A stretch of DNA of 64,000 bases from Sulfurimonas sp. (lineage in GTDB: Bacteria > Campylobacterota > Campylobacteria > Campylobacterales > Sulfurimonadaceae). The stretch covers positions 1 through 64,000 of the forward strand of contig NZ_JBFHGL010000005.1 of assembly GCF_041583195.1 (NCBI RefSeq). The letters are read 5' to 3'. Position numbers and translations under genes: made by a program. Positions 1 to 64,000 of the stretch are shown here, piece after piece (position 1 is the stretch's first letter; every line of letters starts with the position of its first letter). The notes beneath the pieces are model-generated. The model saw only the letters and a list, made by a program, of their open reading frames with translations, had not been told where the DNA came from and searched no databases.

Positions 1-264
1 AATTTTAGTATACTCATCTAATGCACCATCCGCAGTCTGTGTAACACCAATAGCATCATTTGCATTCATAATAGCTTGTCCAAGACCCTGCGCTTGTTGG
101 CGAAGTGTATCGGCAATTGCCATACCTGAAGCATCATCTGCTGCTTTGTTAATACGTAAACCTGATGATAGTGAGTTAAGACTTTTATCTAGTCCAAGAT
201 TTGTTTGTGTAGCATTTCTGTGCGCATTCATCGCACTAATATTCGTGTTAATTCTAAAACCCAT
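1..264 (-). CDS. Flagellin, N-terminal part (truncated by window edge)
   Basis: The first 88 codons of a flagellin, the subunit of the flagellar filament. The translation opens [17 protein letters not shown] and continues with a heptad-like D0/D1 region ([20 protein letters not shown]), which is diagnostic of bacterial flagellins. Two ATG codons are adjacent (267-265 and 264-262). The second is preferred because AAAAGGA lies 6 nt before it and flagellins usually begin MGF. The 3' part is outside the window. A sigma-28 promoter and two leader hairpins lie upstream. Whether this is flaA or flaB cannot be told. Confidence 0.96.
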
Positions 265-282
265 CATAAATCCTTTTTCGGG

Positions 283-301
283 TTAGAGCCTTTCGCTCTA
301 A
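283..301 (-). other. Flagellin mRNA leader hairpin
   Basis: A perfect 7-bp stem (TTAGAGC / GCTCTAA) with a 5-nt loop, ending 18 nt before the flagellin ATG. It lies just upstream of the Shine-Dalgarno sequence and may stabilise the message or position the ribosome site. The same stem with another loop occurs at 25318-25336. Its function is inferred only from position. Confidence 0.5.
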
Positions 302-317
302 ATTAATTTTTTATCTT

Positions 318-329
318 GGTATCCTTACC
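318..329 (-). promoter_or_regulatory. CsrA-like GGA hairpin in flagellin leader
   Basis: Read on the minus strand, GGTAAGGATACC folds into a 4-bp stem (GGTA/TACC) that exposes AGGA in the loop, the classic form of a CsrA site. A second GGA is in the flagellin Shine-Dalgarno sequence. In Campylobacter jejuni CsrA represses flaA mRNA and is antagonised by FliW; applying that here is inference. Confidence 0.5.
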
Positions 330-342
330 TTGATGTAAAAGT

Positions 343-369
343 AGATCGGTACCTAAAAAAATAACTTTA
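343..369 (-). promoter_or_regulatory. Sigma-28 (FliA) promoter of the flagellin gene
   Basis: On the minus strand TAAAGTTA, an 11-nt spacer, then ACCGATCT. This follows the enterobacterial FliA consensus TAAAGTTT-N11-GCCGATAA in 13 of 16 positions with exact spacing. The predicted start lies near 336, giving a leader of about 70 nt that includes both hairpins. Confidence 0.85.
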
Positions 370-466
370 GTAATTTTATAAATTTTTTCTATTTTATATT
401 TTTTAAACTTTTTGTGTTAAACTTCCGACATTAAAACCAATATACTATATATATAGGAATACTAAT

Positions 467-2692
467 TTGAACTTAATTATTGTCGAGTCTCCTGCCAAAG
501 CTAGGACTATAACAAACTTCCTTGGAAAAAACTATAAAGTAATTGCATCTAAGGGTCACATTAGAGATTTACCAAAAAGTCGTTTTGGAATAACTGTTGA
601 TGAAGAAACAGGTGAAATAACTCCAAAATATTCAGTTGCAAAAGAGAATGCACAAACCGTCAAAGAGATAAAAGATTTAGCAAAAAAAGCTGACACTATA
701 TACATCGCAACCGATGAGGACCGTGAAGGTGAAGCAATCGGATGGCATATTGCACATGCTATAAAAAAAGATCCGGCAGAACTGCCACGTATAGTTTTTC
801 ATGAGATCACAAAGTCTGCTATAAAAGCTGCGTTAGAGCATGCAAGACATATAGATATGAATATGGTAAATGCTCAACAGACTCGCCGTTTACTTGATCG
901 TATAGTTGGTTACAAACTATCACCTCTTTTAAGTTCAAAAATTCAAAAAGGCCTATCAGCCGGACGTGTTCAAAGTTCTACTTTAAAACTTGTAGTCGAT
1001 CGTGAACGTGAGATCAAAGCTTTTGTTCCACAAGAATATTGGTCTATCGATACACTATTTAAAAAAGATATTGAAGCAAATCTTATCAGTTTTGAAGGTG
1101 AAAAAATAGAAAAACTTAGTATTGCCAATAAAGATGAAGCTTCAAAAATAGAACAAAGTGTAAAAGCTGATTCTTTTACAATATCTAATATTGAAACAAA
1201 AAATAGAAAGTCAAAAACGCCACCGCCTTTTATGACATCAACTCTCCAACAGGCTGCTTCAAGTAAACTTGGATTTACACCTAAGAGAACTATGATGGTA
1301 GCTCAAGCATTGTATGAAGGTGTAAAAACTCCTGACGGTACAAGTGGTGTTATTACGTATATGCGTACTGACTCACTAAACCTGGCTCAAGAAGCCGTAA
1401 GTATGGTTCGCGGTGTAATTGAGAATAGATTCGGTGCAAAATACCTGCCAAAAGAAGCTAAAGTTTATACAAAAAAAGCAAAAGGCGCTCAAGAAGCTCA
1501 CGAAGCTATTCGTCCTACAATGCTAAGCTTCACACCAGAAGTTGCTCAGAAATTTTTAAAAGCAGACGAGATCAAACTTTACCGTTTAATTTATGAGCGT
1601 TTTATGGCTTGTCAAATGAATGATGCAGAGTTTGAACAACAAAGCATTACTTTTAGCGGAAAGAATTCAGAATTCCGTGCAAGTGGTAGAAAATTGACTT
1701 TTGATGGTTTCTATGCACTAACTGGTACTGAAGACAAAGACAAACTTTTACCACAATTAAAAGAAGGAGAAAGCGCTGAAATACAAAGCGTAAAACCTAC
1801 TCAACACTTTACAGAACCACCTTCTCGCTACTCTGAAGCAGCTTTGATTAAAAAGCTGGAAAGTGAAGGTGTTGGTCGTCCATCTACATATGCTCCAACT
1901 ATTGCAACTTTAAGTGGGCGTACATATGTAAGTATTGAGAAAAAGCAAATTATTCCTACGGAAATGGCATTTACAGTTACTGAAACCTTAGAGAAAAACT
2001 TTGCAAATATCGTAGATATTAACTTCACTGCACGTATGGAAGAGAAACTAGACCAAATTGCAGAAAGCGGTGAAGACTGGGAAAAACTTTTAAGTGATTT
2101 CTATGTTAGGTTTATGAAGCAAATTGAAGAGGGAAAAGAAAAAATTATCTCACTAAAACTTGCTAAACCACTTGGTCGCTCTTGTCCTAAATGTGGAGAA
2201 GAGCTTCTTCTAAGAAGTGGTCGTTTTGGAAACTTTGTAGCTTGTAGTGGTTTTCCAAAATGTAAATATACTGAACAAGTAGATGAAGAAGGAAACAAAG
2301 TAGAGAAAAAAGAAGAGACTTCTGATGAAATTTGTGATAAATGTGGAAAAGAGATGATCGTAAAAACTGGTCGTAACGGTCAGTTTTTAGCATGTAGTGG
2401 TTATCCTGAATGTAAAAACACTAAAAGTATCCAGGTTGAAGAAAAAGTGAGTGAGACTCCTTGTCCGGACTGTGGAGGTAAGCTTAGTCTTAAAAACTCT
2501 CGCCGTGGGCCATTCTGGGGATGTGAAAACTATCCGGACTGTAAATTCATCTCTAAATTTGAACCTACTACAATTAAGTGTAAAGAAGATGGCTGTAACG
2601 GTGTTTTAGCCGAGAGAACTTACAGGAACAAAGAAGTGTACGAGTGTGTAAAATGTAAAGCACGTACACCAAAAGAAGAAATAGAGAAGTAA
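467..2692 (+). CDS. topA: DNA topoisomerase I
   Basis: Type IA topoisomerase that relaxes negative supercoils through a 5'-phosphotyrosine. It has an N-terminal Toprim domain (SPAKA start; acidic DEDREGE at residues 83-89), the catalytic tyrosine in GVITYMRTDS at about residue 298, and three clear C4 zinc-finger repeats near the C-terminus plus a fourth Cys-rich segment (CKEDGC...CVKC). The TTG start is supported by AGGAA 7 nt upstream and by the family N-terminus; no earlier ATG fits. 741 aa is normal for the family. The stop codon overlaps the ATG of the next gene by one base, so the two are translationally coupled. Confidence 0.97.
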   Translation: MNLIIVESPAKARTITNFLGKNYKVIASKGHIRDLPKSRFGITVDEETGEITPKYSVAKENAQTVKEIKDLAKKADTIYIATDEDREGEAIGWHIAHAIKKDPAELPRIVFHEITKSAIKAALEHARHIDMNMVNAQQTRRLLDRIVGYKLSPLLSSKIQKGLSAGRVQSSTLKLVVDREREIKAFVPQEYWSIDTLFKKDIEANLISFEGEKIEKLSIANKDEASKIEQSVKADSFTISNIETKNRKSKTPPPFMTSTLQQAASSKLGFTPKRTMMVAQALYEGVKTPDGTSGVITYMRTDSLNLAQEAVSMVRGVIENRFGAKYLPKEAKVYTKKAKGAQEAHEAIRPTMLSFTPEVAQKFLKADEIKLYRLIYERFMACQMNDAEFEQQSITFSGKNSEFRASGRKLTFDGFYALTGTEDKDKLLPQLKEGESAEIQSVKPTQHFTEPPSRYSEAALIKKLESEGVGRPSTYAPTIATLSGRTYVSIEKKQIIPTEMAFTVTETLEKNFANIVDINFTARMEEKLDQIAESGEDWEKLLSDFYVRFMKQIEEGKEKIISLKLAKPLGRSCPKCGEELLLRSGRFGNFVACSGFPKCKYTEQVDEEGNKVEKKEETSDEICDKCGKEMIVKTGRNGQFLACSGYPECKNTKSIQVEEKVSETPCPDCGGKLSLKNSRRGPFWGCENYPDCKFISKFEPTTIKCKEDGCNGVLAERTYRNKEVYECVKCKARTPKEEIEK

Positions 2693-3204
2693 TGAAGATC
2701 GGTGTGCTCTCAGATACCCACTCTAAAGTAGGTAAAACAAAAAAAGTAATTGAAAAACTACTACATGAGGGTGCTGAATTTTTTATACATGCCGGTGATA
2801 TTGTTGAAGTTGAAGTTCTTGATCTGCTTGAGAGTAGTGGGAAAAAGTATGTAGCTGTATATGGAAACAATGATGCACATTTGGCAGAGTTTCATAACAA
2901 ATACAATCTTGTTCAAGAGCCAAATTATTTTAAATTTGCAAATTTAAAATTTAAACTTATGCACCTGCCTTTTTATATGACTCCCGATACAGATGTTGTA
3001 ATCTCAGGTCATACTCATACTTTTCATAGTGAATATAAGAACGATACTCTTTTTTTAAATCCTGGTGAAGTATGTGCTAGGAGCAAGCCAATATCAGAGT
3101 GTGCCATGCTTGAAGTAAAAGAGAACAACCTGATTGTTACTCATTACACTAGAGATAGAGGAAGCGAAGAATTTTTACCGAGAGTGATGAACTATGCAAG
3201 ATAA
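2692..3204 (+). CDS. YfcE/MJ0936-family metallophosphoesterase
   Basis: A 170-aa calcineurin-like phosphodiesterase. All metal-binding blocks are visible: SDTHSK near the N-terminus, HAGDIVE, YGNNDAH, and ISGHTHTF followed by LNPGE. The size and block order match the compact YfcE/MJ0936 family, which hydrolyses phosphodiester model substrates; the physiological substrate is unknown. It starts on the topA stop codon and overlaps bioB by 11 nt, so topA, this gene and bioB look like one transcript. Confidence 0.88.
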   Translation: MKIGVLSDTHSKVGKTKKVIEKLLHEGAEFFIHAGDIVEVEVLDLLESSGKKYVAVYGNNDAHLAEFHNKYNLVQEPNYFKFANLKFKLMHLPFYMTPDTDVVISGHTHTFHSEYKNDTLFLNPGEVCARSKPISECAMLEVKENNLIVTHYTRDRGSEEFLPRVMNYAR

Positions 3205-4042
3205 GAAAATATTTTTATGCTCGATCTGTAATATAAACAGCGGTACATGTAAAGAGGATTGTAAGTTTTGTTCTCAAAGTGTCCGCTATAAAGCAGATAT
3301 AGATCGTTACAAACAAAAACCTATAGAAGATATACTAGGTGAAGCAAAAACTGCAAGAGATAACGGTGCACTTGGTTTTTGTCTGGTTACTGCGGACAAA
3401 GGACTAAATGATAAAACTCTAAAGTTTGTATGTGACACAGCTAAAATACTAAGTAAAGAGGTACCTGAACTTAGACTAATTGCCTGTAATGGGACAGCTT
3501 CACTTGATCAGCTGTTAACTTTAAAAGAAGCGGGAATAAAAGCTTATAACCATAACCTTGAGACCTCACGTGAGTTTTATCCTCGCATTTGTACAACACA
3601 CTCATGGGATGAGAGATATGAAACTTGCCAAAATGTAAAGAAAGCCGGTCTTGTACTAATTAGCGGCGGGATATTTGGTCTAGGTGAAACTCAGGAAGAT
3701 AGAATAAGCATGTTAAAGTCTCTAAAATCTTTAAATCCGACAAGTGTACCTATCAATTTTTATATGCATAATGAAGCGTTGGAATTAAATCCAAGCACAA
3801 TTTCCATAGAAGAAGCATTTGAACTTATCAAACTAACACGTGAAATGATTCCTGATGCTGAGCGTATTATGGTTGCCGGTGGACGTGAACTTATGTTTGG
3901 TGATCGCCAAAGTGAAATATTTGATTACGGTGCAAATTCAATCGTAATAGGAAATTACTTAACAACTTCAGGTAGAATGATGAGTAAAGATTTAGATATG
4001 TTAAAATCATTAAATCTAGAAGTTGCTAAAGAAGTAAAATAA
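3194..4042 (+). CDS. bioB: Biotin synthase
   Basis: Radical-SAM enzyme that inserts sulfur into dethiobiotin. The radical-SAM cluster motif is CKEDCKFCSQS near residues 19-27. The YNHNLETS block and the C-terminal MVAGGRE block are typical of BioB. At 282 aa it is shorter than the E. coli enzyme (346 aa) but like other Campylobacterota BioB proteins. No other biotin gene is present. It overlaps the preceding phosphoesterase gene and is followed 14 nt later by the antiporter gene. Confidence 0.93.
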   Translation: MQDKKIFLCSICNINSGTCKEDCKFCSQSVRYKADIDRYKQKPIEDILGEAKTARDNGALGFCLVTADKGLNDKTLKFVCDTAKILSKEVPELRLIACNGTASLDQLLTLKEAGIKAYNHNLETSREFYPRICTTHSWDERYETCQNVKKAGLVLISGGIFGLGETQEDRISMLKSLKSLNPTSVPINFYMHNEALELNPSTISIEEAFELIKLTREMIPDAERIMVAGGRELMFGDRQSEIFDYGANSIVIGNYLTTSGRMMSKDLDMLKSLNLEVAKEVK

Positions 4043-4056
4043 CACAGGAGAAGATA

Positions 4057-5211
4057 ATGAGCGATACCATTGTACTTATTACAACAATATCACTTATTAT
4101 TATATTCTCGCCTTTTTTTGCCAAAAAATTAAAACTTCCAACTACACCGATAGAGATTATATTCGGATCAGTTCTAGCTTCAATAGGATTACTTCACGAT
4201 GAACATATATTTGAACTTGTAGCAGAGTTTGGTTTTTTATATTTGATGTTTATTGCAGGGACTGAGATCAACTTGACAAACGTGTTTAAGACACCTAGTC
4301 ATATAGTAAAAAAAGTTGCCCTATATACAATTATTTTATATGCATTTTCAATCTTTTTATCGCTGTATTTGGATCTTGGAAAAATATTTATGGTGCTACT
4401 ACCGCTAATTTCAGTAGGGCTTGTTGCAACCCTCTCAAAAGAGTATGGGAAAACACCTTGGCTTGAGTTCTCAATGACAAGTGGTGGTATTGGAGAGGTT
4501 GTAAGTATAGCCGTTTTAACTATAACCTCAGCAGGACTTCAATCAGGTGTTGGGATAGGACTTTTTAAAACTATTTTGGCACTGACTCTGTTTTTGATTT
4601 TTATGTTTGTTCTCTTTAGAGCTATAACTATCTTAACATGGTGGTTTCCAAGCATATCTACAATTTTAATGCCACATGAAGATAAAGCTGAACAAGATAT
4701 TCGTTTATCCATGGGTATATTTTTTCTACTTGTTGCATCTATGCTCTACCTTGATCTTGAACTTGCCTTTGGAGCATTCTTGGCAGGTATTTTTATTCCG
4801 ACATTTTTCCCTCATAAAGAAGATTTACCGCATAAACTAGAAGCTTTTGGTTTTGGATTTTTGGTCCCAATATTCTTTATTTATATCGGTACTACATTTA
4901 ACCTAGAAGCTCTAACTATGGATGGTTTAATATCTAAAGCCCTTATGATAACAGTAATGATGATTATGATGCGTGTTATTGCCTCTTTGGTATTTGTAAA
5001 AGAGTTAGGATGGATTGATTCCATTCTAATGGGACTTTCACACTCTATGCCGCTAACGCTTCTTATTGCGATGGCTACACTTGCTTTTCACGCAAATTCA
5101 ATTGATAAACTTCACTACTACGCATTTATTTTAGCAGCCCTGTTTCAAGTGATCAGTGTGATGGTTGTCATCAAATTTATAAACAATTATAAAGAAAAAA
5201 ATACGCTATAA
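4057..5211 (+). CDS. CPA2-family cation:proton antiporter
   Basis: A 384-aa inner-membrane protein with about 11-12 hydrophobic helices and almost no soluble tail. The N-terminus (FSPFFAKKLKLPTTPIEII) and the segments LMFIAGTEINL and ELAFGAFLAGIF follow the Na+/H+ exchanger domain of KefB/NapA-type proteins. No TrkA-N regulatory domain follows, so it resembles simple Na+(K+)/H+ antiporters rather than full KefB/C. AGGAG lies 7 nt before the ATG. The ion is not predictable from the sequence. Confidence 0.87.
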   Translation: MSDTIVLITTISLIIIFSPFFAKKLKLPTTPIEIIFGSVLASIGLLHDEHIFELVAEFGFLYLMFIAGTEINLTNVFKTPSHIVKKVALYTIILYAFSIFLSLYLDLGKIFMVLLPLISVGLVATLSKEYGKTPWLEFSMTSGGIGEVVSIAVLTITSAGLQSGVGIGLFKTILALTLFLIFMFVLFRAITILTWWFPSISTILMPHEDKAEQDIRLSMGIFFLLVASMLYLDLELAFGAFLAGIFIPTFFPHKEDLPHKLEAFGFGFLVPIFFIYIGTTFNLEALTMDGLISKALMITVMMIMMRVIASLVFVKELGWIDSILMGLSHSMPLTLLIAMATLAFHANSIDKLHYYAFILAALFQVISVMVVIKFINNYKEKNTL

Positions 5212-5245
5212 TATTTTAAAACATCTAAAGTTCTCAAGGATTGAT

Positions 5246-5632
5246 ATGGCTCGTTCAGTTTTACTACAACTTGCACGTGACTCCATTGAAGAGGTATTAG
5301 AAGCAAAAAGAAAAATAGATAAAAATGCACTTATTGATGAACACCCTCTTTTAAAAGAGAGTGTTGACGTTGATGTTAAAATATACTTGCATAACAAACT
5401 CAGAGGTTTATCTAATCTAAAAAGCAACAATCAATCACTTATTGAAAATATTATTTTAAATGCAAAAAAAGCTGCTTTTGAAGATAAAAATTTTACTCCG
5501 TTGTCAACTTCTGAATATCTGGAATGTGAAGTGGAGATAGAGCTTAAAACTTCAAATGGAGATATGAAAGAGAGAGACCCGTCTATATTAACTACGACTA
5601 GTTACTCGCTCGAGAAGGAATTAAACAATTAA
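5246..5632 (+). CDS. Small degenerate AMMECR1-domain protein
   Basis: 128 aa with no annotated function. The pattern follows the AMMECR1 fold: LLQLARDSIEEVLEAK at the start, LRGLSN where the family has LRGCIG, then NAKKAAFEDKNFTPLS and an EVEIELKT strand like the family's VEVSVLT. The family's invariant Cys in RGC is replaced by Leu and the middle is shortened. AMMECR1 proteins are usually linked to the MEMO/radical-SAM set, which is absent here. A TATAAT at 5209-5214 and AAGGA before the ATG suggest its own promoter. It abuts the next gene by one base. Confidence 0.6.
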   Translation: MARSVLLQLARDSIEEVLEAKRKIDKNALIDEHPLLKESVDVDVKIYLHNKLRGLSNLKSNNQSLIENIILNAKKAAFEDKNFTPLSTSEYLECEVEIELKTSNGDMKERDPSILTTTSYSLEKELNN

Positions 5633-6000
5633 TGTACTATGTTATAAAAAGACAGCACGCTCAGCCTTTACACCACTTTATAGGTTTTGTAGTGAAAAAA
5701 TATATAACTTCAAAAACTTCAGAGAATGTTATTTTTGAATTTGAAAAAGACGGTAAAGTTGAACGTAAGTGGGTAAAACGAGAAGATATTATTTTACTTA
5801 CTGACAATAAACAATACTTTTTAGACACATTTAAAAAATTTAAACAAACAGAGGCTGAACAGCAAAAGCTGGTAGATGAAGCACAAGAACAATTAAACCA
5901 AAGTATAGAAAATTTTGAAACTACTATGAATGAAGAGATAGATAAATTCACTGAGATTAAGAATGTATCAGATATACCTTGTAAAATGTTGGAAGATTAA
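5632..6000 (+). CDS. Hypothetical protein with coiled-coil C-terminus
   Basis: 122 aa, not recognised. The N-terminal half (YYVIKRQHAQPLHHFIGFVV) looks like a small beta-rich domain, and residues about 70-110 are charged and heptad-like (EAEQQKLVDEAQEQLNQSIE), suggesting a coiled coil. There is no signal peptide or membrane helix. The ATG overlaps the stop codon of the AMMECR1-like gene, so the two are probably co-translated and may work together. It could be a structural or adaptor protein. Confidence 0.6.
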   Translation: MYYVIKRQHAQPLHHFIGFVVKKYITSKTSENVIFEFEKDGKVERKWVKREDIILLTDNKQYFLDTFKKFKQTEAEQQKLVDEAQEQLNQSIENFETTMNEEIDKFTEIKNVSDIPCKMLED

Positions 6001-6026
6001 TTCAACAAAATAGTAAAACTAAAAAT

Positions 6027-6608
6027 ATGCCTAAAATTGACAACGATAAATTTTATTCATCTGCCATAGAAAAATACGGAACAACTGCAAAAGGTGTTAA
6101 CTGGAATTCTGAAAAAACACAAAAGCTGCGCTTTAAAACGATCCTTAAACTTCTTCCAAAAGAGTTGCAAAAATATACTATTTTAGATGCGGGATGCGGT
6201 TTTGGCGACTTTTATTTTTACCTTGAAAAAAACAATAATCAGCCAAAAAACTATATCGGTGTAGATTGTCACGATGATATGGTATCTATAGCATCTAACA
6301 ATACAGGACATGAGATCTTAAATATAGATATTGTGCAAGACAGATTACCAAAAGCTGATTTTATAGTATGTAGCGGTGCTATGAATGTACTAAGTAATTA
6401 TGAAACATATCTGTTTATGAGAAACTGCTATTTATCTTCAAATATAGCATTTATTTTTAATATTTTGCATGGAGATAAAGAGAGTGAGACATACAACTAT
6501 CTAACAAAAAAACAAATTGAGCTGTTTGCAAAAGAGTTAAGTGTAAAAAAGGTAACTTTCTTAGATGGTTATCTAGATGCAGATATAACTGTTAGGTTCG
6601 ATAAATAA
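6027..6608 (+). CDS. Class I SAM-dependent methyltransferase
   Basis: 193 aa with a Rossmann methyltransferase core. Motif I is ILDAGCGFGDF, the acidic residue after beta-2 is in GVDCHDDM, and the motif IV region is KADFIVCSGAMNVL. The substrate is unknown. The stop codon overlaps the asnB-like ATG by one base, so it is coupled to that gene. No Shine-Dalgarno sequence precedes the ATG; a weak TAAAAC lies 7 nt before it, so translation from a leaderless or coupled message is possible. Confidence 0.82.
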   Translation: MPKIDNDKFYSSAIEKYGTTAKGVNWNSEKTQKLRFKTILKLLPKELQKYTILDAGCGFGDFYFYLEKNNNQPKNYIGVDCHDDMVSIASNNTGHEILNIDIVQDRLPKADFIVCSGAMNVLSNYETYLFMRNCYLSSNIAFIFNILHGDKESETYNYLTKKQIELFAKELSVKKVTFLDGYLDADITVRFDK

Positions 6609-8404
6609 TGTGTGCTATTTTTGGAGTAATTGGTGAGTATGACCAGCAAAAAGCAGAGAGCTCTTTTTCTAAAATGCTTCATCGTGGACCGGATGAGTCT
6701 AATATAATTCAAACTAAAGACTTTTTCTTTGCACATCAACTTTTAAAAATTCAGAACACTTCAAACAAGCAACCATTTAAATTTAAAAATATACTTATCT
6801 CCTTTAACGGTGAGATCTACAACTATAAAGAGCTCTCAGATGAACTGAATTCTTTTGGATATACAACACAAGATGAAATAGAAGTGCTTGCATCCGCTTA
6901 TGAGCGATGGGGTGTAGAGTTTGTACATAAACTAAGAGGTATGTTTGCCATAGCTATCAAAGATGAAGATTCTCTCTATCTTTTTCGTGACAGACTTGGT
7001 AAAAAACCTCTTTTTTATCTTGATGGGGAGAGTTTTGTATTTGCTTCGGAGATCAAAGCGCTTGTGCCGTATTTGAAAAAAAACGAGATGGATAACGATG
7101 CCCTGCTCTCATACCTTTCATTTTTGGCTCCAACTCCTCCGTATACTTTTTTTAAAAGTATTAAAAAACTTGGAGGCGGAGAGTATCTTATATATAAAAA
7201 TAACAAGATATCTATAAAAAAATATTTCAATATTTTAGATCAAAAATCAAACCTGATAACTGATAAAGATGAAGCACTGCACCTTCTCGAATCAAAACTA
7301 AAAGAATCTATTGAGATTCGCTTACAATCAGATCAGCAAATGGCAGGACTCCTCTCAGGCGGAATCGACAGTGCAACCCTAAACTATTTTAGCTCTAAAT
7401 ACGGACATAATTTGCAAACGTACACCTTGGGGTATAAAGGTTATGAGAAATATGATGAGAGTCTTGATGCCAAAGAGAGTGCAAAGCTTTTGGGACTTGA
7501 AAACAAAAGGGTTGAAGTATCACTTGATGATTATAACTCAAGTGTGGAAGATATTTTAAGCTCTTTAGATGAGCCGCTTAACGATCCGGCAGCCATTCCT
7601 CTAAACCTGCTTTTTAAAGAGATAAAAAAAGACGGTATCAGAGTTGTACTAAGCGGTGAAGGAAGTGATGAGCTTTTTTTAGGCTACCGTCATTATTTTA
7701 ACTACCTTGACGTAGAGCAGATGAAAAACTTAAAAAATAAAAACTGGTTAAAGAGATATTTTAAAAATAATTATGATGAAAATAGAGAGTGGGAGTGGTA
7801 TAAAAGAGTTTTAAATGATAGTGTATTGTTTCGCACATCTGGTGAAAAATTTACTGATCTACAAAAGAATAATCTACTTCGCCAAAATATTGTAGATGAT
7901 CAAGCACTCAAATACATAAAATCCTACCGTGATATGTTTGAGAACTCTACACATACGGATGAAGCTAATTGGTATAGTTATATAGATCTTGTGCTTTTTC
8001 AAGCCGAGCATTTCTTGAGCAAACTCGATCGTGTAAGTATGGCTCACTCCATAGAATCACGTACACCTTTTTTAGATCATGAACTAGTCTCGTTAGTATT
8101 TAGTATCGATCCAAAATTAAAATATGAAGATGGAATAACAAAATCTCTTTTAAAACAAATTATGAAACCTCATATAAACAAAGAGATACTCAAACGTAAA
8201 AAGAAAGGTTTCTCAAATCCTTACATAGAGTATCTTATAGAATCTAAAAAAATATCGCTTATACAAGAAGTAAACAAACAAACTCATCTTTTTAAAGAGC
8301 TTGAATTAAAAGAGTTGCTAAGCGCTGCAAAAAGTGGAGCCTTTAAACACCATATCTGGGGGCTTTATGTTTTAAGTGTATGGATTAAAAAGAATCTTCT
8401 TTAG
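6608..8404 (+). CDS. asnB: Asparagine synthase (glutamine-hydrolysing)
   Basis: 598 aa in two domains. The N-terminal class II glutaminase has the nucleophile Cys2 after Met1 (MCAIFGVIG) and the RGPDES and SFNGEIYN blocks. The C-terminal synthetase domain carries the PP-loop LLSGGIDSA and the SGEGSDELFLGY and SRTPFLDHE blocks. The reaction is aspartate, glutamine and ATP to asparagine. Flanked by two methyltransferase genes, it might instead amidate a special substrate, as in surface-glycan or natural-product loci, but no other such genes are nearby. It ends in a 4-nt stop overlap with the convergent gene. Confidence 0.88.
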   Translation: MCAIFGVIGEYDQQKAESSFSKMLHRGPDESNIIQTKDFFFAHQLLKIQNTSNKQPFKFKNILISFNGEIYNYKELSDELNSFGYTTQDEIEVLASAYERWGVEFVHKLRGMFAIAIKDEDSLYLFRDRLGKKPLFYLDGESFVFASEIKALVPYLKKNEMDNDALLSYLSFLAPTPPYTFFKSIKKLGGGEYLIYKNNKISIKKYFNILDQKSNLITDKDEALHLLESKLKESIEIRLQSDQQMAGLLSGGIDSATLNYFSSKYGHNLQTYTLGYKGYEKYDESLDAKESAKLLGLENKRVEVSLDDYNSSVEDILSSLDEPLNDPAAIPLNLLFKEIKKDGIRVVLSGEGSDELFLGYRHYFNYLDVEQMKNLKNKNWLKRYFKNNYDENREWEWYKRVLNDSVLFRTSGEKFTDLQKNNLLRQNIVDDQALKYIKSYRDMFENSTHTDEANWYSYIDLVLFQAEHFLSKLDRVSMAHSIESRTPFLDHELVSLVFSIDPKLKYEDGITKSLLKQIMKPHINKEILKRKKKGFSNPYIEYLIESKKISLIQEVNKQTHLFKELELKELLSAAKSGAFKHHIWGLYVLSVWIKKNLL

Positions 8405-9288
8405 TTTTTAGAAATCTTCCTCGCAGATAAAAATAGATAATCTTTTCCTGTTATTACTACACGGTAGCCTTTTTGTTGAAGATACTTTTTACAAAAGTGA
8501 ATATCTTTTAACACTAAACCCATCTCATTAAAACTGTAGTTTGGCGCTTTTGCACCATAGATCATCTCACCATCAATCCAGCGGCAATTTGGAAAACCCA
8601 GTATTATAGCTCCATCTTGTTCGAGATGATTTTGATATAACTCCATAAATTTTGCATTAAAGTTGATGTTTGAGCTTTGAAGTGTACCAATTGAGATCAT
8701 AAGGTCAAACTTCCCTAAAGATATATCTTCCAGCTTATTAATATCCGCACATAAAAACTTAACATTTTTAAAATCCATAAACTGCTTTTTAGCATACTCT
8801 ATTGCCGAATTTGAATAATCGATCCCTAAAAAGTTTTTTTTCTCAAACTCTTCTGCTGATAAATACTCTTTTATAGCTAAAAATTCATCAGCTTTATTTA
8901 CTCCGATATTTAAAACACTTTTCCTAGAGCTTATATTTACAAACTGCAAAGCTTTTTCAAAATAGTATAAAAATGAGATCTCTTCATTTTTATTAATATT
9001 AAAAAATTCACTCTCTACTCCATATTTTTCTGAATCAGCACTTTGTATATGAAAGCTTTTGTTTGTATCAAGTTTTTTTAGAGTAATAATATAAACATCT
9101 TTAAATGAAAGGTCTACAATTTTATATAAAAATATTTGAGCCAACTCAACAAAAGTTTTTATACCAAGTCTGTCAAAATTATCTTTTGTACAACGAAGTT
9201 CAACTTTTCCATCTTCATCAATTTCTAGGTTTTCAAATAGTTTTATAATTTCAGAAATACTTAGTTTATCTAGTGTTTTTTTAATCAT
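8401..9288 (-). CDS. SAM-dependent methyltransferase (two-part protein)
   Basis: 295 aa. The C-terminal half is a class I methyltransferase fold: VLNIGVNKADEFLAI for motif I, LGIDYSNSAIEYAKKQF for motif II, KFDLMISIGTLQSS for motif IV. The first 110 residues are an unrecognised helical and strand region. The substrate is unknown. The gene converges on asnB with a 4-nt overlap. No Shine-Dalgarno sequence precedes the ATG; TATAAT lies 7 nt upstream, so the mRNA may be leaderless. Confidence 0.78.
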   Translation of the reverse strand: MIKKTLDKLSISEIIKLFENLEIDEDGKVELRCTKDNFDRLGIKTFVELAQIFLYKIVDLSFKDVYIITLKKLDTNKSFHIQSADSEKYGVESEFFNINKNEEISFLYYFEKALQFVNISSRKSVLNIGVNKADEFLAIKEYLSAEEFEKKNFLGIDYSNSAIEYAKKQFMDFKNVKFLCADINKLEDISLGKFDLMISIGTLQSSNINFNAKFMELYQNHLEQDGAIILGFPNCRWIDGEMIYGAKAPNYSFNEMGLVLKDIHFCKKYLQQKGYRVVITGKDYLFLSARKISKN

Positions 9289-9295
9289 AAACAGT

Positions 9296-9301
9296 ATTAT
9301 A
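9296..9301 (-). promoter_or_regulatory. -10 box, leaderless-type promoter of methyltransferase gene
   Basis: On the minus strand TATAAT, then 7 nt, then the ATG at 9288, with no Shine-Dalgarno sequence between. The expected transcription start falls at or next to the start codon. Confidence 0.55.
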
Positions 9302-9450
9302 TTATATATTTAGTAACACATATGTTACGATTTTACTCAAATGTTAATTATTTGAGAATGTTATCATAAAATTATAATACATCATATTTTTGTGATATTA
9401 ACATTTTATATAAATTATATTTATTCATCAAAGTCCCTATATATTAGGTC

Positions 9451-9459
9451 TGATATAAT
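9451..9459 (+). promoter_or_regulatory. Extended -10 promoter for the FccB-like gene
   Basis: TGATATAAT matches the extended -10 form (TGnTATAAT) usual for sigma-70 promoters of Campylobacterota, which often lack a -35 box. The predicted start is near 9466, leaving a 5' leader of about 175 nt. Confidence 0.5.
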
Positions 9460-9641
9460 TAAAACAAATATTAACATCTATAAAAAAAGTTTTTTTATAA
9501 TTTATTCTTATATATTTTAAACAAGACTTATTTAAAAATCTTATATTCTTTTTATTGCTTTAAGTTTTTAATTATTTTAGTACATATAACATTATCGATA
9601 TCCTAAAAGAATTTGATTTCTTAGGTATTTAAGGAGAATGA

Positions 9642-11033
9642 ATGGAAATGAATCGTCGTGAAGCACTTAAAGTTGGTGCATTAAGTGTTGCTGCTGCAGC
9701 AACAATGGCTACAGTAACAGGCTGTAATGAAGGTGCTAAACCAGCTGAAAAATCATGTGCTGGTGATGCTAAAGTATTAGGTAAACATCAAGTAGTTATT
9801 ATTGGTGGTGGTTTTGGTGGACTAACTGTCGCTAAAGAACTAAAAAGAAAAGACTCAAAATTTGATGTTTTAGTAATTGAAAAAAATGAAACTTTTATGT
9901 CTTGTCCATTTTCTAATACTTTATTAGGTAGATTAGACGGTGTAAATTTAGGTACATTTATTCATGATTATGCACAAGCAATAGAAGGTCATGGTTACGG
10001 GATGCTTCAAGCTGAAGTTACAGGTATTGATAGAGCGCACAAACAAATTCATACAACTAAAGGTATAGTTGAATATGAAATATTAGTAATGTCACCTGGT
10101 ATTGCATACAACTATAAAGGGCAATTCCCTAAATGGTCTGATGCTAAAATCAACCATATTAAACGTGTAGCTCCAGGTGCACTTATTCCTGGTAATGAGC
10201 ACGTTATTTTAGATCGTCAATTAGCTGATATGGAAGATGGTAATGTTATTGTTACTGTTCCTGCAGGAAAATTCCGTTGTCCACCTGCACCGTTTGAGCG
10301 TGCAAGTATGATAGCTGCATATATGAAAAAAGAAGGTATTGAAGGTAAAGTTATTATCCTTAATCCAACTGACAAAATAGCTAAAGGTGCTGCATTTAAA
10401 GAGGCTTGGGCTGAACTATACCCTGGTCTAGTTGAGCACATGGATTTTGCTACAATTCAAGATGTTGATCCGGCTACTAAAACTGTAACTTATAAAGTTA
10501 AAGATGAGATGGAAGATGGTGGTTTTGCTACTAAAACTATGAAGTACTCTGTACTTAACTTAATCCCTAACAATATGTCTAACCCTGTTGTAGATATGAG
10601 TGGTGTTGAAACTACTACAGACAGCTTCAAAAAAGTTGTAATGAATGGTTGTTCTTTCCAAACTAAAACAGATAAAGATGTATATGCTGTTGGTGACGTT
10701 GTTGCTCATGGTATCCCACCAAGTGGTCAAACAGCTAACTGGGCAGGTCATCAGTGTGCTAATGAGATTGCTCATAGATTACACGGTAAAGCTTATGAGC
10801 TTGGTGTTAAATCAAAATCAGTTAAAGCAGGAAATGTTTGTTACTCAATGGTTGGTGACAAGCCAGAAGAAGCTATTATGGTTACTCATGACTTTAGCTG
10901 GGATGCAGCAGCTAATTTAATTAAAGGTAAAGGTCACGTGCCTAAAGCTCCAAGCGGTAAATTCCGTTCAGGAAATACAGCAAAAGCTACTCGCGAGTGG
11001 TACGGAGGAATTATGAGAGCTCTTTTCTCATAG
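9642..11033 (+). CDS. FccB/SoxF-type sulfide dehydrogenase flavoprotein, lipoprotein form
   Basis: 463-aa FAD protein of the flavocytochrome-c sulfide dehydrogenase family, which oxidises sulfide in the periplasm. It has a twin-arginine start (NRREALK, residues 4-10) and a lipobox VTGC with Cys28, so it is probably a Tat-exported, membrane-anchored lipoprotein. The dinucleotide motif is VVIIGGGFGG. Cysteines at the family's FAD-attachment and redox-disulfide positions are present: C88 in SCPFSN, C213 in RCPPAPFERA, C400 in NVCYSMV. No cytochrome subunit gene is adjacent. AAGGAG 5 nt before the ATG supports this start. A quinone- or cytochrome-linked sulfur dehydrogenase of other specificity is possible. 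Confidence 0.85.
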   Translation: MEMNRREALKVGALSVAAAATMATVTGCNEGAKPAEKSCAGDAKVLGKHQVVIIGGGFGGLTVAKELKRKDSKFDVLVIEKNETFMSCPFSNTLLGRLDGVNLGTFIHDYAQAIEGHGYGMLQAEVTGIDRAHKQIHTTKGIVEYEILVMSPGIAYNYKGQFPKWSDAKINHIKRVAPGALIPGNEHVILDRQLADMEDGNVIVTVPAGKFRCPPAPFERASMIAAYMKKEGIEGKVIILNPTDKIAKGAAFKEAWAELYPGLVEHMDFATIQDVDPATKTVTYKVKDEMEDGGFATKTMKYSVLNLIPNNMSNPVVDMSGVETTTDSFKKVVMNGCSFQTKTDKDVYAVGDVVAHGIPPSGQTANWAGHQCANEIAHRLHGKAYELGVKSKSVKAGNVCYSMVGDKPEEAIMVTHDFSWDAAANLIKGKGHVPKAPSGKFRSGNTAKATREWYGGIMRALFS

Positions 11034-11048
11034 GTCATTTAAAAACTA

Positions 11049-11071
11049 TTCTTCCACATTTTGTGGAAGAA
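11049..11071. terminator. Bidirectional rho-independent terminator
   Basis: A perfect 10-bp stem (TTCTTCCACA / TGTGGAAGAA) with a 3-nt loop. On the plus strand GTTTTATATTT follows; on the minus strand TAGTTTTT follows. It separates the convergent FccB-like and CNNM genes. Confidence 0.9.
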
Positions 11072-11080
11072 GTTTTATAT

Positions 11081-12121
11081 TTATAAATTTCTCTCTTTTC
11101 TTTTTTGTTTCATTTTTAACTTTGCTAATTCACGCATATCTTCGGTAGTATCACTCTCATCCATGATCTCAACACCAAGAATTGTTTCTACACAATCTTC
11201 AAGTGTAACTATACCTTCTGTTTGATCGTAGTTGTCCATAACCAAAAACATATGATCTTTTTTAGCAATAAACAAATCAAGTGCTTTTGCAACAGGGATA
11301 TTTTCATTAATCGAGAATATATCTTTTTTTATACTCTCTAGAGTTACGTTTTCATCAATTTGAGCTTGTTTGAAAATCTTTTTTGTAAGTACGATTCCTG
11401 TTACATCCTCAATTGACTGATTATAAACCGGAATACGAGAAAACTTGAATATAGCAGGCTGCGAGCTCATAACCTCTTTTATACTCATAGTCTCATCAAG
11501 AGCGAACACAACACTTCTAGGTGTTAAAATATCTTTAACTTTTACTTCGTCAAGTTTTAATATATTTTCAATGAAATCACTCTCTTTTTCATCAATCACA
11601 CCATCATCTTCACTTAAAAGCATACTCTGCAATAGTTCTTCTTTTGTTAGAGAGTGTACATCCTCTTTACCTTTGGATATCTTATCAGTTATAAACAGTG
11701 TAGATATAATTATTGGATATGTGATCCATATAAAAATTCTAATAGTATATGCAGATATCGGAGCTAGCTCTTTCCAGTATATAGCACCTATCGTTTTAGG
11801 TATGATCTCCGATAAAAACAATATAGCAAAAGTCATAATAACAGATATTATCACAACTGCATCGTTTCCAAAAAGATTAGCAGCCTGAGCACCAACTGCT
11901 GCTGCACCAATAGTATGTGCTATAGTATTTAAAATAAGTATTGATGCTATTGATTTATGTATATTTGTTTTTTGAAGTCTTAGTAGTGTACCTACACTGG
12001 GTCTATCTTTTTCAAGAACTGAAATATATGACATATTTACAGATAAAAGTACTGCTTCAAGCACGGAACATATAAAAGATATCCCTACCGCCAAAGCAAA
12101 ATAAAGTAGTAACAAGTCCAT
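11081..12121 (-). CDS. CNNM/CorB-type membrane protein with CBS domains
   Basis: 346 aa. The N-terminal DUF21/CNNM transmembrane domain has three or four helices (residues 1-150; SEIIPKTIGAIYWKE near its end). Two CBS domains follow (ILTPRSVVFALDE... and FLVMDNYDQTEGIVTLEDCVETILG). The usual CorC/HlyC C-terminal domain is missing; the protein ends in a basic tail. CNNM proteins are linked to magnesium export, which fits the neighbouring mgtE gene. The Shine-Dalgarno AAAGGA is 13 nt from the ATG, unusually far, so the start is less certain. Confidence 0.86.
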   Translation of the reverse strand: MDLLLLYFALAVGISFICSVLEAVLLSVNMSYISVLEKDRPSVGTLLRLQKTNIHKSIASILILNTIAHTIGAAAVGAQAANLFGNDAVVIISVIMTFAILFLSEIIPKTIGAIYWKELAPISAYTIRIFIWITYPIIISTLFITDKISKGKEDVHSLTKEELLQSMLLSEDDGVIDEKESDFIENILKLDEVKVKDILTPRSVVFALDETMSIKEVMSSQPAIFKFSRIPVYNQSIEDVTGIVLTKKIFKQAQIDENVTLESIKKDIFSINENIPVAKALDLFIAKKDHMFLVMDNYDQTEGIVTLEDCVETILGVEIMDESDTTEDMRELAKLKMKQKRKERNL

Positions 12122-12143
12122 TAAGTTTAATAAATCCTTTGTT

Positions 12144-13472
12144 TTATAATAAAATTAGTGTAGCTAAGCCTAAAAAACTAAAAAAGCCAACTACATCAGT
12201 AACAGTTGTTAATATAACTGCGCTTCCTATGGCCGGATCTACATCTAATCTTTTTAAAAAGAGCGGTATAGAAGCGCCAAATAAACCAGCCATAAGCAGA
12301 TTTATAATCATACTTAAAGCAATAACTAATCCAAGATGATCAATTCCAAACCATATGTATGCAATTAATCCCATAACTACTGCAAATACAAAACCATTTA
12401 AAAGAGATATTAGTACCTCTTTTTTGATTATCCTAAATGCATCACCTTGAGAGATATCCCCTAAGGCTAACTGTCTAACTACAACCGTTAAACTTTGAGT
12501 ACCTGCATTTCCACCCATAGAAGCTACAATAGGCATCAATACTGCAAGTGCAACCATGCTTTGTAAAGTATCTGAGAACAACCCTATTACAACTGAAGCT
12601 AAAATAGCGGTTATTAGGTTTAAGCCAAGCCATGAAGCTCTTTTTCTACCAGCTTTTATTACCTCTTCATCTTCCTCGGCTTCATCATCAACACCGGCAA
12701 GATTATACATTTGCTCCGTGGCATGTTCGTTAATAATGTCATATATATCATCAGATGTGATACGACCGACTAATATTCCATAGTCGTTTACAACAGGCAT
12801 AACTGAGAGGTCATACTCTTCAAAGTAATGTACTACATCTTTTATATCTTCTCTGTCACGTGCAGATTTTGGCTCAAACTTCTCACCGGTATTTTCAATA
12901 TTTTCTTTTAACGTTTTAGAAAAATCAAATATAAGCAGATCATCTAAGCCAATTGCATAACGCAGTTTATTATCTTTGTTTGTTATAAAGAGATTTTGTA
13001 TATTTTCAAGCTCGTTTGCACGTCTTAATTCTGCAAATCTTCTTATAACATCGTGAACTATCTCCTCCTTAGAAGCAGTAAAAACCTCAAGCTGCATATA
13101 GGCACCAGCTTCATCTTCATCATATGTTTGAAGCTTAGTAATCTCTTGTTGATCATCTATGTCAAGCGTATCAAAAACCTCGCTCGCCATATGTTGATCT
13201 ACTTCTTCAAGCTCCTGCATAAACTCTAGTTGGTCATCTGATTCAAGTTCAGTTACGGCATGGGAGAGTTCATCTACACTTAAATTTTCAACTACATCAT
13301 CAAAAAGTCTATCAGGCAATGCTAATGCTACATCACCTATTAAATTTTTTGGTATAAGTTTTACACTATCGGCAAATTCATTGTCATCCAACTCTCTAAG
13401 AATATGAGCTATATCCGATGGGTGCATCTCATTTTCAGTATGAGATTTTAAATAATCTTGTAGTTTTTCCAT
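12144..13472 (-). CDS. mgtE: Magnesium transporter MgtE
   Basis: 442 aa. The cytosolic MgtE N domain (helical repeats, LRELDDNEFADSV...) is followed by two CBS domains (about 135-255; EYDLSVMPVVNDYGILVGRITSDDI) and five membrane helices with the selectivity signature GGNAGTQ after MPIVASM. It is a Mg2+-gated Mg2+ channel. It lies 22 nt upstream of the CNNM gene on the same strand, so import and a putative efflux protein are probably co-transcribed. No Shine-Dalgarno sequence is present; TGGTATAAT ends 7 nt before the ATG. Confidence 0.95.
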   Translation of the reverse strand: MEKLQDYLKSHTENEMHPSDIAHILRELDDNEFADSVKLIPKNLIGDVALALPDRLFDDVVENLSVDELSHAVTELESDDQLEFMQELEEVDQHMASEVFDTLDIDDQQEITKLQTYDEDEAGAYMQLEVFTASKEEIVHDVIRRFAELRRANELENIQNLFITNKDNKLRYAIGLDDLLIFDFSKTLKENIENTGEKFEPKSARDREDIKDVVHYFEEYDLSVMPVVNDYGILVGRITSDDIYDIINEHATEQMYNLAGVDDEAEEDEEVIKAGRKRASWLGLNLITAILASVVIGLFSDTLQSMVALAVLMPIVASMGGNAGTQSLTVVVRQLALGDISQGDAFRIIKKEVLISLLNGFVFAVVMGLIAYIWFGIDHLGLVIALSMIINLLMAGLFGASIPLFLKRLDVDPAIGSAVILTTVTDVVGFFSFLGLATLILL

Positions 13473-13479
13473 GTGTCGA

Positions 13480-13488
13480 ATTATACCA
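13480..13488 (-). promoter_or_regulatory. Extended -10, leaderless-type promoter of mgtE
   Basis: On the minus strand TGGTATAAT, then 7 nt, then ATG. It is a full extended -10 consensus with no room for a Shine-Dalgarno sequence, so a leaderless mgtE message is predicted. Confidence 0.65.
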
Positions 13489-13596
13489 CTAAATAAGTAA
13501 TTAAGATAGATGTACTATTTATTAATATATAATTTTTTATAACTGCTTAAGTTTAAAAACTCTACAATAAAACATTCTATTTTTCAAAGGATTCAC

Positions 13597-14040
13597 ATGA
13601 AAAAAGTTCTAGTAAGTATAGCTGCGGTTGTAGCTTTAAGTTCATCGTTAACTGCAAATGTAAATAACCAAACAGGTTGTGGTCTTGGGGCAATGATTAT
13701 CAAAGATGATTCTACTGCTATAATGCTTGCACTTCAAGCTACAACAAATGGTATGGCTTCTCAAACTTTTGCCATTACTTCAGGTACAATGGGCTGTAAA
13801 AAAACTAAACTTGTAATGAATAAAAGAGCTGAAGAGTTTGTTGCTTCAAATATGGACATATTAGCTAAAGAGATCTCTATGGGTCACGGTGAGTCACTTG
13901 ACACACTAGTAGAGCTTTTAGATGTAAAAGAAAAAGCATCTTTTAAAGTAGCTTTACAGTCAAACTATAACTCTATCTATACAAGCCAAAATGTTGAAAT
14001 GGCTGACGTTTTAGATAACATCTCTACTACTTCTTTATAA
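13597..14040 (+). CDS. DUF3015-family periplasmic protein
   Basis: 147 aa. A signal peptide (KKVLVSIAAVVALSSSLTANV, about residues 2-21) is followed by a DUF3015 pattern: CGLGAMII, then TTNGMASQTFAITSGTMGC and a helical C-terminus (AEEFVASNMDILAKEISMGHGESLDTL). Two cysteines could form a disulfide in the periplasm. The function of the family is unknown. AAAGGA precedes the ATG. The DUF4105 gene begins within 50 nt, and the two gene types may act together in the cell envelope; this pairing is inference. Confidence 0.83.
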   Translation: MKKVLVSIAAVVALSSSLTANVNNQTGCGLGAMIIKDDSTAIMLALQATTNGMASQTFAITSGTMGCKKTKLVMNKRAEEFVASNMDILAKEISMGHGESLDTLVELLDVKEKASFKVALQSNYNSIYTSQNVEMADVLDNISTTSL

Positions 14041-14049
14041 GAAAGATTA

Positions 14050-15921
14050 GTGTTTCCAAGTTTTACTTGGGAACATACAGGAACTACCATTTTCACAAAA
14101 CTTGTTTTCATTGCACTACTTACAAATATTTCACTTTTTGCATCTTCACAGTTTTACAAAGAAAAAGCACAAGAACTTAACCTTTCAGATTCAAGGTACT
14201 GGCATATACTATTACATTTTGAAAATGGAAAAAGTGAAATAGAAGATGAAAACTTCTTTCTATCTAAAGATGGTTTTAAAAATCCATCAGCAGAGTTAAA
14301 TGCAACAATTGATGCTTTATTTAACGAAACAAAATTTGACGACAACTCAACTGCATGTAGTTTTCCTGCAAGAAAAGACTGGTTATCCAAACAATTAGGT
14401 TTACCTAAATTAGCCGACGTTAAATGTGAACAATTTGACATTATAATGGAAAAGCTACAACCTGAATCTGCTACTTTAGTTTTCCCTGCAGCCCATATCA
14501 ACTCACCTGCATCTATGTTTGGTCACACTTTTCTAAGAGTCAATTCCAAGTATAACTCTAAACTGTTATCTTACGCTGTAAACTATGCTGCAAATGCCGA
14601 TCCGACAAAAGAAAATGGCTTTATGTTTGCAATTAAAGGTCTGTTTGGCGGGTATTATGGAAAATATTCACTACTGCCATATTATGACAAATTAAAAGAG
14701 TATAGAGATACTGAACAAAGGGATGTATGGGAATATGATCTAAACCTTACAAAAGAAGAAACCATCAAAATGCTCAAACATATTTGGGAACTAAAAGATA
14801 CACACTCGGCATATTATTTTTTTACACAAAACTGTTCGTATAATATGCTTTGGTTTATTGAAGCTGCTAGGGAAGATATTCACTTAAGAGAATATTTCTA
14901 TTATGAAGTAATTCCATTAGAAACCGTACATGCAGCAAAACTTGAAAATATCATATCTAACAAAAGCTATAGACCATCAAAAAGAACTAAGCTTTTAAAG
15001 TATGAAGATCTTATAAAAGACGAATATATACCATATGTACAAAAAATAATTGACAATCCTGAAGATATGAGCTCTATTACAGAAGATAAGACAATATCAA
15101 TAGAACAAAAACAATATGTGCTAGAAGCTGCTATAGAGTTGATGGAGTACCAATATAAACGAAATTCAATGGATAAAGAAACTTATCTTAAAAAATTCCA
15201 TCAAATATCAAGTGTTAGGTCTACACTCGGTCTGGGAAATGCACTTGAATATAAAACCCCTCCAAATCCTATAAATGGACATAGAGCTTTTAGAGTCCAG
15301 GCTGGTGCCGGAGTTAGAGAAGGAAAGTCTATAGGATTTTTAGGAATTAGACCGGCTTATCATGATATAAATGATATAGGTATAGGTTATTTAAGAGGTA
15401 CGCAGATTGAATTTTTGAACTTTGAGTTATCATATATTAAAGATGGAAAATTAGGGCTAGAAAATGCTACACTTATTTCTTTATTGTCACTTGCGCAAAG
15501 AAGTAACTTTTTTAATAATATATCTTTACGCGTTAAACTTGGTTTTGATAAAAACTACCTTTATAATACAAAAACAAATTTTATCATAACAGGTGGTGCT
15601 GGTTTTAGCTGGGGTAATGATTTGGGGTATATGTATATTTTAGCTGACCCTCTAGCTTATGTCGGTAAGGAAAGTAAAATCGGTATAGGTGTTAGCTTAG
15701 GAATTGTAATAGATCAAATGCAATGGATGAGTAGTAGTATCGAATTAACACAAAGGTTATATGATGATGAAGAGGATCAAAAACTTATTAATATATCACA
15801 AAATATAGCAATAGATCAAAATATTGAATTAAGGTTCGTATATGACTATAAAGATAAAAATATAAATAACGTATCTTATAAAGAGGAAACTTTCAAGTCT
15901 TTATTAAACTTCTACTTCTAA
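14050..15921 (+). CDS. DUF4105 envelope protein with predicted beta-barrel C-terminus
   Basis: Up to 623 aa. A hydrophobic export signal (TKLVFIALLTNISLFASS) precedes a DUF4105 domain in the first half: FPAAHINSPASMFGHTFLRV, KGLFGGYYGKYS, and the NCSYNMLWFIE block, whose His and Cys residues resemble a papain-like or NlpC-like peptidase arrangement. The last 230 residues alternate in beta-barrel fashion and end in FYF, suggesting outer-membrane insertion. The GTG start at 14050 lacks a good ribosome site and lies in a hairpin. An in-frame ATT at 14089, 6 nt after AGGA, would give a cleaner signal peptide. Confidence 0.75.
   Translation: MFPSFTWEHTGTTIFTKLVFIALLTNISLFASSQFYKEKAQELNLSDSRYWHILLHFENGKSEIEDENFFLSKDGFKNPSAELNATIDALFNETKFDDNSTACSFPARKDWLSKQLGLPKLADVKCEQFDIIMEKLQPESATLVFPAAHINSPASMFGHTFLRVNSKYNSKLLSYAVNYAANADPTKENGFMFAIKGLFGGYYGKYSLLPYYDKLKEYRDTEQRDVWEYDLNLTKEETIKMLKHIWELKDTHSAYYFFTQNCSYNMLWFIEAAREDIHLREYFYYEVIPLETVHAAKLENIISNKSYRPSKRTKLLKYEDLIKDEYIPYVQKIIDNPEDMSSITEDKTISIEQKQYVLEAAIELMEYQYKRNSMDKETYLKKFHQISSVRSTLGLGNALEYKTPPNPINGHRAFRVQAGAGVREGKSIGFLGIRPAYHDINDIGIGYLRGTQIEFLNFELSYIKDGKLGLENATLISLLSLAQRSNFFNNISLRVKLGFDKNYLYNTKTNFIITGGAGFSWGNDLGYMYILADPLAYVGKESKIGIGVSLGIVIDQMQWMSSSIELTQRLYDDEEDQKLINISQNIAIDQNIELRFVYDYKDKNINNVSYKEETFKSLLNFYF
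14052..14074 (+). other. Hairpin at the DUF4105 start region
   Basis: A 9-bp stem (GTTTCCAAG / CTTGGGAAC, one G-U pair) with a TTTTA loop directly after the annotated GTG. It could be a weak attenuator between the DUF3015 and DUF4105 genes. No U-tract follows, so it is not a standard terminator. Confidence 0.45.
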
Positions 15922-16556
15922 AGTAGTTTTATTTTATATCCGTAGTTTTGTTTAGACTTTTTATATTTATACTGCCCGTCTAAAGTTACTACAGCTCTGT
16001 AGTAGCCCTTATGAGTACCAAGACTGATCTTTTTAAATACTTGTGTAGAAAAATTCTTTTCTTCACTTTTTAGATTTACATCTTTTTTAAAATCAAGTAC
16101 AAGTCTATATGGTTTTGTTAATAGAAAACTTCTTATTAGTTCATCTTTTGTATCTATTTTTAATTCTTTTTCATCCTTATAAAACTTTATATTTTTTGAT
16201 GAAAACAGATGAATATATTTTTTTGTTTTTACAGGTTTTTTACTTTGAGTTTTTACCTCTTTTATATCATTCATACTTTGAGATATAAATATTGGTATAT
16301 GCCAATCAATTGAGTTATTTAGAAGAATTGATTTAGTTTGTATAGAACCATCTAAATTTTTATACTCTACTGTAAGTTTCTGAACTATTCTAGCGCTTGA
16401 TGGTAAAGATATTGCTGCTCTTTTTAAAGATGCAACTGAGAGATCTTTATTTGATGTATTTGGTAAGTCTTTTTCACCTGATGCAGGGAAGAAGGGATTT
16501 TCTCTAGCTTCAACTGATATAAGTAATAGTAAAATTATTGTAAATAGTTTAATCAT
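15918..16556 (-). CDS. AMIN-domain periplasmic protein
   Basis: 212 aa. A short signal peptide (KLFTIILLLLISVEA) is followed by a low-complexity linker and a C-terminal AMIN-like beta domain (about residues 120-212): KFYKDEKELKIDTKDELIRS, PYRLVLDFK, KISLGTHKGYYRAVVTLDG. AMIN domains target periplasmic proteins to septal peptidoglycan or secretion complexes. It follows an FtsB-like gene and eno, as I recall for Campylobacter cj1670c-cj1672c. It overlaps the convergent DUF4105 gene by 4 nt. TATAAT lies 7 nt before the ATG and no Shine-Dalgarno is seen. Confidence 0.8.
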   Translation of the reverse strand: MIKLFTIILLLLISVEARENPFFPASGEKDLPNTSNKDLSVASLKRAAISLPSSARIVQKLTVEYKNLDGSIQTKSILLNNSIDWHIPIFISQSMNDIKEVKTQSKKPVKTKKYIHLFSSKNIKFYKDEKELKIDTKDELIRSFLLTKPYRLVLDFKKDVNLKSEEKNFSTQVFKKISLGTHKGYYRAVVTLDGQYKYKKSKQNYGYKIKLL

Positions 16557-16563
16557 GGTAATT

Positions 16564-16569
16564 ATTATA
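16564..16569 (-). promoter_or_regulatory. -10 box, leaderless-type promoter of AMIN gene
   Basis: On the minus strand TATAAT, then 7 nt, then ATG. It lies in the 21-nt gap after the FtsB-like stop codon. The gene could still also be reached by read-through from eno. Confidence 0.5.
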
Positions 16570-16577
16570 GCGAAAAA

Positions 16578-16874
16578 TTATTTTGCTTTAACATTAACTG
16601 GAGCAGAAATCTCTTTAAGTTCAAAATACTCTTTTTGTAAAGAAGCATTTTCACTTTTTAACCTTGAGATTTCACTCTCAAGAAAATTTTCATAGTCTTG
16701 TAGTCCAAATAATACCTCTAAAGAGTTATTACCATAAAAAAGTATTCCTATATAAATACCAAGGGCTAAAACTATGAATAGTAAAAATAAAAACTTTTTT
16801 AGAGATAACCCTAAGTATTCTTCTGTAATACTTTGGGAATTATCTATCTCTTCATAAAGTTCTTGGTTTTGCAT
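16578..16874 (-). CDS. FtsB/DivIC-like septum protein
   Basis: 98 aa with a cytoplasmic N-terminus, one membrane helix (FLFLLFIVLALGIYIGILFYG, about 30-50) and a periplasmic coiled coil (SEISRLKSENASLQKEYFELK). This is the topology of FtsB/DivIC, which link FtsL and FtsQ in the divisome. Sequence similarity is weak, as is normal for the family. The gene follows eno by 2 nt, so division and glycolysis genes are co-transcribed here. Confidence 0.72.
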   Translation of the reverse strand: MQNQELYEEIDNSQSITEEYLGLSLKKFLFLLFIVLALGIYIGILFYGNNSLEVLFGLQDYENFLESEISRLKSENASLQKEYFELKEISAPVNVKAK

Positions 16875-16876
16875 AA

Positions 16877-18157
<1,281 letters not shown>

Positions 18158-18212
18158 TTACATTTAGATTGTGCAATTTTACCTAAATCTTATTAAAATT
18201 TGGTTTAGATTA

Positions 18213-19250
18213 TTAAACATCAGCTTCAGCTATTTCTGATGTGTCCATAGTCATCAATGAACTCATCCCCATAGCTACTTTTATTTTTTCTTCTATCTCT
18301 TGTGCAAGTTCAGGCTCATCTTTAAACTTTTGCTTAACATTTTCACGACCTTGACCTAGTTTTTCTTCCCCATAACTAAACCAAGCACCTGATTTGTCAA
18401 TAATATCTAGTTTAACACCGTAATCAACTAGCTCGCCCTCTTTAGAGATCCCTTCTCCAAACATAATGTCGAATTCTGCTTGACGAAATGGCGGTGCTAC
18501 TTTATTTTTAATTACTTTTGCTTTAACACGGTTACCTATCTGGCTCTCACCCTGCTTTAGCGAAGCGATACGGCGTACATCTATACGAACAGAAGAGTAA
18601 AACTTTAGTGCATTTCCACCAGTAGTAGTTTCAGGCGATCCATAACCCATCATACCTATTTTCATACGGATTTGATTGATAAATATAACAGTACAGTTCA
18701 TCTTATTTAATACACCTGTTAATTTACGTAAAGCTTTTGACATTAAACGTGCCTGAACACCAACTTGTTGATCATTCATCTCACCTTCTAGTTCTACTTT
18801 TGGCGTTAATGCAGCAACCGAATCGACAACTATTAGATCAACTGCACCGCTTCTTGCAACTGTCTCAACAATATCAAGTGCTTGTTCACCATAATCCGGC
18901 TGAGATACTAAAAGATTATCAATATCTACACCAAGATTTTTGGCATATACAACATCTAGTGCATGTTCGGCATCTATAAATGCACATACTCCGCCTTGTT
19001 TTTGACATTCTGCTGTTACTTGAAGTGCCAAAGTTGTCTTACCAGAACTCTCAGGTCCATATATTTCAACAACACGCCCTTCAGGAACACCACCTATACC
19101 AAGAGCTAAATCAAGTCCGATTGAACCTGTACTAATTGCTTTAATTGGTTCTATCTCTTTATCACCAAGGCGCATTAATGCACCTTTTCCAAATGCCTTG
19201 TCAATCTGTTTTATAGCCAAATCTAGTGATTTTTGTTTATTCTCATCCAT
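18213..19250 (-). CDS. recA: Recombinase RecA
   Basis: 345 aa. ATP-dependent strand exchange and, where LexA exists, co-protease activity. Walker A is [10 protein letters not shown], with [17 protein letters not shown] for the L1 region and [18 protein letters not shown] for the L2 end. The C-terminal acidic tail is short. AGGAAACAGC precedes the ATG and a TATAAT at about 19289-19294 on the minus strand is a likely promoter. Transcribed toward eno. Confidence 0.98.
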
Positions 19251-19343
19251 GCTGTTTCCTGATCATGATTTTTATATATTGACAAAATTATATACGAAAA
19301 TTTGTTTTTTAAAATAAAATATTGCAAATTGACATATTTTTAA

Positions 19344-20084
19344 TTAAGACAATCTCCTATTAGAGTTAAACAATACAGTTATTGAACTAAGCAAAGCCCC
19401 TATAAACACGAGTGTATAGCCTGTTGGAAAATCATAATAGTATGATATTAAAATCGCTAAAATAGAAAAAATCCAACCATAAATAAATGAAAAAATCATC
19501 CCTTTATTTAAACTTTTTGCTACTAATGCAGGTGCAATTAAGAGTACAAATACAACTAAAACTCCTGCCAAAGATACTGATGACGTAACAGTGATTGCCA
19601 AAAGTGTAAAAAAAGTAAGTTCTCTAAAAAAGCCTCTCATCTTAGGATATATTTTATATAAAACAAAAGCTATAAATCCATAAATTACAGCACTTTTATA
19701 CAAGTCACTCGGTGGAGTAAATAATATATCACTGGCAAGTAAAGATTTAAAATGCTCCATTCCTTCTGCGGAGTGTGCTAACACCATCATAATCCCGCTA
19801 GCACCAAGTACATAGAGTAAACCTATAAAAGCTTCAAGGTTTAACTCTCTTACAGATGCAAAAGCTATCAAAAAAGCGCTTAACAGTGCAAAGCTCAAAG
19901 TTAAAATATAAAAATATTCTTGATGAAAATACCCTAAACTTATAGCTGATCCAAGTGCTGCAAACTGTGCAATAGCAAGATCAGTAAATATAATTCCTCG
20001 CTCTAAAATACCCCTGCCAAAATATGCATGAAGCATAACAAGTATGATAACTAAGGCTATCGGTACCAACAAAATATCTATCAT
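19344..20084 (-). CDS. Zinc/manganese ABC transporter permease (ZnuB-like)
   Basis: 246 aa, an ABC-3 type permease with seven or eight membrane helices. GIIFTDLAIAQFAALG near residues 31-46 is the family's typical segment and ASVRELNLEAFIGLLYVLGAS another. It would form the membrane pore for a Zn2+ or Mn2+ importer. It overlaps the 3' end of the binding-protein gene by 4 nt. No cognate ATPase gene follows: the next gene downstream is recA, after a 93-nt gap. Confidence 0.87.
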   Translation of the reverse strand: MIDILLVPIALVIILVMLHAYFGRGILERGIIFTDLAIAQFAALGSAISLGYFHQEYFYILTLSFALLSAFLIAFASVRELNLEAFIGLLYVLGASGIMMVLAHSAEGMEHFKSLLASDILFTPPSDLYKSAVIYGFIAFVLYKIYPKMRGFFRELTFFTLLAITVTSSVSLAGVLVVFVLLIAPALVAKSLNKGMIFSFIYGWIFSILAILISYYYDFPTGYTLVFIGALLSSITVLFNSNRRLS

Positions 20085-20956
20085 TTTAATGCCCCTGTCA
20101 AATAATCAAACAGCGAAAACAAATCTTCTATCTCATCTAGTGCACCTATATCATGTGGCATTATAACTATAGGTACACCTGTTTTTTGTGAAATAAACTC
20201 TGCCGTTTTTGTAGAGTGATAAACGTCGTGCAATATATATGAAGGTTTTTCTTCTTTAATCAGCTTAATTAATTCTATAGTATGGCGTGAACTTGGTGGA
20301 ATCCCAGGAAGCGGTTCTATAGTCCCTATATTTTTTAGTGAGTATCGCTTGTTAAAATATGCAAGGTTGTTATGGTACTGAACCACTTTCATACCTTTTT
20401 TAGCTTCCATCTTTTTTTCCCACTCTTTTAATTTAAAACTCCATTTTTCTTTAAACTTCTCATAGTTTGATTCATACACTGTTTTATGTTCAGAGTCTAA
20501 AGAGATCAAATATTCTTTTACTATATCTGCTAAGATTAAAATATTGTTTGGGTCTAATTGAAAATGTGGATTTCCTCTTGGGTGTACATCACCGTCTGCT
20601 CGGTCAAGCTTTGTAGGTCTATTTAAAAACTTTATATACTCAGACAGATCTAGATAACCTTTACTACCTTTTGCAATTTTTGAATTTGAAGCACGTCTGA
20701 TCAGTGGGGGAAGCCAACCGATCTCAAGCTCTCCACCGTTTATTATAAGACCATCAGCACGTCTGACTTTAGATATTAGTGAGGGACGAGGGACCACAAA
20801 ATGTGGATCCCAATTCCCCTTGGCAAGAACATATAATTCTACATTGTCTTTTGCTATCTCCTTTACAACAGCTCCCATATATGGGTATGTTACAGCTATC
20901 TTAAGATCTGCAAAAATACTAAGAGGCAATACTAATAAGAGTAAAATTCTATACAT
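20081..20956 (-). CDS. Zinc ABC transporter substrate-binding protein (ZnuA-like)
   Basis: A cluster A-I periplasmic metal-binding protein of 291 aa from the preferred ATG at 20956 (MYRILLLLVLP), which has AAGGGA 6 nt upstream. The longer reading frame starting at 20992 would overlap the preceding gene. A signal peptide is followed by metal-ligand blocks: NWDPHFVVPRP, GNPHFQLDPNN, QYHNNLAYF and HDIGALDEIED. The ligand set (three His plus an acidic residue) fits Zn2+ uptake. Stop and start overlap with the permease gene show coupling. Confidence 0.87.
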   Translation of the reverse strand: MYRILLLLVLPLSIFADLKIAVTYPYMGAVVKEIAKDNVELYVLAKGNWDPHFVVPRPSLISKVRRADGLIINGGELEIGWLPPLIRRASNSKIAKGSKGYLDLSEYIKFLNRPTKLDRADGDVHPRGNPHFQLDPNNILILADIVKEYLISLDSEHKTVYESNYEKFKEKWSFKLKEWEKKMEAKKGMKVVQYHNNLAYFNKRYSLKNIGTIEPLPGIPPSSRHTIELIKLIKEEKPSYILHDVYHSTKTAEFISQKTGVPIVIMPHDIGALDEIEDLFSLFDYLTGALK

Positions 20957-20966
20957 ATTTAATCCC

Positions 20967-22229
20967 TTAAAATGCATGCGCTCCATGAGCACCTATTGAG
21001 ATATTAGCTGAGAATATCACAGAATCTAAATTAACTCTTTTTCCATCTTCATTAACAAGAGACTTATTAGAGTTATATTGAAGTCTAAATCTTGCAAACT
21101 CACTTGTTTTATACTCCGCCATTACCGAATACTTATCAAGAGCATCTTTTTTATTCATATCCGTGCCGTTAGCAGTCACATCATTTTTAAATATTGAATC
21201 ATATCTAGCACCCATCGACCAGTTTTTGTTTGGAGCATATATAGCTTGAACATATGCACCAGCCTGCTCTTTTGTAAGATTTGGCTGAGATGTTATAAGA
21301 CCGTTTGCATCAAGATTATATTGTTTGCCGTCCATATCTCTGTAAAGCACTTCAGTCTGTAGTTTGAAAAAGCTGTATGAATCAAAGTAGTGTTTTAGAG
21401 TAAAATCAAATCCATATAATTTGCTATCGCCTGCAAATGCATGAGGTTCTTCATCTGTAGTGTGATCTATCCTTGAAATACCATCTGCATAAGAAATACC
21501 TGTAAGTATAGAACTATCACCTATATCAAATGCCGTTTTAGCATAAGCTATATATAGTGTAGCTCCATCACGACCTTTAGCAATAGGATCCTCAACATCA
21601 CCTATCGTAGAGTTTCCAAACATCTGCTCATTCTCACCTTGAAGTGCTTCAAAACCTATCATAAGGTATAAGTCAGTTGGAGCTGTATATTGTAATTGAA
21701 GACCTTTTTCATTGATACCGTGCATACCTAGAAAACCTTCATATACCAAAGGCATATCGTTAAAATCCCAAGTGTGGTGGTGCTGTTCGTTTAAATATCC
21801 GAAGTTTGAGTTAAACTTACCAGCTCTTGCTCGTATACCGTAATCTAGAGCAGTTGAAGTTATATATGCCTCTTCAATCTCAACACCTCCTTCTGAATAA
21901 TGAAATACTCCATTCATCTCAAAGTACGGGTCAACACTACTTGATAAAACAAGCTCTGCATAGTTAAGATTAAAACCGTTAGATCCATTATATGATGCAT
22001 GATCATGCCCATCATGTGAATGTGAGCCATATAAACCGTGAGCTACACCGTCAAGTTCTAGATGAGCTATCTCATCATCTTTTATACTTCTATCTACGTA
22101 CGATGCATCTAAAACTAGAGATATATCCGGAATAAACTTCGATGCGCTAAATTCTCTTTTTTCTACTGGAACTACGTCCATACCTAAAGCTAAAACTGCA
22201 CAAGCAGACATTATTAATATTTTTTTCAT
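20967..22229 (-). CDS. His-rich outer-membrane beta-barrel of the zinc locus
   Basis: 420 aa. A signal peptide (KKILIMSACAVLALG) and a beta-barrel-like alternating sequence ending in AF suggest a porin-type outer-membrane protein. A His-rich loop (SHSHDGHDHAS, about residues 69-79) and EQHHHTW further on could bind zinc. There is no TonB box or plug domain, so it is not a standard ZnuD receptor, though its place in the operon suggests passage of zinc across the outer membrane. AGGATA 7 nt before the ATG supports the start. Confidence 0.75.
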   Translation of the reverse strand: MKKILIMSACAVLALGMDVVPVEKREFSASKFIPDISLVLDASYVDRSIKDDEIAHLELDGVAHGLYGSHSHDGHDHASYNGSNGFNLNYAELVLSSSVDPYFEMNGVFHYSEGGVEIEEAYITSTALDYGIRARAGKFNSNFGYLNEQHHHTWDFNDMPLVYEGFLGMHGINEKGLQLQYTAPTDLYLMIGFEALQGENEQMFGNSTIGDVEDPIAKGRDGATLYIAYAKTAFDIGDSSILTGISYADGISRIDHTTDEEPHAFAGDSKLYGFDFTLKHYFDSYSFFKLQTEVLYRDMDGKQYNLDANGLITSQPNLTKEQAGAYVQAIYAPNKNWSMGARYDSIFKNDVTANGTDMNKKDALDKYSVMAEYKTSEFARFRLQYNSNKSLVNEDGKRVNLDSVIFSANISIGAHGAHAF

Positions 22230-22290
22230 GTATAAATATCCTATATTTTATAATTTATTGTTTGTAATTTGTAAAGTTTTTTATTGGGGT

Positions 22291-22560
22291 TTAGGATATA
22301 AATGGCGGAGCGTTGGATTGATTGTCTGTTTTTGTAAATTTAAAAACAAAAACTTTGAAGTTAGAGATTATCTCTTTTGTATAGTCTAGTTCTAATGAAA
22401 AGTCGGCTGTAGGAATATCTGCCGATAAAAAGTTGTGAGAAACCGTACACACTAAACATTTAGAGCTATCGTGTTTATTATCTACGTGTTCAAGTTCATG
22501 AACAGCCGTTAAAGTTGTAGCGATAACAAAAAGAAGCGATAACAAGACTCTTAGTTTCAT
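22291..22560 (-). CDS. Small membrane-anchored His/Cys protein of the zinc locus
   Basis: 89 aa from the ATG at 22560. A hydrophobic start (MKLRVLLSLLFVIATTLTAV) leads into a metal-ligand-rich stretch: HELEHVDNKHDSSKCLVC, then a further His. No family is recognised. Its place as first gene of the zinc set suggests a periplasmic zinc chaperone or sensor. A longer frame from 22581 exists, but its extra codons contain the TATAAT promoter element, so the shorter, leaderless start is chosen. Confidence 0.62.
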   Translation of the reverse strand: MKLRVLLSLLFVIATTLTAVHELEHVDNKHDSSKCLVCTVSHNFLSADIPTADFSLELDYTKEIISNFKVFVFKFTKTDNQSNAPPFIS

Positions 22561-22565
22561 GGCCG

Positions 22566-22590
22566 GAATTATATCACACATATATATTTC
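22566..22590. promoter_or_regulatory. Candidate Zur operator (dyad) at the zinc-locus promoter
   Basis: GAATTATAT-N7-ATATATTTC: the 9-bp half-sites match as an inverted repeat at 8 of 9 positions. The GAA...TTC ends recall enterobacterial Zur/Fur-type boxes. It covers the -10 box of the minus promoter, so binding would block transcription of the zinc genes. Assignment to Zur is inference. Confidence 0.4.
22568..22576 (-). promoter_or_regulatory. Extended -10, leaderless-type promoter of zinc locus
   Basis: On the minus strand TGATATAAT, then 7 nt, then ATG at 22560. There is no Shine-Dalgarno sequence in the gap. Confidence 0.6.
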
Positions 22591-22607
22591 TTTAATTCAA
22601 AAGTAGA

Positions 22608-22613
22608 TATAAT
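22608..22613 (+). promoter_or_regulatory. -10 box, leaderless-type promoter of mqnD
   Basis: TATAAT followed by 7 nt (CCAAACT) and the ATG at 22621, mirroring the spacing of the divergent promoter 40 bp away. No Shine-Dalgarno sequence is present. Confidence 0.6.
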
Positions 22614-22620
22614 CCAAACT

Positions 22621-23484
22621 ATGAACAAAACATTAATTGCACACTCACCTGACGCCGACGATATCTTTATGTACTACGCCATAAAATTTGGCTGGGTAGA
22701 TATGGAAGATACGGTTTTTGACAATATTGCCGAAGACATACAAACACTAAATGAAAAAGCACTACGTGGAGAATATCCGATCGTAGCCATCAGTTTTGCA
22801 CTATATCCACATATAAAAGACGACTATGCACCACTGAGAACTGCTGTTAGTTTCGGAGAAGGTTATGGTCCAAAGATCATAAAGAAAAAAGGCACAAAAC
22901 TAAAAAGAAATTTCAAAGTTGCACTTAGCGGTCAACATACTACAAACGCGATGTTGTTTCGCATTAAATATCCAGATGCGCGCATTACTTATATGAACTT
23001 TTTAGATATTGAAAAAGCTGTACTCGATGGTGATGTAGATGCAGGTGTGCTTATACATGAGTCTATTTTAACTTACGATGATTCATTGGAAGTTGAAGCT
23101 GAAATGTGGGATATCTGGCAAGAGCTGGCAGGTAATGATCTTCCTCTTCCACTTGGAGGTATGGCGATCAGCAGATCTATTCCTCTTAATAAAGCTATTA
23201 TGTACGAAAAGACTCTTACTAAAGCAGTCGATGTTGCACGTAAACACAAAGAGAAATTGAGCGAGATGCTTTTGGAGAGAAACTTAGTACGTATAGATGC
23301 TCCGACACTTGATAAGTATCTTGAACTTTATGCAAATGATGAATCAATCACACTTAGTGAACTTCAGATCAAAGCTATAGATAAACTATATGAGCTTGGC
23401 TATAAACACGGATTTTATGATACACTTGTAAAGTTTAATGACTATACTATACCGACAGAGTACGAAGAGTTACGTAAAGGTTAA
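22621..23484 (+). CDS. mqnD: 1,4-dihydroxy-6-naphthoate synthase family protein MqnD
   Basis: 287 aa of the COG2107 type. The N-terminus HSPDADDIFMYYAIKFGW matches the archaeal and Deinococcus-like MqnD subgroup, which acts late in the futalosine pathway of menaquinone synthesis. Further blocks are EDIQTLNEKALRGEYPIVAIS and FGEGYGPKIIKKKG. The fold is that of a periplasmic-binding-like enzyme, without a signal peptide. It is 2 nt upstream of fliQ and probably co-transcribed with fliQ and murB. The message is predicted to be leaderless. Confidence 0.85.
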   Translation: MNKTLIAHSPDADDIFMYYAIKFGWVDMEDTVFDNIAEDIQTLNEKALRGEYPIVAISFALYPHIKDDYAPLRTAVSFGEGYGPKIIKKKGTKLKRNFKVALSGQHTTNAMLFRIKYPDARITYMNFLDIEKAVLDGDVDAGVLIHESILTYDDSLEVEAEMWDIWQELAGNDLPLPLGGMAISRSIPLNKAIMYEKTLTKAVDVARKHKEKLSEMLLERNLVRIDAPTLDKYLELYANDESITLSELQIKAIDKLYELGYKHGFYDTLVKFNDYTIPTEYEELRKG

Positions 23485-23486
23485 AG

Positions 23487-23753
23487 ATGGAAGCAAAACT
23501 GGTAGCACTTGGGATTGATACATTTAAAATAGCACTAATGCTTGCACTGCCTGGTTTGCTAACAGGTATGCTTCTGGGTTTAGCTGTATCTATTTTCCAA
23601 GCTACTACTCAGATCAATGAAATGACATTATCATTTATCCCGAAAATCATAGGCGTTGTAGTAGTTATAGTTTTAACCATGCCGTGGATGCTAAACTCTA
23701 TTACAGACTTTTCACTTGAAGTGTTTAATATGATCCCAACATTCATAGAATAA
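23487..23753 (+). CDS. fliQ: Flagellar export protein FliQ
   Basis: 88 aa with two membrane helices (about 16-39 and 52-74), the standard FliQ size. The sequence (ALPGLLTGMLLGLAVSIFQATTQINEMTLSFIPK in part) is the most conserved part of this export-gate component. It sits between a menaquinone gene and murB, an arrangement shared in part with Campylobacter (fliQ-murB). The stop overlaps the murB ATG by one base. Confidence 0.95.
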   Translation: MEAKLVALGIDTFKIALMLALPGLLTGMLLGLAVSIFQATTQINEMTLSFIPKIIGVVVVIVLTMPWMLNSITDFSLEVFNMIPTFIE

Positions 23754-24556
23754 TGTCATATAAAAAAATAGACTTCTCAAAATATTCATCTATAAAAATA
23801 GGTCCTGAACTTGATGTATACATATTAGACGCCTGTGATACAAAAGGGATGAAAGATGCTTATCTTATAGGTTCATGTAACAACATACTAATAGGTGACA
23901 ATCCACCTCCACTTATGAAACTAGCAAAAATATATGACTATATAAAAATAGAAGATAATTTATTAAAAATTGGCGGAGCTACACCCAGTGGAAAAATAGC
24001 TTCATTTTGCAAGAAAAACAATATATCAGATTTTGAATTTGTATCTCATCTGCCAGGAACTCTTGGCGGTCTTGTATATATGAATGCAGGTCTTAAAGAG
24101 TTTGAGATTTTCAATCACCTGATCTCGATAGTTACTTGCAGGGGAGAATTTGTAAAAGACGAGATAGAATACAGTTACAGGTTTACAAATATTGACAGCC
24201 CTATCTTAGAAGCTACTTTTGAATTAAATAACAAAGGATTTAGCGACTTAAGAGTTGAAATGTTTAAAAAAATGCGCTCAAACCAGCCAAGAACTCCAAG
24301 TGCCGGAAGCTGCTTTAAAAATCCAGAAGGTGATTATGCAGGAAGGCTTATTGAAGCTGTAGGACTAAAAGGTGTCAAAAAAGGAGATATGGAATTTAGC
24401 CTTGAACATGCTAATTTTTTAGTAAATCATGGTAACGGTACATATCAAGACGCACTATACTTGATAAAAGAAGCTCAAAGGCTTGTATACGAAGAATTTA
24501 AAATTGAATTAGAATTAGAGATTCAGATACTAGATGAAGAGTTTATAACCATCTAG
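23753..24556 (+). CDS. murB: UDP-N-acetylenolpyruvoylglucosamine reductase
   Basis: FAD enzyme that makes UDP-MurNAc for peptidoglycan. 267 aa, the short form seen in Campylobacterota. Blocks: SSIKIGPELDV, GSCNNILIGD for FAD binding, FVSHLPGTLGGLVYMNAG, and SAGSCFKNPEGDYAGRLIEA with the catalytic serine region. The C-terminal half ends in LELEIQILDEE. Coupled to fliQ by a one-base overlap. Confidence 0.93.
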   Translation: MSYKKIDFSKYSSIKIGPELDVYILDACDTKGMKDAYLIGSCNNILIGDNPPPLMKLAKIYDYIKIEDNLLKIGGATPSGKIASFCKKNNISDFEFVSHLPGTLGGLVYMNAGLKEFEIFNHLISIVTCRGEFVKDEIEYSYRFTNIDSPILEATFELNNKGFSDLRVEMFKKMRSNQPRTPSAGSCFKNPEGDYAGRLIEAVGLKGVKKGDMEFSLEHANFLVNHGNGTYQDALYLIKEAQRLVYEEFKIELELEIQILDEEFITI

Positions 24557-24567
24557 TATCTTTTGTT

Positions 24568-25248
24568 TTAAAAACGAATCATCACACCTGCATAGAAACC
24601 TGAAAAATCAAAATCAATTTTACCAAGTGTAGTATATAATAGCTCATCTGTCTCTATCTTTTGAACTCTATAACCAACTTCAATGGCAGGTTGAATTACC
24701 GGTGAAATATCAAAAGTATAATCAAGTTTTATTCTTGCATCATAAACAGTATTATCAGAGTATGAAACATATTTTGCATCAGCCTCTGCACCCAATCCTG
24801 ATAGTGGAAGTTGAAATCTTGTTCTTAAATATCCTAAAGGTAATACAAAGTCATCTGACATATTCATTGATGCATGAACAGTATCTAGTGATATAGATTT
24901 TATATCTAAACCTAAATCAATAGTGATCCAACCTGTGTTATCTAAAATATTGTAATAAGGGATTACATCTATTTGAGCAAATTCAGTTGTCTCATTCCAT
25001 GCATTTACAGAAGTAGTTTTAACATGCTCAATTCTTATGTTAGGAATAATAGGAGCTGGATGTTTTATAAAAGCCCATACATATGTATCGTTTTCTTTGT
25101 CGTATGTCGTTTTTGTACCTGTAATAGATGTACTTGATGTCTCTTGCTTCCACACACCTACACCTGCTTCAACTCTTGCTATGTCTGCAAAGATTGAACT
25201 TGCTATCGCACTAGAAGCTAATAGTGCTAGTAATAATTTTTTGTACAT
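24568..25248 (-). CDS. TIGR04219-family outer-membrane beta-barrel protein
   Basis: 226 aa from ATG 25248 (MYKKLLLALLASS). The ATG at 25260 is rejected because it overlaps the Shine-Dalgarno GGAG that serves the second ATG. After a signal peptide, the VWAFIKHPAPIIPNIRIEH block and VIPYYNILDNTGWITIDLGLD match the TIGR04219 family. The protein ends in aromatic-rich strands (GFYAGVMIRF), typical of an eight-stranded barrel. The function is unknown. A long structured leader precedes it. Confidence 0.78.
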   Translation of the reverse strand: MYKKLLLALLASSAIASSIFADIARVEAGVGVWKQETSSTSITGTKTTYDKENDTYVWAFIKHPAPIIPNIRIEHVKTTSVNAWNETTEFAQIDVIPYYNILDNTGWITIDLGLDIKSISLDTVHASMNMSDDFVLPLGYLRTRFQLPLSGLGAEADAKYVSYSDNTVYDARIKLDYTFDISPVIQPAIEVGYRVQKIETDELLYTTLGKIDFDFSGFYAGVMIRF

Positions 25249-25317
25249 AATTTTCTCCATTTATATTAATGGCATATTATATCTAATAATTGAATTTGGG
25301 ATACTTAAAACAATGTA

Positions 25318-25405
25318 TTAGAGCAAAAAGCTCTAACACTATATATGAAGGAGAATAAGATCTTTAGGAGAGAAATCTTATATAGTTTTTCACCCTTACG
25401 GGTGA
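25318..25405 (-). other. Three-hairpin leader of the TIGR04219 gene
   Basis: Three consecutive dyads: TTAGAGC-N5-GCTCTAA (25318-25336), ATAAGAT-N13-ATCTTAT (25355-25381) and TCACCC-N4-GGGTGA (25390-25405). A TATAAT on the minus strand at 25440-25445 could start a leader of about 185 nt containing all three. It also contains TTCTCC, complementary to the gene's GGAGAA ribosome site, so leader-controlled translation is possible. None is followed by a U-tract. Confidence 0.4.
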
Positions 25406-25466
25406 TGTGATAATTTATTTACCAAGGAGTGATAATAAAATTATAAAGTGCTTTTCTAAAGAAAGC

Positions 25467-25982
25467 TTACAGTGCAGCTTTTGCTGCTTCTAAAGCTTCT
25501 TCATAGTTAGGCTCAGTTGTAATTTCAGGTACAACTTGCTTATACGTTACTTTACCGTCTTTACCAACTACAAAAATAACTCTTGCAGTAATACCAGCTA
25601 AAGGACCATCAGCTAGTAATACACCGTAGTTATTTGCGAAATCTTTGTTTCTGAAATCAGAACAAACTTTTAAGTTCTCAATACCAGCTGCACCACACCA
25701 TCTAGCTGCTGCAAAAGGTAAATCCATAGAAACCGTAATAACCTCTACACCTTCTAATGAAGCTGCTTCTTGGTTGAATCTTCTTGTTTCTGCATCACAT
25801 ACACCTGTATCTAATGAAGGAACAGCTACAACTAATTGAACCTTACCTTCACCACCGATTTGCTCATCTTGAAGCATCGGATCACAGTTTACAACTGTTG
25901 TTACTGGTGCAGTATCACCTACATTAACTTCGTTACCTGCTAGGTTACAAACGATGTCATTCTTAAAAGTTACTGTTGCCAT
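25467..25982 (-). CDS. tpx: Thiol peroxidase
   Basis: 171-aa atypical 2-Cys peroxiredoxin that reduces peroxides with thioredoxin. The peroxidatic Cys is in PSLDTGVCDAETRRFN and the resolving Cys in the VCSD block (ENLKVCSDFRN). An additional Cys is in RWCGAAG. The Shine-Dalgarno AAAAGGAG precedes the ATG. Codons are regular and G-rich compared with neighbours, suggesting high expression. Single-gene transcript by its surroundings. Confidence 0.96.
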   Translation of the reverse strand: MATVTFKNDIVCNLAGNEVNVGDTAPVTTVVNCDPMLQDEQIGGEGKVQLVVAVPSLDTGVCDAETRRFNQEAASLEGVEVITVSMDLPFAAARWCGAAGIENLKVCSDFRNKDFANNYGVLLADGPLAGITARVIFVVGKDGKVTYKQVVPEITTEPNYEEALEAAKAAL

Positions 25983-26094
25983 ATTTGGCTCCTTTTGTGT
26001 GTTTTGTTGTTTGGGTAGAAGAAGTTTACATAAAATCGGATAATTTTAGTCTTATTAACTTATAAGTAAAAAATTAACTAAGTTTTACTTAAGA

Positions 26095-27075
26095 TTAGAC
26101 TTTTGATTTTGGAGAAACATCTATATTTTTAAGCTCTGTAAACATCCCTTTTTCATACATCTCTATAGCTACACGCCCTATCATAGCTGCATTATCCGAG
26201 CAGTATTTTAACTCACTTAAAAGCAGTTCTGCACCATGTGGTTTTAACAACTCTTCTATTTGTGAGCGTAAATAAAGGTTTGCTGATGCCCCACCGACTA
26301 TCGCAAATCTTTGTGGCGGGTTTGTTTTAAAATACTTTTTCAACTTTTGAGTAAGGTGTGCTGTAGCTATATGTTCAAACGAAGCGGCTATATCTTTATA
26401 TTCATTTTCATTTTCTGCTTTTTCAACTGCTAAACGAACGGCATTTTTAAGTCCAGAGTAGCTAAATGCTATCAGCGGAGATTGTGATAGAGGGATCGTA
26501 AAGTTATGTTTTTTTCTATCTCCATCTTTAGCCAATTCTTGAATAAGCGGACCTCCAGGATAACCAAGTCCCATCATCTTTGCAACTTTATCAAAGCTCT
26601 CACCAAAAGAATCATCCATACTTTTAGCTACTGTTTCTATATTTTCTAAAGATTCAACCTGCATTACCTGCGTATGCCCACCTGAAACAAGCAGAACTGT
26701 ACAAGGAAACTTCGTCTCTTTCTCAATGAACAAAGAGTATATATGCCCAATAAGATGGTTAACACCTATAAGTGGAATGTTTAAAGATATAGCAACAGCC
26801 TTAGCCATAGTAACACCTTCAACAAGCGTTACTGCCAGTCCAGGAGATGAAGTAACGGCAACTGCTTTTAAGTCTTTAAAATAAGGTTCGCATTCCTCTA
26901 GTATCTTTGGTAGTGCTTCTGCATGCAGACGTGCAGCAAGCTCTGGTACTACTCCACCATATACAGAGTGTTCCAACTCTTGAGAGATCTTTTTATGAAA
27001 AATCAGCTCTTTAGTTTCTATATCTGTAATAGCTATAGCACTATCATCACATGAACTCTCAATACTTAATATCAT
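26095..27075 (-). CDS. tsaD: tRNA N6-adenosine threonylcarbamoyltransferase
   Basis: 326-aa ASKHA-fold metalloprotein that places the threonylcarbamoyl group on A37 of ANN-decoding tRNAs. The N-terminus [12 protein letters not shown], the metal motif NHLIGH, the GGHTQVM block and the phosphate loop ([14 protein letters not shown]) are present. The ATG overlaps the dxr stop by one base. The block tsaD, dxr, cdsA, small protein, NFACT resembles what I recall of Campylobacter cj1344c-cj1349c. Confidence 0.96.
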
Positions 27076-28139
27076 TATCTGCCCAGTTCTCTACGGATTT
27101 TTGCATCTATCTCAAAAACATCATCAATGCTTTTTGGCTCTATATCGTAAGTCTCGTAGGCATCTAAAATAGTTTTGTGAATATCTAAAAATCCGATCTC
27201 TTTATTTATAAACTTCTCTATTGCAACCTCATTTGCTGCATTAATAACAACACCACTATTTGGATTATTTAATAAATCTTCTTTGATTTCCCATACAGGA
27301 TAGCGCTCTTTTTCTATTTTTCTAAATTCAAGCGAACCAACTTCCAGCAGATCCACATGCTTTAATATGTTGGAATTCATCTCTTGGTTTAGTGCATATG
27401 AGATTGGAAGTTGCATATTTGCATGGGCAAAATGTGCAGTAGTTGAGCCATCTTTAAAATCAATAAGTGCATGGATCAGTGACTTTGTCTCAATAATGGC
27501 ATCATAATCACCCTCACCAAAAAGCCATCTAGCTTCTAAAAGCTCAAACATCTTATTTACCATGGTAGCTGAATCAATTGTTATCTTTTGACCCATTGAC
27601 CAGTTTGGATGTTTTTGCGTATCAGCTAAAGTTGCATTTTTTAACTTAGATATATCCCACTCACGAAATGCACCGCCACTAGCTGTGATGATCATTTTTT
27701 TAACAGGTCTGTCTTGAAGAAGATACCAAAGACCGAAGTGTTCAGAGTCGATCGGTTGTATTTTAGAACTGTCTATAAAATTACCACATGCAACCAGAGA
27801 CTCTTTGTTTGCTAAAGCTACTTTTTTACCGCATTCTATAGCTTTTAAAGTCGGACGAAGCCCCATAAATCCAACAAGTGCATTTACTACAAGCTCACTT
27901 TCGGAGTCTTCTATAGCTTTTAGTATATTCTCTTCGCCTGCATATACATTTGAATGATTTACATCTTGAATATCTTGATGATCTGCTATTACTACAGTTC
28001 TTGGAGAGTGTTCTTTTAATTGTTCATTTAAAAGTTTTATGTTTTTTCCAGCAACTAAAACTTCAATTTCTATTCCAAATTTTTTGGCAATTTCTAGAGT
28101 ATTTACACCTATCGAACCAGTGGAACCAAGGACTATCAA
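27075..28139 (-). CDS. dxr: 1-deoxy-D-xylulose 5-phosphate reductoisomerase
   Basis: Second step of the MEP isoprenoid pathway, making 2-C-methyl-D-erythritol 4-phosphate. 354 aa. NADPH-binding start [14 protein letters not shown], the [10 protein letters not shown] block, the substrate and metal motifs [11 protein letters not shown] and TASGGAFRE, and [19 protein letters not shown] are all intact. Located 1 nt after cdsA and fused by stop/start overlap to tsaD. Confidence 0.97.
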
Positions 28140-28140
28140 A

Positions 28141-28896
28141 TTATACTAATCCTCTTAAAAGAACAAGCATTACAACTGCACCAAACAGGTAACCGTCTAT
28201 TCTATCAAGCACACCACCGTGACCAGGTAATATATCACCGCTGTCTTTTACGCCTGCAGCACGTTTTAGAGAGCTTTCATACAGATCACCAAAGATAGAT
28301 ATAGCCGAAACAGCCATAGAGATAACAAAAGATGTAAATAGATCAACAACTGCAAGCCCCACAAACATACCACTTAGTGTTGCAACAGCTATACCACCTG
28401 CAACCCCTTCTAAAGTCTTATTTGGGCTAGTCTCTGAAAACTTTGTTTTACCTATACTTTTACCAACACCGTATGCACCTATATCAGTCATAGCTACAAC
28501 TATTAGAAGCCATGCAAGACTCGCTACACCATATTCTTGATACATTGTAAAGATAAAAAGCATCCCTGCTGTAGGATAGATAAAAGGGAGGAAATTTTTC
28601 CATTCTAGTTTTGGGTTATAAGCAACTGCAGCTGCATAAAATATACCTGCCAGTACAAACAGATCATCACCGTAAGGATAGATTAGAGTTAAAAGCCATA
28701 AACCTACTGCAAACTTAAACTCATTATCGCTTTCTACGCCATAAAGTTTTTGAGCCTCTTTAAATGCAAGTAAGTAAATACCACCAAAAACCAACCACAT
28801 AACAAAAAAACTATCGATTAAGCCTATGATTATTACAGCTGCTAAAAGTGCTAAACCTGTTATTACTCTTTCTCTATCGCTAAAAACACTCATCAA
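28141..28896 (-). CDS. cdsA: Phosphatidate cytidylyltransferase
   Basis: Integral membrane enzyme making CDP-diacylglycerol. 251 aa with about seven helices. The signature near the C-terminus is present: SAISIFGDLYESSLKRAAGV with KDSGDILPGHGGVLDRIDG. Shine-Dalgarno GAGGA 6 nt upstream of the ATG. First gene of the cdsA-dxr-tsaD run. Confidence 0.95.
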   Translation of the reverse strand: MMSVFSDRERVITGLALLAAVIIIGLIDSFFVMWLVFGGIYLLAFKEAQKLYGVESDNEFKFAVGLWLLTLIYPYGDDLFVLAGIFYAAAVAYNPKLEWKNFLPFIYPTAGMLFIFTMYQEYGVASLAWLLIVVAMTDIGAYGVGKSIGKTKFSETSPNKTLEGVAGGIAVATLSGMFVGLAVVDLFTSFVISMAVSAISIFGDLYESSLKRAAGVKDSGDILPGHGGVLDRIDGYLFGAVVMLVLLRGLV

Positions 28897-28930
28897 AAAT
28901 CCTCAAATTTGTTCTTGACAGTATAGCAAA

Positions 28931-29242
28931 TTACACTTTAATATCTAGTTTATGTATAGGGTATTCTTCTTGAGTTTCCTCTTTTTCCTCTTCTTTATTT
29001 TTTGACTCTTCTCTTTTTGTTTCTTCGTCAGCTTCTTGACGTTGATGTTCACGATCAGGGTCTACTTGTTGGTTCTCTTCGGTAGGGCGAACCTCCATAA
29101 CCTCTTTTTCTTTCTCGTTTGCAAGAGTCTGAGCCACCATATTTTGAAAGTCTACACGATTATTATGTGCATTTTGAACATTGGAAGCCGCTGCAGTCTG
29201 CTGGTTAACATAGATTGCATTTCCTATTGGTCCAATAGCCAT
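28931..29242 (-). CDS. Small hydrophilic conserved protein
   Basis: 103 aa, function unknown. The first 40 residues (AIGPIGNAIYVNQQTAAASN) form a conserved-looking head; the rest is nearly all Glu, Lys, Gln and Arg and is probably disordered or a long helix. No signal peptide. It lies between NFACT and cdsA, where C. jejuni also has a small protein gene (from memory). The AAAGGAG ribosome site supports expression. Confidence 0.65.
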   Translation of the reverse strand: MAIGPIGNAIYVNQQTAAASNVQNAHNNRVDFQNMVAQTLANEKEKEVMEVRPTEENQQVDPDREHQRQEADEETKREESKNKEEEKEETQEEYPIHKLDIKV

Positions 29243-29255
29243 AATAAACTCCTTT

Positions 29256-30581
29256 CTATCTTGTATCGACCTCTATGGTCTTATATTTGTTATACAAAAC
29301 ATTTGCTCCGTTTTGTATAGTTACTTCACGTCTTGGAGTATAATCGACTAAATAGCGATCTTTTGAAGTTGTCGTAAAATCAACGCATAATCTTGCAGCA
29401 CTCTCAATAATATTCATAGGTACGTTTTGTTTGTCTGTTGTAATGATCACGTGAGTTGATGGGGCATCTTTTAAATGTAGCCAAATATCCCTAGCTCTGG
29501 CATTTCCTAAAAGTGTTATATTTCCTCTTTCGTTCTTTCCTAGCTGGATCTTGTAGCCCTCTACATAGAAAGTTTCAACACTATCATCAACTTTTACTTT
29601 TTTACTTTTTAACTGTTTAGGAAACAAAAGCTCTATTTTTGAACTCTCTTTTGCATCTTGAACCGTATTTATAAAAAGCTCGGTATGTTTGATCTTTGAC
29701 TCTAGTGAAGCTTTTTGTATATGCAGGTTAGATGCTTTTTGTTTTGCCTTTTTACTTTTTGTAAAAAAATAATTACTTATCATAGACGGAGATGAAAAAC
29801 TTTTATCTAAATCCACTTTTACAGTAGAACCGTCATAATCAAGAAGTTCTACAGAAGTACTGTAGGGCTTTATATTATGTAAATTTGATAGCACTAAATT
29901 TCCGTAATGATTAAACTGCTCTACCTCATCTTTTAAAGCATTTTCATCCTCAAGGTTTTTATACAACTTGTTTAGTTTTTTTAGCTTTTTTTCTAAAAGC
30001 GAGACCTTTTGTTTTTTAAGGCTAGATAACTTTTGAGACTGCTCTTTTTCATAAACATCATATAAAAACTTCTCCACATCTTCTAGAGGATACTCTTTTG
30101 CCTCAAATGGAGCCTGAGGTACGTCTAAAAGTTTTTGCCCCACTCTTACCTCACGAAAAGAGCTGTAAAGATCTATATGGCGCAGAGCTTCGATCACTAT
30201 CATATCTTCATCTAATATGATCACGTTTGTATATTTTCCCGTAAATTCAAACTGTAAGTAAGCGATCTCCTCTTTATATGCCGAAGCTATGGTTGTTTTA
30301 AAACGGATGATCTTATCGTTGTTTACAAGCTCTACACCTTGTATGTTTGCACGTATAAATCTTTTTGCCAAAACTACATCAAATGGTGCGTTGTAAACCT
30401 TGCTTCTTGCGTAAGTCTCACATCTGAAGATCGATGAGTTTGAGCGTTGCATATTAAAGTAGATCTCTTCGTTTTTATCAAATGCAACTTTGACTATAGT
30501 GTCGCTTACTCTGTATATGGCCGATATTTTTTTAAAATTTTTAAGATAGTCTTTTATTTGTTTAAGATGTGATAGTTTCAT
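29256..30581 (-). CDS. NFACT-family (RqcH/FbpA-like) protein
   Basis: 441 aa. NFACT-N-type N-terminus (KLSHLKQIKDYL, YFNMQRSNSSIF), a long charged coiled coil in the middle (about 175-305) and the NFACT-R domain at the C-terminus (ARDIWLHLKDAPSTHVII, AARLCVDFTTTSKDRYLVDYTPRREV). In other bacteria such proteins (RqcH) act in ribosome-associated quality control by adding Ala tails; older names are fibronectin-binding protein. The family's functional DR residues were not checked. TATAAT lies 6 nt before the ATG, with no Shine-Dalgarno sequence. Confidence 0.88.
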   Translation of the reverse strand: MKLSHLKQIKDYLKNFKKISAIYRVSDTIVKVAFDKNEEIYFNMQRSNSSIFRCETYARSKVYNAPFDVVLAKRFIRANIQGVELVNNDKIIRFKTTIASAYKEEIAYLQFEFTGKYTNVIILDEDMIVIEALRHIDLYSSFREVRVGQKLLDVPQAPFEAKEYPLEDVEKFLYDVYEKEQSQKLSSLKKQKVSLLEKKLKKLNKLYKNLEDENALKDEVEQFNHYGNLVLSNLHNIKPYSTSVELLDYDGSTVKVDLDKSFSSPSMISNYFFTKSKKAKQKASNLHIQKASLESKIKHTELFINTVQDAKESSKIELLFPKQLKSKKVKVDDSVETFYVEGYKIQLGKNERGNITLLGNARARDIWLHLKDAPSTHVIITTDKQNVPMNIIESAARLCVDFTTTSKDRYLVDYTPRREVTIQNGANVLYNKYKTIEVDTR

Positions 30582-30587
30582 AAATGG

Positions 30588-30593
30588 ATTATA
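30588..30593 (-). promoter_or_regulatory. -10 box, leaderless-type promoter of NFACT gene
   Basis: On the minus strand GATATAAT, then 6 nt, then ATG at 30581. No Shine-Dalgarno sequence. Confidence 0.55.
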
Positions 30594-30690
30594 TCTAACT
30601 ATGACTTTTAATTACGCAATGGGTTTAAGCAAAATAATTTAAATTAATATATTAGATGTTCTTTTATTTGAATATATTGGCTGAGTTATA

Positions 30691-30696
30691 TATAAT
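30691..30696 (+). promoter_or_regulatory. -10 box upstream of unknown gene
   Basis: TATAAT 40 nt before the ATG at 30737, with a normal Shine-Dalgarno AAAAGGA in between. Confidence 0.4.
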
Positions 30697-30736
30697 GTTT
30701 GTTAAATAAATAGTTACTACTAAAAGGAAGCATCAA

Positions 30737-31432
30737 ATGGCAGCCAAACCACATATAATATATCAATCTATGATGCTTGAAATTAAAATCAGAATTCGAG
30801 AGATCGACAGCAAGCTTGAAAATGCTGGTAATTCTCTTTCAGCACTAGATGTGGAGTTCTGTTTCTTACAGGCTAGAAAGATCGTTGAACAGATTTGTTT
30901 TTCATCGATATTGTGTGATCAACATCGTTATAAGGATTTTCGTCTAGCAGAAGGTATGACAAGTAACGATGATGTAGGTGACTATGAAAAAGATTGGAAT
31001 TCAAGAGTCATATTAACTAAGTTAAAGAATATTACACCACATTTCATGCCAATTCCATTAGGTGAAAATACAAGATCTAATAATGTGAATCATTTTAAAA
31101 AAGCTGATGTTAACACTACACATACAAAACTAATAAATATTTACAAAAAATGTGGTTCGTTTCTTCATATTCCAAAACCTTTTGGTGAAGACTATGAAAC
31201 GTATATCAATAAACAAAGGAATCGTTATAAGCAAGCGACTGAAACAATTCATGATTATAGCAATTATTTTAAAGATTTACTTTGGTGTCATGCCGCTGTC
31301 AGCTTGGAATATAGTGGCTCACCAGAAAGTCTTGAAGCTTTAGAAAATGCAAATCCTAAAACAGTATGGTTAGTAAATTTTGAGGACTACGAAAGTGATA
31401 ATGTTTCTATTGTATTGGCTCATGCAAATTAA
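30737..31432 (+). CDS. Unrecognised 231-aa protein
   Basis: No family recognised. The protein is soluble and mixed helical, with an N-terminal helical part (MLEIKIRIREIDSKLENAGN) and LQARKIVEQICFSSIL, then a loop-rich middle and a RYKQATETIHDYSNYFKDLL helix. No signal peptide or membrane helix. The helical parts with R...H pairs faintly recall HEPN-type proteins, but this is not supported enough to call. It stands alone between the NFACT gene and the B12 operon with its own promoter and AAAAGGA site; it may be an accessory gene. Confidence 0.6.
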   Translation: MAAKPHIIYQSMMLEIKIRIREIDSKLENAGNSLSALDVEFCFLQARKIVEQICFSSILCDQHRYKDFRLAEGMTSNDDVGDYEKDWNSRVILTKLKNITPHFMPIPLGENTRSNNVNHFKKADVNTTHTKLINIYKKCGSFLHIPKPFGEDYETYINKQRNRYKQATETIHDYSNYFKDLLWCHAAVSLEYSGSPESLEALENANPKTVWLVNFEDYESDNVSIVLAHAN

Positions 31433-31497
31433 TTTCATAACAAAACCTGAGAAGATCAATTAAAAGATTTGCACAGTTAATATGATTCGAACTTTTT

Positions 31498-31506
31498 TGT
31501 TATAAT
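31498..31506 (+). promoter_or_regulatory. Extended -10 promoter of the B12 operon leader
   Basis: TGTTATAAT, a full TGnTATAAT match, with a predicted start near 31513. The next 220 nt lead to the TonB receptor gene. Confidence 0.6.
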
Positions 31507-31534
31507 TTCAAAATATTTTTAAAAGGAACTGCTT

Positions 31535-31687
31535 GTGCATGTAAGAGGCTTTGGTCGTAATTACTTTTCACTTATCGCTATTCAAGCCTATGTGTCTTTG
31601 CAAAAAGTTGCAGCACTAAGCACTTCCGTATCTACTCTTAGTGGAAAACCACTTACTATAAAGATAGCTTCACCACCTTCAAAATAA
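31535..31687 (+). CDS. Candidate 50-aa leader peptide
   Basis: A short ORF starting with GTG, 9 nt after AAAAGGA, and ending 41 nt before the TonB receptor ATG. The peptide (MHVRGFGRNYFSLIAIQAYV...) matches no family I know. The ribosome site, position just after a promoter, and its overlap with alternative hairpins suggest a translated leader, but a chance ORF cannot be excluded. Confidence 0.35.
   Translation: MHVRGFGRNYFSLIAIQAYVSLQKVAALSTSVSTLSGKPLTIKIASPPSK
31614..31653 (+). other. Alternative hairpins in the B12 leader
   Basis: CACTAAG (31614-31620) can pair perfectly with CTTAGTG (31637-31643), or AGTGG (31640-31644) can pair with CCACT (31649-31653) around an AAAA loop. The two cannot form together. 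Both lie inside the short leader ORF, an attenuator-like arrangement, though no terminator U-tract is evident. Confidence 0.4.
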
Positions 31688-31728
31688 TTTTTTCCAACAC
31701 AAAACAAAAATATTTACAGGATTAAATT

Positions 31729-33519
31729 ATGAATAAAACAATAAAACTATCAATGGCGTGTGCTGCACTTTCAACTTCTATCTTTGCCGAGGCAGTTGAT
31801 CTTGGAGATATCACAGTAACGAGTGCTACAAAATCTAAACAATCGATCAAAGACGTAACTTCAAACATGGAAGTGATCACTTCAGAAGAGATCGAGGAGA
31901 GACACTACACAACAGTATCTGAAGCTCTAAACTCACTGTCAGGAATGAGCTTTACACAAAACGGCGGATTTGGAAAATCTACTTCGGTAATGTTACGTGG
32001 GTTTGACTCAAAAAGGGTTCTTGTTCTGATTGATGGGATCAGATACAACGATCTTACAGGTTTAAGCGGTGCGCCGTTTGAGCATCTGATGATCAGCGAT
32101 ATTGAACGCATAGAGGTTGTAAAAGGTGCACAGTCTGGTATATGGGGTGCTGATGCAAGTGCAGGTGTTATAAACATAATCACAAAAAGTGCAAAACAAG
32201 GACTTCAAGCTTCAGCTAATGCAGAGTACGGAAGTTTTGATACAAGAAAATATGGTATGAACGCATCATTCAAAGATGACAACTACTACGTAAAAGCAAG
32301 TGTTCAAAAAGTTAAAACCAACGGGTTCTCCGCTCAAGCTCCATACGGTGAAGATCTGGACAATTACGAAAGAGACGGATACAAAAACATAACGTCAAAT
32401 ATCAAACTTGGGTTTAATATAAATGAAACAAACAAAATAGATATTTCACATACAGATATAAATGCAGAGAACGAGTACGACGGATACAACGATCCGTTTG
32501 CAGAAAATACTTCTACGACGGATGATACATTTTCAAAAATCAACTTTAATCATATAGACAGTTTTAATGAACTTGACATCTATGCAAAAAGATCAGTTTT
32601 TGACAGAGAGTATTCAGGTACAGAGTATGACGGTGATGTGTATGAGTACGGTTTAAAATCAAATATTGGCTACAGAGAAAAAGACTTTCTAGTAGTTGGA
32701 GGAGATTATAAATCTTACGAGCATAAGAACAATTTCGATAAAAAGTACAACAATAAGGCTGTCTTTATTACAAACAGCAACCATTTTGACAAGACGATTA
32801 TTACTGAATCTGTAAGATACGATAAATATGACAAGTTCAAAAGTAAAACAACAGGTAAACTTGGAGTTAAACATAGTTTTATTGATGATCTATCTCTAAG
32901 TGCAAACTATGGTACATCTTACAATGTGCCGACTTTGTATAATCTATATTCACCTTACGGTAATGAAAACATTACCCCTGAGAATACAAAATCATACGAT
33001 ATTTCCATTGAATACAAATCTATAAAAATCACTTATTTTCATAGTACCATTGAAGATATGATAGATTTTGATACAGGAACGTTTACATATGCGAATATAG
33101 CAGGAAAATCTATCATTAAAGGTTGTGAAGTAGAGTATCAAGATGAAGTTTTTGAAAACCTGTTTGTTAATGCAAACTACACATATTTAGATGCTAGAGA
33201 CAAAAATGAAAAACTACTTTATAGACGCCCTCAAAATAGCGTAAAAGCATCTGTAGATTATTACGGTGTAGAAGATCTTCACCTTGGTATAAACGGCGAG
33301 TATGTAGGTAAAAGAGTTGAGTATGCTTATGGAGGCTATGAAATAGACGCACAAACAGGAAGATACACGCTTGTAAATATGGTAGCAAACTACGACATCA
33401 ATAAAAATCTTCTTATATATGCTAAAATTGATAATCTGTTTGACAAGTACTACCAAGTCGTAGACGGATACGCTACGGCTGAGCGTAGTGGCTATATTGG
33501 ACTCAAGGTTAAATATTAA
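31729..33519 (+). CDS. btuB: TonB-dependent outer-membrane receptor, BtuB-like
   Basis: 596 aa. Signal peptide (about 1-20, SIFAEA), a TonB-box-like DITVTSATK, a plug domain (VLVLIDGIRYNDL, IERIEVVKGAQSGIWGADASAGVINIITK) and a 22-strand-type barrel ending GYIGLKVKY. The size is that of BtuB (about 590-610 aa), smaller than most siderophore receptors. The genes that follow are for corrinoid uptake and assembly, so corrinoids are the likely substrate. First main gene of the operon; its stop overlaps the next ATG by one base. Confidence 0.88.
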   Translation: MNKTIKLSMACAALSTSIFAEAVDLGDITVTSATKSKQSIKDVTSNMEVITSEEIEERHYTTVSEALNSLSGMSFTQNGGFGKSTSVMLRGFDSKRVLVLIDGIRYNDLTGLSGAPFEHLMISDIERIEVVKGAQSGIWGADASAGVINIITKSAKQGLQASANAEYGSFDTRKYGMNASFKDDNYYVKASVQKVKTNGFSAQAPYGEDLDNYERDGYKNITSNIKLGFNINETNKIDISHTDINAENEYDGYNDPFAENTSTTDDTFSKINFNHIDSFNELDIYAKRSVFDREYSGTEYDGDVYEYGLKSNIGYREKDFLVVGGDYKSYEHKNNFDKKYNNKAVFITNSNHFDKTIITESVRYDKYDKFKSKTTGKLGVKHSFIDDLSLSANYGTSYNVPTLYNLYSPYGNENITPENTKSYDISIEYKSIKITYFHSTIEDMIDFDTGTFTYANIAGKSIIKGCEVEYQDEVFENLFVNANYTYLDARDKNEKLLYRRPQNSVKASVDYYGVEDLHLGINGEYVGKRVEYAYGGYEIDAQTGRYTLVNMVANYDINKNLLIYAKIDNLFDKYYQVVDGYATAERSGYIGLKVKY

Positions 33520-34346
33520 TGTTTAAACTTTTACTGCTTCTTTTTAGTGTCGTAAATCTCTTTGCAATAGAGAGAGTCGTGACCTTGTCACCCTCTTTAA
33601 ACGAGATCGTCTTTGCTCTTGGCAAGGGTGATAGCGTTGTAGGAAATACAGAGTACTGCAAGTACCCAAAAGAGTCTTTAAAAGTTGCTAAAGTTGGAGG
33701 TTACTTCAACCCCTCGCTTGAGAAAATTATGGCACTAAATCCCACTTTGGTGCTGATGCAGCAAAACAATTTCAAGCTAAACCAAAAGCTAAAACAACTC
33801 GGCATTAAGACAAAGATCGTAAAAATAGACAAGCTAAAAAGTATTAGAAAAACTATACTAGAGATCGGTGAGCTTCTAGGTGAATCAAAAAAAGCAAAAG
33901 ATATTGTAAAAAACATAGATACTGAGCTAAAAAATCTGAAAAATATAACAAAAGACAAAAGAATTTTAATCGTTATGGGACACAATACATCCTTAGCTTC
34001 TAGAATATTTGTAGCTGGACAAAACCTTTACTTTGACGACATCATAAACGAAAGCGAAAACACAAACGCACTTCAGAGCAAAAGAAAAGGTCAGCCGATG
34101 CTGAATATGGAAAACCTTATTGCTACTAACCCTGATATTGTTATACTTCTTGCTCACTCTATGCATGAAAAAAATCTTACAAGAGATGAGCTAATAGATC
34201 CTTGGCTGGAGTTGCCGATAAGTGCTGCAAAAACCAAGTCCGTGTATATTGTAGACAAACTTTACGCGGGAATTCCAAGTGACAGACTTGTGTTGTTTTT
34301 AAAAGACTTTAGGGAGATACTTAATGATTATAAAAACAATAACTAA
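33519..34346 (+). CDS. Corrinoid ABC transporter substrate-binding protein 1 (BtuF-like)
   Basis: 275 aa, class III periplasmic binding protein. A signal peptide (FKLLLLLFSVVNLFA) then RVVTLSPSLNEIVFALG, the usual start of the BtuF/FhuD fold, and the long connecting helix (KKAKDIVKNIDTELKNL). Its place directly after the BtuB-like gene supports a corrinoid ligand. It overlaps the second binding-protein gene by 23 nt. Confidence 0.83.
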   Translation: MFKLLLLLFSVVNLFAIERVVTLSPSLNEIVFALGKGDSVVGNTEYCKYPKESLKVAKVGGYFNPSLEKIMALNPTLVLMQQNNFKLNQKLKQLGIKTKIVKIDKLKSIRKTILEIGELLGESKKAKDIVKNIDTELKNLKNITKDKRILIVMGHNTSLASRIFVAGQNLYFDDIINESENTNALQSKRKGQPMLNMENLIATNPDIVILLAHSMHEKNLTRDELIDPWLELPISAAKTKSVYIVDKLYAGIPSDRLVLFLKDFREILNDYKNNN

Positions 34347-35154
34347 ACTAACGTTATTACTAACTATCTCTTTTGTTATTCTTAGTGCCAACTCACTAGA
34401 TAAGTGCAAAAACAAAAGAATAATCTCCCAAAGCCCTTATATCACTCACGCACTTGATTTTTTCGGTATGAAAGAGTGTATAGTGGGTGCAAGTATATAT
34501 GATGAGCAGGTAGATCCCTATCTGCCAAGAACCGGCAAAGTGTTTGTACCTGACAAAGATGCTATAGCAAAACTAAAACCTGATTTTATATTCACATCTG
34601 ACTGGACTAAAAAAAGCGTAATGGCAGACATTACGTCAAAAGGTGCAAAAACATTTATGCTTCACGGATTTCAATCTATGGAGCAGGTTGAGAACAATCT
34701 ATATGTAATTGGCAATGTTTTAAAGATCAAAGAGTTTCAAAACAAAGTTAAAAACTTCTCAAAAGAGTGGAGAGATTTAGCACGCAGTATTAAGCATAAA
34801 AACAAAAAAGTGCTTCTTATGTCGGCTTGTTCACACGATCCTTATTCATACGGTACAAATACATACCTTGGAGATATGTTTTCAGAGGCTGGGTTTGACG
34901 TGGTTGATAAAAGCAATAAGGTAAAAATATTTCACATTTCAAAAGATAAAAACGAGCTCGATGAGTTTATAAAAGAGTTCAAACCTGATTTTATATTTGG
35001 ATTTGTACCATATACTCAAGCAAATGTTTGTTCAGTACTTGAGACAAACAAAAAGCTTCCGATCATATACCTAAACGGTGATAAGTTCTTACACCCTGCT
35101 CCAACGCTTTTAGATGGGCTTAAAGAGCTAAAATCAAAAGAGAACGAGTACTAA
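34324..35154 (+). CDS. Corrinoid ABC transporter substrate-binding protein 2 (BtuF-like)
   Basis: 276 aa, again a class III binding protein with signal peptide (LTLLLTISFVILSANS). RIISQSPYITHALDFFGMKECIVG parallels the first copy, but overall the two have diverged strongly. It has extra cysteines (KCKN, KECIV, SACSHD, NVCSVLE) not seen in copy 1. GGGAG precedes the ATG inside the 3' end of copy 1. A second ligand preference, such as cobinamide versus cobalamin, is possible but untested. Confidence 0.8.
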   Translation: MIIKTITKLTLLLTISFVILSANSLDKCKNKRIISQSPYITHALDFFGMKECIVGASIYDEQVDPYLPRTGKVFVPDKDAIAKLKPDFIFTSDWTKKSVMADITSKGAKTFMLHGFQSMEQVENNLYVIGNVLKIKEFQNKVKNFSKEWRDLARSIKHKNKKVLLMSACSHDPYSYGTNTYLGDMFSEAGFDVVDKSNKVKIFHISKDKNELDEFIKEFKPDFIFGFVPYTQANVCSVLETNKKLPIIYLNGDKFLHPAPTLLDGLKELKSKENEY

Positions 35155-35155
35155 G

Positions 35156-35848
35156 ATGTTAAAAATATCTGACTTTAGCAACTCTATATTAGCTAACATT
35201 GATTTTCATATAAAAGAGGATGAAAACCTGATAATTCTGGGCTCAAACGGTGCCGGAAAATCAACATTGGCTAAAGTATTGTGTGGAATTACTCACTCAG
35301 AGAGTGTAGAAATATTTTCACATGCGTTAGAGAGCTTAAATGCCAAACAAAGAGCAGAGTTTATAAACTACATACCTCCTAAGTTAGAGATATTTGATGA
35401 GTATATCTCGCTTTATGAATATCTGGAGCTTAGCAAACTATATTCAGAGTTCAGCATAGACGATGTGGTATCTTTGCTTGGTCTGGATGAATTAAAAGAG
35501 AAACAATGCATAAAACTAAGCAGTGGTGAACAACAGCTCACTATGCTTGCATCATCACTACTTCATAATGCAAAACTGACTATTTTTGATGAACCGACAT
35601 CAAACCTTGATCCGCAAAAAACACGCAGAGTATATGAGATCTTAAAAAGCAACAAACTGCAAAACAGGATCATAATCACACATGATCTAAACCTTGCACA
35701 TAAACTCGGTTATAAAATTCTTTATATTCAAAATGGAAAAATAGAGTTTTTTGATACGAACGAGAAATTTTTTGAAGAAAAAAATCTTTACAAGTTTTTT
35801 GGCTCAAGCATCATACATGTAGATGATTTTTTTATGGTGGACCTATGA
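35156..35848 (+). CDS. btuD: Corrinoid ABC transporter ATPase (BtuD-like)
   Basis: 230-aa ABC ATPase. Walker A LGSNGAGKSTLAKV, signature LSSGEQQL, Walker B LTIFDEPTSNLD, switch His in ITHDLN. It energises the BtuC-like permease that follows by a 4-nt overlap. The Q-loop region is short. Assigned by context to corrinoids. Confidence 0.87.
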   Translation: MLKISDFSNSILANIDFHIKEDENLIILGSNGAGKSTLAKVLCGITHSESVEIFSHALESLNAKQRAEFINYIPPKLEIFDEYISLYEYLELSKLYSEFSIDDVVSLLGLDELKEKQCIKLSSGEQQLTMLASSLLHNAKLTIFDEPTSNLDPQKTRRVYEILKSNKLQNRIIITHDLNLAHKLGYKILYIQNGKIEFFDTNEKFFEEKNLYKFFGSSIIHVDDFFMVDL

Positions 35849-36789
35849 GATATCTGTTTATACTTTTATCACTTTTTATTGTAGCCGTTGCTCCCTTTTT
35901 TGGTCAAATTGAGATAAGCCTCTCAAATATAAACGACATTGCCTCGATGGATTATAAACTCTTTTGGGATCTAAGACTTCCGCGCGTAGTTGTAGCTTTT
36001 TTTACGGGTGCACTTTTAGGTCTTAGCGGTCTTTTATTTCAATCACTATTTAGAAACCCTATGAGTACACCTTTTACGCTCGGTGTTGCAAGCGGAGCTA
36101 CTCTTGGAACTGCCTTTGCCATAGTTTTTGGGTATATCTCACTAGTAGCTATGTTTGGATTTTTCGGGGCAATACTGACTATAGTGATTCTATTTACGAT
36201 CACTTCAAGACTTAAAGCCTATGAAACCTCATCACTTCTTTTAGTGGGAATTGCGCTTTCATTCTTTTACTCTGCAGCTTTAATGATACTCTTTTACATC
36301 AGTGATGAAACTCAAAGCTATGAGATAGTTCGCTTTACTATGGGAAGCTTGGATATTGTAGGACTAGATCATACTATGCCTGTAGTTATAGCATCTGCCC
36401 TGCTTTTAGCCCTGTCACTAAAATACAAGCGTGAGATAAAGCTTCTGCTTACATCTTATGACAATGCATTTTTAAAAGGGATCGAGGTTAAAAAGATCAA
36501 TACAATCTTACTTATCTCAGTCTCTATCGGTATAGGCGTAGCCGTAAGCATAACGGGACCTATCGGTTTTGTCGGGCTTATAGTTCCGCATATACTAAAG
36601 ACTATCTACAAACAAAGCGCAGACAAACTGCTCTTTATTACCTTTTTTTACAGCGGAATATTTTTGGTATTTTGTGATCTAATCTCAAGAAACTTAGGCA
36701 CTAGCTCAGACATCCCAATAGGTGTCATAACTGCATTTTTAGGTGGACCGTTTTTTATCTACTTACTGATCAGAAGGAGAAGAGCATGA
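35845..36789 (+). CDS. btuC: Corrinoid ABC transporter permease (BtuC-like)
   Basis: 314 aa, FecCD-family permease with about ten helices. LFWDLRLPRVVVAFFTGALLG followed by GLLFQSLFRNPMSTPFTLGVASGA is the hallmark stretch, and the C-terminus has TGPIGFVGLIVPHI and SSDIPIGVITAFLGGPFFIYLL. Coupled by overlaps to btuD and to the cobB gene. Confidence 0.9.
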   Translation: MRYLFILLSLFIVAVAPFFGQIEISLSNINDIASMDYKLFWDLRLPRVVVAFFTGALLGLSGLLFQSLFRNPMSTPFTLGVASGATLGTAFAIVFGYISLVAMFGFFGAILTIVILFTITSRLKAYETSSLLLVGIALSFFYSAALMILFYISDETQSYEIVRFTMGSLDIVGLDHTMPVVIASALLLALSLKYKREIKLLLTSYDNAFLKGIEVKKINTILLISVSIGIGVAVSITGPIGFVGLIVPHILKTIYKQSADKLLFITFFYSGIFLVFCDLISRNLGTSSDIPIGVITAFLGGPFFIYLLIRRRRA

Positions 36790-38051
36790 GAGCACTCTGC
36801 GTATCTGCCGTAGCTTCAAACCAAGGAAAAACCGTTTTAACAATGGCACTGCTGAATCATTTTAAAAACTCGGTAAGACCTTTTAAAATAGGACCGGATT
36901 TTATAGATCCGCTATTTCATAAAAAGATCTCAAATACGCCATCTGTGAATCTGGACAGATTTATGATGGATGATGAACAGCTAAAGTGGATGTTTGAGCA
37001 TTACTCAGACAAAGATATATCTATTTGCGAAGGTGTTATGGGTTTTTATGATGGAATGGACAAAGGAAGCAGTGCATATGATTTGAGTAAGCTTTTAAAT
37101 ATCCCGACTATTCTTATTTTGGATGGAAGTTCTAGCTACATTACTATCAGTGCCGTTTTAAAAGGTCTAGTTAGCTACAAAGAGGACAATACAATAAAAG
37201 CCGTAGTTCTAAACAAGATCTCATCACATGGTCATTTTGAGCTAATCAAAAACCAAATAGAAAAAGATCATGATAACATCGTTGTTCTTGGCTGGATTGA
37301 GAAAAACATCCCGTCTTTGAGTGATACTCACCTAGGACTTGATCTAAAAGATATGGAAAAAATAGATGAGATCTCAAAAGAGGTCTTAAAACATATAGAT
37401 ACTGCAAAAGTGTTAGAGATTGCGTCTGAATTTTCTATGCCAAAAGCACAAGATTACCCTTTTGAAAAATTAGAGAAGCAGAATAAAAAGATAGCCATAG
37501 TTAATGATGAAAACTTCTCATTTTTGTACCATGACAACAAAGAGTTTTTAAAAGAAAGCTTTGAAGATGTGTTAATTATAGACTCTACCAAAGATGAAGA
37601 GATCCCAAGTGATACTGACATAGTCTATATTGTCGGGGGTTATGTAGAAGATGAGAAAAACTACGACAAAGTTAAAGACTCAAAACGCTTTAGAGACTCA
37701 CTTATAAAACACTCAAAAACTAAAACCATATATGCCGAATGTGCAGGTCTGCTTTATCTCTCAAACAGAGTTGATAACAAAGAGATGAGCGGTATTTTAG
37801 ATCTGGACTTTACACTTCATGGTAGGTTTCAAAGAATGGGTTACTACTACTCAAAAGAGCTTGATGCAAAGGGACATTCTTTTCACTATACAAATGTAGT
37901 AGATCCAAAAAACGGTACAGACATAATCTCAAAAGAGAAAAACGGTGAAGGTACAGTAGGGAGTTGGGAAAAAGATAAAGTATTTGGAACTTACCTGCAT
38001 ACGATGCTTAGATGTAACACTGAACTGATAAAGAAGAAGTTTTTATGTTAG
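36786..38051 (+). CDS. cobB: Cobyrinate a,c-diamide synthase
   Basis: 421 aa. ATP- and glutamine-dependent amidation of the corrin a and c side chains (CbiA/CobB). N-terminal dethiobiotin-synthetase-like domain with P-loop ASNQGKTVLTMALL and KIGPDFIDPLFH; C-terminal class I glutaminase with the Cys in YAECAGLLYL and the GRFQRMGYYYSKEL and HGHSFHY-like FHYTN region. It overlaps btuC and bluB by 4 and 7 nt. Its presence means the organism can amidate cobyrinate, not only salvage finished B12. Confidence 0.92.
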   Translation: MRALCVSAVASNQGKTVLTMALLNHFKNSVRPFKIGPDFIDPLFHKKISNTPSVNLDRFMMDDEQLKWMFEHYSDKDISICEGVMGFYDGMDKGSSAYDLSKLLNIPTILILDGSSSYITISAVLKGLVSYKEDNTIKAVVLNKISSHGHFELIKNQIEKDHDNIVVLGWIEKNIPSLSDTHLGLDLKDMEKIDEISKEVLKHIDTAKVLEIASEFSMPKAQDYPFEKLEKQNKKIAIVNDENFSFLYHDNKEFLKESFEDVLIIDSTKDEEIPSDTDIVYIVGGYVEDEKNYDKVKDSKRFRDSLIKHSKTKTIYAECAGLLYLSNRVDNKEMSGILDLDFTLHGRFQRMGYYYSKELDAKGHSFHYTNVVDPKNGTDIISKEKNGEGTVGSWEKDKVFGTYLHTMLRCNTELIKKKFLC

Positions 38052-38659
38052 AAGCTGATCTACTACTAAAACTCATGCAAAGCAGACGCGATGTAAGAGG
38101 GAACAGTTTTTTAGACAAAAGAATTGAAAAAGAGAAACTGGAGATGATACTCAAAGCCGGTATCTCAGCTCCGTCTGTGGGCTACTCTCAGCCTTGGAAA
38201 TTTATAGTTATAGATAATGAGCGGGTAAAAAACGAGATACATGAAAACTTTGCCATCGAGAATGAAAAGGCAAAGCAGATTTTTGAAAAAAGTGAATTAT
38301 ATAAAAACCTGAAACTAGAAGGGATAAAAGAAGCCCCTCTAAACATAGCCGTGCTTTACGAAGATAGCAATGAAGATATTTTGGGGATGACTAGTATGTC
38401 AAGTATGGGTGAGTACAGCGTAGTTTGTGCAGTTGAGAATATGTGGCTGATGGCAAGAAGTTTAAATATCGGTCTTGGATGGGTTAGCATCTTGGATGAG
38501 CAAAAAATACTAAAAAGTATAAAAGCTCCAAAGAACCATAAACTGATCGCATATCTTTGCCTTGGATATGTGGATGGCTTTAAAGATGAACCTGAACTAA
38601 AAACTCTCAGATGGAAAGAAGAGAAAAAACTTAATGAGTGTGTTGAGTATATATGTTAA
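38045..38659 (+). CDS. bluB: 5,6-dimethylbenzimidazole synthase
   Basis: 204-aa flavin-destroying nitroreductase-fold enzyme that converts FMNH2 and O2 to dimethylbenzimidazole, the lower ligand of cobalamin. Blocks SRRDVRGNSF, ISAPSVGYSQPWKFIVID and LMARSLNIGLGWVSI match BluB rather than general nitroreductases. The O2 need suits a microaerobic sulfur oxidiser. It overlaps cobB by 7 nt. Confidence 0.88.
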   Translation: MLEADLLLKLMQSRRDVRGNSFLDKRIEKEKLEMILKAGISAPSVGYSQPWKFIVIDNERVKNEIHENFAIENEKAKQIFEKSELYKNLKLEGIKEAPLNIAVLYEDSNEDILGMTSMSSMGEYSVVCAVENMWLMARSLNIGLGWVSILDEQKILKSIKAPKNHKLIAYLCLGYVDGFKDEPELKTLRWKEEKKLNECVEYIC

Positions 38660-38684
38660 GATCTAATTTTGGAGAAGTGTAAAC

Positions 38685-39479
38685 GTGGGCATAAAAACAA
38701 AACTAACTCTAAAAGAGTTAAATGATATCTTTGAAGGTTATAACTTTATCTCTATAGAGGCTACTCTATACGGTGTTATCGATACTACCTATATTGCCAG
38801 TACACAAACAGATGATTACATCATAAAAAAGTATGAGAGAGATATAAAAGACAGAATTGAGACAGATAAAAAACTCTTAGAGCATTTAAAGCTGTCCGGT
38901 TTAAATGTACCTGCTTTTTTAGAGGAAAAAAACGGCTGGTATATATATGAAAAGCTCTCAGGCGATGTTCCAAAGGGTACGACTACTGCTCATATACAAG
39001 CTCTTGCAAGACTTTTAAGCGATCTGCATAGAGCTACACATAAAAGAAGTTTTCCAAATCCATTTTTAGAAAGCTGTGAAGTAAAACAAAGTTTAAAATA
39101 CATAAAATCAAATTATTACCACTACTTCAAAAAGTTTCAACATCTATATGATTTTGATATGCCAAATGACGGGCTGATCCACGGTGATATTTTTAAAGAC
39201 AACACCGTTTTTGATGAAAATAAAATCGGTATTTTTGATTTTATAGATTCTGGTTATGGAAGTTTTTTATTTGACTGCGGTGTGGCACTTACTGGTTTTG
39301 GGGTAAAAAGCACAAACAACTATTATATAAACCTCTTTTTAAATACTTACAACCAAAAAGCCCCTAAAAAACTGAAAAAGTCTGAGCTTATAAACGAGAT
39401 GGAACTGGCTTCTAAATTTTACACCCTGCTTAGAATCTATAGAAATCAAAATATAAACAATGCAAAAGAGTTGTTATGA
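38685..39479 (+). CDS. APH-fold small-molecule kinase; predicted L-threonine/serine kinase of the B12 linker
   Basis: 264 aa of the aminoglycoside/choline/homoserine kinase (ThrB type II, COG2334-like) fold. The nucleotide-binding half has DYIIKKYE; the catalytic Brenner motif is GLIHGDIFKDNTVF and the metal motif is IGIFDFIDSGYGSFLFDCG. Start GTG with GGAG 10 nt upstream. It ends in a 4-nt overlap with the CobD-type decarboxylase gene, whose substrate is L-threonine (or serine) O-phosphate. No PduX is present in the window. A kinase making that substrate is therefore the best guess; this is inference. Confidence 0.75.
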   Translation: MGIKTKLTLKELNDIFEGYNFISIEATLYGVIDTTYIASTQTDDYIIKKYERDIKDRIETDKKLLEHLKLSGLNVPAFLEEKNGWYIYEKLSGDVPKGTTTAHIQALARLLSDLHRATHKRSFPNPFLESCEVKQSLKYIKSNYYHYFKKFQHLYDFDMPNDGLIHGDIFKDNTVFDENKIGIFDFIDSGYGSFLFDCGVALTGFGVKSTNNYYINLFLNTYNQKAPKKLKKSELINEMELASKFYTLLRIYRNQNINNAKELL

Positions 39480-40471
39480 AGCACGGCGCAAATATATATA
39501 AATACGCTAAAGTAGCTAACTGTAAAGTAGATGAGATTATAGACTTCTCATCAAACATAAATCTTTACCAGCCAAAATGTAAGGTAAAAACGACAAATGA
39601 TCTGATTGTGAAATACGGGGATACTTCTTATAAAGATCTCAAAAAAATCATCTCTAAAAACTACGGCGTGAAAAAAACTCAGATCTCACTTTTCAACGGT
39701 GCTACATCTGCGATCTTTGCCCTGCTGAACTCTTTAAAACTAAACAAGGTTTATCTATATGTCCCGCTTTATGGAGAGTATGAAAAAGCGATCCCTAAAA
39801 CTGCTAAGATCAAGAAGATAGATCGTTTTAAAAATATTTATAAAACGCCAGAAAAAAACTCAACCGTCATATTTGTAAACCCCTCTACTCCCGATGGAAA
39901 ATATTATGACTTAAAAAAACTCTTTAAGATCTGGCAAGAACAAAACTGCACCGTAATTTTAGACGAGTCTTTTTTAGAGTTTGAAAATCTGCCATCACTT
40001 CGTCAAGAGATTAACAACTATAAAAAGCTCTACATTATCCAGTCTTTTTCAAAGTTTTTCTCTTGTGCTGGAGTTAGGATCGGAGCCGTATTTTCAGACA
40101 AGGCAAATATAAAAAAACTAAAACAGCCGATCTGGAATCTGTCATCGTTTGATGCAGAGTTTTTAACACAAAGGCTTAATGACAAAAAGTTTGTAAAAAA
40201 AACAAGAGAGCTTCACAAAAAGCAGAAAAAAGAGCTAAAAAAGACACTTAAAAACTCCAAGCTGTTTTCTAAAGTATACGAGAGCGATTCAAACTTTTTT
40301 CTTGTAAAAAACACCAAAAAAACTCTTTTCAAATATCTTTTAAAACACAAAATTTTAGTTCGTACCTGCGGCAGTTTTGATAATTTGAGTGATAATTATC
40401 TGCGCTTTGCGGTTAAAGATAAAGTATCGCATAAAAAACTAAAAGAGGCGTTGAGAGAGTTTCATGATTAA
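39476..40471 (+). CDS. cobD: CobD-type PLP threonine-phosphate decarboxylase
   Basis: 331-aa class I/II aminotransferase-fold protein. The N-terminus KHGANIYKYAKVANCKVDEIIDFSSN is typical of L-threonine-O-3-phosphate decarboxylases (CobD/CobC), as are NPSTPDGKYYDL and ILDESFLEF. The PLP lysine lies in QSFSKFFSCAGVRIG. It would provide (R)-1-aminopropan-2-ol phosphate, or ethanolamine phosphate if serine-phosphate is used, for attachment by CbiB. Lys-rich and slightly shorter than E. coli-type enzymes. Confidence 0.85.
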   Translation: MKHGANIYKYAKVANCKVDEIIDFSSNINLYQPKCKVKTTNDLIVKYGDTSYKDLKKIISKNYGVKKTQISLFNGATSAIFALLNSLKLNKVYLYVPLYGEYEKAIPKTAKIKKIDRFKNIYKTPEKNSTVIFVNPSTPDGKYYDLKKLFKIWQEQNCTVILDESFLEFENLPSLRQEINNYKKLYIIQSFSKFFSCAGVRIGAVFSDKANIKKLKQPIWNLSSFDAEFLTQRLNDKKFVKKTRELHKKQKKELKKTLKNSKLFSKVYESDSNFFLVKNTKKTLFKYLLKHKILVRTCGSFDNLSDNYLRFAVKDKVSHKKLKEALREFHD

Positions 40472-41321
40472 TATAACAATTGCTATCTTTGCGTATTTGA
40501 TCGATAGAAAATTCGGCGAGTTCAGATCTATAAAACACCCTGTTATTATATTTGGAGAGATGATAGAGTTTTTTGAAAAACATTTTTACAAAGACAGTGT
40601 AAGCAGAGGTGCGCTACTTGTTATTTTTATGCTTTGCGTAGTTGGAACGATCGCAATTTTAATCCAGCTATACATTGAGTCTTTGGGATGGTTTTTGAAC
40701 ATACTTATAACATCAGTTTTAGCTTCTATATTTGTAGCTCACAATATGCTTATAGAAAGCGTAAAAAATGTGCTAAGTGCAGAAGATAAAAAGCAAGCCA
40801 TATCTATGCTAGTTTCGCGCGATACTGAGCATATGAGCGAGAGTGATATCTACAAAGCTTCGATCGAGACCTATGCAGAAAATCTCAGCGATGGTGTTAT
40901 AGCTCCTTTGTTTTATCTTCTGTTTTTCGGATTATTCGGGATCGTTATTTACAAGGTTATAAACACTATGGATTCTATGGTCGGATACAAAAATGAGATA
41001 TATATAAACTTTGGAAAAGTTGCAGCGCGCTTGGACGATCTTGTAAACTACATACCTGCTCGTATAACCGCAGTTTTAATCATGCTTAGCTCTTACGATG
41101 CAAGGGAAAAATACGGAACATTAGGTTTTTACAAAGATGGAGAAAAACACGAAAGCCCAAACGCAGGACATCCGATCACTGCTATGGCTTTGGTACTCGA
41201 AGTGAAACTAGGCGGTGATACTTACTACTTTGGTAAACTAAAACATAAACCCTACTTCGGCGAGGGACGTGAAAACATAACAAAAGAGGATGTGCAAAAT
41301 GCCTTACAAATCTTGGTTTGA
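40464..41321 (+). CDS. cbiB: Adenosylcobinamide-phosphate synthase CbiB
   Basis: 285-aa membrane protein with about five helices. DRKFGEFRSIKHPVIIFG at the start, YAENLSDGVIAPLFYLLFFG and the C-terminal SPNAGHPITAMALVLEVKLGG are family marks. It joins the aminopropanol (phosphate) arm to adenosylcobyric acid. Overlaps the cobD ORF by 8 nt and the next gene by up to 23 nt. Confidence 0.93.
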   Translation: MINITIAIFAYLIDRKFGEFRSIKHPVIIFGEMIEFFEKHFYKDSVSRGALLVIFMLCVVGTIAILIQLYIESLGWFLNILITSVLASIFVAHNMLIESVKNVLSAEDKKQAISMLVSRDTEHMSESDIYKASIETYAENLSDGVIAPLFYLLFFGLFGIVIYKVINTMDSMVGYKNEIYINFGKVAARLDDLVNYIPARITAVLIMLSSYDAREKYGTLGFYKDGEKHESPNAGHPITAMALVLEVKLGGDTYYFGKLKHKPYFGEGRENITKEDVQNALQILV

Positions 41322-41730
41322 TGAACATACAAGTAAGCATAAAAAGATAGTAGATAAACTGCTTCAAAAAAACTTCACTACTGAAGAAATAATTGAATAT
41401 TTTGACTTTGAGAACATGGTAGAGATGGAGAAAGATTTTTGTCCACTTTATGAGAAAAATAAAAAATGCCACGATATGAAAAAATTAAACTGCTACCTTT
41501 GTGCATGTCCGAATTTTCGTTTTAACGACAATGGAATTGAGAAAATAGATGATAAAACAAAATATAGCTACTGCTCAATTAATTCTAAAAAAGGTGAACT
41601 TGGCACTTACGGAGATGCAATCCACCAAAACTGTTCAGGTTGTGACGTACCACATGTTAAAAAGTATGTAGAAGATAAGTTTGATATAGATTGGAAGAAA
41701 ATTATGAAAGAGTGTGATTTAGATGAATAA
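41299..41730 (+). CDS. Cysteine-rich small-domain protein
   Basis: 143 aa from the ATG at 41299. AGAGG is 9 nt upstream of it but touches the alternative ATG at 41290. The PF04071-like Cys cluster is clear: FCPLYEKNKKCHDMKKLNCY, LCACPNFRF, then YCSIN and NCSGCDVPH. The many Cys residues suggest a zinc or Fe-S site. Similar domains sit near corrinoid genes in clostridia and methanogens, by recollection, but no activity is known. It ends inside the cobQ start (8-nt overlap). Confidence 0.75.
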   Translation: MPYKSWFDEHTSKHKKIVDKLLQKNFTTEEIIEYFDFENMVEMEKDFCPLYEKNKKCHDMKKLNCYLCACPNFRFNDNGIEKIDDKTKYSYCSINSKKGELGTYGDAIHQNCSGCDVPHVKKYVEDKFDIDWKKIMKECDLDE

Positions 41731-43102
41731 CCTAAGCATTTTCGGAACAAGCTCAGACGCAGGAAAGTCAACTCTAAGTTTTGCGATCACTTATCTGCTT
41801 CATAAACGCGGTATTAAAGTAGCACCGTTTAAAGCTCAAAATGTCTCAAACAACTCACAAGTTACAGATGCAGGCGGTGAAGTTGCGATCCCTCAGTATT
41901 TTGCCGCAGAGGCTATTGGTATGAAAACTACTCCAGATATTAATCCTATCCTTTTAAAGTCAGGTTCAAAAAACTCTACACACCTGATCATTAACGGTAA
42001 AAGTGTCGGAGACAAAGACGTACTTTCTTACTACCGAGATATCGGCACTTTAAAACCTGTTGCAAAAAAAGCTTTTAAAACATTAAGTAAAAAGTATGAG
42101 TGTATAGTTGCCGAGGGTGCTGGAAGTCCGGTTGAGTTAAACCTGATGGAGAAAGATCTCTCAAATATATACATAGCCAAAAAGTTTAACACCAAGATCA
42201 TACTGGTTGCAGACATCGAGCGCGGTGGAGTATTTGCATCTATATACGGTGTGTATAAACTTTTGCCAAAACAGCTTCGTAAAAATGTCATAGGTGTTAT
42301 TGTAAATAAATTTCGTGGGGATTCATCGCTTTTTGATGAGGGGATAAAGATCATTGAAAAAGACTTTGGTATAAAGGTGCTCGGAGTAGTTCCATACAAA
42401 ACTTTCAACCTTGGCTTTGAAGATTCTCAGTCGATCATGGGTTATGTTCAAGATACAAAAAAAGCCAAAATTAAAGTCGGAGTTGTAAAACTCCCTCATA
42501 TATCAAACTTTACAGATTACGAACCACTTGTGGCAGATGAGGAGTTAGAACTTAGTTTTATACAAAATGTTAGCGAGTTATCATCATGTGATGTGGTTGT
42601 TTTACCAGGGAGCAAACGTGTTGTAGATGATTTGGAGTGGCTAAACACAAACTGCTTTTCAAAACAACTTACAAACACAAACAAAACAGTTATCGGTATC
42701 TGTGGTGGTTATGAGATGATGTTTGAGAACATAATAGACGCAGAAGCGATTGAAACCGATAATAAAAGCACAAAAGCTCTTGGAATTTTTAAAGGCAAAG
42801 TTGAGTTTAAAAAAGAGAAAATTGTTAAAAAAGGCAAGTATGAGATCTTTGGTTCAAAAGTTAAAGGCTATGAGATCCATAATGGAGTTAGCAAAGATCT
42901 TCATATGCAAAAAAATAACTACTACGGTACATTTATACACGGGCTATTTGATAACGACAAGATAAGATATAAAATTTTTAATCAAGTAGATCCAAACTAT
43001 AAAGGATATAATTTCAAAAAGTACAAAAAACAAACAATTGAAGATTTTACTTCACATATTGATACTCATATAGATATGGAATATATATTAAAAAAATTAT
43101 AG
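41723..43102 (+). CDS. cobQ: Cobyric acid synthase
   Basis: 459 aa. Amidates side chains b, d, e and g of the corrin ring. P-loop FGTSSDAGKSTLSFAI, FKAQNVSNNS, VEGAGSP-like VAEGAGSPVELNL, and the class I glutaminase Cys in IGICGGYEMMF; C-terminal YEIHNGVS and THGLFD-like FIHGLFDND. Somewhat shorter than the E. coli-type enzyme but complete. Confidence 0.93.
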   Translation: MNNLSIFGTSSDAGKSTLSFAITYLLHKRGIKVAPFKAQNVSNNSQVTDAGGEVAIPQYFAAEAIGMKTTPDINPILLKSGSKNSTHLIINGKSVGDKDVLSYYRDIGTLKPVAKKAFKTLSKKYECIVAEGAGSPVELNLMEKDLSNIYIAKKFNTKIILVADIERGGVFASIYGVYKLLPKQLRKNVIGVIVNKFRGDSSLFDEGIKIIEKDFGIKVLGVVPYKTFNLGFEDSQSIMGYVQDTKKAKIKVGVVKLPHISNFTDYEPLVADEELELSFIQNVSELSSCDVVVLPGSKRVVDDLEWLNTNCFSKQLTNTNKTVIGICGGYEMMFENIIDAEAIETDNKSTKALGIFKGKVEFKKEKIVKKGKYEIFGSKVKGYEIHNGVSKDLHMQKNNYYGTFIHGLFDNDKIRYKIFNQVDPNYKGYNFKKYKKQTIEDFTSHIDTHIDMEYILKKL

Positions 43103-43110
43103 GAGACTTT

Positions 43111-44169
43111 TTGACAACAAAAAATATTTTTACAAATGAATTAGATTCACTGCCGGATGGAAAAGCAGACTTTTTACTGGCAGCTTCAGTTACAAATACA
43201 TGTAAGATAAAAGGTATTACTCAAGCAGGTATTCCGGGCCTAATTCCGCTTACTCCAACTCTAGATGCAGAGTTTATAGTAAATGAAAAAGTATATTCTA
43301 TAGACGAAGTTGCAGAGACTCCAACAGGTGTTCCTACTCCTGCACTGATGACAAGAGCTGTACACAATTTAGATCCTTTTGAATCTATTGAAATTTTAGA
43401 TTTAGGACTTACTACAAGTCCGAAGAACACTGTAACTCATCAGTTTAATATCCATCCATCTCAAGCTATAAACGAAGGTGCAAATATAGATGCTAAAGAG
43501 ATCTTTGCAAAAGGTATGGAATTTGGAAGAAAGTATGAACTAAAAGGAAATTATCTGATACTAGGTGAGAGTACGCCAAGTGGTACTACGACAGCAGCTG
43601 CATCCATACTTGCACTTGGATATGATGCTAGAGGATGCTTTTCATCAAGTTTCAAAGATGTACCTAAAGATATAAGAGAAAAAACAATAGATGAAGCACT
43701 ATCACTTATAAACGACGATATGTCAAACTTTGAAAAACTTGGAATTGTAAGTGACAATATGCTCCTCTTCTGTGCTGGCTTTTTACTTGAAGCTACGAAA
43801 AGATTTCACGTAGTTTTAGGAGGCGGTACACAGATGGCGGCTTGTCTTCTTATAGCCGATAAAGTACGCGAGGATGTTTTGATGCAGCTTAATTCTAAAA
43901 ATCTCACACTTGCTACTACTGCTTGGGTTGCAGACGATAAAAACTCAGATATCAAAAAACTTCTCTCACATCTAAGCTACACTCCCCATGCCGTATATAC
44001 TAAGATGAGTTTTGCGGATGCTGAGATACCTGTACTTAAAAAATATGATGAAGGTGAAGCAAAAGAGGGTGTTGGAGCAGGTGCGGCACTAGCATATGCA
44101 AATGCAAACAAGCAAGCGAATAAAAGTGTTGTTGATGCAGTTGAACTTGTGATGTATGGGATGATGTAA
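43111..44169 (+). CDS. cobT: Archaeal/cyanobacterial-type CobT (TIGR00303/UPF0284)
   Basis: 352 aa. TTG start with AGGAG 5 nt upstream. It lacks the usual bacterial CobT signature and instead resembles the TIGR00303/UPF0284 group: DFLLAASVTNTCKIKGITQA, ESTPSGTTTAAASILALGYDARGCFSSS, VVLGGGTQMAACLLI. The role is to transfer phosphoribose from nicotinate mononucleotide to dimethylbenzimidazole (alpha-ribazole phosphate). Position between cobQ and cobU fits. Specificity for lower ligand unknown. Confidence 0.83.
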   Translation: MTTKNIFTNELDSLPDGKADFLLAASVTNTCKIKGITQAGIPGLIPLTPTLDAEFIVNEKVYSIDEVAETPTGVPTPALMTRAVHNLDPFESIEILDLGLTTSPKNTVTHQFNIHPSQAINEGANIDAKEIFAKGMEFGRKYELKGNYLILGESTPSGTTTAAASILALGYDARGCFSSSFKDVPKDIREKTIDEALSLINDDMSNFEKLGIVSDNMLLFCAGFLLEATKRFHVVLGGGTQMAACLLIADKVREDVLMQLNSKNLTLATTAWVADDKNSDIKKLLSHLSYTPHAVYTKMSFADAEIPVLKKYDEGEAKEGVGAGAALAYANANKQANKSVVDAVELVMYGMM

Positions 44170-44171
44170 AA

Positions 44172-44666
44172 ATGAAAGCTCTGTTTATTGGTGGAATAAA
44201 AAGCGGTAAAAGTAAAAATGCAGAAGATTTTACTATAAAACACGCCAATAAAAAACCATACTACCTAGCTACTACAGAGTTTATTGACGATGAGATCGCC
44301 AAAAAAATAGAGCTTCATAAACTCCAAAGAGAAGACAATTTTATAACGATAGAAGAAGCTCTAAATCTATCTGAAAAAATCAAAGAATGTAACGAGATCG
44401 TTTTAGTAGAGTGCCTAAGTATGTGGATCAACAATATGCTTTACCATGAAAAAAGCCACGAAGAGATATTTTACGAGATCGACAAAATACTAAGTTTAGA
44501 AAACTCAATAGTCTTTGTTCTAAACGATGTTGGAAGTGGGATAATTCCAGAGAACAAACTTGCGCGTGAGTTTATAGATCTAAGCGGAATAATAGCTCAA
44601 AAAATAGCTTCAAAATGTGATGAAGTTTACCATACAATAGCAGGGATAAGTACAAAAATAAAATGA
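44172..44666 (+). CDS. cobU: Adenosylcobinamide kinase/guanylyltransferase
   Basis: 164 aa bifunctional enzyme: P-loop GGIKSGKSKNAEDF, the guanylation region LHKLQREDNFITIEE, and VLVECLSMWINNML followed by NDVGSGIIPENKLAREFIDL. The histidine in the LHKLQRE segment is at the guanylated His position. Activates the aminopropanol arm before CobS. The stop overlaps cobS by 4 nt. Confidence 0.92.
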   Translation: MKALFIGGIKSGKSKNAEDFTIKHANKKPYYLATTEFIDDEIAKKIELHKLQREDNFITIEEALNLSEKIKECNEIVLVECLSMWINNMLYHEKSHEEIFYEIDKILSLENSIVFVLNDVGSGIIPENKLAREFIDLSGIIAQKIASKCDEVYHTIAGISTKIK

Positions 44667-45382
44667 AAAATATACTAAAAGGTTTTGCACTATCAATCTC
44701 AATGTTAACTACTCTGCCATTTTTTAAAGTGCATGACTTTTTTAAAGGGATCAACGGTTATGCCGTTATGTTTTTTCCTTTCGTTGGTTTACTTATAGGC
44801 TTTATACTTATTTGTGTTTACTATATTCTTGATGGGTATATAGAACAAACGCATCTAAACATAATCATATTTGCACTAAGCATCCTACTAAGCGGTGCCC
44901 TTCACCTTGATGGTTTTGCAGACAGTGTTGATGGGCTTTATGTAAAAAAAGAGCAAGCATTGGAAGTTATGAGTGATCCTCATATCGGCGCAATGGGTAT
45001 GATAATAACGGCCACGTTTTTAATCTTAAAAGCTTCAACGTTTATGCACTTAGAATCTGTTTTTCTGCTTCCTTTAGTGTTTATGCTATCACGTTTTAAT
45101 GCAATTTTGGCGATCTATTTTTTCCCTTATGTAGGTGGTGGTATGGCAAAATTGGCAAAAGATGAATTTAGTAAAACGCATCTTATTTTGGGATCTGTTT
45201 TTGTTATATTGTTATCGCTTTATTTCTCTTGGCTACTACTTTTAGTTTCGCTTCTAACTGTACTGATTATATCTAGAGTTTTTGTTAAAAGATACGGCGG
45301 ACTAAGCGGCGATATTTACGGTTTTATAATAGAGCTAAGTGAGCTTATACTTTTAAATGTCATAATATTTGGACTTATATGA
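44663..45382 (+). CDS. cobS: Adenosylcobinamide-GDP ribazoletransferase
   Basis: 239-aa membrane protein with about six helices. The acidic catalytic signature LHLDGFADSVDGLY and SDPHIGAMGMI are clear. It joins alpha-ribazole (phosphate) to cobinamide-GDP. Overlaps cobU and cobC by 4 nt on each side. Confidence 0.95.
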   Translation: MKNILKGFALSISMLTTLPFFKVHDFFKGINGYAVMFFPFVGLLIGFILICVYYILDGYIEQTHLNIIIFALSILLSGALHLDGFADSVDGLYVKKEQALEVMSDPHIGAMGMIITATFLILKASTFMHLESVFLLPLVFMLSRFNAILAIYFFPYVGGGMAKLAKDEFSKTHLILGSVFVILLSLYFSWLLLLVSLLTVLIISRVFVKRYGGLSGDIYGFIIELSELILLNVIIFGLI

Positions 45383-45915
45383 GAGTAACACTTCTGCGCC
45401 ACTGTGAGGTAGATGAAAAATATCTCGGATGCTATAACGGACACATAGATATAGGACTCTCAAAAAAAGGCTACGAACAGGCTGAAGTTCTGGCTAAAAA
45501 GCTTAAAAATGAAAATTATGACGGAGTATTTTGTTCGGATCTTCTGCGCGCTAAAGAGAGTATAAAATACTTTCAAAACCTAGAGAACATTTTCTATACC
45601 GATAAACTTAGAGAAAAGTCTTGGGGCGTGGATGAGGGAAAAAAATACGATCAGATCTGCCAAGAAAAAAATATAACTTATGAGAGTTTTGAGCAATGGA
45701 TAGATGCTCTTGGAGGTGAGAGTGTTGAAGAGTTTTCAGCCAGAGTAAAAAACTTTTTTTTTGATTATCTCTCATCATCAAACTATGAAAATGTGTTAGT
45801 TATAACACACAGCGGTGTTATAAAAACGTTTTTCTCTCTGCTAAATAAAACTAGCTTAGAGAAAGCATTTTCACAAAAAGTGGAATATGCTTTTTGTGAA
45901 ACAATTGAGTTTTAA
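45379..45915 (+). CDS. cobC: Alpha-ribazole phosphatase, histidine phosphatase family
   Basis: 178 aa. Phosphoglycerate-mutase fold with the catalytic LLRHCEVDEKY (normally RHGE; here RHCE) and the second His in VITHSGVIKTF. YNGHIDIGLSKKGYEQAEVLA is typical. Last gene of the operon; its stop codon overlaps the convergent diguanylate cyclase gene by 4 nt, with no terminator in between. Confidence 0.88.
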   Translation: MRVTLLRHCEVDEKYLGCYNGHIDIGLSKKGYEQAEVLAKKLKNENYDGVFCSDLLRAKESIKYFQNLENIFYTDKLREKSWGVDEGKKYDQICQEKNITYESFEQWIDALGGESVEEFSARVKNFFFDYLSSSNYENVLVITHSGVIKTFFSLLNKTSLEKAFSQKVEYAFCETIEF

Positions 45916-47621
45916 AACTCTTCCTCTTTATACATGCCATCTTCAAAAAGAATAACTTTGTTCCTTCCTGTATTTTTAGCTTCATAAAGGGCAACGTCAG
46001 CATATTTTATGGCATGCCAAGGTGTATCGATCTGATCAGGGTACATAGACACACCTACACTTAATGTTTTTGAAAAAGTTTTGTCTTGAGCATTAAACTG
46101 TTTATTTGAAAAAGAGATTCTAATCTTATCCGCTATAGCTAGAGCATTTTCTTGACTTACATCAAACAGCAGTACCATAAACTCTTCACCACCATAGCGT
46201 ATAGCCATATCAGAACCTTTAGTCTCCTTCTTCAAGACTTCTGCCAATACTTTTAAAACCCTGTCTCCTACATCGTGACCAAAGTTATCATTTACCTGTT
46301 TGAAAAAGTCCACGTCTATCATTAAAATCGCAAACTGTCTGTCTCTGTCTTTTAGATCTTCATCCATAAAGTTATCTAAAAAGCGTCTATTGTAAAGTTC
46401 TGTCATAGGATCTACCAGTGTAGAGTTTGTAAGGATCTGCATAAGCATCTTACTCTCTAATACAGGACGTGCAAGTTCAAAGTAGTTCTTGATGATTGGA
46501 ATATGCTCTTGAACTCTCTGTAACTCTCTTAGTGAAGATGTTTGAATATGAACTACCAACTCGTAAGAATCATTTATATCAAAAGGCAGACATATAAAGT
46601 TACATTCACCTTCACAACAAACATCACATATATTTTCAAAGTCGCTTGAGAAAACATTTGTACTAGTTCTGAACGCTCTACAGTTCATAGATGAGAGTCC
46701 ATAAACACCATCAGACCAATTATGACGTGTCTCATAGATAACTTTGCGCTCTTTTTTCTTTATATCTATCTCCATAAATACAAAGTTTTCTATACCAAAT
46801 GATGTTTTTAATACATGAGCCAACCTGCGATAAATAGAGCCTTTATCAGGATCTAATTCTATTGTCTTTTTAAATCTGAAAATCTCTGAGAGTTCATTTA
46901 GTCTCTCAGCTACTTCTCCCGCTTCATTTGAAAGATTTGTTTTAACATGATGAGAAAAGTCACCTCTATATGCTTTAGAGATCCCAGCTTCCAAATCATC
47001 AAAAAGTTTTACATACGGATTTATATAGTGATTACCTATAAGCATAGCAATGAGTAAAAATACAATAGTTATAAGCATAATACGTAAGATAACATCTATA
47101 CTTTCATCTTTTACATCTGAAATGTCTAAGTCCATACTTATTACACCAAGTACGTCTCCCTCTTTTGCATTTGTATGGCACTGCAAACAGTTGGGATTAG
47201 AATATTTTGTAGCTATATAAGGTATGGTAACACGCATAAAAATGTCATCATTTCTCTCATATATCTTTGTCATACTCTGTGCATTTTTTATAACTTTCTT
47301 TTCAATGTCGTCATACTGATATACGTCAACATGCCCCTTTCCAAACTGCTCAATAACATTTTTAGAACGCAAAACTCTTAAATTTTCAACTTCCTGATGA
47401 CGCATCATATTGTCTAAAAACATAAAACGTTTGTCCATAGTTCCGTTAACCATGTGCGATGTTAAACTGTCACGTACAGACTCAGCAATAGAGTGTGCTT
47501 TTTCATCTGCAGACTTTTGACCAAACTTCATAAAGTTAAATGCCACGTTTGCCATAGTAGCAAGTGATAAAAATACTAATAAAAACCCAACTACAACTAA
47601 TACTTTCTTGTTTGTACTCAT
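45912..47621 (-). CDS. Heme-sensor diguanylate cyclase (GGEEF)
   Basis: 569 aa. TM1 about 7-28; a periplasmic region with a c-type heme motif CLQCH (145-149) followed by TNAKEGDVLGVISMDL; TM2 about 178-195; a GAF-like part with a Cys cluster (NCRAF... CDVCCEGEC...ICLPF); and a C-terminal GGDEF domain with active-site RYGGEEF at 475-481 and RxxD-like tail. It should make c-di-GMP in response to a redox or gas signal. GGGGAAAC before the ATG serves as ribosome site. Confidence 0.88.
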   Translation of the reverse strand: MSTNKKVLVVVGFLLVFLSLATMANVAFNFMKFGQKSADEKAHSIAESVRDSLTSHMVNGTMDKRFMFLDNMMRHQEVENLRVLRSKNVIEQFGKGHVDVYQYDDIEKKVIKNAQSMTKIYERNDDIFMRVTIPYIATKYSNPNCLQCHTNAKEGDVLGVISMDLDISDVKDESIDVILRIMLITIVFLLIAMLIGNHYINPYVKLFDDLEAGISKAYRGDFSHHVKTNLSNEAGEVAERLNELSEIFRFKKTIELDPDKGSIYRRLAHVLKTSFGIENFVFMEIDIKKKERKVIYETRHNWSDGVYGLSSMNCRAFRTSTNVFSSDFENICDVCCEGECNFICLPFDINDSYELVVHIQTSSLRELQRVQEHIPIIKNYFELARPVLESKMLMQILTNSTLVDPMTELYNRRFLDNFMDEDLKDRDRQFAILMIDVDFFKQVNDNFGHDVGDRVLKVLAEVLKKETKGSDMAIRYGGEEFMVLLFDVSQENALAIADKIRISFSNKQFNAQDKTFSKTLSVGVSMYPDQIDTPWHAIKYADVALYEAKNTGRNKVILFEDGMYKEEEF

Positions 47622-47785
47622 GTTTCCCCAATTTAATATTATTTTTTAATTTTAACATGTTATAACTTACAATAGAAAAAAACATCATATTTAGTTTATA
47701 CTTATATTTTCAAACTTTAAAGTTAGTCAGGCCGGAAAGAACTTATTTATAAAATATTTTAATAAAGTTTAAAGTCTACTATCTT

Positions 47786-47791
47786 TATAAT
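47786..47791 (+). promoter_or_regulatory. -10 box of the heme chemoreceptor gene
   Basis: TATAAT with a predicted transcription start near 47798, 38 nt before the ATG at 47836. This makes the upstream TTG at 47794 an unlikely start codon. Confidence 0.5.
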
Positions 47792-47835
47792 GGTTGCTTA
47801 TTTATCATAATATTTACAAAAAGGGCAAAGTAAGT

Positions 47836-49425
47836 ATGATTAAAAGTATAAAGTCTAAAGTTGTAATCTCTTTATTATTAGTAAGTGTACTAGGCCTTAT
47901 AGGGATGAGTACTTACCTATCAAACACTCTTCAAGAAATCTCAAACAGCACATCAAAAAAATCTCTAAATATGCTTAGCAAGTCTATTTTTCAAACAATG
48001 ACAACAAGTATGATGATGGGGGATCCTCACATTGTTCAACAAACACTTAAAGATGCACAGCATATTGAGGGTATAGAACACTTAAGTATCTATAAATCTA
48101 AGGCTGTTCAAGAAACTTACGCACCAGATGAAAAATATACTAACGATGCCCTTATACGCGAAGTTTTAGAGAAAAAAGCCGTAAAAGTTATAGAAAAAAC
48201 AGAAAATAATCACCATACGATTAGAATGATCAAACCTATGGTTGCAGAGGATAGATGTCTATCGTGTCACTACAATGTAACTCCTGGTTATGTTCTTGGT
48301 GCACTTGATTTAATTATATCACTTGATGAAAACGACAATAATATATCTAGCACTAACACTACACTTATAGTTACACTAGCTATTGCCAGTATATTATTCA
48401 TTGCCGTTGCATTTATATTTTTTGCAAGAGAGATCTTCAGGCCACTACAAAGTTTAACTCAAAGGGTAGCTGACCTTGTAAGCGGAGATAAAGATTTAAC
48501 TAAAAGGGTTGTTCATAATAACGATGATGAGTTTGCCGAAACTGCCAAAGAGGTAAATAACTTTATAGAGATGATCCAATCAACAATTCAAGATATAAAG
48601 TCTTTAGGTGAACAAAACTATGACATATCTTTAAAAATTGAGCAATCAAGTCATGTTATTCAAGCTACTACAAAAAAAGAGGGTGAGATAATAAATAAAG
48701 CCATCTTAAAAACTAAAACTATTGAAGATCTTTTATCTCAAAATATTAGTGCAGTTGAAGAGACACAGGAAAATGTTGAAGAAACTCAAAAACAACTCAA
48801 TACTGCAAAAGAATCTCTTCTGTCTTTGTCTAACGAGGTTGATATATTTGTTGAATCAGAAAATGAACTCTCTCATGAACTTGTAGGACTAAAAAGTGAT
48901 GCAGACAGTGTTAAAGATGTTCTAAATGTTATTAAAGATATAGCTGAGCAAACAAACTTACTTGCTTTAAATGCAGCTATAGAAGCTGCTCGTGCAGGTG
49001 AACACGGTCGTGGTTTTGCCGTAGTTGCTGATGAAGTTCGTAAACTGGCTGAACGTACTACAAAAAGTCTGAGTGAGATAGATATGAACGTAAGTACAAT
49101 CGTTCAGTCTATAAACGATGTAAGTGATAAAATGCAGACTAATGCATCTAATATAGAGAGTTTATCTAATATTTCACATGAAGTTGAAGAAAAAATCGAT
49201 CACACGGCACAAGCTATTATACACTCAAACAACATAGCAACTCAATCAGCCGAAAACTCTAGAGAGATGTCAGGCAATATTAATGAGATAATTGAAGATA
49301 TCAACTCAATAGAAGCACTTTCAAGCTCAAATAATACAAGTACGAAAGATATTGAAGCTCAGCTAAAAAGCTTAGTTGGAACTGCTAAAAAACTTGAGGA
49401 TATGTTAAACCAATTTAAAAGTTAA
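47836..49425 (+). CDS. Heme-sensor methyl-accepting chemotaxis protein
   Basis: 529 aa. TM1 about 8-28, a periplasmic domain with heme motif CLSCH (141-145) followed by [16 protein letters not shown]2 about 169-191, a HAMP ([14 protein letters not shown]) and a signalling domain whose hairpin tip is [20 protein letters not shown] (from residue 371). The start at 47836 is chosen over the in-frame TTG at 47794, which precedes the predicted transcription start. It probably senses a redox partner or small gas and steers swimming. Confidence 0.9.
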
Positions 49426-49434
49426 CAGAGGGTT

Positions 49435-52227
49435 TTAAGCCCTTCTGTTACGTCTGCGGTTTTTAACCCCAAAATTTTTCTTATAACATGAGTTACATAT
49501 GTTGTACTTAGTGTTTGGTGGCAGAGTAGCTCCACACATCTTACATGAATGAACAAAACCGCTTTGATGAAGAGAATTTTCAATATACTTATTTAAAGTA
49601 GCACGATAACGTCTAGCTTTTTCCTGATCTAAAAAATAATCCCCAAATCTGTAAGATAACCATAGGTATAGTGAGATCTCTTTAACCATATCTTCTGCGA
49701 GCAGTAGATCCTGAGTAGTTCTTGCATAGTTTCCGACAAGCTGTGGAGGTATATAATCGATTGAGCGTTTTTGTTCAATCTTTCTAATATAGCTCTCGTA
49801 AACCGAAACGATATATGGAGACTTAAGTGTAAGCGGAGCACATGCAAGATGATACTTTGTAGCAATATCAAGATCATGCTCATCCGTTATTTTAGAAGCT
49901 TCGAGCATATCTTCTAGGTTTGAGGCTTTAAATGGACCGCTAAACTCCATATTTTTAACAAAGAACTTGAGGACTTCAAAAAGTGAGTTCTCTTCAAGTA
50001 TGTTCGATACAAGCTGTATATGACCAAGATTTGCCATCACCTTAAAAGGTATCTCTATTTTTTGTGCCTCTTTATAGAAGTTTTTATGGATAATACTTAA
50101 AACATCACTATATAAGGCACCAACATACCCCTCTTCGTTTAAACCATACCTTCCTGCACGCCCTGAAATTTGATGAATTTCACTCGCTGTTAACTCCCTG
50201 TCTCTGACACCGTCAAACTTCATAGCTTTTGAAAAAAGAAGTGTCTTAATAGGAAGGTTAAGACCCATAGCAATCGCATCTGTAGCTATCAGCAGTTCAG
50301 TCTCACCTTCACGAAACTTTCTAGCTTCTTCACGTCTAACTTCAGGCGAGAGGTTTCCATACACTACACTTATATTAAAATACTTTGAAAAGTCTTGTTT
50401 TAATCTGAGTACGTCTTTTCTTGAAAAAGCTATGATCGCACTGCCTTTTTGCACATCTTTTATATCTGTAGGTGTATCTAAAAGTTTTAAAGGGTTTTTA
50501 CGTTCAAACTCTATGATCTCAAGCTCTTCACCCAAATACTCTGCTAAGGCTATAACTGCATCTTTTGCATTTGGTGAACCTGTCATAATAATCTCGCTTG
50601 CCGGTGCTCCAATGATGGCATTTGCCCAAGCCCATCCACGATCACGATCACCTATCATCTGAACTTCATCAATTACACATACATCTACATCCACTTCAAA
50701 GTTTACCATCTCTATGGTTGAGCTTATATGTGTAGCATCTTCATCTATGATCTGCTCTTCACCTGTTATTAAAGAGACATCAATACCGTCATCTCTTAAA
50801 CCCTCATATCCTTCAAGTGCTAAAAGTCTAAGAGGTGCAAGATAGTACCCGGTATCTGCAGCTTTTAGTTTTTCCATAGCTTCATATGTCTTACCGCTGT
50901 TTGTCGGTCCTATATGAAGAGTAAGTTTTCTTTTGTTTGCACGAGCAAGTGGAAAAAGGTTTTTAAAATCCCTGATAGTTTGAGCTAAAAGTGCATGTTT
51001 TTGTGCCTTTATTATCTCACCCTGTATAGAGTAAATAAAGCGTTTTTTCACTTTTCTTGCTACTTTTGGCGTGATAATTAAAGAGGTCGGTAAAATATCT
51101 AAAAGATGTTCATATATCTTTTTGTACATAGCTTCATCTGTTAAATTAAGTGTAGAGGCTAGTTTTTTACACTCATCTATTAACGATTCCAATTCCTCTA
51201 AAAAATGTTTTTCATGTTCGGCTTTAGAATCTGTTAAGACCTCATCAAATTCTATCTCTTCATCTCTCCATACTGCCTGTAAAAAAGGATCTACCTCTAT
51301 GTGCAGGTCTAGTTTATACTTGAATCTATCTTCTAAATACGGAAGTGTTATATACTCCTCTACTTCAAGCATCAACTCTTCATTGTGAATATCCAAAGAT
51401 ACAAGACTCAGATGTTTTGACAATATATCTTTGATAATTTCCTCTTTTATAAGCGGATATTCGTGCAGAGGCTTTGGAGGAGAAGATCTTAAAGATGCGA
51501 CAATATCTTTTTCACTTAAAATAGAATGTGGATTTGGGATAGAATTTATAAACTCATTTATCTTCTCTTGAAAATTTTGTTTTGTAAACTCCTTATCACC
51601 CTCAATCTCTTTTATAAGTTCCTCTTTGTCCGTTTCAGCCAAGTGTGATGATTCATACTTTTTAGTGTTTAAAGTATGTATTTTATGAAAACTCTGTCCC
51701 AATAGTACATAATGAATATCTGCATTAAACTCTAATGAGTCATCAATATCAAATATGCCATCTACCTCTTTTTGGATCTCCATCATCTTTTGTTCATGAC
51801 GTATGTATTGAAGTTTTGAGAAGATCTTATTAGGAGTTATTTTTTTTGCTTTTAATGAAGCAAATTCACCGTAGATCTGAGTTGTTTCCTCTTTAGTCAA
51901 TGTATATTCTTGTAAAAGTTCGTCTATCTTATCAAGAGTTGATTCATCTGGTTCTTTAGGTTTTTGGCTAAAGTATATTTTTCCGTTGTTTACAAAAAAA
52001 TCTAAAATAAGTTTTCTTACCGTACTATCTGCTTCACTCCATACCATTCTCGCAGTTTTTACTAGTATATCTTTTGAATGTGCGACTTCATATATACCAA
52101 GATAGTGAAAAAGCTCACTAAGAGTTTCACTCTCTACACGTTCAACACCTACGTCAAACGGATCGTCATCAAAGTATCTTCTAATCTTCTGATTAATTTT
52201 TGTATTTTTCTTATTTTTCTTAGACAT
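49435..52227 (-). CDS. SUV3-like ATP-dependent RNA helicase
   Basis: 930 aa. A long helical N-terminal part of unknown role (1-480) is followed by a superfamily 2 helicase core: LHIGPTNSGKTYEAME (Walker A), CVIDEVQMIGDRDRGWAW (DEVQ box), MTGSPNA, and a RecA-2 half ending in SEIHQISGRAGRYG. The IG(P)TNSGKTYEA and ISGRAGRYG motifs are those of SUV3 of mitochondria and its bacterial relatives. The C-terminus carries a zinc ribbon, CKMCGATLPP...CNSCYKKNFG, and a basic tail. No Shine-Dalgarno; TAAAAT lies 6 nt before the ATG. Confidence 0.85.
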   Translation of the reverse strand: MSKKNKKNTKINQKIRRYFDDDPFDVGVERVESETLSELFHYLGIYEVAHSKDILVKTARMVWSEADSTVRKLILDFFVNNGKIYFSQKPKEPDESTLDKIDELLQEYTLTKEETTQIYGEFASLKAKKITPNKIFSKLQYIRHEQKMMEIQKEVDGIFDIDDSLEFNADIHYVLLGQSFHKIHTLNTKKYESSHLAETDKEELIKEIEGDKEFTKQNFQEKINEFINSIPNPHSILSEKDIVASLRSSPPKPLHEYPLIKEEIIKDILSKHLSLVSLDIHNEELMLEVEEYITLPYLEDRFKYKLDLHIEVDPFLQAVWRDEEIEFDEVLTDSKAEHEKHFLEELESLIDECKKLASTLNLTDEAMYKKIYEHLLDILPTSLIITPKVARKVKKRFIYSIQGEIIKAQKHALLAQTIRDFKNLFPLARANKRKLTLHIGPTNSGKTYEAMEKLKAADTGYYLAPLRLLALEGYEGLRDDGIDVSLITGEEQIIDEDATHISSTIEMVNFEVDVDVCVIDEVQMIGDRDRGWAWANAIIGAPASEIIMTGSPNAKDAVIALAEYLGEELEIIEFERKNPLKLLDTPTDIKDVQKGSAIIAFSRKDVLRLKQDFSKYFNISVVYGNLSPEVRREEARKFREGETELLIATDAIAMGLNLPIKTLLFSKAMKFDGVRDRELTASEIHQISGRAGRYGLNEEGYVGALYSDVLSIIHKNFYKEAQKIEIPFKVMANLGHIQLVSNILEENSLFEVLKFFVKNMEFSGPFKASNLEDMLEASKITDEHDLDIATKYHLACAPLTLKSPYIVSVYESYIRKIEQKRSIDYIPPQLVGNYARTTQDLLLAEDMVKEISLYLWLSYRFGDYFLDQEKARRYRATLNKYIENSLHQSGFVHSCKMCGATLPPNTKYNICNSCYKKNFGVKNRRRNRRA

Positions 52228-52233
52228 AGTATA

Positions 52234-52239
52234 ATTTTA
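52234..52239 (-). promoter_or_regulatory. Possible -10 box, leaderless-type, of the SUV3-like gene
   Basis: On the minus strand GGATAAAAT, then 6 nt (TATACT), then ATG. One mismatch to the -10 consensus, so weaker than the other leaderless cases. Confidence 0.35.
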
Positions 52240-52269
52240 TCCAAGTAATTATAAAAGAAAAGGCTTATT

Positions 52270-52587
52270 ATGAGCTATCCTGATGAATGGACACAAAAAG
52301 AGTTTTTAGAAAATAAAAAAAAGCTTGAAAAAGAGGGTATTGAAGTTGTACTTATAGATACAATTTTATCGCCTATAGAAAAAGCGGATACGGTTGTGTA
52401 TAACCCTTATGAACTTAGCAACTATCCAGACGGTAGTGTTTTCGTTTTTTACTGCGATACAGGTAAGGCTACATTTGATAGACTAAACGAATATAGAAAA
52501 AAATTTCCAAACAAACACTGCATTTCTCTAAAAGGCGGAAGAGGTTATTGGAGAAAAAATATGATGGTATTTGATGATAACGAATAA
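52270..52587 (+). CDS. Rhodanese-like protein
   Basis: 105 aa. A compact rhodanese fold: VVLIDTILSPIEKADTVVYN, then the active-site loop FYCDTGKATFDRLNEY with the cysteine, and CISLKGGRGYWR. The N-terminal strands are short. Sulfur-transfer role unknown. AAAGG lies 8 nt before the ATG. Overlaps the DUF309 gene by 14 nt. Confidence 0.75.
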   Translation: MSYPDEWTQKEFLENKKKLEKEGIEVVLIDTILSPIEKADTVVYNPYELSNYPDGSVFVFYCDTGKATFDRLNEYRKKFPNKHCISLKGGRGYWRKNMMVFDDNE

Positions 52588-52897
52588 ACATGCAGAAGAT
52601 TTTATACAAGCACTAGATGAAAGTCGTTTTTATGATGCCCACGAAGTCTTAGAAGAGTTATGGTTTGACAATAGAAAGAACCCTACTAATGAAGTAAATC
52701 TTTTAAGAGGTTTTATAAATGCTGCCGTTAGTTTTGAACTTAACAAACGCGGAAAAACTGAAGCCAGCAAGCGTGTTTGGAGGAACTATTTAAAATACCG
52801 CCAACTAGTATTTAAAACAGGTTCAAACAAGGTAAAGATATACTACAATATATCTCTATATATAGATAATCTTTATAAAAAAACTCAGCTATTTTAG
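52574..52897 (+). CDS. DUF309-domain protein
   Basis: 107 aa from the ATG at 52574. DUF309 pattern: FIQALDESRFYDAHEVLEELW, then LLRGFINAAVSFELNKRGK and a helix. The conserved HEVLEELW motif is clear. Function unknown, all-helical. The start at 52571 (TTG) is less likely. Overlaps the preceding gene and the convergent MFS gene. Confidence 0.83.
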   Translation: MITNKHAEDFIQALDESRFYDAHEVLEELWFDNRKNPTNEVNLLRGFINAAVSFELNKRGKTEASKRVWRNYLKYRQLVFKTGSNKVKIYYNISLYIDNLYKKTQLF

Positions 52898-53989
52898 TGA
52901 TTGACGCTCAAAAAATCTTAAAAAAACAAATGATAAAAAAGCTAAAAAAGCAGCAGTTAAGAACAGATATTCAGGAAAGTACTCATATACATATCCACTA
53001 TATAATGCTCCAACAAAAGCCCCAAGTCCATAGGTAATACCCGAAAACATCTGCTGAGCTAAAGATTTATGTCTGTAAAGTGAGAACAGATATGAAATAG
53101 CCGCCGAATGAAACAGTGCAAAGCTTAATGCGTGCAGAGCCTGAGAGAAGAAAAGCATATACAAGTTTTGCGGAAATAAAAATACTAAAAACCATCTAAA
53201 TGCCGTAGCAAATGTGGTTACCTGTAAAACTAAAAGAAGATTTTTTTGTAAAAATCTCCCTTGATAAAAGAGCATAAATACTTCAACTATTACACCAAAG
53301 CTCCATAAGTATATTGTCATATCCAAACTAATGCCCGCATCGGTTTCATAAATAGTAAAAAAGTTGTAAAAAGGACCAAAAGCAACCTGCATTAGAGTAA
53401 GCCCCAGCCATAATCTCCAATCTTTTAAAAGATTTATATCATTGTCTTCTTTGCTTGTTCTGTTAAGTGTGTCTTTTTGCCCTCTTACAATTATAAATGA
53501 GCTAAAAACCGTTAAAAATGTTAGTGCTAAAAGATATGTTAAAGCAGTTGAAGGTACCGATAAAAATTTCACCAATACAAGTGCGACTAGTATAAAGCCG
53601 ATAGAACCGAACAACCTAATCTTTCCATAACGCTCTTTGCCTAAATGGTTTAATGATATAACTTCAATATATGGCAATACTAAACTAAGCCCTATTCCGA
53701 TACCTATGTTCGAGAAAAGAAGTCTGTAAAAACTCTCTAGTGAAAAATAAAAAGATGTAGCTGAACTAAGTAAAATTATAAGAGCTATATTAAAACTTCT
53801 GGTATCAAGTTTTAAACCCTTTATAAAAAGAAAAGGCACCACAAAACGTACAAGTGGAGCTGCTGCGAAAATTATGCCGATCTCACTAGCACTATAACCG
53901 CTTAAGTTGAGTACTTTTGGTAAGAAAATAACATATACACCGATAAGTGCAAAATAAAAAAAGTAAAATAATGATAATAATATTTGCAT
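52889..53989 (-). CDS. MFS transporter (PPP/MFS_1-like)
   Basis: 366 aa with about 11-12 helices. N-terminal YFFYFALIGVYVIFLPKVL and GYSASEIGIIFAAAPLVRFVVPFL resemble the phenylpropionate permease/MFS_1-like group of drug or nutrient carriers. Substrate unknown. TATAAT lies 5 nt upstream of the ATG with no Shine-Dalgarno. Overlaps the convergent DUF309 gene by 9 nt. Confidence 0.75.
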   Translation of the reverse strand: MQILLSLFYFFYFALIGVYVIFLPKVLNLSGYSASEIGIIFAAAPLVRFVVPFLFIKGLKLDTRSFNIALIILLSSATSFYFSLESFYRLLFSNIGIGIGLSLVLPYIEVISLNHLGKERYGKIRLFGSIGFILVALVLVKFLSVPSTALTYLLALTFLTVFSSFIIVRGQKDTLNRTSKEDNDINLLKDWRLWLGLTLMQVAFGPFYNFFTIYETDAGISLDMTIYLWSFGVIVEVFMLFYQGRFLQKNLLLVLQVTTFATAFRWFLVFLFPQNLYMLFFSQALHALSFALFHSAAISYLFSLYRHKSLAQQMFSGITYGLGAFVGALYSGYVYEYFPEYLFLTAAFLAFLSFVFLRFFERQSLK

Positions 53990-53994
53990 GTGAA

Positions 53995-54000
53995 ATTATA
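53995..54000 (-). promoter_or_regulatory. -10 box, leaderless-type promoter of MFS gene
   Basis: On the minus strand GGATATAAT, then 5 nt (TTCAC), then ATG at 53989. No Shine-Dalgarno sequence. Confidence 0.5.
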
Positions 54001-54109
54001 TCCTAGCAACTAAGTAAATGTATTAATAAAAATATAAAAAAAATAATGTTAACATAATCTGTTATCAACATAAAAATCATATAAACAAATATCACAAAAA
54101 GGATGTCTT

Positions 54110-54595
54110 ATGCTTATGGAGATGAGAGAACAAGACTTTATCGTATCTAAAACAGATACAAAAGGTAAGATAACTTATGTAAATAAAATTTTTATGGATA
54201 TGGCGGAGTATAAGGAAGATGAACTACTTGGAAAGCCCCATAGTATAGTAAGACATCCTAAAATGCCAAAAGCCGTTTTCAAACTTCTTTGGGATTACGT
54301 AAAAGAAAAAAAAGAAATTTTTGCTTTTGTTATAAATAAAACAAAAAACTCAAATGCTTATTGGGTTTATGCGAATGTTACCGCATCTTTAGATGAAAGA
54401 GGTAATATCATAGGTTATTACTCAGTTAGGAGAAAACCAAATCCTGAAGCTATAAAGATCATAGAACCGCTTTATGAAAAAATGGTTGAAGCAGAAAAAA
54501 CAGGCGGTGTAGAGGCATCTACAAAAATACTAGAAGATCTATTACATGAAAAAGGGGTATCTTATGATGAACTTATCATCTCAATTCAAGGCTAA
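54110..54595 (+). CDS. PAS-domain protein (Aer/CetB-like)
   Basis: 161 aa with one PAS domain: [25 protein letters not shown], then [25 protein letters not shown] and [28 protein letters not shown]. This is the Aer-type FAD-PAS layout, as in Campylobacter CetB, without membrane helices. It overlaps by 32 nt a chemoreceptor gene, giving a likely bipartite energy-taxis pair. AAAGGAT precedes the ATG at 54110. Confidence 0.85.
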
Positions 54596-55997
54596 TAACT
54601 TCCTTATTGTTTTTATAGCTTTAATTGCTATAGGAATATACGGAATTGTAAAAGTAGATTATATCCTGGCTTCAGTGAGCATTGTTATAGCTATTATCTC
54701 TGTCTTTATACCTCAAGCAAAACAGACTAATGAGAGTTCAAAACTTTTTCAAAATGCTAAAGTCGTATTAAAAGAGGCAGCGCAGGGAAAACTGGAAGGA
54801 CGTATCACACATATACCTGATGATGATTCGGAACTTTCTCACTTTGCTTGGGATATAAACGACTTACTTGATCAACTAGAAGCATTTATGCGTGACACTC
54901 AAACAACAATTAAAAATGCCTCTGTAGGTAAAACATTTAGAAAAAATTATACATCAGGTCTGCATGGTCTATTTCAAGTTACTGCAAGAGAATTAAGCGG
55001 AGCTATACACTCTATTGCGGCAGGTTATGAGACAAAACTAAAAGGTGAACTATCAGCTGAATTAAGTTCCCTTGGCGGTGGTATAGGTGATGGACTTAGT
55101 ACCATACAAAACGATCTTATAAAATCTGAAGAGGAAGCTACACAAATTGTATCATTATCAGATAATACAGCTAAACAATCTAAAGAGAGTTTAAGCAGTG
55201 TTATAGATATTACTAAAAGATTAAATAATCTCGTAGAGCTTATATCTTCTTCACACGAAGCTATTATCTCTCTAGAAGGTAGAAGTAAGGAGATCTCCGA
55301 AGTAGTTGGGTTAATCAAAGAGATTGCCGATCAGACAAATCTTCTTGCACTTAATGCTGCTATTGAAGCGGCACGTGCAGGTGAACACGGTCGCGGATTT
55401 GCGGTAGTTGCCGATGAGGTTCGTAAACTGGCTGAGCGTACACAAAAAGCAACTACAGAGATAGAAATAACCATCTCTAGCTTGCAGCAAGAAGCAAATG
55501 ATATGAGGTCAAATTCCGACAATATATCAGATATAGCGAACAACACAACAGAAGTTATAGGAAATTTTGAGAACACATTTGAAGAGATGAATAAGTTTGC
55601 ACAAGAATCATCTGGTGTTGCTTTAGGAGTACAGAATAGACTTTATACAACACTTGTAAAAGTTGATCATATCCTATTTAAGTCAAATGCTTATTCGGCT
55701 ACTCTTGAACAAAACAAATCATATACTGTTGTAGATCATCACAACTGTAGAATGGGTAAATGGTACATAGGTAACGGTAAAGAAAGATTTGGTCATCTAA
55801 AGTCATTTGAAGCTTTAGATATACCTCATAGTGAAGTTCACAATAATGTAAAACTCGTAGGTAATTTTATTCAAGATGGTACTGTGTTAAAATATGACAA
55901 TCCTAAAAAAATAGTAAAATATTTTGCCGATATGGAAGAAAGTTCTAAAAAATTATTTGTTATACTTGATGAAATGTTAGCTGAGTATAATAAGTAA
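54564..55997 (+). CDS. Methyl-accepting chemotaxis protein with CZB domain
   Basis: 477 aa from ATG 54564 (AAAAAGGGG 6 nt upstream; an ATG in frame follows at once). Two close N-terminal membrane helices with no periplasmic domain, a HAMP-like region (about 60-130), the signalling domain with [20 protein letters not shown] from residue 256, and a C-terminal CZB domain with zinc ligands H in KVDHILFK, C in [11 protein letters not shown] and two H in IPHSEVHNN. The partner PAS protein is encoded in the overlapping upstream gene. Confidence 0.9.
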
Positions 55998-56060
55998 TCA
56001 CATTTTTGTGATATTTATTTATGTTAAGTAGTTCTTAAGAAATTGTTTACCTTTATTTAG

Positions 56061-56066
56061 TACAAT
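56061..56066 (+). promoter_or_regulatory. Possible -10 box of the tandem-hairpin RNA
   Basis: TACAAT with a predicted start near 56072, just before the first hairpin stem. One mismatch from TATAAT; no clear extended -10. Confidence 0.3.
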
Positions 56067-56073
56067 TACAGTA

Positions 56074-56178
56074 TCTCAATTATGTTTCCCCCTTTTTACA
56101 TAAGCGAGACAAGATAATCTTAATAATTATTTTGACTTCAGCTAAGTTTTTCCCCTTTTTTATACACTTAGCTGAAGT
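56074..56178 (+). ncRNA. Candidate small RNA: two tandem C/U-loop hairpins
   Basis: Hairpin 1: stem TCTC...GAGA plus TTATGT...ACATAA (56074-56109) with loop TTCCCCCTTTTT. Hairpin 2: perfect 13-bp stem (ACTTCAGCTAAGT / ACTTAGCTGAAGT, 56135-56178) with an 18-nt loop holding TTTTCCCCTTTTTT. Both loops have the form U-C4/5-U and lie in the gap between the CZB chemoreceptor and the GGDEF-EAL gene. It resembles H. pylori RepG, whose C/U-rich loop binds an mRNA of a chemoreceptor. Orientation and expression are inferred; no clear terminator U-tract follows hairpin 2. Confidence 0.45.
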
Positions 56179-56286
56179 ACTATTTCTATCACATTTTACA
56201 TATAATAAAAAATAATATCACTTTAAAGCACTATTACAGCTAACTATGATAAAATCTTATAATTAAATCTAATAGGTAGCTTAAAT

Positions 56287-58830
56287 ATGAAAATTAACTC
56301 ATTAAAAAACTCGTTTAGAATCTCCCTAACTGCCATAACTATAAGTTTATTTATAGTCTTTTATTTCTTCTCTTCTTACATACATACAAACTTAACTATT
56401 GAAGAGAATCAAAAGATATCTGAATCTTTATCTAAACAAGTATTTAATTCAATGTATCAAGTTATGAGAAAGGGTTGGAGCCGAAAAGATTTAAAAAAAT
56501 TTTTAGATGAAACAAAAAGCTCATTTGACGGTTCAAACTATGATGTAGAGATTTTCCGTGGGGAGAAAGTTGAGAAAATTTTCGGAGAAATAGAACAAAA
56601 CAAAATTACAAAAGATGTACAAAAAGTATTTGATACAAAAACAAAACTATCAAGTTCTACAAATGAATCAACTAAAATAATTACGCCTATCATAGCCAAA
56701 AACGAATGTGTAAAATGCCATGTAAATGTTACAGAAGGAGATATATTAGGTGTAGTTAGAGTTGAGTATAACTTTAAAGACATTATAGAAAATACAAAAC
56801 ATAAATACTTTATATTCTCTTTGATCATTCTTCCTCTAATGATTGTCATAGTGTACTTTTTAGCCAAAAACCTTCTTAATAAAATAAATCTATCTCTTAA
56901 TTCGTTTGAAGATAAAGTTAACAGTATCAACAGTGTAAAAGACTTTAAAAAAATAGAGGTGTGTAAAGACAAGAAAACTTATGTAGAGTTTGATAAAGTA
57001 ATACAAGGGTTAAATACCCTAAGCCAAAAACTAAAAGATATCGCCGTAGATAAAGATATTTTAGAGTTTGAAGTTAAGCTGCTTGATAAGATGATCATTA
57101 CGTCAGATATTATTAAAGACTGGAAAGAGTATATAAAAGATCTCTTACATGAGATCAATATAGTCCTTCCTGTTTATTGTTTAATAACTATTTTTAAAAC
57201 TGAAAATGAGCACTATGAGATAGAGATATTTTGGTATGGGAAACCTGAAGAGAACCTACTTGAACATTTAAACGAAGTTGCTAAAAAAATGATACTGGAT
57301 CATCACCATTTAGAAGATGCAGAATGTAATATAAACCATAATTTCAGCGAAGAGAATATATGTTTAACAAAATTGGCCATTGATGATATTGAGCATGAAG
57401 CAAAATCTATACTTTTAGACGCACCAAAAATCGGTGGTATAGTTGGGCTTGGCGTACAGTCAAAACTTGAAAAAGATTCGGTTCACTCTATAGTGATCGA
57501 TTCAATTTTAACAACTCTTCTTAATCTTGTAGGTTCAATAAAAGCTATAAACAAATATACCGAAAACCTCGAGTTTTATGCTACAAGAGATCCTCTAACT
57601 GGACTTTTTTCACAAAGAGTTTTTAGAGATCTACTTGAATATGAAGTAAAAAGAGCCAATAGCCACAAATACGAATTTGGTGTAATCGTAATTGATTGTG
57701 ATAACTTTAAACCAATAAATGACACATACGGTCATAGCTTTGGAGATGAATTCTTAAAAGCTTTTGCAAATTTACTTGAAAATTCAAAAAGACCAGAAGA
57801 TATTCTTTCAAGATACGGTGGAGATGAATTTACTCTTGTAATTCCTGAGAGCACTATAAACGAAACATATACGGTTGCAAAAAGAATACTTGAAAATGTT
57901 GAAAAATTTGAGCTTACTGCACCTGATGGTACGATCACAAGTATGACAGTATCTATAGGGATTGCCCAATACCCTGAACACTCACAAAATGAGAAAGAGC
58001 TTTTTGATATAGCCGACTCTATGATGTATAAAGCTAAGTACGAGGGTAAAAACTCTGTTAGATATCCAAATGAAACAGATATAGAAGAGATACACCAAAA
58101 GATGGAGGACCAGTCTATTATAGTTTTAGATGCTATAAAACATGAAAAAATAGTCCCTCACTTTCAACCTATAATGAACGCCTCTACTGATAAAATAGAG
58201 ATAAATGAACTTCTTATGAGAATAGAGCTTGACGGGGATATTATATCAGCCGGAAAATTTATCGAAACAGCGGAGTCTCTTGGTATTGTGCACCAGATGG
58301 ACTATATGGTTATAGAAGCTGCATTTAAAAAGATCAAAGAGGAAAACTATAAAGGACTAATGTTCATTAACCTCTCTCCAAAAGCTTTAATGATAGGTGA
58401 GTTTATAAATAAAATAGTATTACTTACTACAAAGTACGGTATAAACCGTGAGCAAATCGTATTTGAAATAACAGAGAGGGAAACGGTTAAAAGCTTCTCT
58501 TTACTTGAAAAATTTGTTCAAAATTTAAAAGCTGAAGGCTTTAGTTTCGCAATTGATGATTTTGGTTCAGGTTTCTCAAGCTTTCACTATATAAAAAGAT
58601 TCCCGATCGATTATATAAAAATCGACGGTGACTTTATTGTGAATCTTCATAACGATAAAAAAGATTTAGCTTTTGTTAAATCTATAATATCTTTAGCAAA
58701 AGAGCTTAATGTAAAAACTATCGCAGAGTTTGTAGAAAACGAAGATGTACTACAGTTTTTAAAAGATATAGAGATCGACTATGTTCAAGGCTTCCATATT
58801 GGAAAACCTTCCAAAGTGTTGAAAAATTGA
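56287..58830 (+). CDS. Heme-sensor GGDEF-EAL protein
   Basis: 847 aa. TM1 about 13-33; periplasmic heme motif CVKCH (141-145) followed by VNVTEGDILGVVRVE; TM2 about 176-196; a middle region of about 240 aa without clear homology; GGDEF with RYGGDEF at 509-515; EAL domain whose motif is ELL (641-643) instead of EAL but with other catalytic marks intact (NLSPKAL, ITERETV, IDDFGSG with D757/D758, AEFVEN). Probably a bifunctional c-di-GMP enzyme. AGGTAGC precedes the ATG. Confidence 0.9.
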   Translation: MKINSLKNSFRISLTAITISLFIVFYFFSSYIHTNLTIEENQKISESLSKQVFNSMYQVMRKGWSRKDLKKFLDETKSSFDGSNYDVEIFRGEKVEKIFGEIEQNKITKDVQKVFDTKTKLSSSTNESTKIITPIIAKNECVKCHVNVTEGDILGVVRVEYNFKDIIENTKHKYFIFSLIILPLMIVIVYFLAKNLLNKINLSLNSFEDKVNSINSVKDFKKIEVCKDKKTYVEFDKVIQGLNTLSQKLKDIAVDKDILEFEVKLLDKMIITSDIIKDWKEYIKDLLHEINIVLPVYCLITIFKTENEHYEIEIFWYGKPEENLLEHLNEVAKKMILDHHHLEDAECNINHNFSEENICLTKLAIDDIEHEAKSILLDAPKIGGIVGLGVQSKLEKDSVHSIVIDSILTTLLNLVGSIKAINKYTENLEFYATRDPLTGLFSQRVFRDLLEYEVKRANSHKYEFGVIVIDCDNFKPINDTYGHSFGDEFLKAFANLLENSKRPEDILSRYGGDEFTLVIPESTINETYTVAKRILENVEKFELTAPDGTITSMTVSIGIAQYPEHSQNEKELFDIADSMMYKAKYEGKNSVRYPNETDIEEIHQKMEDQSIIVLDAIKHEKIVPHFQPIMNASTDKIEINELLMRIELDGDIISAGKFIETAESLGIVHQMDYMVIEAAFKKIKEENYKGLMFINLSPKALMIGEFINKIVLLTTKYGINREQIVFEITERETVKSFSLLEKFVQNLKAEGFSFAIDDFGSGFSSFHYIKRFPIDYIKIDGDFIVNLHNDKKDLAFVKSIISLAKELNVKTIAEFVENEDVLQFLKDIEIDYVQGFHIGKPSKVLKN

Positions 58831-58848
58831 TAATAATTTTTATTTAAT

Positions 58849-58867
58849 AATATTATCCTATAATATT
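58849..58867. promoter_or_regulatory. Perfect dyad over the rubrerythrin promoter
   Basis: AATATTAT-CCT-ATAATATT, an exact 8-3-8 inverted repeat that contains the TATAAT -10 box (58859-58864) of the rubrerythrin gene. Position and symmetry suggest a repressor operator. Fur/PerR-family regulators control rubrerythrin in relatives, so PerR is a candidate; unproven. Confidence 0.5.
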
Positions 58868-58894
58868 TTTAAATTATCAAAAAAAGGATGAATT

Positions 58895-59392
58895 ATGTCA
58901 ACAACTCAGGAAAACTTAGAAGCTGCATTCGGAGGGGAGAGTCAAGCTTACCAAAAATACAGCGCTTTTGCTAAAAAGGCTGAAAAAGACGGATTTGCGA
59001 ACATTGCAAAACTTTTTCGTACAACAGCTGAAGCTGAAAGAATCCATGCAGAGGGTCACTTAAAAGCTATGGATAAAGTTGGTTCTACTCTAGAGAATTT
59101 AGAAGCTGCTATCGGCGGTGAAACGTATGAGTTTGAAGATATGTATCCACCTATGTATGATCAGGCTGTGGAAGAAAACCATAAAGCTAAAAAGATGTTT
59201 GGATATGCTCTAGAAGCTGAAAAAGTTCATGCAGAACTTTATGCAAAAGCACTACAGGCTGTTAAAGATGGTAAAGATTTAGATGAAGTAAATATCTACC
59301 TGTGTCCAATCTGTGGTCATATCGAACTTGGAACTCCACCTGAAAATTGTCCTGTATGTGGAGCTAAAGCATCTGCATACGTACAAATATAA
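58895..59392 (+). CDS. rbr: Rubrerythrin
   Basis: 165 aa. Di-iron four-helix domain (GGESQAYQKYSAFA, EAERIHAEGHLKAM, then EENHKAKKMFGYALEAEKVHAELY with Glu/His ligands) and a C-terminal rubredoxin-like Fe site with CPICGH and CPVCGA. It is a peroxidase for H2O2 in low-oxygen cells. AAAAGGA precedes the ATG. Ends at a strong bidirectional hairpin. Confidence 0.96.
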   Translation: MSTTQENLEAAFGGESQAYQKYSAFAKKAEKDGFANIAKLFRTTAEAERIHAEGHLKAMDKVGSTLENLEAAIGGETYEFEDMYPPMYDQAVEENHKAKKMFGYALEAEKVHAELYAKALQAVKDGKDLDEVNIYLCPICGHIELGTPPENCPVCGAKASAYVQI

Positions 59393-59409
59393 CAGTTAAC
59401 AATTTTAAG

Positions 59410-59435
59410 ACTTGCTAGATAATTATCTAGCAAGT
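59410..59435. terminator. Bidirectional terminator, rubrerythrin/GDSL
   Basis: A 26-bp perfect palindrome (ACTTGCTAGATAA and its reverse complement), folding to an 11-bp stem with 4-nt loop. TTTATC follows on the plus strand. It sits 4 nt from the stop codon of the convergent esterase gene. Confidence 0.75.
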
Positions 59436-59439
59436 TTAT

Positions 59440-60060
59440 CTACTTTTTAAGCTTTAAAACCTCTATAAATTTATCAGCCATCATCTCATAGCCTTCTTTA
59501 TTAGGATGTACATAATCACTTTTAAGTTCTCTGTGTAACTCTATATATCTTATCACCTCATCTTCAAGCAACAAATCCATCTCCTCTGCCACTTCTTCAT
59601 ATACATCGTGTACACCTAAATCAAATAAAGAAAAATCAGGTACACCGACTAACAAAACTTCCGCACCGCTTTGTTTTATAACTCTTACCATAGCCAAAAG
59701 GTTTTCCTTCATCTCTTTTATTGATAATTTATTTAGTATATCGTTAGCACCGTGGCAAAGTATTACCAAATCAGGATTATGTTCTTTTATAAGATGCGGA
59801 AGTCTTAATAGTCCCTTACCTGAAGGCTCTCCATTTACACCTGCATTTATAACTTTTAATCCTGTTTTTTTCTCTATTTGTGATGGATAAGAGAATTCCT
59901 TGCTTACTCCAAAGCCGTTTGTTAAACTGTCTCCATATGCTAAAATCACGCTACCTTCCCTTAGTGATATCTCTTTTGTATCACTTTCATAATTTTTTAC
60001 AAAAAGTACAACTAAAAAAGAAAAAAATACTCCCAAACCTATTAGTTTTATATTGCTCAT
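59440..60060 (-). CDS. GDSL/SGNH-family esterase (TesA-like)
   Basis: 206 aa. One N-terminal membrane anchor or signal (KLIGLGVFFSFLVVLFV, about 5-21), then SGNH blocks: AYGDSLTNGFG (catalytic Ser), GVNGEPSGKG, CHGANDIL, and the C-terminal DYVHPNKEGY with Asp/His. It is an arylesterase or acyl-thioesterase of the envelope; substrate unknown. AAAGG lies upstream of the ATG. Confidence 0.88.
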   Translation of the reverse strand: MSNIKLIGLGVFFSFLVVLFVKNYESDTKEISLREGSVILAYGDSLTNGFGVSKEFSYPSQIEKKTGLKVINAGVNGEPSGKGLLRLPHLIKEHNPDLVILCHGANDILNKLSIKEMKENLLAMVRVIKQSGAEVLLVGVPDFSLFDLGVHDVYEEVAEEMDLLLEDEVIRYIELHRELKSDYVHPNKEGYEMMADKFIEVLKLKK

Positions 60061-60155
60061 CTTATAAACCTTTTATATATTTTATCAATATTAATCAAAA
60101 ACTATAAATATCTCTTTATTTAAATAGATTATACTAATAATTACGGAGGTGTCAA

Positions 60156-60974
60156 ATGAAAGTAGCACTAACAGGAGCAAGTGGATTTGTCGGATCATAT
60201 CTGCTTGAGAGATTTACAGACTATGTTGTAATAGATCGCAAAGACAGTGAAGATGATATTTTAAAAAAATTAGATGGTGTTGATGTTGTTTTTAACCTCG
60301 CTGGTGCACCAATCATAAAACGCTGGAGCGAACCTTATAAAAAGACTCTTATATTAAGCCGTATAGACACTACAAATAAACTTGTTAATGCAATAAATAA
60401 GAGTGATGTAAAACACTTTATCTCTGCTTCTGCAATCGGCGCTTATCCCGATAATGAAAAATATGATGAAAGCTATACTGAATATGCAGATGATTTTTTA
60501 GGCTCTTTGACAAAAGAGTGGGAGTCTGAAGCTATAAGATGTAATAAGCCAACAGCAATAATACGTTTTGGAGTAATACTTGGCAGCAGAGGTGGTGCAT
60601 TAAAACAGATGCTTACACCTTTTAAATTAGGTGTCGGTGGTATCATCGGCAATGGGAAAATGATGACAAGCTGGATAGATGTGTATGACTTGGTAAATAT
60701 TTATTCATTCATCATAGAGCATAAACTAACAGGTGTTTTTAATGCGACATCCCCAAATCCAGTCACTAACTATGAGTTTACAAAAACACTAGGCAGTGTT
60801 ATTCACCGCCCCACTTTTTTACCAATACCCATATTTGCTTTAAAACTAATGTATGGGGATGGTGCAAGTGCATTGACAGGTTCAAAAGAGGTTTACCCTA
60901 AAGCACTTATAGATGCAGGGTTTGAGTTTCAATACAAAACTATTAAAGACTCGCTAGAGCATCTATTAAACTAA
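60156..60974 (+). CDS. TIGR01777-family NAD(P)-dependent epimerase (YfcH-like)
   Basis: 272-aa extended SDR. Dinucleotide-binding ALTGASGFVGSYLLERF; VFNLAGAPIIKRWSEPYKK, and RFGVILGSRGGALKQML are diagnostic of this family, as is the C-terminal domain (PTFLPIPIFALKLMYGDGAS). Substrate unknown. GGAGG 7 nt before the ATG. Confidence 0.9.
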   Translation: MKVALTGASGFVGSYLLERFTDYVVIDRKDSEDDILKKLDGVDVVFNLAGAPIIKRWSEPYKKTLILSRIDTTNKLVNAINKSDVKHFISASAIGAYPDNEKYDESYTEYADDFLGSLTKEWESEAIRCNKPTAIIRFGVILGSRGGALKQMLTPFKLGVGGIIGNGKMMTSWIDVYDLVNIYSFIIEHKLTGVFNATSPNPVTNYEFTKTLGSVIHRPTFLPIPIFALKLMYGDGASALTGSKEVYPKALIDAGFEFQYKTIKDSLEHLLN

Positions 60975-61050
60975 TTTCTAAAAAATACTCTGTTTATTAT
61001 ATATCATTTGATAAAATAGATAAAATTATTTGCTTAAGAAGGTTTTGTCC

Positions 61051-62091
61051 ATGACATTTAAAGGGATGAATATAATTCTCGTTGACGATGATGAACACAC
61101 TATTTTAAAAGTCAAAAGATACTGTGTTGAAATGGGCATAACGCTAAGTACCTTTAAAGATTCTCTTCAAGCTATGACTTTTGTTATACAGCAACCTATT
61201 GACTTGCTTATTGTAAAAAACCAACTAAAATATTTTAAAGGTTTGAACGTTGCGCAAGAATTTAGAAAAGAACATCCAAGCACTCCAATACTTTTACTTA
61301 AAGAAGAAAGTGATAAAAAAACGATCTATGAAGATGCTATGAAAATTGGGGTAAATGAATTTTTATCAAAACCTTTTAACTATATAGAATTTAAACTAAG
61401 AATAGAAAATCTACTAAAATTACGACAACAAGACATTATTTTAAACGACAAAACAAAACTTCTAAAAACCGAAATAGAAGAAGCCACTTCAGATATGCAG
61501 GAAGAAGAGTTCGAAATATTGGAAATACTTGAAAAAACAACAGAATATAAAGATCACAACATTGGCATGCATGTATCAAGAGTAGCCCAGTATTCCAGAT
61601 TGATTGCAGAGAAGTACGGGCTTACAAAAAGGCATCAAAACATTATATATCATGCCGCACCCTTACATGATATTGGTAAAGTAGGAATTCCTGATATTTT
61701 ACTTCAAACATCCAGAAAACTGACCGACGAAGAATTTGAACTTATGAAAAAACACACATTAATAGGTTACGATATATTAAAAAATTCAACTAATGAGTTC
61801 TTATCTCACGGCGCGATTATAGCTCTAACGCATCATGAAAGGTATGACGGAAGCGGTTATCCTAAAGGGCTCAAATCTCATCACATACCTATAGAGGGTC
61901 GTATAGTTGCATTAGCTGATGTATTTGATAATTTAACATCTGATCGTCCATATAAAAAAGCTTGGAGTTTCGAAGAAGCTGTAGAGTCTATAAAAAACAA
62001 TAGCGGAAAACACTTTGATCCTGAACTTGTAGATATATTTTTAGAAAATATAAACTATATAAAAAGTATTTTCAACTCTTTTTCTAAGTAA
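61051..62091 (+). CDS. HD-GYP protein with pseudo-receiver
   Basis: 346 aa from the ATG at 61051, which has AAGAAGG upstream; the in-frame upstream codons at 61030 lack a ribosome site. N-terminal response-regulator fold (NIILVDDDEHT) but the phospho-acceptor Asp is Lys56 (IDLLIVKNQL) and the conserved Thr/Ser position is Lys in LLLKEES. The LSKPF lysine is kept. The HD-GYP domain is complete: LHDIGK (H206 D207) and HHERYDGSGYP. A likely c-di-GMP phosphodiesterase controlled by something other than phosphorylation. Confidence 0.88.
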   Translation: MTFKGMNIILVDDDEHTILKVKRYCVEMGITLSTFKDSLQAMTFVIQQPIDLLIVKNQLKYFKGLNVAQEFRKEHPSTPILLLKEESDKKTIYEDAMKIGVNEFLSKPFNYIEFKLRIENLLKLRQQDIILNDKTKLLKTEIEEATSDMQEEEFEILEILEKTTEYKDHNIGMHVSRVAQYSRLIAEKYGLTKRHQNIIYHAAPLHDIGKVGIPDILLQTSRKLTDEEFELMKKHTLIGYDILKNSTNEFLSHGAIIALTHHERYDGSGYPKGLKSHHIPIEGRIVALADVFDNLTSDRPYKKAWSFEEAVESIKNNSGKHFDPELVDIFLENINYIKSIFNSFSK

Positions 62092-62096
62092 TATAT

Positions 62097-63866
62097 ATGC
62101 AAAACTCTCCAATAACTCTTAAATCTATTGCCAAGCTTATTTTAAAAGACAAAAAAACACTAATTTACGGTCAGATTGCCACTATTTTAGCTATTTTAAT
62201 AAGTGTCCCCGTACCACTTATGCTCCCTATTCTTGTAGATGAAGTGCTTTTAGACAAACCTGCACATTTTGTAAGTGTAATTGATCACTTTTTTACAGAT
62301 GCAAATGCTTTTGTGTATATAGGCATAGTTACTTTAGCAGTCATATTTTTACGTTTTTTATACTACCTTTTTACAGTTTTAATAACTAAAATTTTTACAA
62401 AAATAGCAAAATATGTAACTTTTAAAATTAGAGAGAGATTACTTAGACACCTTAAAGTATCATCAATGAATGAGTACGAAACACTTGGAAGCGGTGCAAT
62501 TACGGCAAATCTTATAACTGATGTAAATACTCTTGATAGTTTTATAATGAATGTAGCAAGTAAACTTGTTTCATCTGTGCTTATGCTTTTAGCTGTAGGT
62601 GCAGTTATGATCATGATAGATCCTATAATGGGTCTACTTATACTTATAATACAGCCAATCATAATGATCCTTAGTAAAAACATGAGTAAAAAGGTCGGTG
62701 TACTTAAGAAAAAAGAAAATGCCGCAATAGAGAAGTTTCAAGACAATGTTGGTGAAACTCTGGAGCTTTACGGTCAAATAAAAGCAAGCAACAAAGAGAA
62801 TTTTTTCTTCTCTGATGCTATTAAACACGCCAAAGAGGTACAAAAAAGCTCAAACGAGTTTGGGTTTAAAAACATAGCTTATGAAAGGCTCTCATATACG
62901 ATCTTTTTAACAATGTATGAGATACTTAGAGCATCTGGACTTTTACTTGTCGCATACAGTGATCTAAGCATTGGGATGATGTTTGCCATGTTTGGATATA
63001 TCTGGTTTATCATGACGCCTGTACAAGATATTTTGGGTATGCAGTACTCATATTCATCTGCCATGGCTGCACTGGAGAGACTAAACAAAATACTAACACT
63101 TAAGACAGAAAGGTCATCTACAAAACAACTCCAAGGCAATGGAGTAGATATAACTCTTGAGCATCTAAACTTTTCATACATAAAAAACAAACCGACCCTC
63201 AAAGATATATCTATGAATATAAAAAGCGGTTCAAAAATAGCACTTATCGGTGCAAGCGGTAGTGGAAAAACAACTTTAGCTCAAGTTATATCAGGATTTT
63301 ATGAGAGAAACAGTGGTGAGCTTAAATTCAATAATATAAATATTGATGAGCTTGATAAGCACTCACTTCGCTCAAAAATATTTTTAGTGCTGCAAATGCC
63401 TATTCTTTTTAATAACACATTGCGTTTTAACATAACTATGGGTGATCACAGTATAAGCGATGAACAGATATATCAAGCTTTAAAAATTGCACAGCTGAGT
63501 CAAATGATTGAGGGTATGGATGATGGTTTAGATACTATAGTCGGGCGTCATGGAATCAGGCTCTCAGGCGGTCAAAGACAGCGTCTTAGCATAGCACGTA
63601 TGATAATTGCCAATCCGGATGTTGTGATCTTTGATGAATCGACCTCAGCGCTGGACGTCCATACAGAAGTTAAATTAAATGCGACTCTAGAGCCAATACT
63701 TAAAGATAAAACAGTGATCACAATAGCGCACCGTCTAAGTACGGTTAAGGGAGCAGATATGATCTATGTACTTGATGATGGAAAGATAGTACAAGAGGGA
63801 ACTCATAATGACCTAGAGGCTGAAGAAGGTCATTATATGGAGTTCATAAAAAAACAGTTAATTTAA
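62097..63866 (+). CDS. ABC exporter, fused membrane and ATPase domains
   Basis: 589 aa. Six helices (1-300, type I exporter fold; first loop has LPILVDEVLLDKP) then the ATPase domain: GASGSGKTTLAQV, Q-loop LVLQMP, signature LSGGQRQRLSI, Walker B VVIFDESTSALD, switch His in IAHRL. The sequence suggests lipid, drug or peptide export; no cargo gene is near. 5 nt from the preceding stop. Confidence 0.87.
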   Translation: MQNSPITLKSIAKLILKDKKTLIYGQIATILAILISVPVPLMLPILVDEVLLDKPAHFVSVIDHFFTDANAFVYIGIVTLAVIFLRFLYYLFTVLITKIFTKIAKYVTFKIRERLLRHLKVSSMNEYETLGSGAITANLITDVNTLDSFIMNVASKLVSSVLMLLAVGAVMIMIDPIMGLLILIIQPIIMILSKNMSKKVGVLKKKENAAIEKFQDNVGETLELYGQIKASNKENFFFSDAIKHAKEVQKSSNEFGFKNIAYERLSYTIFLTMYEILRASGLLLVAYSDLSIGMMFAMFGYIWFIMTPVQDILGMQYSYSSAMAALERLNKILTLKTERSSTKQLQGNGVDITLEHLNFSYIKNKPTLKDISMNIKSGSKIALIGASGSGKTTLAQVISGFYERNSGELKFNNINIDELDKHSLRSKIFLVLQMPILFNNTLRFNITMGDHSISDEQIYQALKIAQLSQMIEGMDDGLDTIVGRHGIRLSGGQRQRLSIARMIIANPDVVIFDESTSALDVHTEVKLNATLEPILKDKTVITIAHRLSTVKGADMIYVLDDGKIVQEGTHNDLEAEEGHYMEFIKKQLI

Positions 63867-63871
63867 CTTTA

Positions 63872-64000
63872 TTAAAATAAAGTGTGTTCTATAAGTATTT
63901 TTAAACCTATAGCTATTAATATTATACCGCCTAAAAGTTCAGCTTTACTTTCTAAAAAAGCTCCCCCTCTTGCACCAAGTAAAACACCGCCGTAACTAAA
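63872..64000 (-). CDS. mntP: Manganese efflux pump MntP, C-terminal end (truncated by window edge)
   Basis: The last 42 codons of a minus-strand ORF: GGVLLGARGGAFLESKAELL followed by GGIILIAIGLKILIEH. This is the characteristic C-terminal helix pair of MntP/YebN. It converges on the ABC exporter gene with a 5-nt gap. An AT-rich dyad (ACTTTATT-AA-AATAAAGT, 63866-63883) covers the stop codon. Confidence 0.8.
   Translation of the reverse strand, partial: FSYGGVLLGARGGAFLESKAELLGGIILIAIGLKILIEHTLF

Follow-up and report, generated by a model that had tools for sequence, protein, structure and literature searches.

RepG (HPnc5490) of Helicobacter pylori, a small RNA of the Campylobacterota encoded by a stand-alone gene, binds a G repeat via the C/U-rich loop of its terminator hairpin (PMC8295292). 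RepG acts through its second stem-loop only, and the target, a phase-variable homopolymeric G tract, is encoded elsewhere. H. pylori is devoid of Hfq and ProQ (PMC8322730). The 6C/B11 RNAs of the Actinobacteria (Mycobacterium, Corynebacterium) comprise about 100 nt folded into two stem-loops with a run of C residues in each loop, and one loop of B11, whichever of the two, is sufficient for repression of a reporter with six G residues in its leader (PMC10470900; PMC4046766). LhrC of Listeria monocytogenes (Firmicutes), which is encoded by multiple copies, has CU-rich motifs that are redundant: those of loop A and of the terminator loop each bind the target (PMC4132741), and a third is located in a single strand. 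In Campylobacter jejuni, CJnc190 is processed from precursors by RNase III and is encoded opposite CJnc180. The mode of action of these chemically similar loops is proven for RepG (PMC8295292), CJnc190 (PMC8687705), LhrC (PMC4132741), and B11 (PMC10470900). For Sulfurimonas, a widespread genus of sulfur- and hydrogen-oxidizing bacteria, our literature search found no paper on regulatory RNA. We report here the comparative analysis of a locus located in a stretch of 64,000 nucleotides of Sulfurimonas DNA (the window), for which a RepG-like small RNA with two C/U loops had been predicted next to a chemoreceptor gene.

Locus and fold of the small RNA gene

The interval of the plus strand delimited in Table 1 is, on comparative grounds, a conserved small RNA gene that was previously unannotated. 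The two tandem hairpins of the original prediction, their C/U loops, and the perfect 13-bp stem of hairpin 2 were all recovered, the two loops being near-identical in form (U-run, C4-5, U-run). A covariance model (R1) built from 25 aligned copies matched positions 56070 to 56183 of the plus strand (E value of 1.5e-14), with one copy in the window genome. The predicted folding energy of positions 56070 to 56200 (+) was −29.7 kcal/mol versus −10.1 ± 2.4 kcal/mol for shuffled sequences (z score of −8.1), with none of 200 shuffles as good. Folded singly and compared with shuffles, hairpins 2 and 1 had z scores of −7.1 and −2.9, respectively. Perfect stems of at least 12 bp closing a loop of at most 20 nt occurred three times in the 64-kb window, hairpin 2 being the sole one with a C/U loop. 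The middle helix separating the two hairpins was folded only in the window genome and in its closest relative (L003).

Table 1. Features of the small RNA locus and of its upstream neighbor (positions in the window)
Feature	Position	Strand	Basis
Possible target site AAAAAGGGG at the chemoreceptor ribosome-binding site	54549-54557	+	Complementary to both loops
Chemoreceptor gene (MCPsignal + CZB), ATG at 54564	54564-55997	+	Pfam
Degenerate copy of the upstream direct repeat, TTAAG-N6-TTTAC; possible activator site	56035-56050	+	Aligned upstream regions
−10 promoter element TACAAT	56061-56066	+	TATAAT or close variant in 78/78 loci
Small RNA gene, ~110 nt, predicted ends	56072-56183	+	Covariance model R1 match
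Hairpin 1	Stem 56074-56077 + 56080-56085 / 56098-56103 + 56106-56109	+	Folding
C/U loop 1, TTCCCCCTTTTT / UUCCCCCUUUUU	56086-56097	+	At least 4 consecutive C in 77/78 copies, G in none
Middle helix, lineage specific, between hairpins 1 and 2	56110-56134	+	Folding
Hairpin 2	56135-56178; perfect 13-bp stem 56135-56147 / 56166-56178	+	Folding, covariation
C/U loop 2, TTTTCCCCTTTTTTATAC / UUUUCCCCUUUUUUAUAC	56148-56165	+	At least 3 consecutive C in 75/78 copies

Promoter, strand, and 3′ end

Alignment of the upstream regions of distinct loci revealed a −10 element that ends 7 to 8 nt before CTCAATTATG in 76 of 78 cases. The RNA was placed on the plus strand because this promoter lies just upstream and because a U-rich tail follows hairpin 2 in most relatives. 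Both features favor this strand over a transcript of the minus strand only, an outcome that had been considered at the outset. Hairpin 2 is terminator-like and is, as judged from sequence, the terminator hairpin in the relatives. The RepG trait of a C/U-rich loop borne by the terminator hairpin is therefore found here, with a weak tail in the window genome, which leaves the 3′ end of the RNA uncertain in that genome. An own promoter, U-rich tails, and conservation of the RNA without particular neighbors together characterize an independent gene.

Upstream of the promoter, the relatives contain a direct repeat of 11-bp period, TTTAC-N6-TTWACTTA, that is well conserved in the genus and degenerate in the window genome. 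The repeat had few other exact matches per genome, and these were mostly inside genes or before rpsT, so that assignment to a known regulon was not retained. The repeat resembles an OmpR/PhoB-type site; the HP1043 site, in which 5 bp separate two TTTAAG hexamers (PMC8345958), is also similar, which we regard as no more than a lead.

Distribution in the Sulfurimonadaceae

Searches at the DNA level detected the region in 26 of 36 genomes of the genus, including the window genome; the 24 genomes of other families searched in the same way were negative. R1 matched 112 of 135 Sulfurimonas genomes and 71 of the 79 good ones (about 90%), with two matches in one genome and a single match in each of the other matching genomes. 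A single-copy small RNA present in such a proportion of the good genomes offers a clear entry point to regulatory RNA in Sulfurimonas. Weaker but structurally convincing copies, in which both C loops are kept, were found in two genomes of a sister genus. Extension of the R1 search to 399 genomes of the order revealed nothing credible outside the family Sulfurimonadaceae: one match (G310) came from an incomplete genome, where it lies on a short contig, and is probably a contamination, and a second (G404), with an E value of 0.017, was not accepted either. Comparison of the window and ten relatives with Rfam, at gathering and relaxed thresholds, did not identify any family reaching threshold, and the two subthreshold matches were to families other than 6C RNA.

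Constant loops on changing stems

The covariance search in relatives, which the original prediction had called for, showed that the stems are kept. In the alignment of 78 copies, which was fitted to R1 and thus favors the structure, 93% of the cells were paired, in comparison to 42 to 44% if the partner was slid by one base. For hairpin 1, 92 to 98% of the cells were paired, and the 5′ arm hardly varies within the genus. For hairpin 2, all of the 12 modeled pairs (12/12) had changed on both sides with retention of pairing, a result also obtained for the 12/12 pairs with the alignment made prior to the model. Over the whole structure, 216 cells displayed changes on both sides versus 55 in shuffles.

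The loops did not follow this turnover. In loop 2, runs of at least three C residues are nearly universal (Table 1) and runs of at least four were found in 65 of 78 copies. Loop 1 appeared even more constant, the loci having been partly collected by a pattern with CCC in that loop, which makes the loop 2 count the less biased of the two. Constancy of the loops amid changing stems indicates, at the level of sequence comparison, that selection acts on the loops, and is strong comparative evidence that they serve as sites of pairing or binding.

Two copies depart from the common form. Loop 1 of one species (L024:1498-1608) contains nine C residues in a row, and the length of the tract may vary by slippage. 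At another locus (L120:1597 onward), the 5′ half of hairpin 1 continues directly into the 3′ half of hairpin 2, the arrangement expected of a deletion from one C/U loop to the other.

Relation to known small RNAs with C/U loops

The original prediction of a RepG-like RNA is retained for a small RNA with two conserved C/U loops, the last on a terminator hairpin, and not for membership in the RepG family. Unlike RepG, the Sulfurimonas RNA carries two C/U loops and is not known to target a homopolymeric tract, and the data at hand do not place it in the RepG family, RepG having been compared by description and the R1 search having been confined to the order. Tandem C/U loops had also been proposed to be new, which they are not, since the 6C/B11 and LhrC RNAs already have such loops. 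The architecture of 6C, two stem-loops with a run of C residues in each loop, is found in the Sulfurimonas RNA, which belongs to another phylum, displays no visible sequence relation, and has loops of four to five C residues flanked by U runs. In contrast to LhrC, it is present as a single copy, and, unlike CJnc190, it is a separate gene with a promoter and a terminator. Thus, the Sulfurimonas RNA constitutes a new family within an already known type of small RNA. Its existence, added to that of RepG, CJnc190, LhrC, and 6C, suggests repeated emergence in bacteria of C/U loops directed against G-rich ribosome-binding sites.

Proposed function and alternatives

We propose, with a probability of roughly 0.6, that the Sulfurimonas RNA is a trans-acting small RNA that lowers translation through pairing of its loops with G-rich Shine-Dalgarno regions. 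The RNA would be transcribed from its own promoter (−10 element at 56061), which a factor binding to the upstream direct repeat may activate, and would end at or just after hairpin 2. Base pairing of each C/U loop with an A/G-rich Shine-Dalgarno sequence of the type AAAGGGG would block the binding of ribosomes and decrease translation of the mRNA. Two loops could provide redundancy or allow the RNA to bind two sites simultaneously. We infer this pairing from the conservation of the loops and from the proven mode of the analogues, independently of any particular target.

The genes surrounding the RNA would allow another function. In relatives, the usual order, on one strand, is chemoreceptor, RNA, and B12-binding radical SAM (DUF4080) gene; the last is located downstream on the same strand at 72 of 75 loci. 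The RNA might accordingly be a cis-acting leader of the radical SAM gene, attenuator or riboswitch-like, with the terminator-like hairpin 2 as a switchable terminator. We consider this unlikely, since a radical SAM gene directly downstream is lacking at two other loci that have the RNA and in the window genome, in which positions 56183 to 56290 following the RNA lead to a GGDEF-EAL gene instead. The radical SAM gene also has an extended −10 element of its own (TGnTAAACT and variants), whose end is separated from the ATG by about 6 nt, as in leaderless transcripts. Finally, no conserved alternative helix was seen in the RNA, and its constant parts are C/U loops, unlike known ligand pockets. The radical SAM gene at L009:1663-3120 and those of other relatives appear leaderless.

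The trans-acting reading calls for G-rich sites in mRNAs. The AAAGGGG-N2-9-ATG motif exceeded its reversed control in 13 of 13 genomes (1.5- to 3.5-fold, some matches being rRNA), indicating that G-rich ribosome-binding sites that could be paired by the loops exist; in the window genome, 28 places versus 19 in the control are hardly more. These places were clustered by protein, using those of the window genome and most of those in four relatives. The most recurrent site belonged to a ComEA-like gene (three genomes), followed by those of a further chemoreceptor and of the adjacent chemoreceptor (two genomes each), and no gene with a conserved GGGG emerged from the recurrent sites of these five genomes. 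The sites of the ComEA-like gene (about 30 orthologues) and of the further chemoreceptor (3 orthologues) varied between GGGG, GGAG, and GGAA/GGAT. Three candidates were not retained: the site upstream of flgE was restricted to the window genome and its closest relative; the EAL-HDOD gene had relatives only about 35% identical that lacked the site; and GGGG was present in about 10 of the about 30 ComEA-like orthologues, including some from genomes without a detected RNA.

With no conserved mRNA target among the recurrent G-rich sites examined, the loops could instead bind a protein, of the cold-shock or KH type for example, the RNA acting as a protein-binding or sponge RNA rather than on mRNA. 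Protein titration would be compatible with the two single-stranded motifs, which are near-identical and borne by rigid stems, and with the almost invariant 5′ arm. However, loops of this type pair with G-rich mRNA in several bacterial groups, including the same order, and nothing in our analysis points to a protein, so that we regard this option as quite unlikely.

The adjoining chemoreceptor gene had been put forward as the target, by analogy with RepG. Its AAAAAGGGG site could pair with either loop (predicted energies of −13.2 and −12.4 kcal/mol for the two loops) and belongs to the AAAGGGG-N2-9-ATG places, of which the window genome has only 28. Adjacency as such is no argument, because RepG itself lies away from its own target. 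AAAAAGGGG has only four G residues, and the corresponding ribosome-binding site contains GGAG rather than GGGG at 28 of 38 loci (GGGG at 7). Moreover, a chemoreceptor gene was found upstream of the RNA at 45 of 72 loci, the RNA being kept without it at the remaining 27. A RepG-type regulator devoted mainly to this chemoreceptor is thus very unlikely. That the locus does not encode any regulatory RNA, being a mere terminator or repeat, as the terminator-like hairpin 2 might suggest, or a small coding gene, as might the ATG fixed in stem 1, is extremely unlikely in view of the conserved promoter, the single copy per genome, the covariation, and the frame following that ATG, which is not conserved (4 to over 40 codons), with loop lengths occurring in all three phases.

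For the trans-acting regulator, a broader and somewhat doubtful extension would be that of a core small RNA of the Sulfurimonadaceae that globally regulates mRNAs with G-rich ribosome-binding sites, arose independently of RepG, CJnc190, LhrC, and 6C, and has chemoreceptors among its lineage-specific targets. The ComEA-like gene encodes a short exported helix-hairpin-helix protein (L397-L426), and, in several species, its ATG is preceded by an unusual ribosome-binding site, AAAGGGGTTAAA.
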